The notes under the pieces are model-generated. The model was not told the DNA's origin. It ran no database searches and was given only the letters and a program-made list of their open reading frames with translations. A stretch of DNA of 64,000 bases from Koleobacter methoxysyntrophicus (GTDB lineage Bacteria > Bacillota > Thermosediminibacteria > Koleobacterales > Koleobacteraceae). Positions within the stretch are counted from its first letter, which is position 1; each line of letters starts with the position of its first letter. The position numbers were made by a program, and so were the translations under genes. Shown in pieces: positions 1 through 64,000 of the stretch. The stretch spans positions 2,215,001 to 2,279,000 of the forward strand of contig NZ_CP059066.1 in assembly GCF_017301615.1 (NCBI RefSeq). Reading direction: 5' to 3'.

Positions 1-573
1 TATTTACTGGGCTCGATATCATTCTCATATTTTATAGCTAAAATATGGATGGGCATAGATATAAGAAACTATGGAAGCGGAAACGCCGGTGCGACAAATG
101 TGCTTAGAGTATTAGGAACCAAACCTGCGATAATCGCTCTTCTAGGGGATGCTTTAAAAGGTATTATAGCTGTGTATTTGGGAAAGTTGACCGGAGATGA
201 ATCGATAATGTTGTTATGCGGCTTGGCTGTGGTCATAGGGCATAATTGGCCTATCTTTTTAAAATTTAAAGGGGGGAAAGGAATTGCTACCAGTTTAGGA
301 GTAATTTTGACTATATCTCCCTTGAGTTCTTTAATACTAATTATCATAGGAGTGTTTATTATCTATATCACTAGATATGTTTCCCTTGGTTCTATAACTT
401 CTGCTATTATTCTGCCTTTTATTTTTTATATGCTTCATAAGTCCGGCTATTATTTAGTCTTTGCTCTGGTTTTAACATTTTTAGCTCTATTCCGACACAG
501 AAGCAATATTCAGCGGCTGCTTTCAGGTAAAGAATCTAAATTGGGTGAAAAGAAAACTTCGAGGGTTAAGTAA
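1..573 (+). CDS. plsY: Glycerol-3-phosphate acyltransferase PlsY (5' end outside window)
   Basis: Membrane enzyme that moves an acyl group from acyl-phosphate to glycerol-3-phosphate, the first acylation of phospholipid synthesis. The frame is open from base 1 (it reads YLLGSISFSYFIAKIW before the first ATG at 49), so only a few N-terminal residues are missing; the ATG at 49 is internal. Family motifs are visible: SGNAGATNVLR, GHNWPIFLKFKGGKG, and FRHRSNIQRL near the C-terminus. Several hydrophobic membrane spans alternate with these loops. The stop lies 26 bases before gpsA, so the two glycerolipid genes are probably co-transcribed. Confidence 0.95.
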   Translation, partial: YLLGSISFSYFIAKIWMGIDIRNYGSGNAGATNVLRVLGTKPAIIALLGDALKGIIAVYLGKLTGDESIMLLCGLAVVIGHNWPIFLKFKGGKGIATSLGVILTISPLSSLILIIIGVFIIYITRYVSLGSITSAIILPFIFYMLHKSGYYLVFALVLTFLALFRHRSNIQRLLSGKESKLGEKKTSRVK

Positions 574-598
574 CTGCAGATTTGGGGTGAAAAGTATT

Positions 599-1636
599 AT
601 GAAAAAACGTGTTGCGGTAATAGGTGCAGGTAGTTGGGGGACAGCTCTGGCTATTCTTCTTGCTGATAAGGGTTATGATGTTTGCCTGTGGGGGAGACGG
701 AGAGAGTATGTAGAAGAAATGCTGGAAACAAGAGAAAACAGAGATTATCTACCGGGGGTTAAGATACCCTACGGGTTACAAATGACGTGGGATTTGGAAA
801 AAAGCATTTTAAATCGGGAATATATTGTTTTGGTGGTGCCATCTCATAGTATGAGACAGATGGTGTCACAAATAAGACCCTTTATTGATAAAAATGCAGT
901 AATAATTAGTGCTTCAAAAGGGTTAGAAGTTGACACATTAAAAAGAATGTCTGAAGTGATAAAAGAAGAGCTGCATGAATCGATGCATAAAAATATTGCT
1001 GCAATTTCCGGACCGAGTCATGCAGAAGAGGTTTCAAAAGGTCTTCCAACTACTGTTGTTGCTGCAGCCCCTCATAAAGAAATTGCTGAAAGTGTTCAGG
1101 ACCTTTTTATTACTTCTAAATTCAGGGTTTACACCAATCCTGACATAATAGGGGTTGAACTGGGAGGGGCCCTCAAAAATATCATAGCATTAGGTGCCGG
1201 TATTTCTGATGGTTTAGGTTTTGGGGATAATACTAAAGCTGCCCTTATGACCAGAGGTATTGCAGAAATAGCTCGTCTTGGCATTGCCATGGGGGCCGAA
1301 CCTTTAACCTTTGCAGGTTTATCTGGGATAGGAGACCTTATAGTAACCTGCACAAGCATTCATAGCAGGAACAGAAGAGCGGGTATTTTAATCGGCCAAG
1401 GGAAAACCCTTGATGAGATATACTCTAATACTAAAATGGTCATTGAAGGAGTAAGGACTACAAAAGCGGCATATAAATTGCAAAAAGAATATAACATTGA
1501 GATGCCGATAACATCTGAGCTATATAAAGTATTGTTTGAGGCAAAAAATCCCCTTAATGCCGTTAAAGACCTTATGGAAAGGGGAAGGACTCACGAAATA
1601 GAAGAAGTTGCAGTGCAGAAATCCTGGCATTGCTGA
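599..1636 (+). CDS. gpsA: NAD(P)H-dependent glycerol-3-phosphate dehydrogenase
   Basis: Cytosolic enzyme reducing dihydroxyacetone phosphate to glycerol-3-phosphate, the substrate of the preceding plsY product. The N-terminus begins with a Rossmann loop (VAVIGAGSWGTA, residues 5-16). The GGALKNIIALGAG segment carries the conserved lysine region of the family, and the FAGLSGIGDLIVTC stretch is typical. Start chosen at ATG 599 because it directly precedes the Rossmann strand and has a GGGGTGAAAA ribosome site; an upstream GTG at 545 would overlap plsY and add 18 unconserved residues. Length 345 aa is normal. A hairpin terminator follows. Confidence 0.95.
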   Translation: MKKRVAVIGAGSWGTALAILLADKGYDVCLWGRRREYVEEMLETRENRDYLPGVKIPYGLQMTWDLEKSILNREYIVLVVPSHSMRQMVSQIRPFIDKNAVIISASKGLEVDTLKRMSEVIKEELHESMHKNIAAISGPSHAEEVSKGLPTTVVAAAPHKEIAESVQDLFITSKFRVYTNPDIIGVELGGALKNIIALGAGISDGLGFGDNTKAALMTRGIAEIARLGIAMGAEPLTFAGLSGIGDLIVTCTSIHSRNRRAGILIGQGKTLDEIYSNTKMVIEGVRTTKAAYKLQKEYNIEMPITSELYKVLFEAKNPLNAVKDLMERGRTHEIEEVAVQKSWHC

Positions 1637-1656
1637 TCTTATAACTTAACTAATTT

Positions 1657-1680
1657 GCTTCCGATTAGGAAGCTTTTTTA
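1657..1680 (+). terminator. Rho-independent terminator after gpsA
   Basis: Perfect 6-bp stem GCTTCC / GGAAGC with a 5-base loop, followed by TTTTTTA and another T run. It ends the plsY-gpsA transcript and separates it from the sporulation gene spoIVA. Confidence 0.8.
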
Positions 1681-1690
1681 TTTTTTGGTC

Positions 1691-1717
1691 ATATTCCATC
1701 AGCAAAAACATATATAT
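1691..1717 (+). promoter_or_regulatory. Possible sigma-E-type promoter for spoIVA
   Basis: ATATT at 1691-1695 and CATATATAT at 1709-1717 with a 13-base gap resemble the sporulation sigma-E pattern (ATATT, then CATAxAxT). spoIVA is a known sigma-E regulon member in Bacillus. The -10 match is only partial and the region is AT-rich, so this is a candidate only. Confidence 0.3.
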
Positions 1718-1834
1718 ATAATGTTAATACGAGGCAAGTTTCGAATTTATTAATAATTTATACAAAGTATTAATGGGGAGGGATGATGCCACATCTCATT
1801 TTAAATCTATTATTTCAAAGGAGGGAAAAGATAA

Positions 1835-3313
1835 ATGGAGAGATTTGATTTACTTAAGGATATAGCCGAACGAACTAATGGTGATATATATATAGGTGTA
1901 GTAGGACCGGTCAGGTCGGGCAAATCAACCTTTATAAAAAAATTCATGGAAAAAATCGTACTCCCACACATTGAAAATGTTCACGATAAGAACAGGACTA
2001 AGGATGAGCTACCTCAAAGCGGTGCCGGTAAAACGATAACTACAGCTGAACCTAAGTTTATACCTAATGAAGCAGTAGAATTAAAAATTAAAGACAACAT
2101 AAAGTTCAGGGTAAGGATAGTAGATTGTGTAGGGTATACTGTGAAAGGGGCATTAGGATATGAAGATGAAAACGGTCCGAGAATGGTTTCTACCCCCTGG
2201 TTTGATAAGCCGATCCCTTTTCAGGAAGCTGCGGAGTTAGGTACCCGGAAGGTTATATCCGATCATTCAACTATCGGTTTAGTAGTAACAACGGATGGCA
2301 GTATCACTGAAATACCTAGAGAAAGCTATAAAGAACCCGAGGAAAGGATAATAGCAGAATTAAAGGAATTAGATAAACCCTTTATAGTTATTTTAAATAC
2401 GACAATGCCCCGGGAAGAAAAAACCAAGGAATTAAAACAGGAAATGGAACAAAAATATCAGGTTCCGGTTATACCCGCTGATTGTAGTGATTTAGACCAG
2501 GATGATATTTATACAATACTCCAGGAAGTATTATATGAGTTCTTTGTTAAAGAAATAAATATTAATATGCCTAAATGGATAAATGCCCTGGAAGAGGATT
2601 ATTGGTTAAAAAAGAGCTTCTTAAATGCGGTTAAAGAGATCAGCAATACTATAAATAAACTAAGAGATATTGAAAAAGCAGTAATGGCATTTAATGAATA
2701 TGATTTTGTTGATAAGGCTGTTTTAGAAGAAATGGATTTGGGTACAGGTGTCGCGAATATTAAAATCGAACCTAAAGAAGGGCTGTTTTACAAGATATTA
2801 AGTGAAACTTCTGGATTTGAAATTACAGGGGACGACCAGTTAATTAGATTAATGAAAGAACTTTCAATAGCAAAAAGGGAATATGATAAAATAGCCGGTG
2901 CCCTGGAAAAGGTTAAAGATACAGGATATGGAATTGTACCGCCTTTCCTTGAAGAGATGGTCCTTGAAGAACCTGAGATAATAAGACACGGAAGTAAGTT
3001 TGGTGTAAAACTTAAGGCCAGTGCCCCTTCCATTCATATGATAAAAGCAGATATCCAAACGGAAGTTTCTCCTATAGTAGGTACCGAAAAACAAAGCGAG
3101 GAACTTGTAAATTATCTGTTAAATGAATTTGAAAGCGATCCTAAAAAGATATGGGAATCAAATATTTTCGGCAAATCCCTTCATGACCTAGTTAGAGAAG
3201 GAATACAGAATAAATTAAATCATATGCCTGAAACGGCCCAAATGAAACTTCAGGAAACCCTTCAGAGGATCATAAATGAAGGAAGTGGCGGGTTGATATG
3301 TATAATCTTATAA
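1835..3313 (+). CDS. spoIVA: Stage IV sporulation protein A, spore coat morphogenetic ATPase
   Basis: Mother-cell protein that hydrolyses ATP, polymerises on the forespore surface and forms the basement layer of the spore coat; SpoVM anchors it to the membrane. A Walker A motif GPVRSGKST lies at residues 24-32 and a Walker B-like VRIVDCVGY near residue 92. Length 492 aa equals the Bacillus subtilis protein. The C-terminus ends in GGLICIIL, the hydrophobic tail expected for SpoVM-dependent localisation. Clear AAGGAGGG ribosome site 7 bases before ATG. Monocistronic between two terminators. A spoVM-like gene is at 58601 in this same window. Confidence 0.97.
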   Translation: MERFDLLKDIAERTNGDIYIGVVGPVRSGKSTFIKKFMEKIVLPHIENVHDKNRTKDELPQSGAGKTITTAEPKFIPNEAVELKIKDNIKFRVRIVDCVGYTVKGALGYEDENGPRMVSTPWFDKPIPFQEAAELGTRKVISDHSTIGLVVTTDGSITEIPRESYKEPEERIIAELKELDKPFIVILNTTMPREEKTKELKQEMEQKYQVPVIPADCSDLDQDDIYTILQEVLYEFFVKEININMPKWINALEEDYWLKKSFLNAVKEISNTINKLRDIEKAVMAFNEYDFVDKAVLEEMDLGTGVANIKIEPKEGLFYKILSETSGFEITGDDQLIRLMKELSIAKREYDKIAGALEKVKDTGYGIVPPFLEEMVLEEPEIIRHGSKFGVKLKASAPSIHMIKADIQTEVSPIVGTEKQSEELVNYLLNEFESDPKKIWESNIFGKSLHDLVREGIQNKLNHMPETAQMKLQETLQRIINEGSGGLICIIL

Positions 3314-3320
3314 GGATTCG

Positions 3321-3346
3321 GCAGGACCATAGGGTCTTGCTTTTTT
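3321..3346 (+). terminator. Rho-independent terminator after spoIVA
   Basis: Stem GCAGGACC / GGTCTTGC (one G-T pair) with a short loop, followed directly by TTTTTT. Confidence 0.8.
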
Positions 3347-3436
3347 ATGTTACGTAATTTATTAAAATAGGATGAGATAAACCGGGAATTAAAAAAGGTA
3401 ATGATGAAAAATAACCCAAAACGGGAATTTATCATT

Positions 3437-3465
3437 TTGCCTTTTAGAAGATTTTGTGCTATAAT
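3437..3465 (+). promoter_or_regulatory. Vegetative promoter of the threonine/aspartate operon
   Basis: TTGCCT at 3437-3442, a 17-base spacer, and TATAAT at 3460-3465 with a TG one base upstream of it (extended -10). The predicted transcript start is about 45 bases before the first gene, which leaves no room for a riboswitch or T-box leader. Confidence 0.7.
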
Positions 3466-3518
3466 GTCTTTCATATAAAAATAAATGTTCTTCTGCCAAA
3501 GACATTGGAGGGAGAAGT

Positions 3519-3965
3519 GTGAATGAATCAAATTATAATTATTATATTATAACATCAGATATTTTACCAGAAATTTTAAGGAAAACGATAAAGGCAAAGG
3601 AGCTTTTAAGTAGAGGTGAGGCTACTACTGTTAATGATGCCGTTGAAATGGTAGGGATGAGCAGAAGTGCCTATTACAAATATAAGGATCATATATTTCC
3701 TTTTTATGAAGTAACTAAGGGAAAAATAATAACGGTTGCCCTGGTTTTAGAAGATAGGCCCGGGGTTCTCTCCAGCATACTGGATAATATCGCAAGGGCA
3801 AAGGGCAATATCCTTACAATAAACCAAAATATTCCAATAAATGGCATAGCAAATGTAACTATATCCATAAGAACGGCAGAGATGCAGGAAAGCGGGGAAA
3901 ACCTGTTTAAAAGTATCGAAAAAATTGATGGTGTAAAAAAAATTGATATTCTAGCTCAAGGTTAA
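3519..3965 (+). CDS. ACT domain-containing protein (PheB/UPF0735 family)
   Basis: Small probable amino-acid sensor of the family named PheB in Bacillus, 148 aa against about 147 there. The N-terminal half has a helix-turn-helix-like stretch (AVEMVGMSRSAYYKYKD, residues 45-61). The C-terminal half is an ACT domain (VALVLEDRPGVLSSILDNIA, then a second strand-helix unit). GTG start at 3519 follows a GGAGGGAG site; an ATG four bases further is out of frame. First gene of the operon with asd, hom, thrC, thrB and lysC, which suggests a regulatory role in aspartate-family synthesis; that role is inference. Confidence 0.85.
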   Translation: MNESNYNYYIITSDILPEILRKTIKAKELLSRGEATTVNDAVEMVGMSRSAYYKYKDHIFPFYEVTKGKIITVALVLEDRPGVLSSILDNIARAKGNILTINQNIPINGIANVTISIRTAEMQESGENLFKSIEKIDGVKKIDILAQG

Positions 3966-3983
3966 AAGGAGGATGAAGACAAA

Positions 3984-5000
3984 ATGAATGGGATTAATCT
4001 TGCAATTGTGGGAGCTACGGGGGCTGTTGGTAGAAAAGCCCTTGAAATCTTAGAAAAGGAAGATTTGCTGCCCATAAGGAATCTGAAGCTGCTTGCATCA
4101 GATAGGTCAGCAGGTACAGCTTTGAACTTCAGGGGTAAGGATTATTTAGTAGAAGCGGCAACTCCTGAATCTTTTAATAACATTGATGTTGCCATTTTTA
4201 GCGCGGGGGCAGGTGTGAGTCTTAGACTGGCACCTGAAGCTGTCAGGAAAGGGGCCGTAGTCATTGATAACAGCAGTGCTTTTAGAATGAAAGAGGATGT
4301 ACCCCTTGTGGTCCCTGAAGTGAACCCGGATGAAATAAGAAAACATAAAGGAATTATAGCTAATCCGAACTGTTCAACAATTCAGATGGTTGTAGTGTTA
4401 AAACCGATTTATGATCTGGTGGGGATAAAGCGAATAGTAGTTTCCACATATCAGGCGGTTTCAGGTACCGGGATTGAAGCTATGGAGGAATTGAGAGAGC
4501 AAACCGAACAGATTCTTACCAATAAAGAGATTGCTCCGAAGGTCTATCCTCATCAGATTGCCTTTAATGTTCTACCTCATATAGATGAATTTGATGAGTA
4601 CGGTAATACCAGAGAGGAGTTAAAAATGATAAATGAAACAAAGAAAATTTTAAATGACCGGAATATAAGGGTTACAGCTACTACTGTAAGGGTCCCCGTG
4701 TTTATAGGCCATTCTGAAGCAGTAAATGTAGAAACTGTAGAGAAAATTACTGTAGCTGAAGTAAAAGAAATATTGAGCAAGGCTCCAGGTGTAATAGTTA
4801 ATGATGACCCTGCTAAAAACTGTTATCCTCTACCTGCCGCTGTTGCCGGGCGGAACGAAGTGTTTGTAGGCAGAATCAGGGAGGACCTATCCATTGAAAA
4901 TGGGATAAATTTATGGATAGTAGCTGATAATTTAAGAAAAGGAGCAGCTTATAACGCTATTCAAATAGCAGGTTATATGGTAGCAAATAAATTAATATAA
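3984..5000 (+). CDS. asd: Aspartate-semialdehyde dehydrogenase
   Basis: Reduces aspartyl phosphate to aspartate semialdehyde, the branch point to lysine/diaminopimelate and to threonine/methionine. NADP-binding GATGAVG at residues 10-16. The catalytic cysteine is in NPNCSTIQM (about Cys130), and the substrate-binding stretch QAVSGTG and HPLP-like region follow. Length 338 aa is usual for the family. AAAGGAGGATG ribosome site. Sits 18 bases after the ACT gene and 14 bases before hom. Confidence 0.97.
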   Translation: MNGINLAIVGATGAVGRKALEILEKEDLLPIRNLKLLASDRSAGTALNFRGKDYLVEAATPESFNNIDVAIFSAGAGVSLRLAPEAVRKGAVVIDNSSAFRMKEDVPLVVPEVNPDEIRKHKGIIANPNCSTIQMVVVLKPIYDLVGIKRIVVSTYQAVSGTGIEAMEELREQTEQILTNKEIAPKVYPHQIAFNVLPHIDEFDEYGNTREELKMINETKKILNDRNIRVTATTVRVPVFIGHSEAVNVETVEKITVAEVKEILSKAPGVIVNDDPAKNCYPLPAAVAGRNEVFVGRIREDLSIENGINLWIVADNLRKGAAYNAIQIAGYMVANKLI

Positions 5001-5014
5001 TAGGCGGTGAAACT

Positions 5015-6289
5015 ATGATAAATATCGGAATCCTTGGTATGGGAACCATTGGAACGGGGGTAGTTGAGGTAATAAATGAGAATGCCGAAAGGATCTATCA
5101 GAGAACAGGGGAAAGGCTTAAAATTAAAAGGATTTTGGTAAGGGATTTAAAAAAAAAGAGGGCTGTAAATATAAATCATTTGCTTACAAATGACCCTGAG
5201 GAGATTTTAAGAGACGATGAAATTGATATAGTTGTAGAACTAATGGGCGGCTTACAACCGGCCTGTAATTATATAAAAATGGCTATGGAAAATGGCAAAC
5301 ATGTGGTAACAGCAAACAAAGAAGTTATATCAAAGTGTGGCAGGGATTTGTTTGAAGTCGCCAAGCAAAAGGGGGTAAATCTTCTTTTTGAAGCGAGTGT
5401 AGGTGGCGGTATACCGATTATCAGACCTCTTAAACAATGCCTGGCAGCTAATGAAATTAACGAAATAATTGGAATCATAAATGGGACAACCAATTATATT
5501 TTAACGGAAATGACAGAAAACAAAATGGACTTTTATGAGGTTTTAAAAAAAGCGCAGGAATTGGGTTATGCAGAGAGCGACCCCTCGGCTGATATAAAAG
5601 GAATGGATGCTGCGAGAAAACTGGCAATTTTATCTTCTATAGCCTTTAACACCAGGATCATTCCAGAAGACATTTATACAGAAGGAATTTCTAAAATTAA
5701 ACCGGTAGATATCCTTTACGCTGATGAACTCGGGTTTAAGATAAAACTTTTGGCTCTAGCAAGGAAACACGAACAGGGTATTGAAGCGAGGGTATCTCCC
5801 GTTTTGCTGCCCAAAAGACATCCCCTTTCTAGTGTTATGGGGGTATTTAATGCAATTATGGTAAAAGGCTTTCCAGTTGGGGAGGTAATGTTTTATGGAA
5901 TGGGTGCCGGAAAGGAAGCTACATCCAGTGCAGTAGTTGCAGATATAGTTGATGCGGTTAGGAACAGGAGTAACAAAAACATAACCCTTTGCACATGTTT
6001 TGGGGATGAGAAGGTTATTCCCGCAGAACAAACCGAATCCAGATTTTTTATTAGAATGCTTGTTGATGATAAGCCCGGTGTCCTGGCTAAAATAGCCGGA
6101 GCAGTAGGAGATAATAACATAAGTATACGTTCTGTTATACAAAAAAATCGATATAATGGAACGGCAGAGATAGTTTTAATTACTCACAGGGCATTAGAAA
6201 AAAATATCAGTTCAGCCGCTGCTGAGATAATACGGTTTGAAGAGATCAAGGATATTTGCAATATTATCAGGGTAGAAGGGGATGATTAA
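5015..6289 (+). CDS. hom: Homoserine dehydrogenase with C-terminal ACT domain
   Basis: Reduces aspartate semialdehyde to homoserine. N-terminal Rossmann loop [15 protein letters not shown]-binding TANKEVIS near residue 104, and the family signature [16 protein letters not shown] with the catalytic lysine region [11 protein letters not shown]. The last 80 residues form an ACT domain ([22 protein letters not shown]), consistent with feedback inhibition by threonine. Length 424 aa. Its end overlaps the start of thrC by 8 bases, so the two are translationally coupled. Confidence 0.97.
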
Positions 6290-7337
6290 ATTGTGGAAAG
6301 GCCTAATAGAAACATACAGGGAATATCTTCCGGTAGATGAATCAACACCGGTTATTACTTTAAATGAGGGAAACACCCCGTTAATTAGAGCCAAAGGTCT
6401 GGAGAAGATTCTAAAGGGCTTAGAAATATATTTTAAATATGAGGGTCTTAATCCTACAGGTTCTTTTAAGGATCGGGGAATGACCATGGCGGTAAGTAAA
6501 GCGGTGGAAGAGGGCTCAAAAGCTGTTATGTGTGCTTCTACCGGAAATACATCTGCATCAGCAGCTGCTTATGCTGCTAGAGCAGGGTTGAAGTGCATAG
6601 TCCTTATTCCTAATAAAAATATCGCATTAGGGAAACTGGCCCAGGCTATTACTTATGGTGCGGAAGTCATAGCAGTAGATGGGAATTTTGATGATGCCCT
6701 CAAGCTCGTGAGAGAAATTACTTCAAAATATCCGATAACCCTGGTTAATTCAATAAATCCCTTCAGGATAGAGGGGCAAAAGACTGCAGCCTTTGAAATT
6801 TGCGATCAATTAGGGGATTCTCCCGATTTCCTTGCGATACCTGTAGGGAATGCAGGCAATATAACTGCTTACTGGAAGGGATTCAAGGAGTACCATGATA
6901 GGGGTAAAAATACTAGACTGCCCGTATTATTGGGATTTCAGGCGGCAGGAGCGGCTCCGCTGGTTGAAAATCGGGTCATAGAAAGGCCCGAGACTATTGC
7001 TACGGCCATAAGGATAGGTAATCCGGCCAGCTGGAAAACAGCAACAGCTGCCTTGAAAGAGTCCGGCGGAGAGGTTGATAAAGTTACCGATGAAGAAATA
7101 TTAGAAGCCTATAAGTTACTGGCTTCAAAAGAGGGAATTTTTGTAGAGCCGGCTTCAGCATCATCGCTGGCAGGTGTTATAAAAATGTACAATAAGGGAT
7201 TTTTCATAAAGGGCCAGAGGATAGTGTGCGTATTGACGGGTCATGGGCTTAAGGACCCTGATATTTCTATAAAAATAGGCAAAAAACCTGAATTAATTCC
7301 CGTAGATATAGGAGTGCTTGAAGAAAAGATTCTGTGA
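6282..7337 (+). CDS. thrC: Threonine synthase
   Basis: PLP enzyme converting O-phosphohomoserine to threonine. The PLP lysine is in [11 protein letters not shown] (about residue 57), with the phosphate-binding [12 protein letters not shown] loop and the [16 protein letters not shown] segment typical of fold-type II enzymes. Length 351 aa matches the short Gram-positive form. Start ATG 6282 lies inside the end of hom with the GGGG of the hom tail as ribosome site. It precedes thrB by 13 bases, so phosphorylation and elimination steps are encoded together. Confidence 0.97.
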
Positions 7338-7350
7338 GGGGGGTTCGAAC

Positions 7351-8250
7351 TTGATAAAATTAAAAGTGCCAGCTACTACAGCAAACCTGGGCCCGGGATT
7401 TGACTGTATGGGTATTGCTCTTGATTTATATAATTATATTGAAATAGAGGAAATAGACAGTGGTTTAAAAATTTCTATTGAAGATGATAATGACCGTAAA
7501 AAAGTAGATAAGGATGAAAATAATCTTGTTTTCAAAGCAGTTAAAAAGGTTTTTGAAAAGGTTGGCTACAGAACAAAGGGTTTGAGAATTCATATTAAAT
7601 ATCATATTCCAATTGCCAGAGGACTGGGAAGCAGTGCTGCATGTATAGTTGGCGGAATGATGGCTGCCAACGAGATATGCGGCAGAAAACTTGAATTACA
7701 CGAGCTGATGGAAATGGCCGTAGAAATGGAAGGTCACCCCGATAATGTAGTTCCTGCAATGGTCGGGGGTTATGTAATATCTGCATACACAGAAAATAAG
7801 GTAGAATATTTAAGGCTTGATTTACCCGAAGAAATCAGATTCATAATTGCGGTACCCGATTTTGAATTAAAGACATCAGATGCGAGGCGAATTTTACCTG
7901 AAATGGTCAGCTTGAAAGATGCGGTGTTTAACATAAGCAGGGCGGCCCTTTTAGCAGCTGCCGTTGCAGAAAAACGTTATAATTTATTTCATTTTTTTGG
8001 TAAGGATAGGTTACATCAACCTTACAGGGGCAAATTGATTCCGGGAATGGATCAGGTTATGAAGAATGCAGTAGAAGAAGGGGCTCTTGGAGTGTTTTTA
8101 AGCGGTGCGGGTCCTTCAATCATTGCCCTATCATTAAAGGATTTTGAAAAAATCGGCAGTAAAATGAAAGAAATTTTCTTTTTAAACGGTATCAGATCAA
8201 CTATCCTGATAACAGGGGTTTCAAAAAAGGGTGCGGAAATACTGACTTAG
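7351..8250 (+). CDS. thrB: Homoserine kinase
   Basis: GHMP-family kinase making O-phosphohomoserine for ThrC. The N-terminus reads (M)IKLKVPATTANLGPGFDCMG, the normal beginning for the family, followed by the ATP loop PIARGLGSSAA and a C-terminal LSGAGPSI motif. Start chosen at TTG 7351 with GAGGGGGG upstream; the longer frame from 7318 overlaps thrC and adds unconserved residues. 299 aa, usual length. Confidence 0.95.
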   Translation: MIKLKVPATTANLGPGFDCMGIALDLYNYIEIEEIDSGLKISIEDDNDRKKVDKDENNLVFKAVKKVFEKVGYRTKGLRIHIKYHIPIARGLGSSAACIVGGMMAANEICGRKLELHELMEMAVEMEGHPDNVVPAMVGGYVISAYTENKVEYLRLDLPEEIRFIIAVPDFELKTSDARRILPEMVSLKDAVFNISRAALLAAAVAEKRYNLFHFFGKDRLHQPYRGKLIPGMDQVMKNAVEEGALGVFLSGAGPSIIALSLKDFEKIGSKMKEIFFLNGIRSTILITGVSKKGAEILT

Positions 8251-8265
8251 TGGAGGAAGATAACT

Positions 8266-9504
8266 ATGAAAATATATGTGCAAAAGTACGGGGGAACATC
8301 TGTAGGCACCCCGCAGCGAATAAAAAATGTGGCAGAAAGGATAATTAAGAAGTCAGGAAATGGGGTTGGGATGGTTGTAGTGGTTTCTGCTATGGGTGAC
8401 ACTACCGACAAACTCCTTGAACTGGCCTATGAAATAACTCCTAACCCACCGGATAGAGAAATCGATATGCTGCTGGCTACAGGTGAACAGATTTCAATTT
8501 CCCTGCTAGCTATGGCTATTGGGGCGCTGGGGCATCCGGTCATCTCATTAACGGGAGGACAGGTAGGGATAATTACAGATGATGTTCATAAAAAAGCAAG
8601 GATTCTGAGGGTAAATTCAAAAAGGATTTTGGAAGAATTGAACAAAGGGAAAATAGTGATTGTAGCAGGTTTTCAGGGGATTACAGAAAACAACGAGATT
8701 ACAACCCTAGGCCGAGGAGGGTCTGATACTACCGCAGTAGCACTGGCAGCGGCCTTAAATGCCGATTTATGTGAAATATATACTGATGTTGATGGTGTTT
8801 ATACTGCTGATCCCCGCATTGTACCTGAGGCCATGAAGTTAGATATTATATCCTATGATGAGATGCTTGAAATGGCCAGTCTAGGAGCTAAGGTTCTTCA
8901 TCCTCGTTCTGTGGAGCTTGCAAAACAATATAATGTTAATTTAGAAGTAAAGTCCAGTTTCAATGAGAATAAAGGTACTATAATCAAGGGGGAGACCGGA
9001 ATGGAAGGGATTTTAAGGGTTAGCGGTATAACCCATGACAAAAATATAGCAAAGGTGGCAATTTTGGGAGTTCCCGATAAACCCGGTATAGCTTACAAGG
9101 TTTTTTCCGATCTTGCGGATAATAATATAAATGTGGATATGATTATACAGAGTATAAGGCATGAAAAGGTAAATGATATTTCTTTTACAGTGGGAAAGGA
9201 TGAACTGGATAAAACGGTATCAATTATGAGAAAAACGGTAGAAGAGATAGGAGCAAAGGGCATTGAATATGACAAAAATGTTGCTAAAGTTTCGGTAGTT
9301 GGAGCGGGAATAAACAAATCAGAAGTTGCAAAGGCTATGTTTCAAGCCCTTGCAGATGAGGAAATTAATATTCAGATGATAAGCACATCAGAAATAAAGA
9401 TTTCTTGTTTAATAGATTTGCAGATGACTGAAAGAGCTGTAAAGGCCATCCATAACAAATTTATATTAAACGGCATTGAAATAAGGCATCAAGATGCCAT
9501 TTAA
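8266..9504 (+). CDS. lysC: Aspartate kinase
   Basis: Phosphorylates aspartate, the first committed step of the lysine/threonine/methionine family. Starts with the signature KYGGTSVG; also has GRGGSDTTAVALAAAL and the DPRIVPEA loop. The C-terminal third holds two ACT domains (for example ILGVPDKPGIAYKVFSDLA and VVGAGINKSEVAKAMFQALA), the usual allosteric site for lysine and/or threonine. 412 aa. Last gene of the operon. Its stop codon is essentially at the boundary of an insertion sequence, and no terminator of its own remains visible before that element. Confidence 0.97.
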   Translation: MKIYVQKYGGTSVGTPQRIKNVAERIIKKSGNGVGMVVVVSAMGDTTDKLLELAYEITPNPPDREIDMLLATGEQISISLLAMAIGALGHPVISLTGGQVGIITDDVHKKARILRVNSKRILEELNKGKIVIVAGFQGITENNEITTLGRGGSDTTAVALAAALNADLCEIYTDVDGVYTADPRIVPEAMKLDIISYDEMLEMASLGAKVLHPRSVELAKQYNVNLEVKSSFNENKGTIIKGETGMEGILRVSGITHDKNIAKVAILGVPDKPGIAYKVFSDLADNNINVDMIIQSIRHEKVNDISFTVGKDELDKTVSIMRKTVEEIGAKGIEYDKNVAKVSVVGAGINKSEVAKAMFQALADEEINIQMISTSEIKISCLIDLQMTERAVKAIHNKFILNGIEIRHQDAI

Positions 9505-9522
9505 AAATTCGTTAAAAAAACT
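9504..9522 (+). repeat. Left copy of 19-bp target duplication
   Basis: AAAATTCGTTAAAAAAACT is repeated exactly at 11115-11133 on the other side of the insertion sequence. The left copy begins at the last base of the lysC stop codon. Confidence 0.85.
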
Positions 9523-11114
9523 GTCAATAACTTGAGAAAATGTCACCCCCAAACAGGGTTAATTATCGTGAGAAAATGTCACCTTAGGAAGGCTTACTAA
9601 CCGGGCCAATACAAAATTATAGTTATTCCGTTCGGCCAGTCAAGGGTAAAGTGAACGGGCATAGCCCGCCCTTGACAGGCCTCACTCCATAACTAAGAAT
9701 AAATCAAGCCCGGTTAGAGGAATAAATTCAAGCATAATTAGTAAGGAAGATTTCCTCAAGCATATTAAGGATATCCCTATCACTATCCTCAAAAGAGACC
9801 TTTTTAACAAGAGAATGCCCATACTTATAATAATGACTGTCAGGTAGGCTATATGTCTTTTTCTCAACAGGCTTAGATTTTTGAGTCTTTTTAGATTTCA
9901 CATAAGGAATCGTATCAAACACAGTATCCTTATATTGAGCTTTCACAGCAAAGACGGGGCTTACCAAGACTTTTATTCTTGCCCGTGGAGGGACAGCACC
10001 ATCACAAACAACCTTGAAATGCTTGCCGTAGAAAGAAAACACACCACCGTTATCAACAGTTCTTTGATATTTAACACACAACACGTGGGCAATATCAACA
10101 TCATCCGAAATAGGCCTGTAAGCCGATTCAGAAACTTGAGCTTCAACAGCAAACAGAGAATTAAATTTATCCATATACTGCAATAAAAACACATTAGCCT
10201 GATCCACAGTAGTAATACCAGCAATCTTAAACTCGATAGGGAGCCTGCTTTGAAGAGTTTCCCAGAGCCGTTCCACCCTGCCCTTGGCTTGAGGGGAACG
10301 TGCAGGAATAAGGGTAATACCGAGTTCATTCATAGCCCTGCCGAACTGAGTAGCATTAACTACTTTGCCGGTAAGCTGGTCTTCAATCGTAAGTTTAGAT
10401 GCATTTGGAGAAAGGAATATACTGTGTCTGTCAGCATAGATACTTACAGGGATACCGTATTTAGTTAAGATTTGCCAGGTAACCTCAAAATACCCTTGCA
10501 GACACTCATTTTTAGCCAGGTAAAGGCCGACTATTTTACCGGTAGCATCATCAATAGCACCATGGAGGGTAAATTTTTCATCGGTGCCAAACCATTCAAA
10601 GGGAGAAGCATCCATTTGGATCAGGAGGCCTTCCTGAGGCTTTCTCTTTCTGCGACGATGTGATTTGAATCTCCGGCGTTTCTTAGGGCTTTTGATACCC
10701 GCATTAGTCAAAATGGTGTGTAGACAGGAATAACTTATACTTATATCCTCATGTTCAGCAAGGAGTTCCACAAAATGCATGAAATTAGCGTCTTTGTAAA
10801 TATCGGATTGCTTTAATACGATAATTTTGTTCTTGATTTCATCAGTAAATGCATGCTGTGGTTTTCGGCCTGTATTTTTGTGGATTAGGAACGCCGGCCC
10901 TTCTTCCATCACTCCTTTTTTCAGGCGTTTGATTTGGCGTTCGCTAAGGCCTAAACTTTCTGCAGCTTCCCTGATGGTTATCCTGCCTTCTGCGGCCATT
11001 GAAATGACCTGATACTTTTTTAATTGTTCTTGGGTCATAAGATAATGCACCTCTTTCTTCATAGTGACATTTTATCACGATAATTATAAGGTGACATTAT
11101 CACAAGATAATCAC
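9523..11114. mobile_element. IS1202-group (ISNCY-like) insertion sequence
   Basis: 1592-bp element. The terminal 25 bases of the left end and the reverse complement of the right end agree at 20 positions, sharing AATGTCACC. Each end carries a second subterminal copy of the same repeat (9561-9583 and 11064-11085, nearly identical when inverted), so both ends have tandem transposase-site repeats. One transposase gene on the reverse strand fills it. It is flanked by exact 19-bp direct repeats. IS1202 elements are known for long target duplications and a transposase of this size; the family assignment is from these features and not from a search. Confidence 0.85.
9728..11038 (-). CDS. IS1202-like DDE transposase
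   Basis: Transposase of the element at 9523-11114. N-terminal helix-turn-helix (IREAAESLGLSERQIKRLKKG), a second winged-helix-like part with a basic stretch (KKRRRFKSHRRRKRK), then an rve-type integrase core. In the core, LLIQMDASPFEW gives the first Asp, IPVSIYADRHSIF the second, and PQAKGRVERLWETLQ the Glu. Start chosen at 11038 (MTQEQLKKYQ) because AGAGGTG precedes it at the right distance; an ATG 8 codons earlier lacks one. 436 aa, apparently intact, so the element may still be active. Confidence 0.88.
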   Translation of the reverse strand: MTQEQLKKYQVISMAAEGRITIREAAESLGLSERQIKRLKKGVMEEGPAFLIHKNTGRKPQHAFTDEIKNKIIVLKQSDIYKDANFMHFVELLAEHEDISISYSCLHTILTNAGIKSPKKRRRFKSHRRRKRKPQEGLLIQMDASPFEWFGTDEKFTLHGAIDDATGKIVGLYLAKNECLQGYFEVTWQILTKYGIPVSIYADRHSIFLSPNASKLTIEDQLTGKVVNATQFGRAMNELGITLIPARSPQAKGRVERLWETLQSRLPIEFKIAGITTVDQANVFLLQYMDKFNSLFAVEAQVSESAYRPISDDVDIAHVLCVKYQRTVDNGGVFSFYGKHFKVVCDGAVPPRARIKVLVSPVFAVKAQYKDTVFDTIPYVKSKKTQKSKPVEKKTYSLPDSHYYKYGHSLVKKVSFEDSDRDILNMLEEIFLTNYA

Positions 11115-11133
11115 AAAATTCGTTAAAAAAACT
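11115..11133 (+). repeat. Right copy of 19-bp target duplication
   Basis: Exact copy of 9504-9522. Its last T is the first base of the -35 box of the tRNA-Pro promoter, so the duplication left the promoter complete. Confidence 0.85.
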
Positions 11134-11161
11134 TGAAATAGGGCAATTTTTTTTGTATAAT
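11133..11161 (+). promoter_or_regulatory. Promoter of tRNA-Pro
   Basis: TTGAAA at 11133-11138, 17-base spacer, perfect TATAAT at 11156-11161, 20 bases before the tRNA. Confidence 0.85.
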
Positions 11162-11181
11162 AGGGAATGTAAAAAAAGTGT

Positions 11182-11258
11182 CTGGGTGTGGCGCAGTTTG
11201 GTAGCGCGCTTGAATGGGGTTCAAGAGGTCGGGGGTTCAAATCCCTCCACTCAGACCA
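11182..11258 (+). tRNA. tRNA-Pro (anticodon GGG)
   Basis: 77 bases with encoded CCA. The acceptor stem CTGGGTG pairs with CACTCAG, with A as discriminator base. The D arm is GCGC...GCGC, the anticodon stem CTTGA/TCAAG encloses the loop ATGGGGT (anticodon GGG, read CCC), and the T arm has TTCAAAT. The 3' half (from 11212) is identical to the end of an integrated element at 26800-26847, so this gene is the integration target and the element supplies its present 3' half. Confidence 0.95.
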
Positions 11259-11259
11259 G
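11212..11259 (+). other. attL: integration core in tRNA-Pro
   Basis: 48 bases from the anticodon stem to one base past CCA are repeated exactly at 26800-26847, and with one change over 47 bases at 29158-29204. This is the usual product of a tyrosine integrase acting on a tRNA 3' half. Confidence 0.9.
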
Positions 11260-11343
11260 ATACAGTAATATCAAGGGCTTCAAGAGATATCCACAGGTAT
11301 AAAAATCAATAGGTTTAACAGAGACCAACTAGAAGCCTTTCAA

Positions 11344-11391
11344 AACCACTTGATTCTTTAGTCAAAAAACTAAGGAATGAGGTGGTTTTTT
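11344..11391 (+). promoter_or_regulatory. Hairpin with arm-like repeat; masks integrase ribosome site
   Basis: A long stem pairs CCACTTGATTCTTTAGT with ACTAAGGAATGAGGTGG (several G-T pairs and a few mismatches) around CAAAAA and is followed by eight T: a terminator-like structure. Its 5' arm (11344-11363) is a 19/20 match to the reverse complement of 26725-26744, suggesting an integrase arm-binding site. Its 3' arm contains GAGGTGG, the best ribosome site of the integrase. Transcription and translation of the integrase may both depend on this fold. Confidence 0.55.
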
Positions 11392-11394
11392 TTG

Positions 11395-12324
11395 TTGTTT
11401 CAATTTGTTTTTCAAGATTTTTTAGATGACAGAAAGTTTAGAAATCTAAGTCCTGTTAGTATTACTGATTATCGGAATACTTTTACCCAATTTCATGATT
11501 TTTTGCGTAAAAATCAAATAATAGATGTAGAAGATATTACTCCAGTCATATTAAGAAAATACTTAATCTACTGCCAAGAAAAATTAAAAAATAAGCCATC
11601 TTCAATAAATCACAAAATACGAAACCTCAAAACTTTGTTCAATTATTTGGTCAAAGAAGAAATTATTAACCTAAAAAATAATCCTTGTTCTCAATTAGAT
11701 TACTTAAAAGAAGATGTCAAAATTGAGACTTTCAACGATTACCATATTCGCCAAATGCTTAATTATTGTCGAAGAATTAAGGGTAGGGAAAAAACCTTTT
11801 ATGCCTGCCGTCTGTATGTAATGATTATTGTTTTCCTTGGTACTGGCATTAGAAGCGGAGAATTGTGTAATCTACGTTGGAGAGATGTTGATTTTGTTAA
11901 CTCTTCTATGACAGTCATTGGTAAAGTCAGAAAACAAAGAACCATTTCTTTAGTCGATAGAGTGCGAAAAGAATTGTCTGATTGGAGAATTTTCAAAGAT
12001 ACAAAGTTAAAACCCCAACAACCTGAAGATTTTGTTTTTTCCTCCAGTAATGGAAAAAAATTATCTGCTAATGCACTGAAATGCATTTTTAAAAGATTAA
12101 AAACGATAATGAATTTTAGGGATGTAAATATAACTCCTCATGTATTCAGACATACTTTTGCCAAATATTACATTGTCAACGGAGGCGACCCTTTTACGCT
12201 AAAAACAATTTTAGGTCATTCCAGTCTGGAAATGACTTTGAAATATGTTAGGTTGTTCGGTTCAGATGTGAAGGAAAAAAATGAAAAATATAATGTAATA
12301 AATAATATGGATTTGCAAATTTAA
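11395..12324 (+). CDS. Tyrosine recombinase / phage integrase
   Basis: Site-specific recombinase that most likely inserted the element into tRNA-Pro. N-terminal SAM-like DNA-binding domain (SITDYRNTFTQFHDFLRKN), C-terminal catalytic domain with the first Arg in FLGTGIRSGELCNLRW, the H-x-x-R box HVFRHTFAKYY, and LGHSSLEMTLKYVRL with the second His and the nucleophilic Tyr. About 309 aa from TTG 11395, which follows GAGGTGG by 9 bases; TTG 11392 and ATG 11377 are alternatives, but ATG 11377 lies inside the hairpin. Located directly beside attL, as usual. Confidence 0.92.
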   Translation: MFQFVFQDFLDDRKFRNLSPVSITDYRNTFTQFHDFLRKNQIIDVEDITPVILRKYLIYCQEKLKNKPSSINHKIRNLKTLFNYLVKEEIINLKNNPCSQLDYLKEDVKIETFNDYHIRQMLNYCRRIKGREKTFYACRLYVMIIVFLGTGIRSGELCNLRWRDVDFVNSSMTVIGKVRKQRTISLVDRVRKELSDWRIFKDTKLKPQQPEDFVFSSSNGKKLSANALKCIFKRLKTIMNFRDVNITPHVFRHTFAKYYIVNGGDPFTLKTILGHSSLEMTLKYVRLFGSDVKEKNEKYNVINNMDLQI

Positions 12325-12338
12325 AAGGGGGATAAAAA

Positions 12339-12500
12339 ATGTATAATATAAAAACTACAAACATTCCCTACTGCCAATCTTGCGGAAAGGATTTTAGAAA
12401 GGGGGAGATAGTGTATTACGCAAAATGGGACAATGACATAGTATGTCAGAAGTGTTCTGTAGTGCACAGGGAAAAAGAAAAAAGAATATTTCAAAACTAG
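12339..12500 (+). CDS. Small zinc-ribbon protein
   Basis: 53 aa, with CQSCGKDFRKGEIVYYAKW and VCQKCSVVHRE: two CxxC pairs about 27 residues apart, a zinc-ribbon spacing. AAGGGGG ribosome site 7 bases before ATG. It lies 14 bases after the integrase and 16 bases before the next small gene, so it belongs to the same early operon. No function is assignable; such small proteins are common in phage early regions. Confidence 0.7.
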   Translation: MYNIKTTNIPYCQSCGKDFRKGEIVYYAKWDNDIVCQKCSVVHREKEKRIFQN

Positions 12501-12516
12501 AAGGAGGAATTAAAAA

Positions 12517-12738
12517 ATGCTAGAAAGAGAAATAATGCAAAAAAGAATTAGAAGACTGGATGATATTGTGAAATCTATATATGGTGAAGACTTATCTACT
12601 AAGCGGATGAAAGAATTAGAAAACACATCTATAAGAACTATTAACGACTTAGGTTATTATCTGATTGAGACCCATCAATTAGGAAAAGTGGTTAGACAAA
12701 GAGAAAAATATCTACAATCTTTCTTTATTAACCCCTAA
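12517..12738 (+). CDS. Hypothetical phage protein, 73 aa
   Basis: Predicted mostly helical and strongly basic (MQKRIRRLDDIVKSIYGEDLSTKRMKELEN). Good ribosome site AGAAGGAGG before ATG. Ends inside a terminator hairpin. Not recognised. Last gene of the leading transcript, followed by the 169-bp repeat array. Confidence 0.65.
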   Translation: MLEREIMQKRIRRLDDIVKSIYGEDLSTKRMKELENTSIRTINDLGYYLIETHQLGKVVRQREKYLQSFFINP

Positions 12739-12752
12739 AGGGGTTTTTTTTC
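12730..12752 (+). terminator. Rho-independent terminator after early small genes
   Basis: AACCCC / GGGGTT stem with a TAAA loop and eight T. It overlaps the stop codon of the 73-aa gene. Confidence 0.8.
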
Positions 12753-12860
12753 TTATAGAAAAAACTGCGAAAAATTGGGAATAATGCTTAAAAATTTTTG
12801 TTGTTATATATAAATGTGATAATTACAGGAAAAATTGGGAATAATACCTAAAAAAATTGC

Positions 12861-13007
12861 TTGTTATATATAGAGGGGTTTTTTAAAACTTGTTCTAAGT
12901 GTGGGAAAGTTTATGTGGTTAACAGGAAGTATTTTAGAGAACAGAAAGATTGTAAAATGGGATTAAGACCTGAATGTAGAAAATGTGAAAAAACTGCGAA
13001 AAATTAA
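12861..13007 (+). CDS. Zinc-ribbon peptide, repeat unit 1
   Basis: 48 codons from TTG 12861, reading TCSKCGKVYVVNRKYFREQ and then ECRKCEKTAKN: CxxC-x(~28)-CxxC, a form seen in many phage small proteins and at the N-termini of HNH-type nucleases. The start is uncertain. No Shine-Dalgarno site precedes TTG 12861, and the position that is ATG in unit 3 is ATA here. The stop lies in the first bases of the next unit. Confidence 0.5.
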   Translation: MLYIEGFFKTCSKCGKVYVVNRKYFREQKDCKMGLRPECRKCEKTAKN

Positions 13008-13029
13008 AAATAATACCTAAAAAAATTGC

Positions 13030-13167
13030 TTGTTATATATAGAGGGGTTTTTTAAAACTTGTTCTAAGTGTGGGAAAGTTTATGTTGCTAACAGGAAATA
13101 TTTTAGAGAACGTAATGATAGTAAAGATAAATTACATAATATTTGTAAAGAATGTATGAAATCGTAA
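13030..13167 (+). CDS. Zinc-ribbon peptide, repeat unit 2
   Basis: 45 codons from TTG 13030, with the same N-terminal half as units 1 and 3 (TCSKCGKVYVANRKYFRER) and a diverged second half (NICKECMKS). All four cysteines are kept although the intervening residues differ, which argues for selection on the protein. As in unit 1, the in-frame position used as ATG in unit 3 is ATA. Confidence 0.5.
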   Translation: MLYIEGFFKTCSKCGKVYVANRKYFRERNDSKDKLHNICKECMKS

Positions 13168-13207
13168 AAAAATTGGGAATAATGCCCAAAAAAATTGTTT
13201 GTTATAT

Positions 13208-13345
13208 ATGGAGGGGTTTTTTAAAACTTGTTCTAAGTGTGGGAAAGTTTATGTGGCTAACAGGAAATATTTTAGAGAACGTAATGATAGTAAAGATGGA
13301 TTTAGAAATGAGTGTAGAAAATGCGAAATTTCGGCGAAAAATTAA
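13208..13345 (+). CDS. Zinc-ribbon peptide, repeat unit 3
   Basis: 45 aa from ATG 13208 (MEGFFKTCSKCGKVYVAN, ending ECRKCEISAKN). The only unit with an ATG, placed within the promoter-like TATATATG; no ribosome site precedes it. CxxC pairs as in the other units. An overlapping 68-codon frame (13152-13358) is an out-of-frame shadow. Confidence 0.55.
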   Translation: MEGFFKTCSKCGKVYVANRKYFRERNDSKDGFRNECRKCEISAKN

Positions 13346-13419
13346 AAATAATACCTAAAAAAATTGTTTGTTATATATGGAGGGGTTTTTTCTAATTTTA
13401 AATTGGGGGAGGTGGAATA

Positions 13420-13641
13420 GTGCAACCAAAAATCTTTTCATTAAATAAAGTGGCATATCTCAAGGTAAAGGGATACGAACCAAAAAGAATAGGAAAAGAT
13501 GAGGAAACAGGTAAGATATACTATGAATTTCCTGAAAGTGAGGAAATTAGAGAAAATTTAAGAAAGTATAAGGAAAATAAAGAATTACAAGAGTTTTTAC
13601 GAATATTTAAGGAAATCAAAAAAGAAATTAAATCAATGTAA
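13420..13641 (+). CDS. DUF5659-like phage protein, 73 aa
   Basis: GTG start after GGGGGAGGTGG. The pattern is a lysine-rich strand, a helix (NKVAYLKVKGYEPKRIGKD), a strand (KIYYEFPES), then a charged helix (EEIRENLRKYKEN). This resembles the small phage DUF5659 family, and the gene at 13901 shows the same plan. Function unknown. Translation restarts about 20 bases after the last 169-bp box, whose promoter-like element may drive this gene. Confidence 0.6.
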   Translation: MQPKIFSLNKVAYLKVKGYEPKRIGKDEETGKIYYEFPESEEIRENLRKYKENKELQEFLRIFKEIKKEIKSM

Positions 13642-13660
13642 AAATAAAGGAGGAAAAAAT

Positions 13661-13846
13661 ATGGAAAGAAGTACGCAAGAATTATTTGATGGAGTGAAAG
13701 AAGCCCAGAAAAACATTCAGGAAAAATGCAGAATAATATTAGATATAATAAAAAAATGGGAAGAAAATATTGGGGAACAGGAAATGCTCCATCATAAAAA
13801 GAAAGAGAAATTTTTAGATGAATGGAAAAAATGGGAATCTATTTAG
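13661..13846 (+). CDS. Hypothetical helical phage protein, 61 aa
   Basis: Highly charged and predicted as one long helix (ELFDGVKEAQKNIQEKCRIILDIIKKWEE); may form a coiled coil. AAAGGAGG ribosome site before ATG, 19 bases after the preceding gene. Not recognised. Confidence 0.6.
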   Translation: MERSTQELFDGVKEAQKNIQEKCRIILDIIKKWEENIGEQEMLHHKKKEKFLDEWKKWESI

Positions 13847-13900
13847 CGTAACTGGAGATGGCTCTTTTTTTTATTGCAAAATTTAAGGAGGAATTAAAAA

Positions 13901-14089
13901 ATGAATACAAAAACGGTATATACTGCAAAATTAGCGAGGTATCTATTACGGAAAGGGTATCGAATAGTAGATATCGCACCAAACTTCAATGACAGAAAAA
14001 TGACAGTATTTTATTTTAGAAATGAACGTGAACTTGAAAAAGAAATACAGAAATTTATTAAATCAGGTACTTCAAAAGAGAGTATTTGA
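13901..14089 (+). CDS. DUF5659-like phage protein, 62 aa
   Basis: Reads YTAKLARYLLRKGYRIVDIAP, then KMTVFYFRNERELEKEIQKF: helix, Lys/Gly turn, strand and helix, as in the DUF5659 family of small phage proteins. AAGGAGG ribosome site. Paralogous in plan to the gene at 13420. Function unknown. Confidence 0.65.
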   Translation: MNTKTVYTAKLARYLLRKGYRIVDIAPNFNDRKMTVFYFRNERELEKEIQKFIKSGTSKESI

Positions 14090-14137
14090 TTTTTTTATTT
14101 AATACAAAAATAAAAAAATACGAAAGGAATGGTAGAT

Positions 14138-16102
14138 ATGAAAATAAAAATTATGATTGATAATATAAAATATAATAATAAACCACAAGGTAAAGAAATA
14201 GGAAGTATAGTTAAAAGACTAAGTAACAACAAAAATATAACTAAATTAAGTGTCGAAGAATTAGCGAATAAAATTATAGAAGGTTACACGGTTAAACCTG
14301 CAATATGTGGAAGAAAGCAAAAAGAATGGCAAGAACAACAAGTATTTATGATTGATATAGATAAAGGATTGACAATTGAAAAAGCAATTGAAAGGAGTAG
14401 GGAAATAAATATAATTCCTGCTTTTATTTATACTTCATTCAGTCATACTGAAGATAATCATAAATTTAGATTAGTATTTATATCAGATGAAGTAATAACT
14501 AATATTAATGAAGCATTAGCAATACAACATGTTTTGAATAGTTTGTTTAGTGCTGATGAACATTGTAAAAACCTAAATAGAATATATTTTGGTGGAAGAA
14601 GTATTGTATATGAGAGTTATAGTAGTGTAATAAATGTTAGAGAAATATTAAATAAATATAGTGATATATGGTATAATGAAAGGTTAGGGAAGAAAAGTGA
14701 CTATAATAATAGATATAAAAATAATATCTATTATCTTAGTCGAAAAAACCCTTATAAACAAACTAATGATAATAATAATATAAAATATATTAATATATCT
14801 TGTACGAAAAAACCCCACAATAATAATAAATATAATAATAATATATCTATTAATATTGTGGGGGAAAAAACCCTTGATGATTATTATAATATTAAAGCAA
14901 TAAAAGATAAGAATATACAATATTTAAAAAGTGTATTAAATGTAAAAAAAGAAATAATATTACAAAATGAGCAAGAATTGTATGATTATATAAAAAAAGA
15001 AATAAATTTAATAGAATTATTAAATATAGATAATTTTAATAATTTCAGATGTATAATACATAATGACAACAATCCAAGTGCAGGTATAATTCAAGATGAT
15101 GATGGGACATATATTTATCATTGTTTTGGATGTGGTTTTAAGGGCAATATTATTCATGTAGTCCAAGCATTAACAAATGAAAAAACATATAAAGTAATAG
15201 AATTTATTAAAGAAATTTATAATATTAAAGTTAAAAAAACTGATTGGCAAAAAGAACAAATTGCTATATTAGAAGCAAACAAACAAATGCTATTAAACGG
15301 AGATTTTGAAAAGTATTATCCTAACGTATATAAATTAATAAAGAGATATATACCACAATTAATTACAATGATAGATATAGCAATAATGAATGTAAGAGAT
15401 GAGAATTTTACTGATAATGAAGGTAATATAGTATTTTTTATAAGTAATTCAGAATTAGCGAATTTGTTAAATAGTAAAAGTAATAAAAGAATTAACCAAA
15501 GAAATGTATTATTTGCTTTTTTAAAATTATTAAAAAAGTTAGATAAAGACGAAATACCCGAAAAAGACTTAAAAAAAGCATTAGAAATTCAAAAAAAATA
15601 TAAACATAATAACATAGTAAATTATTTTAGCATTGGCGACTATGATATATATAGAATGAAAGAATCTGAAAAACGTGCTACTATGTGGTATGCAAAAAAT
15701 ATGAGTATGACAGGTTTAAGTTATGAAGGTATATATAGAACTTTTGGAAAGGAAATTGCAAATGAATTATATCCTCAATACAAGAAAAAAGTAATCAAAA
15801 CTGAAGAAGGATATAAAGAAATAGACAGGACTACATCAAAAGCAAGTGATGAAAGAACTAATGATATTATAAAAATTATTTTTCATTTAATTAATAGTAA
15901 AAGATATGCTACTGAAAAAGAAGTAATTGAAATATTACAATCAAAATATGGTAAGATATTAACACAAGTACAATTAAAACGTTCATTACAGGAAATATTA
16001 TATATATATAATTTAAAGAGAATAAGATGTAATAAAGAGATTAAAGAACAACTAGGGATAACCAGTAAAGGTTATCCTTTTATTATTGTTAAAAATGATT
16101 AA
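14138..16102 (+). CDS. Phage primase: AEP-like domain plus CHC2 zinc finger
   Basis: Probable replication primase of the element. Residues about 60-160 carry archaeo-eukaryotic primase features: VFMIDID (metal-binding DxD), YTSFSHTEDNHKFRLVF (S-x-H box) and LNRIYFGGR. After an asparagine/tyrosine-rich low-complexity linker (about residues 190-260) comes a DnaG-type CHC2 finger (CIIHNDNNPSAG to YHCFGCGFKGNIIHV). The C-terminus looks like a winged helix. Start chosen at ATG 14138; the ATG at 14129 touches its own AAAGGA site. Codon use is extremely AT-rich, more so than any other gene here. No helicase or polymerase gene is nearby. Confidence 0.75.
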   Translation: MKIKIMIDNIKYNNKPQGKEIGSIVKRLSNNKNITKLSVEELANKIIEGYTVKPAICGRKQKEWQEQQVFMIDIDKGLTIEKAIERSREINIIPAFIYTSFSHTEDNHKFRLVFISDEVITNINEALAIQHVLNSLFSADEHCKNLNRIYFGGRSIVYESYSSVINVREILNKYSDIWYNERLGKKSDYNNRYKNNIYYLSRKNPYKQTNDNNNIKYINISCTKKPHNNNKYNNNISINIVGEKTLDDYYNIKAIKDKNIQYLKSVLNVKKEIILQNEQELYDYIKKEINLIELLNIDNFNNFRCIIHNDNNPSAGIIQDDDGTYIYHCFGCGFKGNIIHVVQALTNEKTYKVIEFIKEIYNIKVKKTDWQKEQIAILEANKQMLLNGDFEKYYPNVYKLIKRYIPQLITMIDIAIMNVRDENFTDNEGNIVFFISNSELANLLNSKSNKRINQRNVLFAFLKLLKKLDKDEIPEKDLKKALEIQKKYKHNNIVNYFSIGDYDIYRMKESEKRATMWYAKNMSMTGLSYEGIYRTFGKEIANELYPQYKKKVIKTEEGYKEIDRTTSKASDERTNDIIKIIFHLINSKRYATEKEVIEILQSKYGKILTQVQLKRSLQEILYIYNLKRIRCNKEIKEQLGITSKGYPFIIVKND

Positions 16103-16125
16103 ACAATAAAGAAAAGAGGTAAAAT

Positions 16126-16278
16126 ATGAAATTTCACTTTGAACCTGTAATAGTCGAAGATTATTCAAAAAAGCCTTATACAAAATATAAGGCTTTTTCA
16201 TTTTGGGTTGATTATAAAGGTGCAATTTATGAAATTATCCGAATACCGTTGAGTAGAAGAATAGAAATTAACCCTTGA
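16126..16278 (+). CDS. Hypothetical small protein, 50 aa
   Basis: Starts 24 bases after the primase with an AAAGAGGT ribosome site; sequence KFHFEPVIVEDYSKK, then YKAFSFWVDYKGAIYEIIRIPL, predicted beta-rich. It contains a perfect 10-bp terminator-like hairpin (16171-16198), so either the hairpin is tolerated coding sequence or the frame is fortuitous. Not recognised. Confidence 0.45.
   Translation: MKFHFEPVIVEDYSKKPYTKYKAFSFWVDYKGAIYEIIRIPLSRRIEINP
16171..16198 (+). terminator. Possible intragenic terminator
   Basis: AAGCCTTATA / TATAAGGCTT perfect 10-bp stem with a CAAAA loop and a following TTTCATTTT run. It lies inside a 50-aa reading frame. Confidence 0.5.
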
Positions 16279-16300
16279 AAATTCAAAAGGAGGAACAATA

Positions 16301-17086
16301 ATGCAAATATTCAATGAAAAATACAACATGATACTTACCCATGACCTGGATTCATACCTTGCATGTTGTTTGTTGCAGCAGTATTTTGGCTGGAAAGTAC
16401 AGAAGTTTTATACGTTTAATTTTATGTATGAGAATTATTTGGATTATGACAAAGAAAAAGAAGATTTGGGAGTTGATTTGACATTAAGACAGGGTAAATG
16501 TATTCACAACCATGTAGAGAGGTTTACTCCTAATGGTGAGTATAATAAAGAGAGTATTTCACCAAACAAACACGTAACAATGCAAAATTACCATGAAAAG
16601 AGTAGTTTTTCCACTACTCTTTTTCTATGGGCTAAATTAAGTTTACCTCTTCCTGATGATGATTTGGGGAAAGCAATTCTTTTGGCTATTGACTCATGTC
16701 ATTGGGGTTATTATGACAGGTATAGGTTAGAGAATTATTTAGAAGAATACGGATTGATAGAGTTAATAGATTTATTGAAAAAACATACAAAAGAGGATTT
16801 TGACATATTGCAGAAAAAATTGGGATTAAAAAGAGATATAAAATTAATAGATAGGGTTAAATACTATGAATTTAAAGAACTTAATATAAAACAGATTTTA
16901 GACCATTTAGGATTACAAAAACTGGAACTGCCTTTAGTTTTGAAAAAAATACAGTATTTTGAGGAGAAAGAAACACTAGGTGATAGTTGGTTTTTAGGTA
17001 ACTATTTAAAGAAGCAGGATGTATATAGTTATAGTATTGTGAATTACAATAGAGTTAAATGGAGTAGACCTACTGGAAATGGGTAA
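16301..17086 (+). CDS. DHH phosphoesterase-like phage protein, 261 aa
   Basis: Motifs in the order of the DHH superfamily can be seen: ILTHDLDSYLACCLL (residues 11-25, DxD-like), GVDLTLRQGKCIHNHV around residues 58-73 (where DHH proteins have a DNH/DHH box; the Asp is His here), and LLAIDSCHWGYYDRY near residue 130. The C-terminal half is helical and lysine-rich. Enzymatic activity is doubtful because of the substituted Asp. AAAGGAGG ribosome site. A 9-bp terminator-like hairpin lies within the gene at 16598-16625. The family call is tentative. Confidence 0.5.
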   Translation: MQIFNEKYNMILTHDLDSYLACCLLQQYFGWKVQKFYTFNFMYENYLDYDKEKEDLGVDLTLRQGKCIHNHVERFTPNGEYNKESISPNKHVTMQNYHEKSSFSTTLFLWAKLSLPLPDDDLGKAILLAIDSCHWGYYDRYRLENYLEEYGLIELIDLLKKHTKEDFDILQKKLGLKRDIKLIDRVKYYEFKELNIKQILDHLGLQKLELPLVLKKIQYFEEKETLGDSWFLGNYLKKQDVYSYSIVNYNRVKWSRPTGNG

Positions 17087-17185
17087 TAGGATGTGTGTTT
17101 AATACATACCCAAAAATGTTTTTTAAGTTTTTAGCAGGATTTTCCTCCTTGCTGTCGAAGTGATTTAGGGGAAGGGGGAAAAAGT

Positions 17186-17434
17186 GTGAAAAAGAAAATT
17201 ATATTAAAAATATTGAAAAGTTTAGAAAGTGAAAGTAAAGTACCTTCTAAAGAAGAACTAGGATTAGAGTTAGGAGAATATGGTGAAATATTAGAAATAA
17301 TGCAACACGATAATTTAATTTTTGGAGTAGATATAATTAGAGGAGGTCAAGGTAATAAAGTTTTAAAAGTAATAACTAGAGATGCTAAAATTACAGTTAA
17401 AGGTATAGACTATTTAGAAAAGAATAGTAAATAA
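17186..17434 (+). CDS. YjcQ family winged-helix phage protein
   Basis: 82 aa. KKKIILKILKSLESESK, then EELGLELGEYGEILEIMQHD, then ITVKGIDYLEKN: the helix-helix-wing layout and the closing T-x-KG-x-x-YL of the YjcQ family, found in Bacillus prophages. GTG start after GAAGGGGG. Possibly a DNA-binding regulator. Followed by a good terminator. Confidence 0.7.
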   Translation: MKKKIILKILKSLESESKVPSKEELGLELGEYGEILEIMQHDNLIFGVDIIRGGQGNKVLKVITRDAKITVKGIDYLEKNSK

Positions 17435-17447
17435 TTAAATTGACTAT

Positions 17448-17470
17448 AGCCGATTAATTCGGCTTTTTTT
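17448..17470 (+). terminator. Rho-independent terminator after yjcQ-like gene
   Basis: Perfect AGCCGA / TCGGCT stem, 5-base loop, seven T. Confidence 0.8.
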
Positions 17471-17581
17471 ATTTTCTTTTATTACTGAAAAATTAATAAA
17501 AAATTCTATATATTAGTAAAAAATCCTTCTAATATTTATACTAATTTTATATTAAATATGTGTAAACTGTGAGGTGGTATT

Positions 17582-17983
17582 GTGCTTGATGATAGGAAGT
17601 TGAAATGTATAGAACTACTTGCGTTGGGGACGGAAACAAAAACAGATATAGCAAAGATTGTGGGAGTAAGCAGGCAGGCGATATATGATTGGTTGGATGA
17701 TGCAGAGTTTAAGGCAGAACTGGATAGACGTTTACAGCAGAGGAAGGTTTGGGGAGAGAAAAAACTGGAATCTATGATAACAAAAGCAGTGGATAGAATT
17801 TGGGAAGAAATAGAAACTACAGATAATTCAAGGGTTAGAGCAGAATTGCTTAAATATATTGTAGATAGGGCACTGGGAAGAGTGCCTATGAAGGCTGATG
17901 TAACTGTATCTCCTGGTACTCAAGACAATCAAGAAAGAGAAACATTCTATCAGATGCTAGAGGAAGAAACAGAAGAAGAATAA
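17582..17983 (+). CDS. Phage terminase small subunit (phBC6A51-like HTH)
   Basis: 133 aa. N-terminal helix-turn-helix (TKTDIAKIVGVSRQAIYDWLDD), a middle helical part with the RRLQQRKVWGEKKLESM stretch, and a C-terminal segment ending in an acidic tail. This matches the small terminase subunits related to Bacillus phBC6A51, which recognise phage DNA for packaging. GTG start with GAGGTGG 6 bases upstream. The large subunit that should follow is missing: an IS21 element begins about 75 bases after the stop. Confidence 0.7.
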   Translation: MLDDRKLKCIELLALGTETKTDIAKIVGVSRQAIYDWLDDAEFKAELDRRLQQRKVWGEKKLESMITKAVDRIWEEIETTDNSRVRAELLKYIVDRALGRVPMKADVTVSPGTQDNQERETFYQMLEEETEEE

Positions 17984-18148
17984 AAGAGAAAGTTTATTAA
18001 ACATTATTATATCAAGGTTTATAACCATTTTAAAAATTGCGTCAAATAGCCATTTTGTGTAATTAAGGGGTAAATAATGTTTTTTGCAAGTAAAAATTCC
18101 CCAGTTTTGCAAAAGCTTTTCCCCAGGCACCGGTGGGGAATTTTTATG

Positions 18149-18880
18149 TTAACCTGGCTGGTGTATCAGGGAGTTCCGCATACGATAGCTTTGTCCGTCA
18201 AATATGAGCAGATAGCTGTGATGCACCAGCCTGTCAATCATGGCGGCAGTCATCTGTTCATCATAGAAGATGCCTACCCACCTGCTGAATTCCAGGTTGG
18301 TGGTGATTATTACGCTTCTTTTTTCGTAGCAGTCGGATATTACCTGAAACAAAAGCTGTGCTCCCTCACGCTCCAGGGGTACATACCCCCATTCATCGCA
18401 GATAAGCAAGTCCAGCTTGCTAAGCTTTTTTAAAAACTTACTAAGTTCACCTCCTTTACTGGCTTCGCTTAACTGGTTAACCAAGGCTGCTGTCCTGAAA
18501 AACCTCACGTTCATCCCCCTGTTGCATGCCTCAACGCCTATGGCGGTAGCCAGGTGCGTCTTACCGGTCCCTACGTTGCCGTATAGTATCAGGTTTCGCT
18601 TTTCTTCTATGAACCGGCATGTTTTTAGGTCCTCAGGAGTCAACCCCTGGGGCATCCTTATTTCATCAAATATGTAGCCGTCAAAGGTTTTGACTGTGTA
18701 AAACCCTGCATTTTTAATAAGCCTGGCTCTTCTGCACTTTTCACGGTGCTCAAGCTCCATCTTGAGTAGTTTCAGGAGAAATTCTTCATGGCTATCTGCT
18801 TTTATATGCCGGCAGTTTTCTGCCATGTTGCGACTGAGTTTTAGGGCTTTACAACATGCTGCTATCTCTTCTTTTAGCAT
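18149..18880 (-). CDS. istB: IS21 helper ATPase IstB
   Basis: AAA+ ATPase that assists the IS21 transposase in target choice. Walker A in LILYGNVGTGKTHLATAIG, Walker B-like LDLLICDEWGY, sensor-like SVIITTNLEFSRW. 243 aa, the usual length. Its start codon overlaps the istA stop (ATGCTAA), the standard coupled arrangement. Appears intact. Confidence 0.93.
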   Translation of the reverse strand: MLKEEIAACCKALKLSRNMAENCRHIKADSHEEFLLKLLKMELEHREKCRRARLIKNAGFYTVKTFDGYIFDEIRMPQGLTPEDLKTCRFIEEKRNLILYGNVGTGKTHLATAIGVEACNRGMNVRFFRTAALVNQLSEASKGGELSKFLKKLSKLDLLICDEWGYVPLEREGAQLLFQVISDCYEKRSVIITTNLEFSRWVGIFYDEQMTAAMIDRLVHHSYLLIFDGQSYRMRNSLIHQPG

Positions 18881-20394
18881 AGTTCTCTGCCCCCTTTCAG
18901 AAAGGCCCTGTCATAGCTTCTTATGTCAAGGTTATATGGTTTAAGGTATGGCAGGTTATCGGGTAGTTTGTTTAGCTTGATGTCAGGTGTAATATCGGTA
19001 AGCCTTTTGTGCAGGGCTATGATACTATCCATATCGTCTACACCAAGTTTTAAGGCTTCATGAAAGGTTTCTACTGCTTTTTCAAAGCCACTATCCTGGG
19101 TGAGGTTTGCAAGTATTTTAAGTGTCTGCGAGCGCTTGCTCCGGCTGCATCTATCCATGTATTCCTTCAATGGCTCGGGAAGCATTTTATATATACCGGA
19201 GTATTTGAGAGCACCGGGACATCTCGAAAGCTGTGTAAGATAGGGAAGCCAGTTCATGCTCTCCTGTTTATTGTTTCCGTATAACCGCCTGTGACGCACT
19301 ATTTCACGATGGTTTTCATCCAAGACAATTACCTCATGGGGAGTTATCTTTACCAACACCCGGGAGTTTGCAAATTTTGGTGCTGTAGAATAGATATGCC
19401 TGCCACCGTTTAGGCTAAACTTGGCATATGTATTCGTCTTAACTGTTTCATAGCTGCATACTTCATATGGGTTTTTGGGAAGAGGCAGCAGTGCTTTTTT
19501 ATCTTCTTCAAATAGTTCTGCAATAACCTTTTCCTTACGATAATGCTCCCTTTGCATATTCTCGTCACATTTTTTTAATAACTCTTGGTTGAATGAGTTA
19601 AGGTCTTCAAATCTGGGTACCGGAACAAGCATGTTACGGCGGTGATAACCTACCTTGGTTTCTACATGGCCTTTTTCATGTCCCGAAGCGGGATTACAGA
19701 ATACAGCCTCGAAGCCGTAATGCTGTTTGAATCGTAGAAATGCTTCTGTAAGCTCACGCTTTCCGTCTTTTAGGATATTGGTGACCATGGTAGATGCATT
19801 ATCAAACCAAAGCCTGTAGGGCACCCCTCCTATGTGCTCAAATATCTTCTTAAGACCTTCTAAAAGACATTCGGTATTCTCTCCCTTGAAAAGTTGGATG
19901 TATCCTCCATTGCTGTGGGGAAAGGATAGGTTAATGTACGCTCCGCTGTAAAAAGTACCGTTTTCGTAGAAGTCTGCCTTCCCGAAATCCACCTGGGCCT
20001 CTCCGGGGATGTGTTCAAGGGGCAGCTTGCAGTCACTTCTTAGCTTAAGCTCCTTTTTCTTCTTAGCTACATACCCTGCCACAGTCCTGTATGAACAGTT
20101 AAAAGTATCCGGATATTTTTCCTTTAGCCTATCATAAACACGTTTGGCAGTATGTCTCTGTTTCCGGCGTACTCTTCTATCTTCCTCAAGCCAGCTGTCT
20201 ATATCAGCCTTGAAAGGTTCAAGTTTGGGGAATTTCCCGCTATTCTCAGCCTTTAACCTAGGTACCATATTCCAATCATCCTGATTTATATATTTACGTA
20301 TGGTTTTTCTGTCTATTCCGGTTTCTCTTGCTATTTCCGACTTATTCATCCCTTTTAAAAAGAACATTTCTCTGATAGAATTAATATCAGCCAT
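18874..20394 (-). CDS. istA: IS21 transposase IstA
   Basis: DDE transposase. N-terminal helix-turn-helix (MNKSEIARETGIDRKTIRKYI), central rve core with the first Asp in GEAQVDFGKADF, the second in PYRLWFDNASTMV, and the Glu in GHEKGHVETKVGYHRRN, then a C-terminal beta domain. Start set at ATG 20394 because AAGGAGGATG precedes it; the open frame extends upstream into the IS end without a ribosome site. 506 aa. Appears intact. Confidence 0.93.
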   Translation of the reverse strand: MADINSIREMFFLKGMNKSEIARETGIDRKTIRKYINQDDWNMVPRLKAENSGKFPKLEPFKADIDSWLEEDRRVRRKQRHTAKRVYDRLKEKYPDTFNCSYRTVAGYVAKKKKELKLRSDCKLPLEHIPGEAQVDFGKADFYENGTFYSGAYINLSFPHSNGGYIQLFKGENTECLLEGLKKIFEHIGGVPYRLWFDNASTMVTNILKDGKRELTEAFLRFKQHYGFEAVFCNPASGHEKGHVETKVGYHRRNMLVPVPRFEDLNSFNQELLKKCDENMQREHYRKEKVIAELFEEDKKALLPLPKNPYEVCSYETVKTNTYAKFSLNGGRHIYSTAPKFANSRVLVKITPHEVIVLDENHREIVRHRRLYGNNKQESMNWLPYLTQLSRCPGALKYSGIYKMLPEPLKEYMDRCSRSKRSQTLKILANLTQDSGFEKAVETFHEALKLGVDDMDSIIALHKRLTDITPDIKLNKLPDNLPYLKPYNLDIRSYDRAFLKGGRELC

Positions 20395-20561
20395 TGTAAG
20401 CATCCTCCTTAATTCCTCCCTTGCAGATTTGTTCTTACCTACAAGGGTAATGGATTTAGTGGGTGCCTGCAATGGCTTTTGCAATATTGGGGAATTCATA
20501 GTTGCAAAAGTGGGGAATTCCTTTTGCAACTTTGTCCATTTTTATTATACAATAAACAATA

Positions 20562-20747
20562 ATGGCTTTAGCATGGGAAGAAATCTTACAGAAATCTCCG
20601 ACAATGAAGAAGTTATTTGAAGATAAGATTGCCGAAGAAATGGCTAAGAAACAGGCTGAAATAGATGCTTTAAAGCAGGAGAATCAAAACTTGAGAGACC
20701 AACTGGATACGTTAACCCTACAAATATTGGATATTATGGGGGTGTAA
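20562..20747 (+). CDS. Hypothetical phage protein, 61 aa (possibly 5'-truncated)
   Basis: Short coiled-coil protein (KLFEDKIAEEMAKKQAEIDALKQENQNLRDQLDTL). It sits 5 bases before an XkdX gene in the tail region, where such small phage proteins occur. The ATG is only 10 bases from the IS21 end and has no ribosome site, so the IS may have removed the real start. Confidence 0.5.
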   Translation: MALAWEEILQKSPTMKKLFEDKIAEEMAKKQAEIDALKQENQNLRDQLDTLTLQILDIMGV

Positions 20748-20751
20748 TCAA

Positions 20752-20874
20752 ATGTGGAAGGTAATTTTAGAAAGGCTATATAAGAAAGGGTTGATTGATG
20801 AAGTAAGACTTGACAATGCGGTGGATAAGGGGTTAATAACGCAAGAGGAGAAGGATGAGATAGTGAAGGAGTAA
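20752..20874 (+). CDS. XkdX family phage protein
   Basis: 40 aa: WKVILERLYKKGLIDEVR, then LDNAVDKGLITQEEKDEI. This is the short two-helix layout of the XkdX family, encoded beside tail-fibre genes in many Firmicute prophages (PBSX XkdX). Ribosome site GGGGGTG in the preceding gene's end. Confidence 0.75.
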   Translation: MWKVILERLYKKGLIDEVRLDNAVDKGLITQEEKDEIVKE

Positions 20875-20917
20875 ATGTGAACTTGATTTTGTTTTTTTGA
20901 AAAGAGAGGTGAAGTAA

Positions 20918-23380
20918 TTGACTCAATTTGGAGAAAATATTTTTGGCAGTGGAATATTCGGAGTAATAATTGAACAACCTTCAAAAAAAGAAATAAAAAA
21001 ACCCCCTGAATTACCCAGGGTTTACGATAAATTTGAAACTGATTTCAATCATTCTGGATTGGCAGTATTAGAAAATGCTTATAAGGTAAAAATTACAGAA
21101 GTTTTAAATGGAGAGTTTATACTCTCCTTTTTTATTCCAATCAAAGATGAAAAATTCCAGTATATTCAAGAAGAAAACTATGTTAAAGTAGACGGTCAAA
21201 TTTTTATTATCAAAAAAATCAAGAAACAAAGAACAGAAGAAGGAAAACTTTTGGCAGAAATTTTTTGTGAACATGTTTCATACGAATTGTTAGATTTCTA
21301 CCTTGAACCCGTAACATATGAAAATCAAACAATTTCATATATAGCAGGAAAAATACTGGAAAATACTCCTTTTTCCTTGCAATATACAGAATTAGATTAT
21401 AACATTGATTTCAATTTTGAAGGTGGAAACAGAAGGAAAGCATTATTTCAATTGTTACAGCAGATAGATGGAGAAGTTATATTTGACAACTACAATATAG
21501 CAATAGTAGAACAAAGAGGACAAAACCTAGCCACAGAATTTAGAGTTGGAAAAAATATTAAAAAATCAGTTCAGGAAAAATCCAGTGATGAAATTATTAC
21601 TCGGCTTTATGTTTTTGGGAAAAATGGTTTAACTATCGAAAGTGTTAATAATGGTTTAAAATATATTGATTCTGATAATATTAATGATTTCAAATACCCT
21701 AAAGAAAAAGCAGTATATTTCAATGATATAGACAATCCTAATGAATTACTGCAAGCAGGACAGAAATATTTACAGGAAAATAATCAAACAAAAGTAATTT
21801 ACAACATAGATATTATAGATTTATCAAAAATATACCCAGTAGAAAAATTCAGTCTAGGGGATACTTGCAGGGTATTAGATGAGGAATTAAGTATATCTGT
21901 TACTGCAAGAATAATGCAGTATGAATATTACCCTTATGATTATGAAAATACAAAGGTTGTATTGGGAAATTATCAGGAGAATATTGTAAACACAATAGAT
22001 GAATTGCAGGATACTAAATCAAAGATTGATAATCTATACAATAAAGGAGTAATAACTCCTAAAAATACCCTTTCCTCTCAATGGCTAGAAGGTGCTATTG
22101 ATACAGCAACTAATCAGATTCTTTCAGGTGGAGGATATATAAAACAAGATGCTAGAGGTTTATTGATATTAGACAATCCAAATGAAAATTTGGCACAGAA
22201 TGTAATACGAATTAACGAAAATGGCATTGGATTATCTACTACTGGTATTAGCGGAGAATTCAGAACCGCTATGACTGCTGAAGGTATTGTAGCAGATAGG
22301 ATTACTTCAGGACAGTTATCAACTTCATTGGTAAAAATATTTGGAGATACTCATTTTTATTGGGATACGAACGGAATATATATTCAAGACCCTGCTGATA
22401 CAAATAAATATATAACCATAGACAAAAACGGTATTAGATATACCACGGATGACGGGAATACCTTTGACATTGAAATTGGTTGGAATGGCAGTAATATTAT
22501 TACCGAAGGGAAAGAGTATAGTAAAGTTAAAATAACGTCTGAAAATGGAATTGAAGTTTTTGATGCTAACAACAACGAACGACTCAAAATAGCAGACTTA
22601 GGTAGTGGTAAATATGGAATACAAATCAAAAAAGCAGACGGAACAGTAACTTTTGATGTAAAATCAGATGGCACTGTATCTATTATAGATGGTAGTATAG
22701 ACATAACTCATTCAGATGGCAGCGAGAGTATATTAGACGCAAATGGATTGCAGGTTATTTTTGAAAAAGACGCATATGGTAATCCCTATTCCTATACAAT
22801 TTATGATGCTAATGGACAAAGGAGATATTTAAAAGGTAAGCGTGTTGCTACTTTTTTTGTAGTTGGTAGTGGAGATGGGTGGACAGATAATGTTTTAGAG
22901 AATCTTTCGTATGGAGACACTATTGATTATTATGTATATGTATTTTTAGATTTAATTGGAGAAGCATGGCATGAATTGGCAACAATATATAACCAAGTTT
23001 TAAATGATACTTCAAAAACAGAAACAGAAAGAAAAAATATTTTAAGTCAAATACTAACAGCGTCATGCATGGCCATAGAAGACAATGGAGAACCAGATAA
23101 TTATAATTATTTGCAGACAAGAACTGCTGAATTTTTAACAAAACAAATAGCAACATCTGGAATATATGTTCCTGAAATTATTGCAGTTGATGTAAATGAT
23201 ACTGTAGCAAAAGATTCTAGGTCTAGTCCTTCTTATAGAACAATTGATTTTAGAGGTGCTGTAATGAGGGCTAAAGGGTATGCCAAATACACTCATAACG
23301 GGGGAACTGTATGGTGGACTTTTTATAAGGATGTTAGAATTATTATGCAGGCAAATGGAACATTGGATGTAGATTTTTAA
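20918..23380 (+). CDS. Phage minor tail / tail-tip protein (Prophage_tail)
   Basis: 820 aa. The first about 400 residues read as a siphovirus tail-endopeptidase/tail-tip protein (AVLENAYKVKITEVLNGEFILSF-type opening, EEGKLLAEIFCEHVSYELLD, then KFSLGDTCRVLDEELSISV). The rest is fibre-like with repeated beta units (DANNNERLKIADLGSGKYG; VTFDVKSDGTVSIIDGSIDI). TTG start after GAGAGGTGAAG. It probably forms the host-contacting baseplate part. A 7-bp terminator-like hairpin with six T lies in the gene at 21110-21133. Apparently full length, although the tail genes before it are lost. Confidence 0.8.
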   Translation: MTQFGENIFGSGIFGVIIEQPSKKEIKKPPELPRVYDKFETDFNHSGLAVLENAYKVKITEVLNGEFILSFFIPIKDEKFQYIQEENYVKVDGQIFIIKKIKKQRTEEGKLLAEIFCEHVSYELLDFYLEPVTYENQTISYIAGKILENTPFSLQYTELDYNIDFNFEGGNRRKALFQLLQQIDGEVIFDNYNIAIVEQRGQNLATEFRVGKNIKKSVQEKSSDEIITRLYVFGKNGLTIESVNNGLKYIDSDNINDFKYPKEKAVYFNDIDNPNELLQAGQKYLQENNQTKVIYNIDIIDLSKIYPVEKFSLGDTCRVLDEELSISVTARIMQYEYYPYDYENTKVVLGNYQENIVNTIDELQDTKSKIDNLYNKGVITPKNTLSSQWLEGAIDTATNQILSGGGYIKQDARGLLILDNPNENLAQNVIRINENGIGLSTTGISGEFRTAMTAEGIVADRITSGQLSTSLVKIFGDTHFYWDTNGIYIQDPADTNKYITIDKNGIRYTTDDGNTFDIEIGWNGSNIITEGKEYSKVKITSENGIEVFDANNNERLKIADLGSGKYGIQIKKADGTVTFDVKSDGTVSIIDGSIDITHSDGSESILDANGLQVIFEKDAYGNPYSYTIYDANGQRRYLKGKRVATFFVVGSGDGWTDNVLENLSYGDTIDYYVYVFLDLIGEAWHELATIYNQVLNDTSKTETERKNILSQILTASCMAIEDNGEPDNYNYLQTRTAEFLTKQIATSGIYVPEIIAVDVNDTVAKDSRSSPSYRTIDFRGAVMRAKGYAKYTHNGGTVWWTFYKDVRIIMQANGTLDVDF

Positions 23381-23406
23381 AATAATAGAAAGTGGTGGTG
23401 GTTAAT

Positions 23407-23712
23407 TTGCAGAATCAAGAAAATTGGTATATTAAACAATTTATGAATACTTTAACTGATTTTCAAAAAGAAGTTAAAGAAGAATTTAACGCTATTAATA
23501 ATAAAATAGAACCACTACATATTGAAGTTACGAAAATTTCCACCATGCTTAGAGATTACAATGGACTTCGTGAAAAAATTGAAACAATTGAAGATAGGGT
23601 AACAACACTTGAAACAAGTGGTAAAACTACACAAAAGGTTAGTAATAACATGTTAACAGTAGTATCAACCATTGTTGCTGTTGGTATGTTTATTATTGCG
23701 CTGGTCAAATAA
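23407..23712 (+). CDS. XhlA-like holin-associated protein
   Basis: About 101 aa. A long coiled coil (REKIETIEDRVTTLETSGKTT) and one C-terminal membrane span (MLTVVSTIVAVGMFIIALVK): the plan of haemolysin XhlA family proteins encoded just before lysis genes. TTG 23407 preferred, with GGTGGTGG acting as ribosome site; three in-frame GTG codons at 23392-23400 are alternatives. Confidence 0.7.
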   Translation: MQNQENWYIKQFMNTLTDFQKEVKEEFNAINNKIEPLHIEVTKISTMLRDYNGLREKIETIEDRVTTLETSGKTTQKVSNNMLTVVSTIVAVGMFIIALVK

Positions 23713-23757
23713 GAGGGGATTTTGTGAAGGATTTTTTTGTAGGAGGTAGGGAAAATA

Positions 23758-24366
23758 ATGATTCAGTGGAAGGGTATCACCTTTCACCATACCGGATATG
23801 AGAAACCTATTTCAAGGCAGGAGATAGACGAACTTCATCTAAAAAACGGATGGGGTAGGAAGTGGAACGGAAGACTGTATGCAGGAGGGTATCATTTTTT
23901 AATTCATGAAAACGGTATATTTGAAACAATGAGACCTCTAGATATTCCCGGTTCTCATGCAAATAAGTATAATTATACTCATATAGCCATAGCCCTGAAT
24001 GGCAATTTTGAAAAATATCAACCTACCCAAGAGCAGTATATCACAAGCGCTTTTTTGGCTAGTTGGTTAATGAAAAAATATACTTTTTGTGTTAATAACC
24101 TAACTACTCATCGAAATCAATTCTATATTAATGATAATGGAATTCCAAAAAATCAAACAGTATGCCCTGGAAAATATTTTGAATTAAATAAAATTACTAA
24201 AATTATAGAAAAAGAAGAAGAAACAGCAGATGTATATTTCAATGGAGTAAAATTGCAGAATAAGGCTATTGTTAGAGATGGTACTTCTTATATTCCCATA
24301 AGGGAATTATGCGAAAAACTAGGGGTAGAAGTAATTTGGGACGGAAAAATTAATTTAAGGAGGTAG
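23758..24366 (+). CDS. Phage endolysin: N-acetylmuramoyl-L-alanine amidase
   Basis: 202 aa. Amidase_2 catalytic part with zinc ligands visible as FHHTGYEKP (residues 8-16), THRNQFYINDNG and the closing TVCPGKYF. Residues about 155-202 form a copper-amine-oxidase-N/stalk-type repeat (YFNGVKLQNKAIVRDGTSYI, then PIRELCEKLGVEVIW) that may bind the wall. Perfect TAGGAGGTAGGG ribosome site. Directly before the holin, forming a lysis cassette. Confidence 0.88.
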   Translation: MIQWKGITFHHTGYEKPISRQEIDELHLKNGWGRKWNGRLYAGGYHFLIHENGIFETMRPLDIPGSHANKYNYTHIAIALNGNFEKYQPTQEQYITSAFLASWLMKKYTFCVNNLTTHRNQFYINDNGIPKNQTVCPGKYFELNKITKIIEKEEETADVYFNGVKLQNKAIVRDGTSYIPIRELCEKLGVEVIWDGKINLRR

Positions 24367-24370
24367 AGGA

Positions 24371-24571
24371 ATGAACGGAAATAGATGGCGCAACTATGGA
24401 TTATGGATGTCTATAGCATCTTTGGTTTTGGTAATCTTACAGGAATTAGGGATTGATTTTTCTCCAGAGCAGTATAATGAAATAACAAAAACGGTATTAT
24501 ATTTGTTGGTGTTATTAGGTATCCTCAATAATCCTAATACACAGAATCGAGGATTTTTAGACGATAAATAA
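24371..24571 (+). CDS. Phage holin, phi-LC3 family
   Basis: 66 aa, two hydrophobic helices (YGLWMSIASLVLVILQELGI and ITKTVLYLLVLLGILNNP) and a charged tail ending FLDDK, as in phi-LC3 holins that release the endolysin. It starts 4 bases after the amidase stop with AAGGAGGTAGAGG, so the pair is coupled. Confidence 0.85.
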   Translation: MNGNRWRNYGLWMSIASLVLVILQELGIDFSPEQYNEITKTVLYLLVLLGILNNPNTQNRGFLDDK

Positions 24572-24611
24572 TAGGCTGGAGTTTTTTACTTCAGCCTATT
24601 TTTATTTTTTT
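24570..24611 (+). terminator. Terminator of the phage lysis cassette
   Basis: AATAGGCTG / CAGCCTATT stem with a T-rich loop and a long T run. The right half was duplicated when the IS1634-family element inserted (copy at 26639-26713). Confidence 0.8.
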
Positions 24612-24652
24612 TTGCAAAAGCCGCTTGATTTTTTTAGGCGACCCATTTATAA
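24578..24652 (+). repeat. Left copy of 75-bp direct repeat flanking IS1634-type element
   Basis: Identical base for base to 26639-26713. It includes the right part of the holin terminator and a CCGCTTGATTTTTTTAG motif related to the integrase arm sites. Confidence 0.9.
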
Positions 24653-24681
24653 CTTTTCTTCGGAAGCAAAATCAGATAAAA

Positions 24682-24720
24682 AACCCCGAGAGCCCTTTAA
24701 AATAGTGGCATACCGGGGTT
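24682..24720 (-). terminator. Terminator of the IS1634-type transposase gene
   Basis: On the reverse strand AACCCCG / CGGGGTT close a loop and are followed by TTTTTT, 29 bases after the transposase stop. Confidence 0.6.
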
Positions 24721-24748
24721 ATATTTTTGCCTAGACTTGTAGACTAAT

Positions 24749-26506
24749 TTACTTCTTTTTTACACTAGCAAAAACTTTTTTTATTTCACCGAGAGTCATA
24801 ACTTTTTTACCAATATTAAGGTCAAAGACATCATTTATATCATCAGTAACCTCATCTGCATAATCAAAAAGATAGTGGTTTGCATCTATATGGCTGCAAG
24901 AGACTAGACGCAAGGTATTAAGGATTTTTTCAATTGAGTATTTATTGCCAAGCCTGAGTTCAACGATTCTTGCAATTATTAAGGCTATAAAACAGATTAA
25001 AAAATGTGCATTAATGTGATCCTTTCTAGTAAGGTAGACCGGCCTTGCATCTAAGTTGCTTTTGGTTATTTTAAAAGACTCCTCTATCCTCCAAAGGTCC
25101 CTATATAGTTCAATAATACGATCATCTGACTCATCGAGTTCACTTGTAACTATAGCGTAATACCCATCTAATAGTTCATCTTGCTTTATCTTTTCTTCGT
25201 CTAAAAATAACTTTTTCCCCGTATCTAATACTTCTCCTGTAACTTTATCAAACTCAATATTAGCAACATAGTTAGCAGCACCATAAGAAGTAGCTTTTTG
25301 ATATTTAGAGGGGTTTTTTATAAGGTCAACTGCCTTAGCAATAACAGCTTCTCTTTGCCTTCTAGCACGCTCAGCATATTTATGACTATAAAAGATAACC
25401 TGCTTTTGGTCTATTAGAACTTTCTTCTTTTTCTTTTTACCATTTTTATATGTACCCACAGTCACATTAATTTCAGTAGGGATGATTCTTGATTTCCTTT
25501 TATAGTCATTACCTATCCATGTATAACCTTCATCATCAAGCACATAAGATTTAAAATCACTGCTAGCAGCTCTTACACTTTTACTGTATATGTATCCATC
25601 ACCTAAAATAGTATTAAAAGCAATATTATCACCACTATGAAGTCCTTTATCTGCAACAACTATAATTTTTTTTGTTTTAAATTGCTTTTTAATATCTTTT
25701 AAAACAGGCATTAGTGTTTGCGAATCATGGGTATTCCCTTGGAAAAGTTGATAAGAAATGGGAATTCCTAGCCTATCTACCGCAAGCCCCATCTGTACAA
25801 TAGGATCAGGGCGATGTTCTTTGCAAGCGCCTTTTCTTCTAAAATCATCCTCTTTGTCTATTTCAAAGTAATAATTTGTTACATCGTAATATACAAGATC
25901 AGTCTTCCTATCATACTGCTTTACAATCTGCTCATGAATAAATTTTTGTGCATCTTTTTCAATCTTATTAAAATGTGTTAAACAATTATATACATCATCC
26001 AATGTAAAATCTGCCTTATCAAAAAACCGGTCTTTAATCTCAACCGTTGCTTTTTTGGAGCAAGGATAGAGAAGTCTTGCAAAAAGTAAAACTTTCATTA
26101 TGCTGTTTGAATTAAATTTAAAGTTTTCGTGCCTTTGCTTGTTATTAAAAAATCTATCAAGTTCTAATTCATGGTAAACCTTACTGAATACAACATGTCC
26201 AAAGTTTTTTCTATTTTGAACGTTTCGATCTACTTGACTATCGGCATCAATAGTAATTACAAGCTGTTTATTTTTCTTGCGTTCAGCATCCATTTGTTTT
26301 GCAACTTGAGTGAAATGTGCTATTGGGTCATCGTATATTTTTTCAAGTTCATCAAGGTAGCCCAAAGATTTAATAACCTTATGCTTGGTTTTTCCTTCTT
26401 TATCACGATAGTTATGCATTATTAGCAAATATGTTCTGCCGGTTTTTTTGGAATAATTTTTGGCTAAAAACATAATATGCTCCTTTACGTTAAGATTTAA
26501 TTTCAC
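24749..26506 (-). CDS. IS1634-family DDE transposase
   Basis: 585 aa, IS4 superfamily. N-terminal part KVIKSLGYLDELEKIYDDP, then a core with YYDVTNYYFEIDKED (first Asp), KIIVVADKGLHSGDNIAFN (second Asp) and the YREK-like region LYRDLWRIEESFKITKSNLD with the catalytic Glu. Ends with IKKVFASVKKK. No frameshift or stop seen, so it is probably functional. It lies opposite in direction to the phage genes. Confidence 0.9.
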   Translation of the reverse strand: MKLNLNVKEHIMFLAKNYSKKTGRTYLLIMHNYRDKEGKTKHKVIKSLGYLDELEKIYDDPIAHFTQVAKQMDAERKKNKQLVITIDADSQVDRNVQNRKNFGHVVFSKVYHELELDRFFNNKQRHENFKFNSNSIMKVLLFARLLYPCSKKATVEIKDRFFDKADFTLDDVYNCLTHFNKIEKDAQKFIHEQIVKQYDRKTDLVYYDVTNYYFEIDKEDDFRRKGACKEHRPDPIVQMGLAVDRLGIPISYQLFQGNTHDSQTLMPVLKDIKKQFKTKKIIVVADKGLHSGDNIAFNTILGDGYIYSKSVRAASSDFKSYVLDDEGYTWIGNDYKRKSRIIPTEINVTVGTYKNGKKKKKKVLIDQKQVIFYSHKYAERARRQREAVIAKAVDLIKNPSKYQKATSYGAANYVANIEFDKVTGEVLDTGKKLFLDEEKIKQDELLDGYYAIVTSELDESDDRIIELYRDLWRIEESFKITKSNLDARPVYLTRKDHINAHFLICFIALIIARIVELRLGNKYSIEKILNTLRLVSCSHIDANHYLFDYADEVTDDINDVFDLNIGKKVMTLGEIKKVFASVKKK

Positions 26507-26638
26507 TAGTTATTATATCATATTTAGCCATATTTGTCCACTATTTTAAGCAAAAATTTGACAAAAAAATATGCCTGAAATCGTTATATTTAGTGCGCTT
26601 TTGACAACGGTGTTATTTGATATACTTCCGAAGAAACG

Positions 26639-26713
26639 GGAGTTTTTTACTTCAGCCTATTTTTATTTTTTTTTGCAAAAGCCGCTTGATTTTTTTAGGC
26701 GACCCATTTATAA
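26639..26713 (+). repeat. Right copy of 75-bp direct repeat
   Basis: Exact copy of 24578-24652 on the far side of the IS1634-type element. Confidence 0.9.
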
Positions 26714-26744
26714 TATTAGTGTAAGACTAAAAAATCAAGTGGTT
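26682..26744. promoter_or_regulatory. Inverted pair of putative integrase arm sites at the right end
   Basis: CCGCTTGATTTTTTTAG at 26682-26698 faces ACTAAAAAATCAAGTGG at 26726-26742. The second is a 19/20 match (inverted) to 11344-11363 beside attL. Paired repeats at both ends of an integrated element are what arm-type binding sites of a tyrosine integrase look like. Binding is inferred. Confidence 0.5.
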
Positions 26745-26799
26745 AATTAGTTTTTACTGAAAATATTTTTAATTAGTAGAAAATGTTAAATTTCCCAAC

Positions 26800-26847
26800 G
26801 AATGGGGTTCAAGAGGTCGGGGGTTCAAATCCCTCCACTCAGACCAG
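26800..26847 (+). other. attR of the 15.6-kb element (tRNA-Pro 3' half copy)
   Basis: Exact 48-base copy of 11212-11259. The preceding bases do not form a tRNA 5' half, so this is not a functional tRNA. It is followed by a copy of the tRNA terminator. Confidence 0.9.
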
Positions 26848-26854
26848 CAAAAAC

Positions 26855-26883
26855 CGCTTGTCCGTATGGATGAGCGTTTTTTT
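26855..26883 (+). terminator. Duplicated tRNA-Pro terminator (inner copy)
   Basis: CGCTTGTCC / GGATGAGCG stem (one G-T and one mismatch), GTAT loop, seven T. Nearly the same as 29212-29239. Confidence 0.65.
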
Positions 26884-26909
26884 GTTATTTTCTGAAAATC
26901 TTCTAAAAT

Positions 26910-27856
26910 CGCCGAAAATCAGGGCGGTAGCCAACACTGTAAAAATAGGCTCTGCTGCCATAGAAGTAAGAGAAGGATTTAACAAAAAACTATTTCAAGA
27001 AATAATAAGTATATTGTTAGCATCATGTTCTGATGAGACAACCTTACAGGTGCTTCATGAGCCGGGGCGTTCAGCGGGGACAGATTCCTATATGTGGCTT
27101 TACCGAACAGGGCGGGATGGACCGTCTATCATCCTCTATGATTACCAGACTACACGAGCAAGCAAACATCCTGAACGATTTTTGTCGGGATTCAAAGGAT
27201 ACCTGCATGTTGACGGATATGCGGGTTATAATCGACTGCCCAATATTACTTTAGTCGGATGTTGGGCTCATGCCAGGCGAAAATTTGATGAAGCACTCAA
27301 AGCTTTGCCTGCGGATAAACGTAATACACATGTAGCAGCCAAAGAAGGGCTTAATTTTTGCAACCAGCTTTTTGCAATAGAACGAGACCTCAAGGATCTA
27401 ACACCCAAGCAGCGATATGAGGCTCGTTTAGAGCGCAGCCGTCCTGTTTTGGATGCTTTTTTGGCGTGGCTGAAATATCAAAGACCAAGAGTATTGCCTA
27501 AAAGCGCCTTTGGTCAGGCTATACAATACTGCCTTAATCAATGGGATAAATTAAAAGCCTTTATGGTGGATGGTCGCTTGGAGCTTGACAATAACCGCAG
27601 TGAGAGGTCTATAAAGCCTTTTGTCATAGGTCGCAAGAATTGGCTGTTTTCAAACGCCCCTAGAGGTGCAACCTCAAGCGCTACCATTTATAGTATTGTT
27701 GAAACCGCAAAAGAAAATGGTCTGAATCCACTTATGTATCTTATGTACCTTTTTGAAAAGCTTCCCAATATGGACATTAAGGATAAGGATGCATTAGATG
27801 AACTCATGCCCTGGTCTGCTACTTTGCCCGAAGTTTGTAAGGTGAAAAATATGTAA
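26910..27856 (+). pseudogene. IS66 remnant: TnpA tail fused in frame to TnpC C-terminal part
   Basis: The first about 35 codons (AVANTVKIGSAAIEVREGFN) look like the C-terminus of the IS66 accessory protein TnpA. From about 27020 the frame continues as the C-terminal half of the IS66 transposase TnpC (SDETTLQVLHEPGR; HVDGYAGYNRLPNITLVGCW; AHARRKFDEALKALP; LDNNRSERSIKPFVIGRKNW). The whole of tnpB and the N-terminal half of tnpC are deleted, so the transposase is dead, but the fusion kept the frame open. Reading through to 26783 adds att sequence that is not real coding. Confidence 0.8.
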
Positions 27857-27861
27857 TTTTG

Positions 27862-27901
27862 AACCCTCATCTTTTTAAGGTGAGGGTTATTTGACGCTTA
27901 C
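27862..27901 (+). repeat. IS66 right terminal end
   Basis: Read on the reverse strand this begins GTAAGCGTCAAATAACCC, the form of an IS66-family terminal inverted repeat, followed by an AACCCTCA...TGAGGGTT hairpin. The matching left end is missing. Confidence 0.6.
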
Positions 27902-27958
27902 ATCCCTCGACTCCTCCTTGACCTCCGGCTGCGGCCTAATTTTTTTTGGTGAGGGGTT

Positions 27959-27987
27959 TTGAAAAATGTTTTGATTTTTATTATAAT
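27959..27987 (+). promoter_or_regulatory. Promoter of the HEPN/MNT pair
   Basis: TTGAAA, 17-base spacer, TATAAT; 21 bases before the HEPN start codon. Confidence 0.75.
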
Positions 27988-28008
27988 TTAAGAAGGAGCG
28001 TGGATTAA

Positions 28009-28383
28009 GTGAGTAATAACAATAAAGTCGTTAGGGCGTGGTTGAAGCGGGCTGAATATGATTTGGAAACGGCAAAAGCTATGCTGGAAGCCAGACGGTA
28101 CCTATATGTAGGAGTTATGGCGCAGCAGGCGGTTGAAAAGTTGTTTAAAGCAGTTTATTTTAAAAAATTTCGAAAGGAAGCTCCGAGAACACATAATCTT
28201 GTATATCTTGCTGAATTGGTTGATATATCTGAACTGGATCTAAATTTTCTAGGGAAGTTAACGTATCTTTATTCTGAGTCTAGATATTCTTTGACGATAA
28301 GTATAACAAAGAATGAAGCAAAGGAAGTATATAAGAAGTGTTTGGAGGTATTTTCATGGTTGAAGAAAGAATTGTTAAAATAA
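28009..28383 (+). CDS. HEPN domain protein (toxin of a HEPN/MNT pair)
   Basis: 124 aa, all-helical HEPN fold typical of proteins paired with minimal nucleotidyltransferases (WLKRAEYDLETAKAMLEARR, QQAVEKLFKAVYF). R55-x6-H62 (FRKEAPRTH) fits the HEPN RNase motif. In characterised type VII pairs HEPN is an RNase toxin that the MNT partner adenylylates; that role is inferred here. GTG start with AAGAAGGAG upstream. It overlaps the next gene by 28 bases. Confidence 0.88.
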   Translation: MSNNNKVVRAWLKRAEYDLETAKAMLEARRYLYVGVMAQQAVEKLFKAVYFKKFRKEAPRTHNLVYLAELVDISELDLNFLGKLTYLYSESRYSLTISITKNEAKEVYKKCLEVFSWLKKELLK

Positions 28384-28664
28384 TAAATGATTACGTCAGG
28401 GATATTAAGCAGAATATCCCTGACTGTAAGGTGTATCTCTTCGGCTCATATGCCTGCGGGCAGCCTACCGTTCACAGCGATATAGATATTGCTGTTATTT
28501 CCGATTATTTTAAGGGAATGAGGCGGATGGATGCAGGGCTTATTTTGTACAAATTAGCGAGGAAGTATAAAGTTGATATTCAGCCTTTGGCGTTTACTCA
28601 GAAGGATGTTGAGGAGAATACTTTTGTTAGAGATGAAATTATTGCAAAAGGAAGGGAAATGTAG
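28356..28664 (+). CDS. MNT-type nucleotidyltransferase (antitoxin of HEPN/MNT pair)
   Basis: 102 aa. Polymerase-beta fold signature GSYACGQPTVHSDIDIAVIS (G-S-x10-D-x-D). Start at ATG 28356 because TTGGAGG lies 7 bases upstream, inside the HEPN gene; an upstream frame start at 28338 lacks a site. Overlapping order toxin-antitoxin is the usual arrangement. It likely keeps the second att-bounded segment in the chromosome or acts in defence. Confidence 0.88.
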   Translation: MVEERIVKIINDYVRDIKQNIPDCKVYLFGSYACGQPTVHSDIDIAVISDYFKGMRRMDAGLILYKLARKYKVDIQPLAFTQKDVEENTFVRDEIIAKGREM

Positions 28665-28725
28665 AGATTTTACAAACTAATGTTCGATTAACAGTTAAAA
28701 AATATCATACTTTACGTATTCATAA

Positions 28726-28953
28726 ATGCCGGTTTCCAAAAGGGCCCGGCTTAATGAGGTGGAATGGGAAGAAGTTGAGCTTGCTAAGAATTTCCCTGTG
28801 GATTGGGTCGTAGAAGAGGAAAAGAGAGCTTTGGAAATGTACGACGGGAGGTGCCCAAATAGTTTCCATATTGAGCCCTACATATTCGATAACGATGAGA
28901 TATGCCGGGGTATGTTACAAGACATTATTGCAGCAGGCAGCCGTAACGGGTGA
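28726..28953 (+). CDS. Unrecognised short frame, 75 aa
   Basis: Acidic protein (RARLNEVEWEEVELAKNF, IEPYIFDNDEICRGML). No ribosome site at its ATG, and codon use is richer in GC than the phage genes, so it may be a fragment of a longer gene broken upstream. Its stop overlaps the GTG of the next frame (GTGA). Not recognised. Confidence 0.35.
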   Translation: MPVSKRARLNEVEWEEVELAKNFPVDWVVEEEKRALEMYDGRCPNSFHIEPYIFDNDEICRGMLQDIIAAGSRNG

Positions 28954-29111
28954 TTATCACAAAAGGACAAGTACAGGTCAAACCCTCATTAAAAGAACAG
29001 TTTCCTAAATTCCTGGCGATTGCGGAGAGCTATTGGCAAGGTCCTCAAAACATTAGTTATCCGGAAATCTTGATTAAAGGTAGTATTCAGGTATTAGAAC
29101 AGCTAACTTAA
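28950..29111 (+). CDS. Unrecognised short frame, 53 aa
   Basis: GTG start overlapping the previous stop by four bases; ITKGQVQVKPSLKEQFPKF, then AIAESYWQGPQNISYPEIL. Together with the preceding frame it could be one gene split by a frameshift, or a coupled pair. It ends 46 bases before the third att copy. Not recognised. Confidence 0.35.
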   Translation: MIITKGQVQVKPSLKEQFPKFLAIAESYWQGPQNISYPEILIKGSIQVLEQLT

Positions 29112-29157
29112 ACGCAGAAAGAGACGTATCTTCGTAGAACATACCGTATTACCTATA

Positions 29158-29204
29158 GATGGGGTTTAAGAGGTCGGGGGTTCAAATCCCTCCACTCAGA
29201 CCAG
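29158..29204 (+). other. Third att copy (outer attR, original chromosome junction)
   Basis: 47-base copy of the tRNA-Pro 3' half with one change (TTTAAG for TTCAAG). It is followed by the terminator and the chromosomal yggS region, so this is likely the original right junction of the site. Confidence 0.85.
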
Positions 29205-29211
29205 CAAAAAC

Positions 29212-29239
29212 CGCTTGTCCGTAAGGATGAGCGTTTTTT
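29212..29239 (+). terminator. tRNA-Pro terminator (outer copy)
   Basis: CGCTTGTCC / GGATGAGCG stem, GTAA loop, six T. Presumably the original terminator of tRNA-Pro before the insertions. Confidence 0.7.
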
Positions 29240-29357
29240 GTTATTTTCTGAAAATTTCCTGATTCTAAAATCATCCACATTGAATTTTTTGGACAGCATA
29301 GAAGGAAAAGAAAAACCTTTGAAGAATTATAAAAGAAATGTCCAAAGGAGGGTTTGT

Positions 29358-30551
29358 ATGGAAAACGGTAAAGTGATTAGATTCCCCTCCCCAAAGAAAA
29401 AAAGGATCGGCAGGGTTATTTTCATAGCTGTAATAATTGGGATTGTAGTTTTGACAGCTTTTAAAGCATACCACGGTTCATACAAAATATGTATGGCAGA
29501 ATACGGATATATTAAACCAGCTGTAGAAGGAAATGGTATAATCATAAGAAAAGAAAAGGTGATAAAGGCCCCTATATCGGGCAATGTTAATTTTTTAGTT
29601 GCAGAAAATACAAGGGTTAGAACCGGAGATGTAATAGCAGAAATTACGGATCCTACCTGTGATCTTAATAAAATAAATCAAAGAATAGAGGAAATAGACT
29701 TAGAAATAAAAAAACTAGAGAGCGAGCATAATGCCAAAGGTTTAGCCGGTTTAAAAATTTCAGAAATAGAGGAAAAGATTCAAAAGAGATTGGAAGACAT
29801 CAAAACTTCAATAGAAAATGGCGATCTATCTTCGTCAATCATTTACAAAAGGGAAATTGAGTCTCTCCTGAATAGAGAAAAAGATGTAAGAAGGGAATTT
29901 TTAGAGCCCTTGGAAAGATTAGAAAAAGAAAAACGGGTTCTGCTTGATAAAAAAGAAGAAGCCTGTGTATCCCTAAAAGCACCTTTTTCCGGCATTGTTT
30001 CTTATAAAATTGATGGTTTTGAAGAAGTATATAATACTGAAAATCTGGAGGAGCTGTCAGAGGTTGATATTAAAGGATTAAACTCTGGTATAATAAATAC
30101 CAAGACCAATCAAAAAAAAGTAGGGGAACCGGTTTTCAAAATAATAGATAATTTTAAATGGTATCTAATAGCAGAAGTAGATCCATCCTATGAAGATTTA
30201 TTGAGGGCCGAAAAACAGGGTTCTGTATGGATTGAATTTTCTGAAGGGGATAGTGTGCGGTCTAAAATTTATAAAAAATTGGACAACGGGAGATTGATAT
30301 TTGAAGTTATAGACCATTTTGATAATTTAGCTTTTCAGAGAAAGGCTAAATTCAAAATTGTAAAAAATATGGAATTTGGAATTGTAATTCCTGTTTCTGC
30401 TGTTGTAGTTGAAAATGGCGAACAGGGTGTTATAATAAAAGGACAGGGGGGAAAGCAATTTAAAAAAATCGATATTCTTTACAGTAATGCTGAGCAGGCT
30501 GTAGTGGAAGGTTTAAAGAGGTGGGAGCAGGTGTTAATAACTAAAAAATAA
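29358..30551 (+). CDS. HlyD-family membrane-fusion-like protein
   Basis: 397 aa. One N-terminal membrane span (RIGRVIFIAVIIGIVVLTAF), a lipoyl/barrel-sandwich part (VIKAPISGNVNFLVAENTRV, then RTGDVIAEI), a coiled-coil hairpin (about residues 110-210), and the second half-barrel (CVSLKAPFSGIVSYKIDGFE). This is the layout of HlyD-type adaptors; no partner transporter is adjacent. In several Clostridia a gene like this precedes yggS-sepF, so a role at the envelope or division site is possible. Start at ATG 29358 with AAAGGAGGG; the open frame upstream reads tRNA-flanking sequence. Confidence 0.75.
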   Translation: MENGKVIRFPSPKKKRIGRVIFIAVIIGIVVLTAFKAYHGSYKICMAEYGYIKPAVEGNGIIIRKEKVIKAPISGNVNFLVAENTRVRTGDVIAEITDPTCDLNKINQRIEEIDLEIKKLESEHNAKGLAGLKISEIEEKIQKRLEDIKTSIENGDLSSSIIYKREIESLLNREKDVRREFLEPLERLEKEKRVLLDKKEEACVSLKAPFSGIVSYKIDGFEEVYNTENLEELSEVDIKGLNSGIINTKTNQKKVGEPVFKIIDNFKWYLIAEVDPSYEDLLRAEKQGSVWIEFSEGDSVRSKIYKKLDNGRLIFEVIDHFDNLAFQRKAKFKIVKNMEFGIVIPVSAVVVENGEQGVIIKGQGGKQFKKIDILYSNAEQAVVEGLKRWEQVLITKK

Positions 30552-30574
30552 AATATGACTATCCCCTTAGCTCA

Positions 30575-30712
30575 GGGAGGATTATAAATGGCATCCCTCC
30601 GCTTGCCGCTTGCTCCTCTCTTAGCTCTGCTTTCTCTGGAATTTGGCTCTCCGCCATTACAGGCTAGGAGCCAAATTAACAGTCGCTTATGTGTTTGCCA
30701 TTTATTCAACCG
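30575..30712. repeat. Nested inverted-repeat unit between the HlyD-like gene and yggS
   Basis: Outer arms ATAAATGGCA (30582-30592 area) and TGCCATTTAT (30702-30712 area), inner arms AATTTGGCTC and GAGCCAAATT, and a GGAGG/CCTCC pair at the left. Base composition is richer in C and G than the flanking genes. Could be a small non-autonomous transposon (MITE-like) or a structured RNA. No matching second copy occurs in this window. Confidence 0.45.
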
Positions 30713-30749
30713 AACTTACTATTTCCTGAGTAAAGTATATAGCCATTAA
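30588..30749 (+). CDS. Possible 53-aa ORF inside the inverted-repeat unit
   Basis: ATG with CAGGGAGG 7 bases upstream. It reads ASLRLPLAPLLALLSLEFGS and then a Cys-x-Cys region, superficially like a signal peptide. Codon use (CTC, CGC, CCG) is unlike the neighbours and the frame runs through both palindrome arms, so it is probably fortuitous. Confidence 0.2.
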   Translation: MASLRLPLAPLLALLSLEFGSPPLQARSQINSRLCVCHLFNRTYYFLSKVYSH

Positions 30750-30779
30750 ATAAAAAAAAATAAACGGGAGGGCTCTCAG

Positions 30780-31472
30780 ATGGTTGATGTAATTAAAAAT
30801 TTACAAGTAATAAAAAAAAGGGTTGCTGAATCTGCAATGAAAACAAATAGGAAACTTGATGATATAAAAATAATTGCTGTTACAAAAAACGTTGAAGTAG
30901 AGAGGATACTTGAAGCGATTCAAGGAGGGATAGATGCCATTGGGGAAAACAGAGTCCAGGAAGCTTTAATAAAATATCCTTTAATAGAAAAAGAGATCGA
31001 ATGGCATATGATCGGTTATTTACAAAGAAATAAAGCCAAAAAAGCCGTAGAGCATTTTGATTTAATTCAATCCCTTGATAGGATTTCCTTAGCCCAGGAG
31101 CTTGATAAAAGGGGTAAACAGCAAAATAAAATAGTAAATGTCCTGGTACAGGTTAATGTTTCCGGTGAAGAATCTAAATCAGGTATTTCCCCCGAAGAAA
31201 CTGTGGAATTTATAAAATCGTTATCCGATTATGAAAATATACTGATAAAGGGTTTAATGACTATAGCACCGTATACTGATGACCCTGAAGAAACCAGGCC
31301 GTATTTTGCAAGGATGAAAGGGTTGTTTGATGAGGTTCACAAACTTAAGGGCCGTAATATAGATATTGAATATCTTTCGATGGGTATGACCAATGATTTT
31401 GAAGTGGCAATAGAAGAGGGTTCTAATATGATCAGGATTGGAACGGGGATTTTCGGTGAACGAAATTATTAA
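30780..31472 (+). CDS. yggS: YggS family PLP homeostasis protein
   Basis: 230 aa PLP-binding barrel without known catalytic activity, controlling free pyridoxal phosphate. PLP lysine in IIAVTKNV (about residue 36), GENRVQEAL, WHMIGYLQRNKAK, and the phosphate-binding SMGMTNDFEVAIEEGSNMIR, then IGTGIFG. GGGAGGG ribosome site. First of the division cluster yggS-sepF-yggT-divIVA (ylmE-H in Bacillus). Confidence 0.95.
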   Translation: MVDVIKNLQVIKKRVAESAMKTNRKLDDIKIIAVTKNVEVERILEAIQGGIDAIGENRVQEALIKYPLIEKEIEWHMIGYLQRNKAKKAVEHFDLIQSLDRISLAQELDKRGKQQNKIVNVLVQVNVSGEESKSGISPEETVEFIKSLSDYENILIKGLMTIAPYTDDPEETRPYFARMKGLFDEVHKLKGRNIDIEYLSMGMTNDFEVAIEEGSNMIRIGTGIFGERNY

Positions 31473-31488
31473 TTAGGGGGAAGGCAAA

Positions 31489-31935
31489 GTGAAGGGGAAT
31501 TTGCTGAATAAATTTTTTTATTTCATAGGCCTTGACGATCCAGAAGAGGACAGTGAAAAATTAGAAACAGAAAATACATATTTCTTGAACCGTAAAGCAG
31601 AGGAAAAAATAAACAGGGGTAAGGTTATAAATTTTAATAGTAAAAAAAATATGAGGGTAATTTTGCGAGAACCGAGCCGATATGAGGACGTGCTGGAAAT
31701 CTCGGAAAATCTGAAAAATGATAAACCGGTTATAATAAACCTTAAAAACATGGATAAAGATAATGCAAAGAGATTAATAGACTTTTTAAGCGGTGTTATT
31801 TATGCCATTGACGGAAATATAAAGAAAATCGAAAATGGGATTTTTCTTGTAGTTCCGGCTAATATAGATATTTCGGGAGATTTTAGCTATAGGTCCGTTG
31901 AAGAAAATATCTTCCCGTGGGATAATGGTAATTAA
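31489..31935 (+). CDS. sepF: Cell division protein SepF
   Basis: 148 aa. N-terminal membrane-binding helix (LLNKFFYFIGL), acidic linker, and C-terminal SepF domain (VILREPSRYEDVLEISENLK, then KPVIINLKNMDKDNAKRLID, FLSGVIYAIDG). It bundles FtsZ filaments and links them to the membrane. GTG start with GGGGGAAGG upstream, 16 bases after yggS. Confidence 0.95.
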   Translation: MKGNLLNKFFYFIGLDDPEEDSEKLETENTYFLNRKAEEKINRGKVINFNSKKNMRVILREPSRYEDVLEISENLKNDKPVIINLKNMDKDNAKRLIDFLSGVIYAIDGNIKKIENGIFLVVPANIDISGDFSYRSVEENIFPWDNGN

Positions 31936-31956
31936 AAATAAAGGGGTGAACGTCAG

Positions 31957-32223
31957 TTGATTTACAGAACTATTAACTTAATCTTTGATGTAATTTCCTT
32001 ACTTATTATGATTAGGGTTATACTTTCCTGGATAAGGCTCTATCCTTCTCATCCCTCTATTAGATTTGTTTATGAAGTTACGGAACCTATTTTAGAACCT
32101 ATCAGACAGGTTTTGAGCCGCTTAATACCGTCTTATAGAACTTCACCTATTGATTTTTCGCCTGTTATTGCTATATTTCTTTTAAGGTTAATAAGGAATA
32201 TAATTATTGATATTGTATTTTAA
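31957..32223 (+). CDS. YggT family membrane protein (YlmG)
   Basis: 88 aa with two hydrophobic spans and the family pattern MIRVILSWIRLYPSHPSIRF, then VTEPILEPIRQVLSRLIPSY. TTG start with AGGGGTGAA upstream. Between sepF and divIVA-like genes, the conserved position; believed to act in division or membrane organisation. Confidence 0.92.
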   Translation: MIYRTINLIFDVISLLIMIRVILSWIRLYPSHPSIRFVYEVTEPILEPIRQVLSRLIPSYRTSPIDFSPVIAIFLLRLIRNIIIDIVF

Positions 32224-32241
32224 AAAGAAGGAGGAGAACAT

Positions 32242-32745
32242 ATGTCTGTTACATTAACGCCTTTGGATATCCAGAAAAAGTCTTTTAAAAAGGGATTTCG
32301 AGGTTATGTGAAACAAGAGGTAGACGAATTTATCGAAAAAGTCAGGGTTGATTATGAACGTTTATATAAAGAAAATGCCGAAATGAAAGAATTACTGGAA
32401 GAATTAAAGGAAAAAATAAATCATTACAGGAATATAGAAGATACTCTTCAAAATACGCTGATTCTTGCTCAGCAAACAGCTGAAGAAGTTAAGGCTAATG
32501 CAAAAAAAGAAAGGGAACTCATAATTCGGGAAGCAGAGGAACAGGCAAAGAAAATCTTACAGTCGGCAAATTTAAAAGTGGTAGATGTAAACAGGGAATA
32601 TCAGGAAGCTTTAAAGGAGTTCAATATATTTAAAACCCGTTTTATTACTTTTTTAAAGGCTCAGCTTGAAATGATAGAAGCAGGAGAGTGGCCTGAAAAA
32701 ATTAATACTGAAGGAGGAGACCAGGAACATAAAAATGGAGAATAG
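32242..32745 (+). CDS. DivIVA domain protein
   Basis: 167 aa. LTPLDIQKKSFKKGFRGYVK and EVDEFIEKVRVDYERLYKEN form the DivIVA lipid-binding N-terminus; the rest is coiled coil. It probably marks poles and curved membrane at the septum. GAAGGAGGAG ribosome site. Overlaps the next gene by 11 bases. Confidence 0.93.
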   Translation: MSVTLTPLDIQKKSFKKGFRGYVKQEVDEFIEKVRVDYERLYKENAEMKELLEELKEKINHYRNIEDTLQNTLILAQQTAEEVKANAKKERELIIREAEEQAKKILQSANLKVVDVNREYQEALKEFNIFKTRFITFLKAQLEMIEAGEWPEKINTEGGDQEHKNGE

Positions 32746-32980
32746 AGTGGCTGTTGTAGGGATTGTCTTATTCCATCGGGGTGAATGTGCAAGAAGGGTT
32801 AATGAGATACTTTCGGATTACGGTCATATAATAGTAGGAAGAATGGGGATACCTTATAAAGAAAGGGGAGTTTCAGTAATTGCATTGATAGTCGATGGTA
32901 CTACAGATGAAATCGGGGCTTTAACGGGGAAATTAGGGAATATTAAGGACGTTAAGGTTCGTTCTGCTATTACAATATAA
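32735..32980 (+). CDS. TM1266-type iron-only hydrogenase system regulator
   Basis: 81 aa ACT-like protein (VAVVGIVLFHRGECARRVNE, then RMGIPYKERGVSVIALIVDG, TTDEIGALTGKLGNI). This matches the small NikR-C-like family annotated as putative regulator of Fe-only hydrogenase systems. No hydrogenase gene is in this window, so the target is unknown. ATG lies inside the divIVA-like gene with AGGAGGAGACC upstream. Confidence 0.8.
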   Translation: MENRVAVVGIVLFHRGECARRVNEILSDYGHIIVGRMGIPYKERGVSVIALIVDGTTDEIGALTGKLGNIKDVKVRSAITI

Positions 32981-32997
32981 TGCAAAGGGGAACGCTA

Positions 32998-33702
32998 ATG
33001 AAACTCGGTATTATTGGGGCTATGGAAGAAGAGATTATTCTTCTTCAGAATGAATTAGGGGCAGAATTGGCGAAAACAAAAGCAGGAAAGAAATTCTACA
33101 AAGGTAAATTTAAAGGAATAGAGATTTTTTTAACTGAATCGGGGATAGGAAAGGTAAATGCTGCAGTAGCAACCCAAATCCTGATAGACGATTTTGGAGT
33201 CGAGAAGATAATATGTACCGGTGTTGCAGGGGCTGTAAATAGAGAACTAGATGTTAAGGATGTGGTAATTTCTATAGATGTCGTTCAGCATGATATTGAT
33301 GTTTCAAAATACGGATACCCGAAAGGATTTATACCCAGATTAGGAATTCGAGAGTTTCAGGCTGATAAGGAGCTGGTTAAAATTGCCAAAGAAGCCGGTA
33401 ATAAAATCTTAAAAAACAACAAGGTACATAATGGCAGAATCCTTACAGGGGATCAATTTATTGCAGATAGAAAAACGGTAGAAGAACTATGGAAGGAATT
33501 TAAAGGTTATTGTGTGGAAATGGAAGGCGGGGCTATAGCGCAAACGTGCTTTTTGAATAAAATTCCATTTGTAATTATCAGGGCTATTTCAGATAGGGCT
33601 GATGGTTCAGCTCATATTGACTATAAATCCTTTGTTCATGATGCAGCAAAAAATTCCTTCTTGATAGTGATTAATATGTTGACCAGAATTGCTCAAATCT
33701 AA
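32998..33702 (+). CDS. mtnN: 5'-methylthioadenosine/S-adenosylhomocysteine nucleosidase
   Basis: Cleaves MTA and SAH to recycle adenine and thiopentose. 234 aa. N-terminal LGIIGAMEEEIILLQ with the catalytic Glu, ESGIGKVNAAVATQ, VEMEGGAIAQTC and the catalytic Asp in IRAISDRADG. Start at ATG 32998 after AAAGGGGAACG; the ATG at 32980 overlaps the previous stop and lacks a site. Confidence 0.95.
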   Translation: MKLGIIGAMEEEIILLQNELGAELAKTKAGKKFYKGKFKGIEIFLTESGIGKVNAAVATQILIDDFGVEKIICTGVAGAVNRELDVKDVVISIDVVQHDIDVSKYGYPKGFIPRLGIREFQADKELVKIAKEAGNKILKNNKVHNGRILTGDQFIADRKTVEELWKEFKGYCVEMEGGAIAQTCFLNKIPFVIIRAISDRADGSAHIDYKSFVHDAAKNSFLIVINMLTRIAQI

Positions 33703-33757
33703 TATAATTTTTTTTTAATTTTTGGTTACTATATTATCAGGAGGGAATGACAGCTAA

Positions 33758-34048
33758 ATGGAAGATGACTTTAGCACTCTTAAAAAACTCCTGATAAAAA
33801 TAGAAGAGTTTTCGATTAAAATGGAAAAGATGCGGATTGCTGAATATGTAAGTTTGATGGAAGACCCAATTAAGATTCTTTACACAAATTTTTTGGCAGG
33901 CATTGCCAGAGGTATAGGTATGGCTGTCGGTTTTACATTATTGGGTGCTATTACAATATATATTCTGCAAAAAATAGTAATATTGAATCTTCCGTTATTA
34001 GGTGACTTTATTGCAGATATTGTAAAAATCGTCCAGGATCAGTTATAA
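33758..34048 (+). CDS. DUF5665-like membrane protein
   Basis: 96 aa with an amphipathic N-terminal helix, a conserved-looking RIAEYVSLMEDPIKILYTNF then LAGIARGIGMAVGFTLLGAI, and one or two membrane spans. It resembles the small DUF5665 family found in spore-forming Clostridia; function unknown. TCAGGAGGGAATG ribosome site. Confidence 0.65.
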   Translation: MEDDFSTLKKLLIKIEEFSIKMEKMRIAEYVSLMEDPIKILYTNFLAGIARGIGMAVGFTLLGAITIYILQKIVILNLPLLGDFIADIVKIVQDQL

Positions 34049-34116
34049 AAGCAGGCATGACAAATAGACCCCAATATTCATAAATACGAGGTACTTAAGG
34101 AGGAAGCGCTGCAGCA

Positions 34117-34743
34117 ATGGATAAAAAATTATTAGAGAATTTCAGAACAAGATTATTGCATGAAAAGAAAGAACTGGAACAGGAAATAAAAAAAATAAAT
34201 GATTCGGGGATAGGAGAGCCTTTGAAAGAAGTTTCCGGGGAGCTTTCGAGTTATGACAATCATAGTTCCGATTTAGGAGCAGAAACCTTTGAAAGAGGTA
34301 AAGACATAGCCTTAAGGGATAATCAAAAGGTCATTTTGAAAAAGGTTAATGATGCCCTTGGAAGAATAGATAAGGGTTCATATGGTTATTGTGAGAATTG
34401 TGGTGGAGAAATTCCTTTAGAAAGGCTTGAAGCAGTCCCGTATGCCACACTATGTCTTAGATGCAGGGAAGAGATAGAAGCCCGTTCATATACTATGAAG
34501 AGACCTGTTGAAGAAAAGGCAATTTCTCCACCTTTTGGAAGAACTTTTCTGGACGGGGAAGATTCTACAGGGTATGATGGAGAAGATGCCTGGCAGGAAG
34601 TTGCCAGGTACGGCAGTGCTAATTCCCCCCAGGATGTGGGAGGAGCCGAATCCTATGAAGATATTTACATCGATAAAGAGGAACCTCGGGGGACGGTAGA
34701 AAGGATAGATAATCTCAGCAAAGAGGATGTTATAAATGAATAG
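34117..34743 (+). CDS. DksA/TraR C4 zinc-finger protein (YteA-like, sporulation-associated)
   Basis: 208 aa. Long N-terminal coiled coil (LLHEKKELEQEIKKINDSG), DNHSSDLGAETFERGKD, and a C4 finger YGYCENCGGEIPLERLEAVP then YATLCLRCREEIE. The extra C-terminal part (SYEDIYIDKEEPRGTVERID) is as in the YteA family of spore-formers. It could modulate RNA polymerase; evidence is family-level only. AAGGAGGAAG site. Confidence 0.88.
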   Translation: MDKKLLENFRTRLLHEKKELEQEIKKINDSGIGEPLKEVSGELSSYDNHSSDLGAETFERGKDIALRDNQKVILKKVNDALGRIDKGSYGYCENCGGEIPLERLEAVPYATLCLRCREEIEARSYTMKRPVEEKAISPPFGRTFLDGEDSTGYDGEDAWQEVARYGSANSPQDVGGAESYEDIYIDKEEPRGTVERIDNLSKEDVINE

Positions 34744-34766
34744 GTCAATTGTGTTAGATGTATTTT

Positions 34767-34792
34767 AATATCCCGGTTAGGGGTATTTTTTC
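34767..34792 (+). terminator. Terminator after the yteA-like gene
   Basis: AATATCCC / GGGGTATT stem, GGTTA loop, T run. Confidence 0.65.
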
Positions 34793-34821
34793 TTGAATAT
34801 TAGAACTGTATATGCTAAAAT
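34793..34821 (+). promoter_or_regulatory. Promoter of the lspA operon
   Basis: TTGAAT, 17-base spacer, TAAAAT, 40 bases before lspA. Confidence 0.65.
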
Positions 34822-34860
34822 TAATGCACGGTAAAATTTAGGAAGATGGAGTGGTTAATA

Positions 34861-35301
34861 TTGATCGTCTATTTCCTTATCGCCGGTATAATCGTATTAG
34901 ATCAATTAACTAAAATTTTGATTCAAAGGAATTTTGCCCTACACGAATCTCTAGGGGTAATCGAAAACGTTTTTCACATAACCTTTGTGCCTAATTATGG
35001 TGCTGCCTTTGGTATTTTAAAGGATAAAACATTTTTTTTCATATTAACGAGTCTTATAGTAATAATATCTTTTTTATTTTATTTAAAGTATGTTCCTAAA
35101 GAGAAAAAGATTTTAAGGTATGCCCTAGTTTTGCAAATTGGCGGTGCTGTCGGGAATCTGATAGATCGAATTCGATTGGGGTATGTAATAGATTTTCTTG
35201 ATTTTAGAGTTTGGCCGGTTTTTAATGTTGCCGATATGGCCATAGTGTTTGGGGTAGGGCTTTTAATATATCAGATCCTTTTAATACCGGAAAGAGGCTA
35301 G
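34861..35301 (+). CDS. lspA: Lipoprotein signal peptidase
   Basis: Membrane aspartic protease removing the signal peptide of prolipoproteins. Four membrane spans; DQLTKILIQR at the first helix end, NYGAAFGIL, and the two catalytic Asp in GGAVGNLIDRIRLGYVIDFL and NVADMAIVFGVG. TTG 34861 is preferred because family members start M-x-x-x-x-L-I and GGAGTGG lies upstream; ATG 34846 in frame is the alternative. Confidence 0.93.
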   Translation: MIVYFLIAGIIVLDQLTKILIQRNFALHESLGVIENVFHITFVPNYGAAFGILKDKTFFFILTSLIVIISFLFYLKYVPKEKKILRYALVLQIGGAVGNLIDRIRLGYVIDFLDFRVWPVFNVADMAIVFGVGLLIYQILLIPERG

Positions 35302-35312
35302 GTGTTATACCG

Positions 35313-38549
<3,237 letters not shown>

Positions 38550-38661
38550 TTTATTTAAACCTCCCCGCTCAAATTTCTATATTAGTATAACATTTAATTA
38601 ATTCATTTAAAAGGGAAGGAAAGGTTTTGGTTTGTGGATTAAATGGATTAAATTGCCAAAG

Positions 38662-38690
38662 TTGACGCTATCTATTATATAAGATAAAAT
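38662..38690 (+). promoter_or_regulatory. Promoter of the cobalamin-binding protein gene
   Basis: TTGACG, 17-base spacer, TAAAAT, 33 bases before the start codon. The 100 bases upstream show no obvious cobalamin riboswitch. Confidence 0.65.
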
Positions 38691-38722
38691 TTAATTAAAA
38701 AAACAAAGGAGGATACCTAAGA

Positions 38723-40357
38723 TTGAATAAAAAAAAGATATTAGGCGCTTCCTTGGGAAATTGCGTTCATGTTGGAGGAGTTATAAATTTTCTGCAGTTA
38801 GCCGAACAACAAGGGTATGACACGTTTTTCTTGGGCCCTGCAGTTTCAGTTGATGAATTGATCGGTGCTATTATTGAAAGCGAACCTGACATTGTTGCAA
38901 TTGGATACAGGTTAACTCCTGAAACGGCAGCTGTTTTGTTTAGTGAATTAAAAGAAAAAATAAATAGATTTAATTTAAAAGAAAAGAAATTTATTTTTGG
39001 AGGAACTCAACCAACCGCAGAAGCAGCCAGGAAGTCAGGGCTATTTAGCAAGATCTTCAATGGCAGTGAACATATTGATGAAATTATAAATTTCCTGAAG
39101 GGCACTTCAGCGTCAGGAGCAGTGGAAGAATATCCCGATAACCTGATTGATAGAATAAAATCGAAATATCCTCATCCGATTATCAGACATCACTTTGGAT
39201 TACCGGACCTTGAGCAAACTATAGAAGGTGTTAAAGTACTCGCCGAATCTAGGGTGCTAGACGTTATATCCTTAGCTCCTGACCAAAATGCTCAAGAGTT
39301 TTTTTTCAAACGGGACAAAATGAATAGAGCCTTGGATGGAGCCGGAGGAGTTCCGGTGCGAACCAAACAGCACTTTGAGAGACTGTACGAGGCAACCAGA
39401 AGAGGTAATTATCCATTAATGCGTTGTTATAGCGGAACTAACGATATCTTCAAAATGGCAGAAATGCTGCTGGAAACGATAAACAATGCCTGGGCTGCCA
39501 TACCTTTATGCTGGTATAATGTGCTGGATGGGAGGGGGCCGAGGAAGCTGAAAGAATCTATAAAAGAGAATCAAGAGTTGATGAAATGGCATGGAGAAAG
39601 GGGTATCCCTCTTGAAGTAAATGAAGCTCATCACTGGAGTCTGAGAGATGCTCATGATACTATAGCGGTGGTAATGGCATATTTAGCGGCATATAATGCT
39701 AAGAAAATGGGGGTAAAAAATTACATTGCCCAGTATATGTTTAATACACCTCCTGCAACTTCTCCGACGATGGATTTAGCTAAAATGCTTGCTAAAATTG
39801 AACTTATTGAATCACTGGAAGATAAAGATTTTATAACTTTTCGCCAGGTAAGGGCCGGTCTTTCCAGCTTTCCTACAGATTTAGACCTGGCAAAGGGCCA
39901 GCTTGCAGCATCCACCTATTTATCTATGGCGATTAAACCCCATATCCTTCATGTTGTAGCTTATTGTGAGGCCCACCATGCTGCAACTCCTGAAGACATA
40001 ATTGAAAGCTGTAAAATAGCAAGAGGAATCATCAGAAATATACTGAATGATATGCCTGATATGTTATCCGATGAAAAAATCCAGGCGAGGAAAAAGGAAC
40101 TACTTGAGGAAGCTAGTGTTTTACTCGATGCCATAAAAAACCTCAATCCCCATTGCGATGACCCTCTGTCAGATGCCGGCACCCTTGCCAAAGCTATAGA
40201 AATCGGTTTGCTGGATGCTCCTCACCTAAAAGGCAACAAGTGGGCAAAAGGGTTATTGCAGACGAGGATGATTAATGGTGCATGTTACGCCTATGACCCT
40301 CAACAAGGCAAAATATTAAAAGAAAAAGAAAGGATTGCGAGGGTAAAGGTCGAATAA
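38723..40357 (+). CDS. Cobalamin-binding mutase-like protein of unknown substrate
   Basis: 544 aa, TTG start after AAAGGAGG. Residues 5-125 form a B12-binding Rossmann domain: GASLGNCVHVGGVINFLQLA has the H-x-x-G of D-x-H-x-x-G, but with Cys14 in place of Asp; then GYDTFFLGPAVSVDELI and FIFGGTQPT. The rest reads as a TIM-barrel of the glutamate-mutase-E/aminomutase kind (NNAWAAIPLCWYNVLDGRGP; GIPLEVNEAHHWSLRDAHDT). Domain order (B12 first, barrel second) and lack of a partner subunit are unusual. Monocistronic with its own promoter and terminator. Substrate not identifiable from sequence. Confidence 0.65.
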   Translation: MNKKKILGASLGNCVHVGGVINFLQLAEQQGYDTFFLGPAVSVDELIGAIIESEPDIVAIGYRLTPETAAVLFSELKEKINRFNLKEKKFIFGGTQPTAEAARKSGLFSKIFNGSEHIDEIINFLKGTSASGAVEEYPDNLIDRIKSKYPHPIIRHHFGLPDLEQTIEGVKVLAESRVLDVISLAPDQNAQEFFFKRDKMNRALDGAGGVPVRTKQHFERLYEATRRGNYPLMRCYSGTNDIFKMAEMLLETINNAWAAIPLCWYNVLDGRGPRKLKESIKENQELMKWHGERGIPLEVNEAHHWSLRDAHDTIAVVMAYLAAYNAKKMGVKNYIAQYMFNTPPATSPTMDLAKMLAKIELIESLEDKDFITFRQVRAGLSSFPTDLDLAKGQLAASTYLSMAIKPHILHVVAYCEAHHAATPEDIIESCKIARGIIRNILNDMPDMLSDEKIQARKKELLEEASVLLDAIKNLNPHCDDPLSDAGTLAKAIEIGLLDAPHLKGNKWAKGLLQTRMINGACYAYDPQQGKILKEKERIARVKVE

Positions 40358-40406
40358 AGAGTATAAGGAAATAAGATTTTAGAAGGGATGCTTCTGTAAT
40401 TAATTT

Positions 40407-40432
40407 ATAGGTTCTCCTTAAAGAGGACCTAT
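40407..40432 (+). terminator. Terminator after the cobalamin-binding protein gene
   Basis: ATAGGTTCTC / GAGGACCTAT stem (one G-T pair), CTTAAA-type loop, then ATTTAATTTT. Confidence 0.65.
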
Positions 40433-40649
40433 ATTTAATTTTGGGTATATAACCGTTCGAACTAACAAAGGAGTTCCTCAACGACAATATTGATTACTCA
40501 TCCGATGGAGAATGCGCTGTTTTTTATCTTATCAAAATCCTTTTTTACTCAATTAATTATCCGTTGCTCTAAAATTTATGATACATATTTGTGGAGATGG
40601 TTAATGTGTCCAGAGCAAAAATGTTATACGCCATTAAGGAGGCAGTGGC
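40433..40649. other. Gene-poor stretch before a small membrane ORF
   Basis: No convincing gene, RNA or repeat seen. A short open frame from 40490 crosses it without a ribosome site and overlaps the better-supported small ORF at 40650. Confidence 0.5.
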
Positions 40650-40835
40650 ATGATAATAATAATGCATATAATTCTCCCTGTCTTATTTATAATGTGGATT
40701 TGGGCAGGAAAAGAAAAAAGTAAAATAGATTGGCTATTAAAAATACTGATCGCAGGAACCTTTCTTAGTTACATCTTTCTTACTGGAAACTGGGATCGAC
40801 CTTACCTGGCGGTTTTTAAAATACAGCTCAATTAA
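40650..40835 (+). CDS. Small membrane protein, 61 aa
   Basis: Strong TAAGGAGGCAG ribosome site 6 bases before ATG. Two hydrophobic spans (IIIMHIILPVLFIMWIWAG and LLKILIAGTFLSYIFLTG) separated by a charged loop. Its tail (NWDRPYLAVFKIQLN) ends abruptly, so it might be the start of a longer protein truncated in this lineage. Not recognised. Confidence 0.5.
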   Translation: MIIIMHIILPVLFIMWIWAGKEKSKIDWLLKILIAGTFLSYIFLTGNWDRPYLAVFKIQLN

Positions 40836-40869
40836 ATCTAATGACTAACTGGTAAAACAAGCATTTTAG

Positions 40870-40878
40870 TGATATAAT
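40870..40878 (+). promoter_or_regulatory. Extended -10 promoter of dapF
   Basis: TG-A-TATAAT, 30 bases before the dapF start. The -35 region is weak, which the extended -10 would compensate. Confidence 0.55.
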
Positions 40879-40907
40879 AAAAAAAACTGAATATGAGGGG
40901 TGTCAGT

Positions 40908-41738
40908 ATGAAATTCACTAAAATGCAGGGAACGGGGAATGATTTTATAGTAATAGATTGCATGGAAAGGGAGAACAAGGATTTAAAGCAGCTTGCGCCA
41001 AAATTATGTAACCGTCATTTTGGAATTGGTGCCGATGGAATTATAATGATTCTTCCTTCTGCTTCAGAGGATATAAAAATGAGAATAATCAATTCTGACG
41101 GCAGTGAAGCGGAAATGTGCGGTAATGGTATCCGCTGTTTTGCGAAATATATTTATACCAGGGGTATAATCAATAAAGAGAAAATTAGAGTTGAAACTCT
41201 GGCCGGTACGATAGTACCTGAGATAATTTTTAAAAACGGCAAGCCCGATATGGTTAAAGTTGATATGGGGGAACCCAGACTAAAAAGAAGTGATATACCT
41301 ATGGAAGGACCTGAGGGTGAGGTTATAAACGAACCCCTGTATTTGGATGGTATTGAATATAGAATTACCTGTGTGTCGATGGGTAATCCCCATTGTGTGA
41401 TCTTCATAGATGATATAAATGCTATTCCTATAAAAGAGATAGGCCCCGGAATAGAAAACCACAAGCTATTTCCACAAAAAACCAATGTGGAATTCATACA
41501 GGTTTTAAATCAAGGGGAGATTAAGATGAAAGTTTGGGAAAGGGGAGCAGGAGAAACTCTAGCATGTGGTACCGGTGCCTGTGCAAGCGGAGTAGCTTCT
41601 TATTTGAATAAAAAAACGGGAAGGAGGATTATCGTTCATTTACCGGGGGGAGACCTCCTGGTTGAATGGATGGATGACAATCATATTTATATGACAGGGC
41701 CTGCAGAGGAGGTTTTTACAGGGGAAATAATCTTATAG
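40908..41738 (+). CDS. dapF: Diaminopimelate epimerase
   Basis: Interconverts LL- and meso-diaminopimelate for lysine and peptidoglycan. 276 aa. Both catalytic cysteines are present: AEMCGNGIRCFAKY (about residue 72) and ACGTGACASGVAS (about residue 218). Opening MKFTKMQGTGNDFIVID is the family start, so ATG 40908 (after GAGGGGTG) is chosen over 40893. 12 bases before dapL. Confidence 0.96.
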   Translation: MKFTKMQGTGNDFIVIDCMERENKDLKQLAPKLCNRHFGIGADGIIMILPSASEDIKMRIINSDGSEAEMCGNGIRCFAKYIYTRGIINKEKIRVETLAGTIVPEIIFKNGKPDMVKVDMGEPRLKRSDIPMEGPEGEVINEPLYLDGIEYRITCVSMGNPHCVIFIDDINAIPIKEIGPGIENHKLFPQKTNVEFIQVLNQGEIKMKVWERGAGETLACGTGACASGVASYLNKKTGRRIIVHLPGGDLLVEWMDDNHIYMTGPAEEVFTGEIIL

Positions 41739-41750
41739 GAGGTAAGAAAT

Positions 41751-42917
41751 ATGGAAAAGGCTACGAGAATTAAAAAAATTCCGCCATACTTATTTGCAGA
41801 GATTGATAAGAAAAGAGAGGCGGCAATTAAAAGAGGGGTGGATGTTATCAGTTTGGGAATAGGTGACCCGGACCTTCCGACTCCTGGTTATATAATAGAA
41901 AGCCTCTACAGGTCTGTTCAAAATCCTACAAATCATCAATATCCCAGCTATATTGGGTCTTTGAACTTCAGGAAGGCGGTGGCAGACTGGTACAGAAGGA
42001 GGTATAATATTGAACTGGATCCCGAAACAGAGGTTATGGCTCTCATAGGCTCAAAAGAAGGGATAGCCCATATGTTTTGGGCATATATAGACCCTGAGGA
42101 TTATGCATTGATTCCTGACCCGGCTTATCCGGTATACAAAACAGGGACTATATTTGCCGGGGGCGTACCTTATATTATGCCTCTCAGGGCGGAAAATAAT
42201 TTTTTGCCTGATTTAAGTGCTATAGGTACTGAGATTGCTAAAAAGGCTAAACTGATGTTTTTAAATTACCCTAACAATCCTACAGCTGCAGTAGCTTCTC
42301 TCGAGTTTTTTCAGAGAGTAGTTGACTTTGCCAGGGAAAATAATATACTTGTCTGCCATGACAGTGCCTATATAGACATCACCTTTGATGGGTATAAAGC
42401 ACCAAGCATACTTCAAGCACAAGGGGCAAAGGATGTATGTGTTGAATTTGGTTCCCTTTCCAAACCCTTTAATATGACTGGATGGCGGATAGGTTATGCC
42501 GTAGGGAACAAAGAAGCACTGGCTAATCTTGCGGTAATTAAGACAAATATCGACTCGGGTCAATTCAATTCAATCCAGGATGCTGCTATAGATGCACTGA
42601 AAGGCCCTGAAGATCAGATAAATCGAATGATTGAGGTATATAAAAAGAGAAGGGACTTAGTTGTAGATACATTAAAAAATATTGGTATTGATATAGAAAA
42701 GCCAAAGGGGACTTTTTATATATGGGCTCCCGTTCCGCATGGGTATACCTCGGCCCAATTTGCTGAAATGCTTCTGGAACAAACAGGAGTAATTGTAAGT
42801 CCGGGTAATGCTTATGGTAATTATGGTGAGGGATATTTTAGGATCTCCCTTACAATTTCTGAGGCCCGATTAATAGAAGCATTAGAGAGGATGAAAAAAT
42901 ATTTAAAATTTAAATGA
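41751..42917 (+). CDS. dapL: LL-diaminopimelate aminotransferase
   Basis: 388 aa fold-type I aminotransferase making LL-DAP directly from tetrahydrodipicolinate. [31 protein letters not shown] and the PLP lysine in [20 protein letters not shown]. Position directly after dapF supports this over other class I aminotransferases. TAGGAGG ribosome site. It marks the aminotransferase variant of the lysine pathway, common in Clostridia. Confidence 0.9.
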
Positions 42918-42953
42918 TCAGTAAGGCTATTTCCAAATATCGGAGGGATAATT

Positions 42954-43832
42954 ATGGTTATAAGTATGACGGGCTACGGCCGGGGGGAATTAGAAAAAGA
43001 CGGTTTACACTTTAGAGTAGAAATCCGTTCAGTAAATAGCAGATACTGTGAGATTTATGTTAGACTACCAAACCATAACGTTTTTTTAGAGGAAAAAGTA
43101 AAGGAAAGAATCAAACAGTTTATTTCTCGGGGGAAAGTGGATGTTTATATAGATATAGAAATAGGTGAAAATTTTCAAAAGAAGATTAATATTGACAGAG
43201 GGATAATTAAAGCTTATTATAATGCAATAGAAGATTTAAAAAAGGAATTTGGCTTTAAAGAGGAGACGAGCTTATCTCTTCTCCTCTCTTTCCCTGATGT
43301 TGTTACATCAAAAGAACCCGTATTTGAAGGAAAGGAACTTTGGGAATTTTTATATCCCGCTGTAGAACAGGCCATTGGTGATTTAATTTATACGAGAAAA
43401 AGGGAAGGGACAGAATTAGCAAAGGATATTTCGAGGCGAATTAACCATATAAGCGAAATAATGGATAAAATTAATGAGAGGGTACCCCTAGTAGTAAAAA
43501 ATTACAGGGAAAAACTGAAGGAAAGGGTTATTGAAATTTTGGGAAAACAGGAGGTAGATCAAGAACGACTGGAGATGGAGATCGTTATTTTTGCTGACAA
43601 AAGTGATATTAATGAAGAAATTGTTCGCATATTTAGCCATATACATCAATTTAGAGAAACAATGGAATCTGATAAACCAATAGGCAGGAAGCTGGATTTT
43701 ATTTTGCAGGAAATAAATAGGGAAATAAATACTATTGGTGCTAAATCTAATGATATCCTCATTTCGAAACATGTAGTAGAAGTTAAGAGTGAATTGGAAA
43801 AACTACGAGAACAGGTTCAAAACATTGAATAG
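42954..43832 (+). CDS. YicC/YloC family endoribonuclease
   Basis: 292 aa. Family N-terminus [17 protein letters not shown] and C-terminus [20 protein letters not shown] then [14 protein letters not shown]. YicC proteins are RNases acting on small RNAs in E. coli; the role here is inferred. ATCGGAGGG site. Starts the conserved block yicC-remA-gmk-rpoZ-coaBC-priA. Confidence 0.92.
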
Positions 43833-43851
43833 AAATTTAGGAGGGAAAATA

Positions 43852-44121
43852 ATGGAGATAAAACTTATAAATATAGGATTCGGAAATATTGTGTCGGCAA
43901 ATAGGATTATAGCTATAGTAAGCCCAGAATCCGCACCAATAAAAAGACTAGTGCAGGAAGCCAGGGATAGAGGAATGCTAATTGATGCAACTTATGGCAG
44001 GAGAACGAGAGCCGTAATAATAACGGATAGTGATCATATAATTTTATCAGCCGTACAACCTGAAACAGTATCCCATAGACTGACAAATAAGGGGATTATA
44101 AATTCTGAAGTTCCTGAATAA
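43852..44121 (+). CDS. remA: RemA family regulator (DUF370)
   Basis: 89 aa. [20 protein letters not shown], then [20 protein letters not shown] and [20 protein letters not shown]: nearly the consensus RemA, a ring-forming DNA-binding activator of biofilm and osmoprotection genes in Bacillus. Start ATG 43852 after GGAGGG; the frame upstream is the end of yicC read out of phase. Confidence 0.95.
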
Positions 44122-44139
44122 TTAAGGGGGAGAAAAATA

Positions 44140-44757
44140 ATGAGGCAGAGCGGTCTTCTCATTGTGATTTCAGGGCCTTCAGGAGCAGGTAAAGGGACAC
44201 TTTGTAAAGCCCTTCTTGATCGAATAAACAATTTAGAATATTCAGTTTCGGCTACTACAAGGCAGCCCCGAAATGGGGAAATCGATGGGCAAAATTATTA
44301 TTTTATTACTGAAGAAGATTTTATGCAAAGGATTAAACAAAAGGATTTTCTTGAATGGGCAAAAGTATATGATAATTATTATGGCACACCTAAGAAACCT
44401 GTTTTAGAAAAACTGAAAGCTGGTAAGGATGTCATATTGGAAATAGATATACAGGGGGCCATGGAAGTTAAAAAAAAATTTCCTGAAGGTGTTTTTATAT
44501 TCATAGCTCCTCCGTCAATAAAAGAATTGAAAATGAGAATATGCAAGAGGGGTACCGAAACCGAGGAAGCAATGTTAAAGAGAGTCAAAAGCGCTTATGA
44601 TGAACTAAAACATATATCAGAATATGATTATGTTGTTGTAAATGATGTGTTGGATAAAGCTGTAAATAAATTAACGGCGATAATAATTGCAGAAAAATGC
44701 AGGGTAAAAAGGAATTTAGGGTACTATTTTAATATTCAACAGGAGGGAGAAATATGA
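44140..44757 (+). CDS. gmk: Guanylate kinase
   Basis: Phosphorylates GMP to GDP. 205 aa. P-loop [15 protein letters not shown] (residues 11-25), [37 protein letters not shown], and the lid region [22 protein letters not shown] site. Its stop overlaps the rpoZ start (ATGA). Confidence 0.97.
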
Positions 44758-44960
44758 TTTATCCTTCTATCGATTCTCTTGTACAAAAGGTTGATAGCAA
44801 GTATACACTTGTTATAGCTGCTGCTAAAAGGGCAAGACAGCTGGTTGAAGGCAGCAGTAAAAAAATTGAAGCAAAGACGAGCAAACCGGTATCTATTGCT
44901 CTCTATGAAATAGAAAATGAAAAGGTATTTTATAAAAGGACTAAATCGGGTATAAAATAA
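44754..44960 (+). CDS. rpoZ: RNA polymerase omega subunit
   Basis: 68 aa. [20 protein letters not shown], then [11 protein letters not shown], the conserved omega N-terminal helix set that clamps beta-prime. Coupled to gmk by overlap with AGGAGGGAG upstream, the standard order in Firmicutes. Confidence 0.95.
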
Positions 44961-44978
44961 CCTGGATGGGGTGGTAGT

Positions 44979-46175
44979 TTGGATGTTTTAAAGGGGAAGA
45001 ATGTTTTGGTTGGGGTTACAGGGGGAATAGCAGCATATAAGGTGGTTGATGTTATAAGTCAGCTAAAAAAAAGAGGGGCAGAGGTTTTCGTAATAATGAC
45101 TAAAGAAGCCCAGGAATTTATAAAACCTTTAACATTTCAGACCATATCCCAGAATCTTGTTATAACAGAGATGTTTTCTACACCCCGCACATGGGAAGTT
45201 GAGCATATTTCCCTGGCAGAAAAGGCAGATGTTTTTCTGATTGCCCCTGCTACTGCTAATATTATCGGAAAGATAGCTAACGGTATTGCAGATGATATGC
45301 TTACCACTACCATAATTGCTACTAAAAGCAAGGTGGTATTTGCCCCTTCCATGAATGTAAATATGTTTGAAAACCCTATAACTCAACGAAACTTAGATAT
45401 TTTGAGAAAAGCGGGATATTATATAATAGATCCTGAAGAAGGCTTACTGGCATGTGGTGATTTAGGGAAGGGACGATTACCATCAACAGATACTATAATT
45501 GATGAATTAGAGTATGTGTTAACTAAAAAGGATTTTAAAGGTAAGAAGATTTTAGTTACAGCAGGTCCTACACAGGAAGCTATTGATCCCGTAAGGTTTA
45601 TAACAAATCATTCATCAGGGAAAATGGGATATGCTATAGCGAAGGCTGGAAGTAATAGAGGGGGAGAGGTAGTTTTAATTACTGGGCCTACTTATCTTCA
45701 ACCCCCCAGAAGAGTAAAAGTTGTTAAAGTCAAGAGTGCTGTAGAAATGAAAGAAGCAGTGTTTAAAGAATTTCAAGAAGCAGAAATAATTATAAAGGCC
45801 GCAGCGGTTGCCGATTATAGACCGGCTTGTATAGCAGATCAAAAGATAAAAAAAGATGATTCAAATTTAAAAATAGAAATGGTTAGAAATCCTGATATAT
45901 TAGCAGAACTGGGAAGGCAAAAAGGTAACAGGATTTTGGTAGGTTTTGCCGCAGAAACCCAGGATATAATTAAAAATGCTAGGGATAAGCTGGTTAAAAA
46001 AGGTTTAGATATGATTATTGCCAATGATTTGACTGTAGAAGGTTCAGGATTTGGCACTGATACAAATATTGTACAGATTATAACTGCAAATGGAGAAATT
46101 AAAAAATATGAAAAAATGGGAAAAATTAAGCTGGCTCACATTATTTTAGATAAGATTTTTTGTTTGCTGTCATGA
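44979..46175 (+). CDS. coaBC: Phosphopantothenoylcysteine decarboxylase/synthase
   Basis: 398 aa bifunctional coenzyme A enzyme. The CoaC flavoprotein half shows GVTGGIAAYKVVDVISQLK, the HISLAEKAD His region, SMNVNMFENPITQRN and the cysteine in LACGDLGKGRLP. The CoaB half starts near residue 188 with KILVTAGPTQEAIDPVRFIT then NHSSGKMGYAIA and ends IIANDLTVEGSGFGTDTN. TTG start after GGGGTGG. 18 bases after rpoZ. Confidence 0.95.
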   Translation: MDVLKGKNVLVGVTGGIAAYKVVDVISQLKKRGAEVFVIMTKEAQEFIKPLTFQTISQNLVITEMFSTPRTWEVEHISLAEKADVFLIAPATANIIGKIANGIADDMLTTTIIATKSKVVFAPSMNVNMFENPITQRNLDILRKAGYYIIDPEEGLLACGDLGKGRLPSTDTIIDELEYVLTKKDFKGKKILVTAGPTQEAIDPVRFITNHSSGKMGYAIAKAGSNRGGEVVLITGPTYLQPPRRVKVVKVKSAVEMKEAVFKEFQEAEIIIKAAAVADYRPACIADQKIKKDDSNLKIEMVRNPDILAELGRQKGNRILVGFAAETQDIIKNARDKLVKKGLDMIIANDLTVEGSGFGTDTNIVQIITANGEIKKYEKMGKIKLAHIILDKIFCLLS

Positions 46176-46227
46176 TGGCGTATGGGGTACGCTTTTTTTT
46201 ATTTAAATTTGAAAGACGGGGGTTTTT

Positions 46228-48702
46228 ATGCTGACAAAGATATATGCAGAGGTTTGTGTAAATATACCTGCTCTAAAGACAAATAAGCCGTATCATTATT
46301 CAATACCCGAAAATATAAAGGATATACTTTCGCCCGGGCATAAAGTTTTAGTTCCTTTTGGGAATACCAATGCAGAAGGATATGTAGTAGGATTTACTGA
46401 GAAGGCAGAAGTCGAAGATGTTAAAGGAATTTTAAAAATCATAGATAGGCAGATTGTCATACCGGCACCATTGATAGAGTTAGCAAAGTGGATGTCCCGT
46501 AGATATCTTTGTCCTCTGGCAAAAATATTAGAATGTATAGCACCTTCAGGGATAAAGACGAGGACATCCCAAATAATAACCTTGAGACACGAAAAATTAA
46601 ATGATAAATTTATGCAAGACATTCAGTGCTATGCACCTCTTCAGTGGAGGATAATTAATTTATTGAAGAATAGCGAAAAAGGATTGCTGGAATATAAAAC
46701 TTTGAAAAGGGAATTAAAAAATAAGAATATTTATTCTTCACTCAGGAAACTAGAAGAAAAAGGGATAGTTCATATAGATAAGCAGGAGAAAACAGGGGTA
46801 AAACGTAAACTTGTGAAAAGTGCTACATTATTATACGACTCCAGTGTAATGGATTTCGGTACAATATGTGACGAATATGGGATTAAATCATCAATACAAA
46901 AGAAGATTTTAAAAGAAATCTTAAACCGTAAGGAAATATCTTTAGTTGAATTATCTACGATTTTAGGGATTTCGTATTCAGGAGTTTATAGCTCTGCAAA
47001 AGCATTAGAAAAGCGGAACATAATAAAACTTGAGAATAAAGAAATCCGCAGGGACCCTTATATGAAACCCTATGAAAATCCGGCTAATTTAACCCCTACC
47101 GATGAACAAAAAAATGTGTTAGAATTAATTGATGAATGCTTAGAAAGAGTTAATGGTCAGAAAATACTGGTTCATGGAGTAACCGGAAGCGGTAAAACGG
47201 AGATATACCTTAGAGCAGTAGAAAAAATCCTTAATATGGGTAAAGGGGCTATAGTATTAGTGCCGGAAATCTCTTTAGCTTCCCAAATAGTTGAAAGTTT
47301 TAAAAACAGATTCGGTGATCTGGTTGCTGTGCTCCATAGCAGATTATCCGCAGGTGAACGCTATGATGAGTGGCGGAGGATACTGGATTCTGAGGCACGA
47401 GTAGTAGTCGGTGCAAGATCTGCAGTATTTGCCCCGGTTAAAGATCTGGGTATCATTGTTGTAGATGAAGAACACGAAAATACATATAAACAAGAGGAAG
47501 ACCCTAAATATCATGCCAGGGAAGTTGCGGAAAAACGAATTGAGCTTGAGAAAGGATTATTAGTTTTAGGGAGTGCAACCCCTTCTATAGAAACCTATTA
47601 CAAAGGAAAGAGAGGGGAATACATAATAACAAATCTTAAAAAAAGAGTAAACAACAGACCGATGCCTGTGGTAGAACTGATTGACATGCGAAAAGAATTA
47701 AAATCTAATAATAAGTCTATTTTCAGCAGGAGATTGCATTCATGTATAAAACAAGCTTTAAAGAACAATGAACAGATAATACTTTTTTTAAATCGTCGGG
47801 GCTTTTCAACCTTTATTCTTTGCCGAGATTGCGGTTTTGTAATGAAATGCCCCCATTGTGATATTTCATTAACATATCATTTCGATACAAAAGACCTAAA
47901 GTGTCACTATTGTGGATTTGAAAAAAAAGTTCCCGATTTTTGCCCACAGTGCAAGGGAAGTGCAATACGATATTTTGGGATTGGAACCCAAAGAATAGAA
48001 CAGGAAATCAAGAAATTTTTCCCTGATTGCAGAATACTGAGAATGGATATGGATAATACACGGAAAAAGGGGGCCCATGAAAGAATCTTAGAAACATTCA
48101 AAAAAAGAAAAGCCGATATATTAATAGGAACACAGATGATTACAAAAGGCCTTGATTTCCCGGGGGTTAGCCTTGTGGGAGTAATAACGGCCGATACCTC
48201 TTTAAATCTTCCGGATTTTCGAGCAGGAGAGAGGACCTTTCAATTAGTGATGCAGGTAGCAGGTCGTGCCGGAAGGGGTGACGTTCCCGGTAGGGTAATA
48301 GTTCAAACATATAATCCCCGGCATTATTCTCTACAGCATGCGGTAAACTGCGATTACAAAAATTTTTATGCGAAGGAAATTATTCTTAGAGAGAGATTCA
48401 ATTATCCGCCTTTTTCTGAAATGGCAAATATTACTATTAAAAGTCAGGAAGAAGAAAAGGTTAAAGTCTGTGCTATTCAGCTGGGGGCCGTAATTAAAGA
48501 GAAATTTGCAAAATTATGGTGTATAATGGGGCCATCTCCCGCACCGATATATAAACTCAGGGATAAATACCGCTGGCAAATTACAATAAAAGGCAAAAGC
48601 CTTGATGGTTTAGAACCGCTTCTTGAATTTAAAAGAGGTATTATAGAAAAGTATTCCAATGTTTCAATAGATATTGATATTAATCCAATATTTTCATTGT
48701 AA
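46228..48702 (+). CDS. priA: Primosomal helicase PriA
   Basis: 824 aa replication restart helicase. N-terminal 3'-DNA-binding domain (YHYSIPENIKDILSPGHKVL then VPFGNTNAEGYVVG), Walker A LVHGVTGSGKTEIYLRAVEK, DEEH box in IIVVDEEHENTYKQ, and the zinc-binding insertion with CRDCGFVMKCPHCDISLTYH, CHYCGFEKK and CPQCKG. AGRAGRGDVPGRVIVQTYNP is motif VI. Full length. Confidence 0.96.
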   Translation: MLTKIYAEVCVNIPALKTNKPYHYSIPENIKDILSPGHKVLVPFGNTNAEGYVVGFTEKAEVEDVKGILKIIDRQIVIPAPLIELAKWMSRRYLCPLAKILECIAPSGIKTRTSQIITLRHEKLNDKFMQDIQCYAPLQWRIINLLKNSEKGLLEYKTLKRELKNKNIYSSLRKLEEKGIVHIDKQEKTGVKRKLVKSATLLYDSSVMDFGTICDEYGIKSSIQKKILKEILNRKEISLVELSTILGISYSGVYSSAKALEKRNIIKLENKEIRRDPYMKPYENPANLTPTDEQKNVLELIDECLERVNGQKILVHGVTGSGKTEIYLRAVEKILNMGKGAIVLVPEISLASQIVESFKNRFGDLVAVLHSRLSAGERYDEWRRILDSEARVVVGARSAVFAPVKDLGIIVVDEEHENTYKQEEDPKYHAREVAEKRIELEKGLLVLGSATPSIETYYKGKRGEYIITNLKKRVNNRPMPVVELIDMRKELKSNNKSIFSRRLHSCIKQALKNNEQIILFLNRRGFSTFILCRDCGFVMKCPHCDISLTYHFDTKDLKCHYCGFEKKVPDFCPQCKGSAIRYFGIGTQRIEQEIKKFFPDCRILRMDMDNTRKKGAHERILETFKKRKADILIGTQMITKGLDFPGVSLVGVITADTSLNLPDFRAGERTFQLVMQVAGRAGRGDVPGRVIVQTYNPRHYSLQHAVNCDYKNFYAKEIILRERFNYPPFSEMANITIKSQEEEKVKVCAIQLGAVIKEKFAKLWCIMGPSPAPIYKLRDKYRWQITIKGKSLDGLEPLLEFKRGIIEKYSNVSIDIDINPIFSL

Positions 48703-48734
48703 TTATAATCTAACAATTTAGAGGAGGATAAGCT

Positions 48735-49205
48735 ATGGCACTAAGGATTATAAGAAAATATGACGATGAAATTTTAAGAAAGAGGTCAAAGGAGGTCCAG
48801 AAGATTGATGACAGGATTCTAAAATTGATAGATGATATGGCAGAAACTATGTACTCGGCAGAAGGTGTGGGATTAGCAGCACCTCAAATTGGTATTTTGA
48901 AAAGAGTGATTGTCGTAGATACAGGAGAAGGGATGGTTAAGTTGATAAATCCTGAAGTAAAGAGCACTGAGGGCAACTGCGTAATGCAAGAAGGCTGTCT
49001 CAGCATTCCTGGAATCATAGGGGAAGTCAGAAGACCCGAAAAAGTAATTGTAGAAGGTTTGAATCCGCACGGTGAAGTTATAAAAATTCATGGAGAAGGC
49101 CTTTTAGCCAGAGCTCTACTCCATGAGATTGATCATCTTGATGGTATATTATTTATCGATAAGGCTATAAAATTAATTGAACCAGAACAACAAAGGGGTG
49201 AATAA
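48735..49205 (+). CDS. def: Peptide deformylase
   Basis: 156 aa metal enzyme removing the N-formyl group. All three motifs: GVGLAAPQIG, EGCLSIPG and the metal-binding HEIDHLDG. AGGAGGATAAG site. Followed by fmt 3 bases later, pairing formylation and deformylation. Confidence 0.97.
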   Translation: MALRIIRKYDDEILRKRSKEVQKIDDRILKLIDDMAETMYSAEGVGLAAPQIGILKRVIVVDTGEGMVKLINPEVKSTEGNCVMQEGCLSIPGIIGEVRRPEKVIVEGLNPHGEVIKIHGEGLLARALLHEIDHLDGILFIDKAIKLIEPEQQRGE

Positions 49206-49208
49206 GAG

Positions 49209-50144
49209 TTGAGGGCTGTCTTTATGGGTACCCCGGAGTTTGCGGTTCCATCCTTAAAATTCTTAATAGATAGTTCCCATGAAGTTGCTGGGGTTGTAAC
49301 CCAACCTGATAGACCTAAGGGCAGGAACAGAAAAATGGCGGCGTCTCCGGTAAAAATTATAGCCCAGGAAGCGGGGATACCAATTTACCATCCGGAAAAG
49401 ATTAATAATATTAAAATGGTTAATGAGTTAAGAAAACTAAATCCGGATGTTATAATTGTGGTAGCTTATGGTCAAATTCTTTCTAAGGAAATTTTATCTA
49501 TACCTAAGAACGGCTGTATAAATGTACATGCATCTCTTTTACCTAAATATAGAGGGGCAGCTCCTATACAATGGGCAATTATAAAAGGGGAGACGGAAAC
49601 AGGGATAACTACTATGCTTATGGATGAAGGGATGGATACGGGGGACATACTGGTTCAAACGAAGGTGGAGATTTCAGCTAACGATACTGCCGGAACCTTA
49701 CATGATAAACTTGCGGAGGTAGGAGCTCAAACCTTAAAACATACATTAGAACTTATGGGTTTAAAAAAACTTAAGCGAATTCCCCAAGACCACTCACTGG
49801 CCTCATATGCCCCAATGTTGAGAAAGGAGGACGGCCTGATTAATTGGGATGAAAATGTGGTGGATATAAATAATCTGATAAGGGGGACAAATCCGTGGCC
49901 CGGGGCTTATACCTTCATTAGAGGAATGCAATTAAAAATTCATGAAAGTGAAATTTTTAATCAAACAGCAGTTGATAAAATTCCCGGCCAGGTGGTAGGT
50001 TTTGAAAAAGGGAAGGGTATCCTTGTAGCATGTAAAAAAGGAATCCTTCTTATAAAAAGGGTCCAGCCCCCCGGGAAACAGGAAATGAGTGCATGGGCCT
50101 ATGTTCTAGGCCATCCCATAGAAATAGGCAGCGTCCTGGGTTAA
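49209..50144 (+). CDS. fmt: Methionyl-tRNA formyltransferase
   Basis: 311 aa. MGTPEFAVPSLKFLI opening, GVVTQPDRPKGRNRK loop, catalytic NVHASLLPKYRGAAPIQWAI, and the C-terminal OB-like domain (GQVVGFEKGKGILVACKKGI). TTG start after AGGGGTGAA at the end of def. Confidence 0.96.
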   Translation: MRAVFMGTPEFAVPSLKFLIDSSHEVAGVVTQPDRPKGRNRKMAASPVKIIAQEAGIPIYHPEKINNIKMVNELRKLNPDVIIVVAYGQILSKEILSIPKNGCINVHASLLPKYRGAAPIQWAIIKGETETGITTMLMDEGMDTGDILVQTKVEISANDTAGTLHDKLAEVGAQTLKHTLELMGLKKLKRIPQDHSLASYAPMLRKEDGLINWDENVVDINNLIRGTNPWPGAYTFIRGMQLKIHESEIFNQTAVDKIPGQVVGFEKGKGILVACKKGILLIKRVQPPGKQEMSAWAYVLGHPIEIGSVLG

Positions 50145-50169
50145 GGGAAAATTCGGGAGTGAAATTCTA

Positions 50170-50928
50170 ATGAAAGTGAAGAAAAGAATTTTTTTAGGAT
50201 TATTATTAACTGCATTTCTTCTTTTGTTAGGAATTATAATTGCTGTGTTTTACTTATACCTCAACCGGTTAGAATATGTGTATAGGAATATACTAATTTT
50301 GCTAATAGCCCTTTCCACTATAATTATAATTATTACGGCATTAGGGCTGGGAGGAATTGTATTGACTATCTTTAGTGCTAGAACATATCCACCACTCCAA
50401 AGCCTGATTATCATTGCCGTTAAAATCCTCTACCCTGTAGCTTTGAGATTAGGTGGCATTTTAGGGATCCCAAAGGATAAAATAAAAAGCTCGTTTATTG
50501 AAGTGAACAATCATTTAGTTCTTACAAGAGGTGTTTTAGTCCCACCAGAAAAAATTCTTATTTTAGTTCCCCATTGTTTGCAGAAAGATTTTTGTCCGTA
50601 CAAAATTACGACAAATATAAAAAATTGCCACAGGTGTGGAAAATGTGATATTGACAAACTAATCAGTTTTGCGGAAAAATATAATGTGAATATTGCTGTA
50701 GTTTCAGGGGGGAGTTTGGCCAGACGCTATGTTAGTGAATACAGGCCCAGGGCAATAGTTGCTATTGCATGTGAAAGGGATTTAACCAGCGGGATTCAAG
50801 ATACCAATCCCATTCCGGTTATTGGAATATTAAATGAAAGGCCTGAGGGCCCCTGCTTTAATTGTACAGTTAATTTAGAAAGGGTCGAAAAGGCAATAAG
50901 GTTTTTTATTAATGGAAAGGTGGTATAA
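50170..50928 (+). CDS. DUF116 domain membrane protein
   Basis: 252 aa. Two N-terminal membrane spans, then a cytosolic cysteine-rich part: LVPHCLQKDFCPYKI, NCHRCGKCDIDKLI and a later GPCFNCTVN, with VVSGGSLARRYVSEYRPRAI then VAIACERDLTSGI between. This is the DUF116 family common in anaerobes; the cysteine pattern suggests a metal site. Function unknown. Conserved neighbour of fmt and rsmB in Clostridia. Confidence 0.88.
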   Translation: MKVKKRIFLGLLLTAFLLLLGIIIAVFYLYLNRLEYVYRNILILLIALSTIIIIITALGLGGIVLTIFSARTYPPLQSLIIIAVKILYPVALRLGGILGIPKDKIKSSFIEVNNHLVLTRGVLVPPEKILILVPHCLQKDFCPYKITTNIKNCHRCGKCDIDKLISFAEKYNVNIAVVSGGSLARRYVSEYRPRAIVAIACERDLTSGIQDTNPIPVIGILNERPEGPCFNCTVNLERVEKAIRFFINGKVV

Positions 50929-50930
50929 TA

Positions 50931-51581
50931 TTGATTGCCCTATTTTCTTTATTTTTATTATTTTTGTGGCCTGTTTTGATATTCATATTAATAAACCTTA
51001 TATTGTTCCCTTTTCATTTCACTTTAAGGTCTATTTTTAGTCTTATAACAATACCTTTTGAAATTTTCAATATTGCAGTAAACAAAAAACTAAGACAAAA
51101 TCATGCTCTGGAACATGCTACTATTAATGTGATACAGGAATATTATGGAAATGAATTGCTGCTATCAGGTTTTGCTAAAGAAAATGGCTTTTATATTAGA
51201 GGCCCCATTAGACCTGAATTGCTTGAAGAAGCAGCTAAAGTTGGTTTGGCCCGTTTGAATGCGGGAGATACGTATCTGGCAATACATGAGAAATGTGGGA
51301 CGAGTATTGCTATGTCAAATTTTGTTGCATCTGTAGTATTTCTGTTATTTTTATTTAAGCTGGGTTACTTTAATTTGTTTAACATATTGGTAGCTATGGT
51401 TTTAGCGAATATGTTTGGCCCTCTGTTGGGTAAAATGACCCAGCAATTTTTGACTACCACCCATGATGTTTCGGATATAGAAATAATTGGAATTGATTAT
51501 AATTATCCGCAGTTTGGTGTAATATTTCCTGGAAATATGGAATATTTTGTTAGAACCCGGAGCCTTTCACGAATACCATAA
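50931..51581 (+). CDS. Membrane protein with NHALEHATIN motif (DUF6391-like)
   Basis: 216 aa, hydrophobic N-terminus and two central membrane spans. Conserved-looking RQNHALEHATINVIQEYYGN with two histidines and a glutamate (H-x3-EH, metal-binding-like), GFYIRGPIRPELLEEAA, and TQQFLTTTHDVSDIEIIGID. It resembles a family located beside DUF116 genes in Clostridia; DUF6391 is my best guess. TTG start 2 bases after the previous stop with AAAGGTGG. Confidence 0.6.
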   Translation: MIALFSLFLLFLWPVLIFILINLILFPFHFTLRSIFSLITIPFEIFNIAVNKKLRQNHALEHATINVIQEYYGNELLLSGFAKENGFYIRGPIRPELLEEAAKVGLARLNAGDTYLAIHEKCGTSIAMSNFVASVVFLLFLFKLGYFNLFNILVAMVLANMFGPLLGKMTQQFLTTTHDVSDIEIIGIDYNYPQFGVIFPGNMEYFVRTRSLSRIP

Positions 51582-51605
51582 GTAATAACGGGGGAATCTC
51601 AGAAA

Positions 51606-52952
51606 ATGAAATCCCAAAGTAATGCAAGAGAAATTGCATTGAAAATTCTATATCAGATAAATGAAAAAGGTGCCTTTTCAAATATTGCTTTACACAAAGG
51701 TTTAAGGAATTTTAATGGTAAGGATGTTGACAGAACCTTTATAACAGAATTGGTTTATGGAACTGTAAAGTGGAAAATTACCCTTGATTGGGTTATAAAT
51801 AAATATTCATCTCGAAAAGTAAACAATATAGACCCGTGGATAAGGAATATATTAAGGATGTCTCTTTATCAGGTAATGTTTCTCGATAAGGTTCCTCCTT
51901 TTGCCGCATGCAATGAGGCTGTAGAATTAGCTAAGATTTACGGATCGAGAGGGACATCGGGTTTTGTGAACGGTGTTTTAAGGACTATATTGAGGAATCT
52001 TAAAAATATAGTGTATCCAGATATAAAAAACCCTGAGGATTATCTTTCCATAAAGTACTCCCATCCTACATGGATGGTTAAGAGGTGGATAAAAAATTTC
52101 AATTTGACCTTTAGTGAGCAGCTGTGCAAAGCAAATAATAATATTCCTCCTTTAACCGTTAGAATTAACACATTAAAAACTACCAGAGACCATGCTATCG
52201 AATTATTTGAAAAAGAAGGGCTAAAAGTTAATAAAGGGCGTTTTTTAGATGAGGCTTTAAATATCCAAAATATTCCATCGATTGCGGGTTTGACTTCTTA
52301 TAAAGAAGGTTTATTTCAACCCCAAGATGAGGCTTCTATGCTCGTATCCCATATCCTTGCCCCACAGGCGGGACAGTTAATTTTGGATGTTTGCGGGGCA
52401 CCTGGAGGAAAATCAACCCACATAGCTCAGTTAATGAGAAATAAAGGAAAGATAATTGTAAGAGACATCTTTAAACATAAATTAAAGCTTGTTGATATGC
52501 TGACCAGAAGACTGGGAATTAATATAATACAAATCCAGGAATATGATGCCAGGGTCCTTGATGAGGACCTAATTAACAAGGCTGATAGAGTTCTGGTAGA
52601 TGCCCCATGTTCGGGAACCGGAATTATAAGAAGAAAACCCGATATTAAATGGACCAGACAGGAAAAAGACCTTGAGGCGTTAGTTCGATTGCAAAAGGAA
52701 ATACTCAAGGTTTCTTCACATTATGTAAGAAAAGGCGGATACCTCGTTTACAGTACATGCAGTCTTGAACCCGAAGAAAACGAAGAAGTAGTTAAGAATT
52801 TCCTTGAAAGTAATGATAGTTTTATTATTGATGATATATCTCCTTTCATTCCGATAGATTTGAAAGATGAGATTAAAGACGGTTTTTTAAGAACCTTTCC
52901 ACATATTCATGAAACTGATGGTTTTTTTATAGCACGGTTAAAGAGATTGTGA
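51606..52952 (+). CDS. rsmB: 16S rRNA (cytosine-967-C5) methyltransferase
   Basis: 448 aa. N-terminal NusB-like domain (AREIALKILYQINEKGAFSN, then FITELVYGTVKWKITLDWVI), C-terminal SAM domain with LDVCGAPGGKSTHIAQLM, VLVDAPCSGTGIIRRKPDIK carrying the PC catalytic cysteine, and STCSLEPEENEEVV with the second cysteine. Confidence 0.96.
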   Translation: MKSQSNAREIALKILYQINEKGAFSNIALHKGLRNFNGKDVDRTFITELVYGTVKWKITLDWVINKYSSRKVNNIDPWIRNILRMSLYQVMFLDKVPPFAACNEAVELAKIYGSRGTSGFVNGVLRTILRNLKNIVYPDIKNPEDYLSIKYSHPTWMVKRWIKNFNLTFSEQLCKANNNIPPLTVRINTLKTTRDHAIELFEKEGLKVNKGRFLDEALNIQNIPSIAGLTSYKEGLFQPQDEASMLVSHILAPQAGQLILDVCGAPGGKSTHIAQLMRNKGKIIVRDIFKHKLKLVDMLTRRLGINIIQIQEYDARVLDEDLINKADRVLVDAPCSGTGIIRRKPDIKWTRQEKDLEALVRLQKEILKVSSHYVRKGGYLVYSTCSLEPEENEEVVKNFLESNDSFIIDDISPFIPIDLKDEIKDGFLRTFPHIHETDGFFIARLKRL

Positions 52953-52998
52953 TTACAGTTGTTTTATTTTAAAGGATTAGAAAACAGGGTGGAAAAAC

Positions 52999-54069
52999 AT
53001 GGCAGAGAAAATCAACTTAAAGGGTTTAAGTCTAAAAAATATAGAAGAAATATTTGAAAATTGGAATATCGAAAGATTTAGGGCAAAACAGGTGATGAAC
53101 TGGATTTATAAGAAAGGTATAGAGGATTTTAACCAGATGACTGATTTATCTAAAGAGTTAAGAAATTTTTTAAAAGCTAATGCCTGTACAGCCAAAATAG
53201 AAATTTTAGATAAAAGGATTTCAAAAAATCGTGATACGGTTAAATTCCTTTTTCGATTAGAAGATAATAACGTTATTGAGGCCGTTTTGATGAAACACCT
53301 TTATGGAAACAGTGTATGTGTTTCCACTCAGGTCGGGTGTAAAATGGGATGCAAGTTTTGTGCTTCTACAATTGGCGGATTTATTAGAAATTTGCATTCA
53401 TGGGAGATTCTCGATCAGGTTTTTCAAATAAGGAATAGCTTAAAAGATGTTCATATTGCTAATATAGTAATTATGGGTAGTGGTGAACCTCTAGATAATT
53501 ATAATGAGGTTTTGAAATTTATTCGGCTAGCAAATTCTCCGGATATTTTTAACATTAGTTTTAGGCGCATCAGCCTATCTACATGCGGTTTGGTGCCCGA
53601 AATAAGAAAATTAGCCCTTGAACAGCTTCCTATTACCCTATCTGTTTCTTTACACGCTCCTAATGATGAGCTGCGAAACAGGTTGATGCTTATAAATAAA
53701 AGGTATCCTATAGATTCCCTTATAAAGGCCTGTAAATATTATTTCGAAATGACCGGCAGAAGGATAACCTTCGAATATGCATTGATAAAAGGGATAAATG
53801 ATTCTTTTGAAAATGGAAGGGAATTGTGCGATCTCTTGAAGGGCCTTCAATGTCATGTGAACCTTATTCCGATAAATATGGTTGAAGAAAGAGGCTTTGT
53901 TAAGCCATCTGCCAAACGAATATATGAATTTAAGAGGATTATTGAATCTAATGGGATTCAAACGACCATAAGGAAAGAAAAAGGAAGCGATATTGGGGGG
54001 GCCTGCGGTCAGCTCAGAAATAAATTTTTAGATAAAAAAGAGGGATATAAGGATCTATGGCGAACATAA
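52999..54069 (+). CDS. rlmN: Dual-specificity rRNA/tRNA adenine-C2 methyltransferase RlmN
   Basis: 356 aa radical SAM enzyme methylating A2503 of 23S rRNA. Iron-sulfur motif CKMGCKFCAST (about residues 114-124), GSGEPLDNYNEVLKFIRL, SLHAPNDELRNRLM, and the C-terminal catalytic cysteine in GGACGQL. The other methylated cysteine lies in the VCVSTQVGC region. Usual length. Confidence 0.97.
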   Translation: MAEKINLKGLSLKNIEEIFENWNIERFRAKQVMNWIYKKGIEDFNQMTDLSKELRNFLKANACTAKIEILDKRISKNRDTVKFLFRLEDNNVIEAVLMKHLYGNSVCVSTQVGCKMGCKFCASTIGGFIRNLHSWEILDQVFQIRNSLKDVHIANIVIMGSGEPLDNYNEVLKFIRLANSPDIFNISFRRISLSTCGLVPEIRKLALEQLPITLSVSLHAPNDELRNRLMLINKRYPIDSLIKACKYYFEMTGRRITFEYALIKGINDSFENGRELCDLLKGLQCHVNLIPINMVEERGFVKPSAKRIYEFKRIIESNGIQTTIRKEKGSDIGGACGQLRNKFLDKKEGYKDLWRT

Positions 54070-54112
54070 AAATGTTAAGGTTGGGAAGTTTGCTTAGAAG
54101 AGGTGAAATTCT

Positions 54113-54847
54113 TTGAAAATTGGGGTATGCTCGGAGAAAGGGAAGGTTAGGAATCTAAATGAGGATTACTATACTGTTTATCAAATATCAGATGATACCC
54201 ATCTATTTATCGTAGCTGATGGAATGGGGGGACATAGAGCGGGAAATGTGGCAAGTAAGATGGCCGTAAATGGGGTATTGAGTTATATTAAAGAAAATTT
54301 CGAAGAGAAGAAACATGATATTCCGGACCTTATAATACAGGGTATTATGTATTCCAATAGAAAGGTTTTTGAAAAATCGCTGAAAGAAGAAGAATATGCC
54401 GGCATGGGAACGACCCTGACCTTAGGATTAGTTTGCGGTGGTATATTGTACGGAGGGCATATTGGAGATAGCAGGATTTATCTAATAAGGGGAGATGAAA
54501 TCATCCAACTGAGTAGGGATCATTCCCTTGTGGCTGAATTATTTCGCGATGGCAAACTTACACAAGAAGAAGCCGAAACCCATCCCCAAAAAAATATTAT
54601 TACTAGGGCTTTAGGTATAGAAGAGGAAGTAAAGGTTGATTACTTCCAGGAAAAACTTAAGGATGGAGATATTATCGTATTGTGTACCGACGGTTTAACC
54701 AATCTTGTTAAGGAGTGGGAGATAAAGGAGATTTGCACAACAGAGTGGGAAAATTTTGCGAATATACCCGCAAAGTTGGCTGAAATGGCCAATCAGAGGG
54801 GTGGTTATGATAATATAACTGTTATCTTAGTTAAATACGAAAGCTGA
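54113..54847 (+). CDS. prpC: PP2C-type Ser/Thr phosphatase (PrpC/Stp1)
   Basis: 244 aa. Metal-binding motifs NLNEDYYTVYQ, VADGMGGHRAGNVAS, GMGTTLTLGLV, GHIGDSRIYLIRG, LCTDGLTN and GGYDNITVILVKYE. It reverses phosphorylation by the kinase encoded next. TTG start after AGAGGTGAAATT. Confidence 0.96.
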   Translation: MKIGVCSEKGKVRNLNEDYYTVYQISDDTHLFIVADGMGGHRAGNVASKMAVNGVLSYIKENFEEKKHDIPDLIIQGIMYSNRKVFEKSLKEEEYAGMGTTLTLGLVCGGILYGGHIGDSRIYLIRGDEIIQLSRDHSLVAELFRDGKLTQEEAETHPQKNIITRALGIEEEVKVDYFQEKLKDGDIIVLCTDGLTNLVKEWEIKEICTTEWENFANIPAKLAEMANQRGGYDNITVILVKYES

Positions 54848-54874
54848 TATAAGGGAAGTTAGGGGTGAGGTTAA

Positions 54875-56782
54875 ATGGTTGGCCGAACTATTGGAAATAG
54901 ATATAAGATACTTGAAAAAATTGGTGGAGGCGGGATGGCACTGGTCTATAAAGCCCGCTGCACTCTATTAGATAGGATTGTGGCAATAAAGATCCTTCAG
55001 CCACAATTTGCAAATGATGATGATTTTGTAAAAAGATTTAGGCGGGAGGCCCAGGCAGCTGCAAGCTTATCCCATCCTAATATTGTTAATATTTACGATG
55101 TGGGTAAGGAGGGGGATACTGATTATATAGTTTTAGAATACGTAGATGGCAAAACATTGAAAGAATATATAGAAGAAAAAGGTCCGCTTTCGACAGAGGA
55201 AACAGTAAAAATTGGTATCCAAATCTGTGATGCCCTTGAACATGCCCATAAAAATAAAATTATTCACAGAGATATTAAACCTCATAATATACTTATAACT
55301 AAAGATGGAAGGGTAAAAGTAACTGATTTTGGAATTGCCAGAGCAGTTTCAGCTTCAACACTTACCCAGACAGGAAGTGTTCTGGGAAGTGTTCATTATT
55401 TTTCTCCAGAGCAGGCGAGAGGCGGTATTATAGGTGAGAGGTCTGACCTTTATTCCCTTGGGGTAGTATTGTATGAAATGGTAACTGCTAATGTACCGTT
55501 TAAAGGAGAAAGCCCTATTGCAGTAGCCTTAAAACATTTAAATGAACAAGTTATTCCTCCATCTCAAAAAAACCTTAATGTCCCTAAGGGCTTAGAGAGT
55601 ATAATAATGAAAGCTTTATCAAAAGATCAGAATCTAAGGTATCAAAAGGCTTCTGAAATGAGGCAGGATTTACAGAAGGTTTTAAGAGAACCCGATTCTC
55701 CTATTGCACAGTATAAAGAAATTTGTGATTGCGATACCAAGCTGCTTCCTGCTGTTGAGGGTAATGAAGAAAAACGCTGGGGAATGAAAGGGAGTAATGC
55801 AATGGCAAGTAAAGATAGGAAAATTAACAAAAAGGCGAAAAGAAGTATTACCTCGTTTCTAATCTGGATGATACTGCTAGGGTTCCTTGTGGGAGCTATG
55901 ACGTGGGGGGTTTATTGGGTTAAAGACTTTTTTACAGTTCCTTTGGTTGAAGTGCCTGATGTGATAGGCCTATCTGAAGAAGATGCCCAAAGGGAATTTA
56001 AAAGGGCTGGTTTGCAGTATGAGGTTGCTGACAGGGTATTTGATCAGTCTCCCCCGGGCCAGGTAATCGATCAGAGCCCGAAAGGGGGGGAAAAAGTTAA
56101 AATAAATAGACCCCCTATTAATATATGGGTTAGTAAAGGACCGAAACAGGTTGCTGTGCCTAATTTAATAGGCAAAGATGAAAGGGAAGCTCGTATTTTG
56201 CTGACCACATATGAATTGAAGCCGGGTGAGATAAAGCAAGAGTATAGTAATGATTACCCTGAGGGGATAGTTATGGAACAAAATCCTAGAGCTGAGATTA
56301 TGGTTAAAGAAGGAACCGAGGTAAATTTTGTTGTCAGCAAAGGGCCTGAACCCAAGATGATTAAAACGTTAGATTTTAGGGGCAATCAATTAGAACTTGT
56401 AAAGGAAAAGCTAAAAGAATTGGGATTGAATTTAGGAGAAATAAAATATAAAGAAAGCTTAAAATATCCTGAAGGTATTATTTTAGAACAGGACCCTGCG
56501 CCAAATACCGAAATCCTTCAAGGTCAGACCATCAACTTTGTAGTCAGTAAAGGGCCGGGGCAGGAAGAAAAACGCCAGGTTACTTTTAATGTTGTTTTAC
56601 CATCGAAACCTGAACGTTTAGATGTAAAAGTGATTATATCCGATTCTTTAGGAAGGCGTGTAGCTTATGAAAGTGTCCATAAACCTGAAGACAGTCCAAT
56701 ATCAGTTACTGTAGAGGGAGTAGGTCAAATAAAAGTGGATGTATTAGTTAACGGTGTTTTATGGGGTGAAGATTTTTACTAA
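54875..56782 (+). CDS. prkC: PASTA-domain Ser/Thr kinase (PrkC/Stk1)
   Basis: 635 aa. Kinase domain 1-270 (GGGGMALVYKA P-loop, VAIKIL lysine, HRDIKPHNILIT, DFGIARAVSASTLTQTGSV activation loop), a membrane span near residues 330-352, then three PASTA repeats starting VEVPDVIGLSEEDAQREFKR and VAVPNLIGKDEREARILLTT, with a third weaker repeat, and a final beta domain. It senses wall fragments and, in spore-formers, germination signals. Paired with prpC. Confidence 0.96.
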   Translation: MVGRTIGNRYKILEKIGGGGMALVYKARCTLLDRIVAIKILQPQFANDDDFVKRFRREAQAAASLSHPNIVNIYDVGKEGDTDYIVLEYVDGKTLKEYIEEKGPLSTEETVKIGIQICDALEHAHKNKIIHRDIKPHNILITKDGRVKVTDFGIARAVSASTLTQTGSVLGSVHYFSPEQARGGIIGERSDLYSLGVVLYEMVTANVPFKGESPIAVALKHLNEQVIPPSQKNLNVPKGLESIIMKALSKDQNLRYQKASEMRQDLQKVLREPDSPIAQYKEICDCDTKLLPAVEGNEEKRWGMKGSNAMASKDRKINKKAKRSITSFLIWMILLGFLVGAMTWGVYWVKDFFTVPLVEVPDVIGLSEEDAQREFKRAGLQYEVADRVFDQSPPGQVIDQSPKGGEKVKINRPPINIWVSKGPKQVAVPNLIGKDEREARILLTTYELKPGEIKQEYSNDYPEGIVMEQNPRAEIMVKEGTEVNFVVSKGPEPKMIKTLDFRGNQLELVKEKLKELGLNLGEIKYKESLKYPEGIILEQDPAPNTEILQGQTINFVVSKGPGQEEKRQVTFNVVLPSKPERLDVKVIISDSLGRRVAYESVHKPEDSPISVTVEGVGQIKVDVLVNGVLWGEDFY

Positions 56783-56794
56783 GGAGGTTGATTT

Positions 56795-57679
56795 ATGGTA
56801 GAAGGCTTGGTCATTAAAGCTATTGGAGGGTTTTATTATGTAAAAAAGGGTAATGGAGAAGTTGTTGAATGTAGAGCAAGAGGTCGGTTCAGAAAAGAAA
56901 ATATAAATATCTATGTAGGGGACAGGGTTTTAGTAAATAATCCAGATAGCAAAACCTGGGTTGTTGAAGCCGTTTTACAGCGAAAGAACTTAATGGTAAG
57001 ACCTCCGATAGCTAATATTGACCAATGTATTTTAGTTTTTTCAATTAAAAGTCCTGATTTTAATCCGTTTTTATTAGATAGATTTTTGGTCCTTGCAGAA
57101 CACTTACAGGTAAATATAGTAATTTGTTTGAACAAGATTGACCTTGCTGATAACAAAGAAGAATTAGAAAATATTAAAGAAAAATATAATAAAATAGGGT
57201 ATAAAGTGCTGACTATAAGTGCTGTAGAAAAAATAGGAATAGAACCATTTAAGGCTATTTTAATTGATAAAATTTCAGTTTTAGCAGGCCCTTCTGGCGT
57301 TGGAAAATCAACATTGCTAAACATAATACAGCCGGGTTTAAGCTTAAAAACAGGGGAACTAAGTGAAAAACTAAGAAAGGGTCGCCATACAACCCGGCAT
57401 GTAGAATTAATAGAATTGGAATTCGGAGGCCTTATAGCTGATACTCCTGGATTTAGTTATTTAGAGCTAGATGATATATCTCCTGACCAATTACCGTATT
57501 TATTCCCTGAAATAAAAAGAGCCCAAGGAAAATGCAAATTTAAAGGATGCAGGCATTTTCATGAACCGGATTGTGAAATTAAAAAATTAATGGATCAGTG
57601 CCTGATATATTCGGAAAGATATGAATCTTATATAGCATTTTTGAATGAAATTTGTGATAAACGGAGGAATTTACAGTGA
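56795..57679 (+). CDS. rsgA: Ribosome small-subunit GTPase RsgA
   Basis: 294 aa circularly permuted GTPase for 30S maturation. OB fold, then G4 CLNKIDLADN, G1 LAGPSGVGKSTLLNII, G3 IADTPGFSYLEL, and a C-terminal zinc site CKFKGCRHFHEPDCEI. AAGGAGG site. Ends overlapping rpe by 4 bases. Confidence 0.96.
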   Translation: MVEGLVIKAIGGFYYVKKGNGEVVECRARGRFRKENINIYVGDRVLVNNPDSKTWVVEAVLQRKNLMVRPPIANIDQCILVFSIKSPDFNPFLLDRFLVLAEHLQVNIVICLNKIDLADNKEELENIKEKYNKIGYKVLTISAVEKIGIEPFKAILIDKISVLAGPSGVGKSTLLNIIQPGLSLKTGELSEKLRKGRHTTRHVELIELEFGGLIADTPGFSYLELDDISPDQLPYLFPEIKRAQGKCKFKGCRHFHEPDCEIKKLMDQCLIYSERYESYIAFLNEICDKRRNLQ

Positions 57680-58335
57680 TCATGATTGCTCCATCAATTT
57701 TATCCGCGGATTTTACAAACCTTTTAAAGGACATAAGGGATGTAGAACAGGCAAATGTAAATATGCTGCATATTGATGTTATGGACGGTCATTTTGTTCC
57801 AAATATAAGTATAGGGATCCCTGTAATAAAAAGCATCAAAAAAATTACAGAACTCCCTTTAGACATTCATCTGATGATAATTAAACCTGAAAGGTATATT
57901 GAGGATTTCATAAATGCCGGCGGTAATTATATCACTGTTCATGCAGAGGCATGTCTTCATCTCCACAGGGTTGTTGAAAGCATAAGGAAAATGGGTGGTA
58001 AACCATCTGTTGCCCTTAATCCAGCAACTCCTTTATCTGTCCTTGATTATATAATTAATGAGATAGATATGGTTCTTTTAATGACAGTTAATCCTGGTTT
58101 TGGGGGACAAAGCTTTATTAATGGCATGGAGAAGAAAATATGGGAATTAAAAAATAAGATACAAAAAGAAAATCCTAGAGTAAGATTACAGGTAGATGGC
58201 GGTATAAATATGGAAAATATATCAGACGTTGTAAAGGCAGGAGCGGATATAATAGTTGCAGGTTCTGCTATTTTTGAATCAAGAAATGTAAAGGAGACCA
58301 TTTATAAATTAAGGAAGAAGGCGGAAGGTATTTAA
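57676..58335 (+). CDS. rpe: Ribulose-phosphate 3-epimerase
   Basis: 219 aa TIM barrel of the pentose phosphate pathway. APSILSADFTNL, MLHIDVMDGHFVPNISIG, PLDIHLMI, MTVNPGFGGQSF and VDGGINMENI carry the metal and phosphate sites. GTG 57676 preferred because ACGGAGG lies 8 bases upstream; ATG 57682 is two codons inside. Confidence 0.96.
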   Translation: MIMIAPSILSADFTNLLKDIRDVEQANVNMLHIDVMDGHFVPNISIGIPVIKSIKKITELPLDIHLMIIKPERYIEDFINAGGNYITVHAEACLHLHRVVESIRKMGGKPSVALNPATPLSVLDYIINEIDMVLLMTVNPGFGGQSFINGMEKKIWELKNKIQKENPRVRLQVDGGINMENISDVVKAGADIIVAGSAIFESRNVKETIYKLRKKAEGI

Positions 58336-58357
58336 AGCGCAAAAGGCGCTTTTTTTT
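58335..58357 (+). terminator. Terminator after rpe
   Basis: AAGCGC / GCGCTT stem with an AAAAG loop and seven T. Ends the long yicC-to-rpe gene block. Confidence 0.8.
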
Positions 58358-58418
58358 GTGGCGAATTTGCTTTAAACAGAATATTATATACTAGGGCAGA
58401 ATTTAGGGAGGGGGAGGA

Positions 58419-58574
58419 ATGAATAAAACTATCTGGAAAAAAATTTTTAGTTTTATTCTTACGGCAACAGGATTGGGGATTATCATTACTACATTACCTT
58501 ATTGGGTATGGACATCCTTTCTAGGGATAATTTTTATGTGGGTAGGCTGGGTTCTTTATCGAACGTCAAACTAA
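58419..58574 (+). CDS. Small membrane protein, 51 aa
   Basis: AGGGAGGGGGAGG ribosome site before ATG. Two close hydrophobic stretches (IFSFILTATGLGIIITTLPY and VWTSFLGIIFMWVGWVLY). It lies 26 bases before spoVM and may share its transcript. Not recognised, but the strong start site and composition support a real gene. Confidence 0.65.
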   Translation: MNKTIWKKIFSFILTATGLGIIITTLPYWVWTSFLGIIFMWVGWVLYRTSN

Positions 58575-58600
58575 GTGATTTTTGAAGAGGAGTGAAGACT

Positions 58601-58690
58601 ATGATAAAGATTTATATTCTTAAGATGCCTAGGCTGATAGGCGGAGTTTTAAAAGGAATTTTAAAGATACTTAACAGAGATAGTGAATAA
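58601..58690 (+). CDS. spoVM: Stage V sporulation protein M (SpoVM)
   Basis: 29 aa amphipathic peptide IKIYILKMPRLIGGVLKGIL, then KILNRDSE. The K-x-P-(R/K)-(L/F)-(I/L)-GG core with Pro in the middle corresponds to Bacillus SpoVM (26 aa), which recognises the convex forespore membrane and recruits SpoIVA. GAAGAGGAGTGAAG ribosome site. Position near rpe agrees with other Firmicutes. The C-terminal half diverges from Bacillus, as is common. Confidence 0.88.
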   Translation: MIKIYILKMPRLIGGVLKGILKILNRDSE

Positions 58691-58710
58691 GCGTGCTGAG
58701 TTGCACGCTT
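58689..58710. terminator. Bidirectional terminator between spoVM and rpmB
   Basis: AAGCGTGC / GCACGCTT perfect 8-bp stem with a 6-base loop; T-rich after it on the forward strand, and it lies just past the rpmB stop on the reverse strand. Confidence 0.7.
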
Positions 58711-58718
58711 TGTTCCAT

Positions 58719-58910
58719 TTAAATAGCTCTTTTTACTTTACCAGTTCTAAGGCATCTTGTACAAACATTTATCCTTTTAGTGCTATTGTTAACTACAGCC
58801 TTAATTTTTTTAATATTTGGAGCCCATTTCCTTTTTGATTTTATATTTGAGTGGCTTACCTTGTTGCCTGATAACGGAGCTTTCCCGCATACATCACATT
58901 TGTTTGCCAT
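58719..58910 (-). CDS. rpmB: 50S ribosomal protein L28
   Basis: 63 aa. [20 protein letters not shown], then [13 protein letters not shown]: zinc-binding CxxC/CxxC form of L28. Start at 58910 (MANKCD) with AGGGAGGTG upstream. Reverse strand, alone, between spoVM and the Asp23 gene, as in many Firmicutes. Confidence 0.96.
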
Positions 58911-58987
58911 AATAGTACACCTCCCTAAAAACAACGGCTTTTTCATATTTAACCCAGCTATTTAATTTTAACATACTGTGATAGTTT

Positions 58988-59016
58988 TTGACAAGGTTAT
59001 GGTTTTAAATATTATA
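58988..59016. promoter_or_regulatory. Back-to-back promoters of rpmB and the Asp23 gene
   Basis: Forward: TTGACA at 58988 with ATTATA/TATAGT 17-19 bases on. Reverse: TTGTCA at 58994-58989 with TAAAAT 18 bases on. The two -35 boxes share five bases, so the polymerases would compete. 59017-59206 is otherwise AT-rich leader with no other feature seen. Confidence 0.45.
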
Positions 59017-59206
59017 GTAAAAAAGAAAATATTGTTATGTTATGATGTTTAAAGGAAAAAAATAATTGTTGTTGAATTATTTCATTATAGAAAAATTTTA
59101 GGTAATATTTTGGCGTTTTATTGATTAATACTATAATTTAAGTAAATTAAAAGCATTATTTTATTTTCATAAAATATTTACATTTTTTTAAAGGAGGGAC
59201 GATAAA

Positions 59207-59569
59207 ATGGTAAAACAGATAAAAAATGATCTGGGGACTATTTTTATCTCGAAGGATGTTATTGCAGCTATTACGGGTATTTCTGCAATGGAGTGTTATG
59301 GGCTTGTAGGTATGTCATCCCGAAATGTAAAAGATGGTATCTCAGAACTCCTTGGAAGAGATAATTTATCCAAAGGTATAGAAGTTGAGATAAAAGGTGA
59401 TAAAGTTCTGATCAGCATAAATATTATAGTAGAGTACGGCATAAAAGTTTCTGAAGTAGCCCATAATGTTATTGATAAGGTGAAATTTACCCTTAAAGAA
59501 ATGCTTGACTTAGAAAACGTAGATATTCACGTTAATATTCAGAGTATCAGGGTTAGCAATATAAAGTAA
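59207..59569 (+). CDS. Asp23/Gls24 family envelope protein
   Basis: 120 aa. GTIFISKDVIAAITGISAME, CYGLVGMSSRN, VLISINIIVEYGIKVSEVAH and VNIQSIRV: the YloU-type Asp23 family, membrane-associated stress proteins. AAAGGAGGGACG site. Precedes the DAK2 protein, the order yloU-yloV of Bacillus. Confidence 0.92.
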   Translation: MVKQIKNDLGTIFISKDVIAAITGISAMECYGLVGMSSRNVKDGISELLGRDNLSKGIEVEIKGDKVLISINIIVEYGIKVSEVAHNVIDKVKFTLKEMLDLENVDIHVNIQSIRVSNIK

Positions 59570-59583
59570 GGGGGTTATAAATT

Positions 59584-61221
59584 TTGACAGCAGTATATAT
59601 TGATGGAAACATGTTAAAAAAAATGATAAAAAGGGCTGCAACAGTTTTAAATGAAAACAAGGCAAAAGTCGATTCCCTTAATGTATTTCCTGTTCCTGAT
59701 GGAGATACTGGGACGAATATGTCTTTAACTATAGAATCGGCAGCTCAGGAGATTGAAAAAGCAAAAAAAAATTCAGTTTCAGAGGTTGCGGAAAAAGCAG
59801 CCAGGGGTTCTTTAATGGGCGCAAGAGGGAATTCCGGCGTTATACTATCACAGATATTGAGAGGTTTTGCAAAAGCTGTAGAAAAAAAAGAAAAGCTTGG
59901 TCCCAAAGATTTAGCCTATGCTTTACAGAAAGGTTCTGAAACAGCTTATAAAGCTGTTATGAAACCTGTGGAAGGAACAATTCTAACGATTGCCAGAGAG
60001 TGCGGGAAAAACGCCGTAAACTTGGCATACAAAGGTTTGAATTCAGAAGAAATTTTAGAAAAAACTATATTACATTGTGAAGAAGTGCTTGAAAAAACCC
60101 CTGAAATGCTTCCAATTCTTAAAGAAGCTGGAGTTGTCGATGCCGGCGGGAAAGGATTTATATACATTTTAAAGGGTGCTTTAGAAGCATTAAAGGGTTT
60201 TGAAGATGAACCTTCGGGAAAAATAGCAGCCTATAAAGATGATAAATCAGTTAAAAAGTTTACGGAAGAAGATTTTAAACTACAACTACAATACTGTACA
60301 GAGATAGTTTTATCCGGCAATAATATTGATACTGGAATCATAAAAAAAGACTTTTCTAAACTCGGTGATTCTTTACTAGTTGTTGGTGATAAGGAACTTG
60401 TAAAGATACATATCCATACAAATCATCCGGGAGAAGCCCTTGAATATTGTTTGAAATTAGGGGAATTAAAGAAAATAAAAATAGATAATATGAAAGAGCA
60501 GCATAAAGAATTTATCAGGCATAATAATGTAAGAGAAAAAGATGTATCAAAACCGAAACATAATAAAAAAATTGGAATTATTTCGGTTGTATCCGGGAAA
60601 GGATTTGAAGAAATATTTACCAGTTTGGGAACTGATAAAATTATACAGGGAGGTCAAACGATGAATCCGAGCACCCAGGATATACTAAGTGCCATTGAAG
60701 AATTGGATTTATCGGAAGTAATAATTTTACCCAATAACAGTAACATAATTTTAGCCGCTCAACAAGCTAAGAGAATGTCAAACAAAAACGTTTATGTTGT
60801 TCCTTCTAAAAGCATCCCTCAAGGGATAAGCGCGTTATTGGCCCTAAATCCAAACGAAAGCATTGAAAAAAATGCGGAAAAGATGGAGAAAGCTGTTAAC
60901 AACATAAAGACCATTGAAATTACTTATGCAGTAAGAGATTCCGTTTTTAATGGGTTTCAAATAAAATCGGGAGATATCCTGGGAATAATTGATGGAGAAA
61001 TTAAAGAATTTGGGGAAAATATAAATGAGGTCCTTTTTAAGATTTTAAATAATTTATATGAAGGAGATTATGAACTTCTCACTATTTTTTATGGAAAAGA
61101 TATAGAACAAAAGGAGGCTGAAATGTTATCTAAAGAAATAAATAGTAAATACAGAAAATGGGATGTTGAATTACATTATGGAGGTCAGCCCCTTTATTTT
61201 TATATAATTTCGTTAGAATAA
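59584..61221 (+). CDS. DAK2/DegV-like protein (YloV, FakA-like fatty acid kinase)
   Basis: 545 aa. N-terminal DhaL/DAK2 ATP-binding domain (LNVFPVPDGDTGTNMSLTIE; GARGNSGVILSQILRGFAKA), a middle FakA domain, and a C-terminal DAK1/DegV-like region (KIGIISVVSGKGFEEIFTSL; ILPNNSNIILAAQQAKRMSN). Related proteins phosphorylate FakB-bound fatty acids. No fakB gene is adjacent. TTG start after AAGGGGG. Confidence 0.9.
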   Translation: MTAVYIDGNMLKKMIKRAATVLNENKAKVDSLNVFPVPDGDTGTNMSLTIESAAQEIEKAKKNSVSEVAEKAARGSLMGARGNSGVILSQILRGFAKAVEKKEKLGPKDLAYALQKGSETAYKAVMKPVEGTILTIARECGKNAVNLAYKGLNSEEILEKTILHCEEVLEKTPEMLPILKEAGVVDAGGKGFIYILKGALEALKGFEDEPSGKIAAYKDDKSVKKFTEEDFKLQLQYCTEIVLSGNNIDTGIIKKDFSKLGDSLLVVGDKELVKIHIHTNHPGEALEYCLKLGELKKIKIDNMKEQHKEFIRHNNVREKDVSKPKHNKKIGIISVVSGKGFEEIFTSLGTDKIIQGGQTMNPSTQDILSAIEELDLSEVIILPNNSNIILAAQQAKRMSNKNVYVVPSKSIPQGISALLALNPNESIEKNAEKMEKAVNNIKTIEITYAVRDSVFNGFQIKSGDILGIIDGEIKEFGENINEVLFKILNNLYEGDYELLTIFYGKDIEQKEAEMLSKEINSKYRKWDVELHYGGQPLYFYIISLE

Positions 61222-61243
61222 AAAAGCGAATAATTTTCGAATT

Positions 61244-61287
61244 TTCGAATAAAAAAATGCCTTTAAAAAGGCATTTTTTTATTCGAA
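61244..61287. terminator. Bidirectional terminator, 21-bp perfect stem
   Basis: TTCGAATAAAAAAATGCC and TTT pair completely with AAAGGCATTTTTTTATTCGAA across a two-base AA loop. A further TTCGAA lies at 61236-61241. It ends the yloV-like transcript. Confidence 0.75.
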
Positions 61288-61365
61288 TCGAGGTAAAAAG
61301 TGTTAGTATATTAGTTTTTTAAAAGGTTATATTATAACTAGAACGAAAAAGGAGGTGAACTTAAA

Positions 61366-61596
61366 ATGGCAGCTGGCCAAAAGTCAGGTAATCAATTAAT
61401 AGTTCCTCAGGCAAGAAAGGCTATGGACCAATTTAAAATTGAAGTAGCAAGAGAAGTTGGGATAACTGAACCTGATAGTGGTTATTGGGGAAATTATACT
61501 TCTAGAGACTGCGGTGCTGTTGGTGGACACATGGTAAGGAAAATGATCGAAGCCTATGAAAAACAACTGAGTGGTGGAGGAGGTCCTACTCAATAG
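61366..61596 (+). CDS. Alpha/beta-type small acid-soluble spore protein
   Basis: 76 aa spore DNA-protecting protein. Contains IVPQARKAMDQFKIEVAREV (germination protease region E-x-A-x-E-(V/I)), GITEPDSGYWGNYTSRDCGA, and VGGHMVRKMIEAYEKQL, the two conserved SASP signatures. AAAGGAGGTG ribosome site. Monocistronic with its own terminator. Confidence 0.96.
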   Translation: MAAGQKSGNQLIVPQARKAMDQFKIEVAREVGITEPDSGYWGNYTSRDCGAVGGHMVRKMIEAYEKQLSGGGGPTQ

Positions 61597-61610
61597 TAAG
61601 CAAAAATAAA

Positions 61611-61643
61611 AATGAACAGGTCGAAAGGCCTGTTCATTTTTTA
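61611..61643 (+). terminator. Terminator of the SASP gene
   Basis: AATGAACAGG / CCTGTTCATT perfect 10-bp stem, 8-base loop, TTTTTT-rich tail. Confidence 0.85.
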
Positions 61644-61663
61644 TGCTTTTATAACAAAATTTT

Positions 61664-61688
61664 ACTGGTGGTATTAAATACCACCAGT
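61664..61688. repeat. 11-bp perfect inverted repeat without T tail
   Basis: ACTGGTGGTAT / ATACCACCAGT around TAA, 25 bases in all. No T run follows, so it does not look like a terminator; it could be an operator or RNA stem. Confidence 0.5.
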
Positions 61689-61858
61689 TGGGAGAGGAGA
61701 AACCGGAGGAAGAGCTTATGGGGAAATCGTTTTTCATTATTATTATCTACATAAATGATAAAAATATGCATGGATATTACAAATTTTTTATTTCTTTGAA
61801 TACATTTTGATATATGCTAAAATAGTAGTAAATAAATAGGAATTGGAGGAGATCTTGT

Positions 61859-62428
61859 TTGAGGGTCATTTCAGGAGAAATTAGAGGTAAAAGACTTAAA
61901 TCTCCCAAAGGCAAAAAAATTAGACCTACATCTAATAAGGTAAAAGAAGCAATCTTTAATATTCTCGGTCAAAAGATTGTAGATTGTATTTTTTTAGATC
62001 TCTTCGCAGGCACTGGGAATATTGGAATTGAAGCATTAAGCCGGGGTGCCCAAAAAGCTGTTTTTGTGGACAACAATTTTAGAAGTGTAAAGCTTATAAA
62101 ATACAATTTGGTTATGACCGGTTTCGCTGATCGATCTATGGTTATTCAAAAAAATAGTTTTAAAGTAATTGAGGTCCTAGGGAAAAAACATGAAAAATTT
62201 GATATAATCTTTATGGATCCTCCGTACGATATGGAAGGAATTTCGGGCCTGCTGGAAGAAATATATGAAAAAAGGATACTCAAAGATTCAGGGATAATTT
62301 TAATAGAACATCGTAATAATAAAAAATTGCCGGAACAGGTAAAAGGCTTTATAAAGATTAGAGAAAAATTGTACGGAGATACCTGTATTTCATTTTTTAT
62401 GTATGATAGGGAGGAACATAATGATTAG
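61859..62428 (+). CDS. rsmD: 16S rRNA (guanine-966-N2) methyltransferase
   Basis: 189 aa. [20 protein letters not shown] then [34 protein letters not shown] (SAM loop) and the catalytic FMDPPYD. TTG start after TTGGAGGAGA. Overlaps coaD by 8 bases, the usual rsmD-coaD pair. Confidence 0.95.
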
Positions 62429-62900
62429 GGTAATATATCCGGGGAGCTTTGATCCGGTTACGAATGGGCATATTGATATTATTTTGCGATGCAGTAACAT
62501 TTTTGATCATCTGATTATAGCCGTTTTAAAAAATCCCCGGAAAAATCCGTTGTTTACGGTTGAAGAAAGGGTAATACTGCTTGAAGAAGTTACTAAGGGT
62601 ATTAAGAACGTTTCAGTTGATTCTTTTGAAGGCTTATTAGTAGATTATGCAAAGGAAAAGAAGGCAGCAGCTATTGTTAAAGGTTTAAGGGCTATTTCTG
62701 ATTTTGAATCAGAATTTCAAATGGCATTAATGAACAGGAAATTAAACTCTAAAATTGAAACAATTTTTATGATGACTAACAGCAAATATTCATATATTAG
62801 TTCGAGTTTGATAAAGGAAATAGCGAGTTTTGGGGGCTGTATAGATGAGTTTGTGCCCCCTATAGTCAAAGAAAAATTGATCGAGAAGTTTAAGGGGTAA
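62421..62900 (+). CDS. coaD: Phosphopantetheine adenylyltransferase
   Basis: 159 aa, fourth coenzyme A step. [20 protein letters not shown] with the T/HxGH nucleotidyl-transfer motif, [20 protein letters not shown], and [16 protein letters not shown] (ISSS-type motif). Start ATG 62421 with AGGGAGGAAC; an upstream frame start at 62403 lies in rsmD. Confidence 0.96.
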
Positions 62901-62912
62901 GGGGGGATCGAG

Positions 62913-63362
62913 TTGGACATTTTAGATCTACTGCAAGATTTAAGGAAGAAAATAAATGAGGGCTCAAGTATCCCTTTTGCAGGGAAGGTGATATTAAATA
63001 AGAATGAAATCCTTCCTATTATAGATAATATCGAAACCCTTCTTCCCGAGGAATTGAAAAAGGCAAATTGGATTATTAATGAAAGGCAGAGGATTCTGAT
63101 TGAAGCTCAAAGGGAAGGAGAAAATATAATAAAAGAAGCAGAAGATAGAATTAAGAAAATGGTTGATGAAAGCGAAATAAGTAGAAGAGCATATGAGAAG
63201 GCAGATGAGATCGTATCTAATGCAAAGAAACATGCAAGGGAGATCAGATTAGGTGCCAATGAATATGCGGAAGAAGTCCTGAGAAATTTATACACCTATC
63301 TTGAAAAGACGATGAATACTGTGAAAAAAGGCATGGATGAATTAAGGGGTGTGAAAGATTAA
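62913..63362 (+). CDS. Coiled-coil protein, ATP-synthase subunit-like
   Basis: 149 aa. Mostly helical: an N-terminal segment (DILDLLQDLRKKINEG), then a long charged coiled coil with KANWIINERQRILIEAQREG, ENIIKEAEDRIKKMVDESE, and NAKKHAREIRLGANEYAEEV, like V/F-type ATPase stalk or DivIVA tails. It often follows coaD in Clostridia; function unknown. TTG start after AAGGGGGGA. Confidence 0.7.
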   Translation: MDILDLLQDLRKKINEGSSIPFAGKVILNKNEILPIIDNIETLLPEELKKANWIINERQRILIEAQREGENIIKEAEDRIKKMVDESEISRRAYEKADEIVSNAKKHAREIRLGANEYAEEVLRNLYTYLEKTMNTVKKGMDELRGVKD

Positions 63363-63367
63363 GATAA

Positions 63368-63394
63368 AGCAGTCTTAGGACTGCTATTATTTAT
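63368..63394. terminator. Terminator between the coiled-coil gene and ylbJ
   Basis: AGCAGTC / GACTGCT stem with a short loop and an ATTATTTATT tail; also serves the convergent ylbJ, which ends at 63387. Confidence 0.55.
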
Positions 63395-64000
63395 TAACAA
63401 CCTTAAAGGTTATTATATTAATATTTTTTATTAGATGAAAAATAAAAGAAATAATTATAAGGCTGAAAACGATAAATAGAAATGTTTTAAAGGAAGATTT
63501 TAAAATCAGTAACCAGTTTAGAAAAGGATTTATCGAATATTTAGTTGCAAAAACGGGTATTAAATATACATTAAAACTTTGTGTCTTTGGGTTCATTAAA
63601 ATATATGTTATTAAAGCTGCCAGGAAAGCATGAATTAGCCGTGATACTATATAAGGTAACATACTTATATCCGTTCCGCTTATCATACTTGCCACCTGGG
63701 CATGAACGGATAAACCGCTCCATGCTATAATTGCACTTGCTATCATGACTTTCTGATATAAGTAGGGTATTATTACTTCACCGGCCATTTTTGTGCCCAG
63801 GGTTATTTCAAATATACCGCTGATGACTGCCGGAACTAATGACTTATCCAGTTTAAAAAGTGTAAAAATCAATTCAAATGGTTTTGATAAAACATCAACG
63901 AATCCTATAATAATTAAAATATTAATTATAACAGAGAAAAGAATAATAAAACCTCCTATAAGGAGAAGAGTGTTTACGGAATCCTTTATACAATCACCTA
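63387..64000 (-). CDS. ylbJ: Sporulation integral membrane protein YlbJ (3' part, continues off window)
   Basis: The frame is open to the right edge: it reads SVNTLLLIGGFIILFSVIIN, then VLSKPFELIFTLFKLDKSLV, so the gene continues beyond base 64000. GIFEITLGTKMAGEV and AWSGLSVHAQVASMISGTDI are characteristic of the YlbJ family (nucleoside-recognition-like membrane proteins needed for spore cortex in Bacillus). Several membrane spans. About 203 codons visible. Confidence 0.88.
   Translation of the reverse strand, partial: GDCIKDSVNTLLLIGGFIILFSVIINILIIIGFVDVLSKPFELIFTLFKLDKSLVPAVISGIFEITLGTKMAGEVIIPYLYQKVMIASAIIAWSGLSVHAQVASMISGTDISMLPYIVSRLIHAFLAALITYILMNPKTQSFNVYLIPVFATKYSINPFLNWLLILKSSFKTFLFIVFSLIIISFIFHLIKNINIITFKVVNK

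What the first reader, a model, noticed from the sequence alone, without database searches (positions are those of the whole stretch)
12764..13397. Exact 169-bp tandem array of zinc-ribbon micro-cassettes
Three complete units and two partial flanking ones are spaced exactly 169 bases. Each full unit holds a promoter-like box (TG-T-TATATA), a conserved GAGGGG-TTTTTT element, and a 45-48 codon CxxC...CxxC frame whose stop falls in the next unit's box. The peptide halves differ among units while all four cysteines remain, so protein selection is plausible. A series of duplicated peptides with individual promoters could be a diversifying anti-defence or transcription-modulating set. The duplications themselves are seen; the function is inference.
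Basis: partly seen in the sequence, partly recalled or inferred. Interest (0 to 1): 0.75.

Follow-up and report, generated by a model that had tools for sequence, protein, structure and literature searches.

The report
Tandem copies of phage regulator tails
A decayed bacterial virus in this genome carries a 169-base repeat in which each copy is the tail end of a viral late-gene regulator (a zinc-binding domain without a start codon) plus the promoter-like stretch that normally follows that gene; similar arrays in other bacteria suggest the copies act as switch DNA or spare tail ends rather than as a set of small proteins.

Summary
The 169-bp array is real (TRF 12829-13391; four boxes exactly 169 apart; four cysteines kept in all three frames). 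Each unit is collinear with the 3' end of an intact phage regulator gene plus its downstream flank (unit 1 vs L032: 78% over 169 bp; Geobacillus virus E3 gp4: 83% over 98 bp). The ribbon is the C-terminal domain of a phage regulator (PHROG 5767 'sigma factor') encoded at the head of the late genes. The frames lack ATG/GTG/TTG after GAGGGG. Similar start-less arrays occur in three further sources (L037, G076, G004); there the box is the common denominator (about 22 boxes, 9 full ribbons) and truncated ribbons keep the 3' end. Within arrays the first ribbon half is near-identical and the second divergent; Clostridioides phages swap the same ~52-bp half inside the regulator gene. Best explanation: tandem portable regulator-responsive late promoters, with operator DNA in the ribbon codons as shown for staphylococcal Ltr. 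That function is inferred. Rivals: functionless debris, cassette store, translated peptides. An 11:1 synonymous bias keeps protein-linked explanations alive.

The parts
12758..12815 (+). Partial unit 0: last ~7 ribbon codons (GAAAAAACTGCGAAAAATT, same as end of unit 1) plus a diverged box without GGGG
12815..12885 (+). Partial unit 0b: ribbon tail TGTGATAATTACAGGAAAAA (identical to the G004 solo unit) plus box TTATATATAGAGGGGT
12873..13007 (+). Unit 1 ribbon segment (start-less frame, 4 Cys); nearest intact gene L032 regulator, 78% over 169 bp including stop and box
13008..13053 (+). Box after unit 1 (TTATATATAGAGGGGTTTTTT)
13042..13167 (+). Unit 2 ribbon segment (4 Cys); best match over its whole length in the G004 units L008/L023
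13168..13222 (+). Box after unit 2
13211..13345 (+). Unit 3 ribbon segment (4 Cys); nearest L032 and E3 regulators
13346..13392 (+). Last box, facing the downstream gene
13420..13641 (+). First gene downstream of the array (DUF5659), with its own ribosome-binding site

Best explanation
Shown: each unit is a copy of the 3' end of a phage regulator gene (C-terminal zinc ribbon, PHROG 5767) together with the promoter-like flank that follows that gene; it is detached from the rest of the gene, so it has no start codon, and is repeated in tandem in a prophage remnant where no intact ribbon-bearing regulator was found. Inferred: the unit works as DNA. [quoted passage not shown] The array would be a bank of four to five late promoters facing downstream phage genes, switched on by a regulator made by another phage in the same cell, or titrating that regulator. 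Recombination with different phage alleles supplied the differing second halves.
For: Collinear DNA match of unit 1 with intact regulator L032 through ribbon, stop and box (78%, 169 bp) and with E3 gp4 (83%, 98 bp). PHROG 5767 C-terminal match. Intact regulators are followed by a related box in several diverged phages; in LIBA6276 the box is single-copy, behind the regulator at the head of the late genes. Independent start-less arrays in L037, G076, G004 share the layout. Box is the common denominator and truncated ribbons keep the 3' end. A-tracts phased 10.5-11 bp upstream of the box. [quoted passage not shown]
Against: No expression or binding data. Window boxes are not above chance as sigma-70 sites, while L037 boxes have TTGACA-17-TATATA and might not need an activator. 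First halves show 11 synonymous: 1 nonsynonymous change, which pure operator function does not predict without ongoing exchange with coding copies. The regulator's 'sigma'/late role rests on annotation and position; its predicted fold had no significant PDB match. The prophage is a remnant. E3 and some other regulators lack the GGGG part.
Confidence: 0.45

Rival explanations
1. Recombination debris: 3' ends of regulator genes were caught in prophages during phage-phage recombination and multiplied by unequal crossing-over, with no present function.
For: The window prophage is a remnant cut by IS elements; truncated ribbons exist; the arrays are rare: 4 of 398 genomes of the phylum have ribbons at all.
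Against: The same layout recurs in at least four sources; cysteines and frames are intact in nine ribbons; boxes stay similar while spacers differ; truncation is one-sided.
Confidence: 0.25
2. Small zinc-ribbon proteins expressed from tandem promoters, for example isolated domains that interfere with the regulator of a competing phage. Start would be non-standard or the upstream TTG.
For: Cysteines kept; 11:1 synonymous bias; GAGGGG is Shine-Dalgarno-like; AUA/AUC codons lie near it in L037 and G004; in G043 two related tandem ribbons do have GTG starts.
Against: No ATG/GTG/TTG between GGGG element and first cysteine in any of nine ribbons; in the window the TTG lies inside the box; box-only units in the same arrays; G076 units lack the GGGG element.
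Confidence: 0.15
3. Cassette store: start-less variants of the second ribbon half, flanked by constant first half and box, act as recombination donors that change the regulator of resident or incoming phages (shufflon- or pilS-like).
For: Constant/variable/constant layout in five sources; the regulator gene of Clostridioides phages is swapped at the same ~52 bp; window units resemble different alleles.
Against: Intact ribbon-bearing regulator not found in the array-bearing genomes G000, G004 and G076 or in the L037 record; no dedicated recombinase identified; no donor-recipient pair with identical second half was found.
Confidence: 0.12

Closest known systems
PHROG 5767 'sigma factor' genes (Geobacillus virus E3 gp4; Clostridioides, Mammaliicoccus, Enterococcus, Brevibacillus phages)
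   Same: Units are collinear at DNA level with the 3' end of such genes plus flank.
   Different: Units lack the whole N-terminal and HTH part and any start codon.
RinA/Ltr late regulators with adjacent promoter (Staphylococcus phi13 Ltr; lactococcal TP901-1 Alt)
   Same: Regulator encoded directly upstream of a promoter; [quoted passage not shown]
   Different: No homology tested or claimed; the regulator here ends in a zinc ribbon, and regulator dependence is not shown.
Satellite or prophage promoters answering to another phage's late activator (P4 with P2 Ogr; staphylococcal islands; from own knowledge)
   Same: An element carries promoters for which the activator gene is elsewhere.
   Different: Here the element is a prophage remnant, copies are tandem, and no helper is known.
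Shufflon / pilS-like silent cassettes (from own knowledge)
   Same: Start-less 3' gene segments with constant and variable parts.
   Different: No acceptor gene in the same genome and no assigned recombinase.

Membership tests
PHROG 5767 phage regulator | C-terminal zinc ribbon similar in sequence | tested here: met
   E 3.5e-10, 1.1e-7, 1.8e-9 for the three window frames; DNA collinearity
PHROG 5767 phage regulator | Full-length protein with N-terminal region and HTH | tested here: not met
   Only model positions ~350-392 of 393 are matched in G000
Expressed small zinc-ribbon protein gene | Standard start codon behind a Shine-Dalgarno site | tested here: not met
   Only a TTG upstream of GAGGGG in the window; none in L037, G004 solo unit, G076
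Expressed small zinc-ribbon protein gene | Transcript and ribosome occupancy | not testable with these tools
   No expression data
Ltr/RinA-type regulated late promoter | Promoter directly behind the regulator gene | tested here: met
   In intact relatives: box behind the gene in L032 and Clostridioides phages; single copy in LIBA6276
Ltr/RinA-type regulated late promoter | Direct repeats upstream of the start site serving as operator | tested here: inconclusive
   11-bp repeated TGYGAAAAA in some loci and phased A-tracts; no binding data
Ltr/RinA-type regulated late promoter | Activation depends on the regulator | not testable with these tools
   Needs reporter assay
Structured non-coding RNA repeat | Stable conserved structure | tested here: not met
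   z-scores -1.6 to +0.8; no Rfam match in the array
Silent cassette store | Acceptor gene in the same genome | tested here: not met
   No further ribbon in G000, and no full-length ribbon-bearing regulator in G004 or G076

The most novel reading that the evidence does not exclude
The exchanged ~52-60-bp cassette is at once the coding sequence of the recognition half of the regulator's zinc ribbon and part of the DNA site it recognises, so one small swap changes protein and operator together; arrays in resident prophages are banks of allele-specific late promoters that sense or soak up the regulators of several different incoming phages.
Probability: 0.12. Interest if true: 0.85.

Novelty: new variant of a known kind. 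Interest (0 to 1): 0.5.

Why it matters
If right, phage late promoters can travel as compact pieces that include the end of their activator's gene, and prophages collect them from several other phages; that is a simple route by which one phage becomes wired to another's late switch. The Clostridioides comparison separately shows a hypervariable, recombinationally swapped half-domain inside a phage regulator, which makes regulator specificity directly testable with reporters that differ by about 52 bp.

Tried and rejected
Structured RNA: folds of seven units no better than shuffles; Rfam empty in the array. Phage-wide promoter motif: box is single-copy in LIBA6276 and, as an exact match, confined to the array in the window. 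Alternative-frame ORFs across units: their start is not conserved in G004. Integrase search of genome contigs gave only distant integrases. A pattern search of 398 genomes for GGGGT + CxxC was swamped by chance hits. AlphaFold model of the L032 regulator: mean pLDDT 68, no significant PDB match, so 'sigma factor' is not confirmed by fold; Pfam supports an HTH clearly only in the Clostridioides group. A wider viral scan gave C-terminal ribbons of long proteins and N-terminal ribbons of other (endonuclease-like) proteins but no new start-less arrays. Text searches found no description of these arrays (not exhaustive). Diversity-generating retroelement: the differences are not confined to A positions; no dedicated search for a reverse transcriptase was made.

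Full report
OBSERVATION. The array is real. Tandem Repeats Finder gives period 169, 3.3 copies, score 796 at 12829-13391. The box TTATATATRGAGGGGT occurs exactly at 12864, 13033, 13202 and 13371. The three frames keep CxxC...CxxC and end just inside the next unit. A shorter unit lies upstream, 60 bp from the next.

SETTING. The array lies in a prophage remnant beside tRNA-Pro (11182-11258): integrase at 11377, small genes with a terminator-like site at 12730, the array, a primase-like gene at 14129, a small terminase subunit at 17582, an IS21 element at 18149-20529, a tail endopeptidase at 20918, an amidase at 23758, then transposases and, from about 29 kb, host-type genes. No other copy of the ribbon was found in the 3.1-Mb genome.

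ORIGIN. The ribbon matches the C-terminal 40 positions of PHROG 5767, annotated 'sigma factor'. At DNA level unit 1 is collinear with the 3' end of the intact regulator gene in L032, its stop codon and its downstream flank (169 bp, 78%, E 1e-31), and with Geobacillus virus E3 gp4 over 98 bp (83%). In Clostridioides phage LIBA6276 the gene stands shortly before the terminase and structural genes, and the box behind it is single-copy. The 'sigma' label is not confirmed: Pfam finds a LuxR-type HTH before the ribbon in the Clostridioides group (2e-9), and a medium-confidence model had no significant PDB match. 'Late regulator' is inference from position. The window units resemble different alleles: unit 0b has a 20-bp tail identical to the G004 solo unit, unit 2 is nearest G004, units 1 and 3 are nearest L032 and E3.

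OTHER ARRAYS. Three more sources hold start-less ribbons fused to such boxes: L037 (four boxes, two full ribbons, one truncated), G076 (L094: seven boxes, two full ribbons, one truncated) and G004 (L023 with a solo unit, L008 with about four boxes). Counted by eye, with the window: 22 boxes and nine full ribbons. Some units are only about 60-68 bp. The truncated ribbons I found keep the end that adjoins the next box. G043 (L095) has two more distant tandem ribbons that do have GTG starts. Ribbons at E <= 1e-6 were found in 4 of 398 genomes of the phylum and, in another class reached through L004, in 4 of 399, all within long frames. In most phage records with the intact regulator there is one ribbon per genome.

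CONSTANT AND VARIABLE HALVES. In every array pair the first half is near-identical and the second diverged; Fisher P ranges from 4e-3 to 3e-9 over seven pairs, the three window pairs not being independent. The same boundary appears inside the regulator gene of Clostridioides phages. L109 and L113 agree at 935 of 936 sites upstream (first ribbon half included), then 67% over 52 bp, then 93-98%. L109 and L108 agree at 81-91% upstream but 98% in those 52 bp. L113 and L176, about half identical elsewhere, share 81-82% in both ribbon halves. So the half-ribbon is exchanged between phages. Differences in first halves of the start-less arrays are 11 synonymous to 1 nonsynonymous (P about 1e-6; without G004, 6 to 1, P about 1e-3). 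Either the orphans are translated, or they exchange with translated regulator genes, or the copies were captured separately.

MECHANISM. In Staphylococcus phage phi13 the late regulator Ltr is encoded directly upstream of its promoter and the target repeats lie at the 3' end of its own coding sequence; deleting them abolishes promoter activity (PMC13123087). A detached [3' end + promoter] would then be a complete regulated promoter. That explains the missing starts, the one-sided truncations and the box as common denominator. A-tracts upstream of the box are phased at 10.5-11 bp over ten loci (0 of 300 shuffles); single loci average about twice the genome-window mean, and copies from one array are not independent. 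Units show no RNA structure beyond shuffles. Activation of the boxes by such a regulator is inferred, not shown.

VERDICT. Origin from the regulator 3' end is well supported. Function as portable late promoters is the best-supported reading at about 0.45, against debris 0.25, peptides 0.15 and a cassette store 0.12. New variant of a known kind; interest 0.5.

Noticed in passing
L037:1310-1900: Long apparently non-coding stretch between integrase and the array, preceded by AAAATGGAGGGGTGC; no Rfam match at gathering threshold. Could be a large phage RNA.
   Followed up: partly
L032:2960-3060: The leader behind the regulator gene holds GGGGTATT...AATACCCC, a possible stem at the very start of a transcript from the box.
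   Followed up: no
L107-L116, L171-L177: Clostridioides phages exchange a ~52-bp second half of the zinc ribbon in an otherwise identical regulator gene: a hypervariable half-domain.
   Followed up: yes
L026:17564-18001: OLE RNA near one of the G004 arrays (Rfam RF01071, 343.9 bits).
   Followed up: no
window 12339-12500: Another small zinc-ribbon gene (53 aa, ATG start) between integrase and array, not similar enough to the units to be a copy.
   Followed up: partly
L008 and L023: Both G004 arrays lie directly beside the same IS21-type element end; in L008 the element abuts the last box.
   Followed up: no
L185, L221, L040: Phage regulators of this family with in-frame TGA or TAG before the ribbon, suggesting recoded phages.
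   Followed up: no
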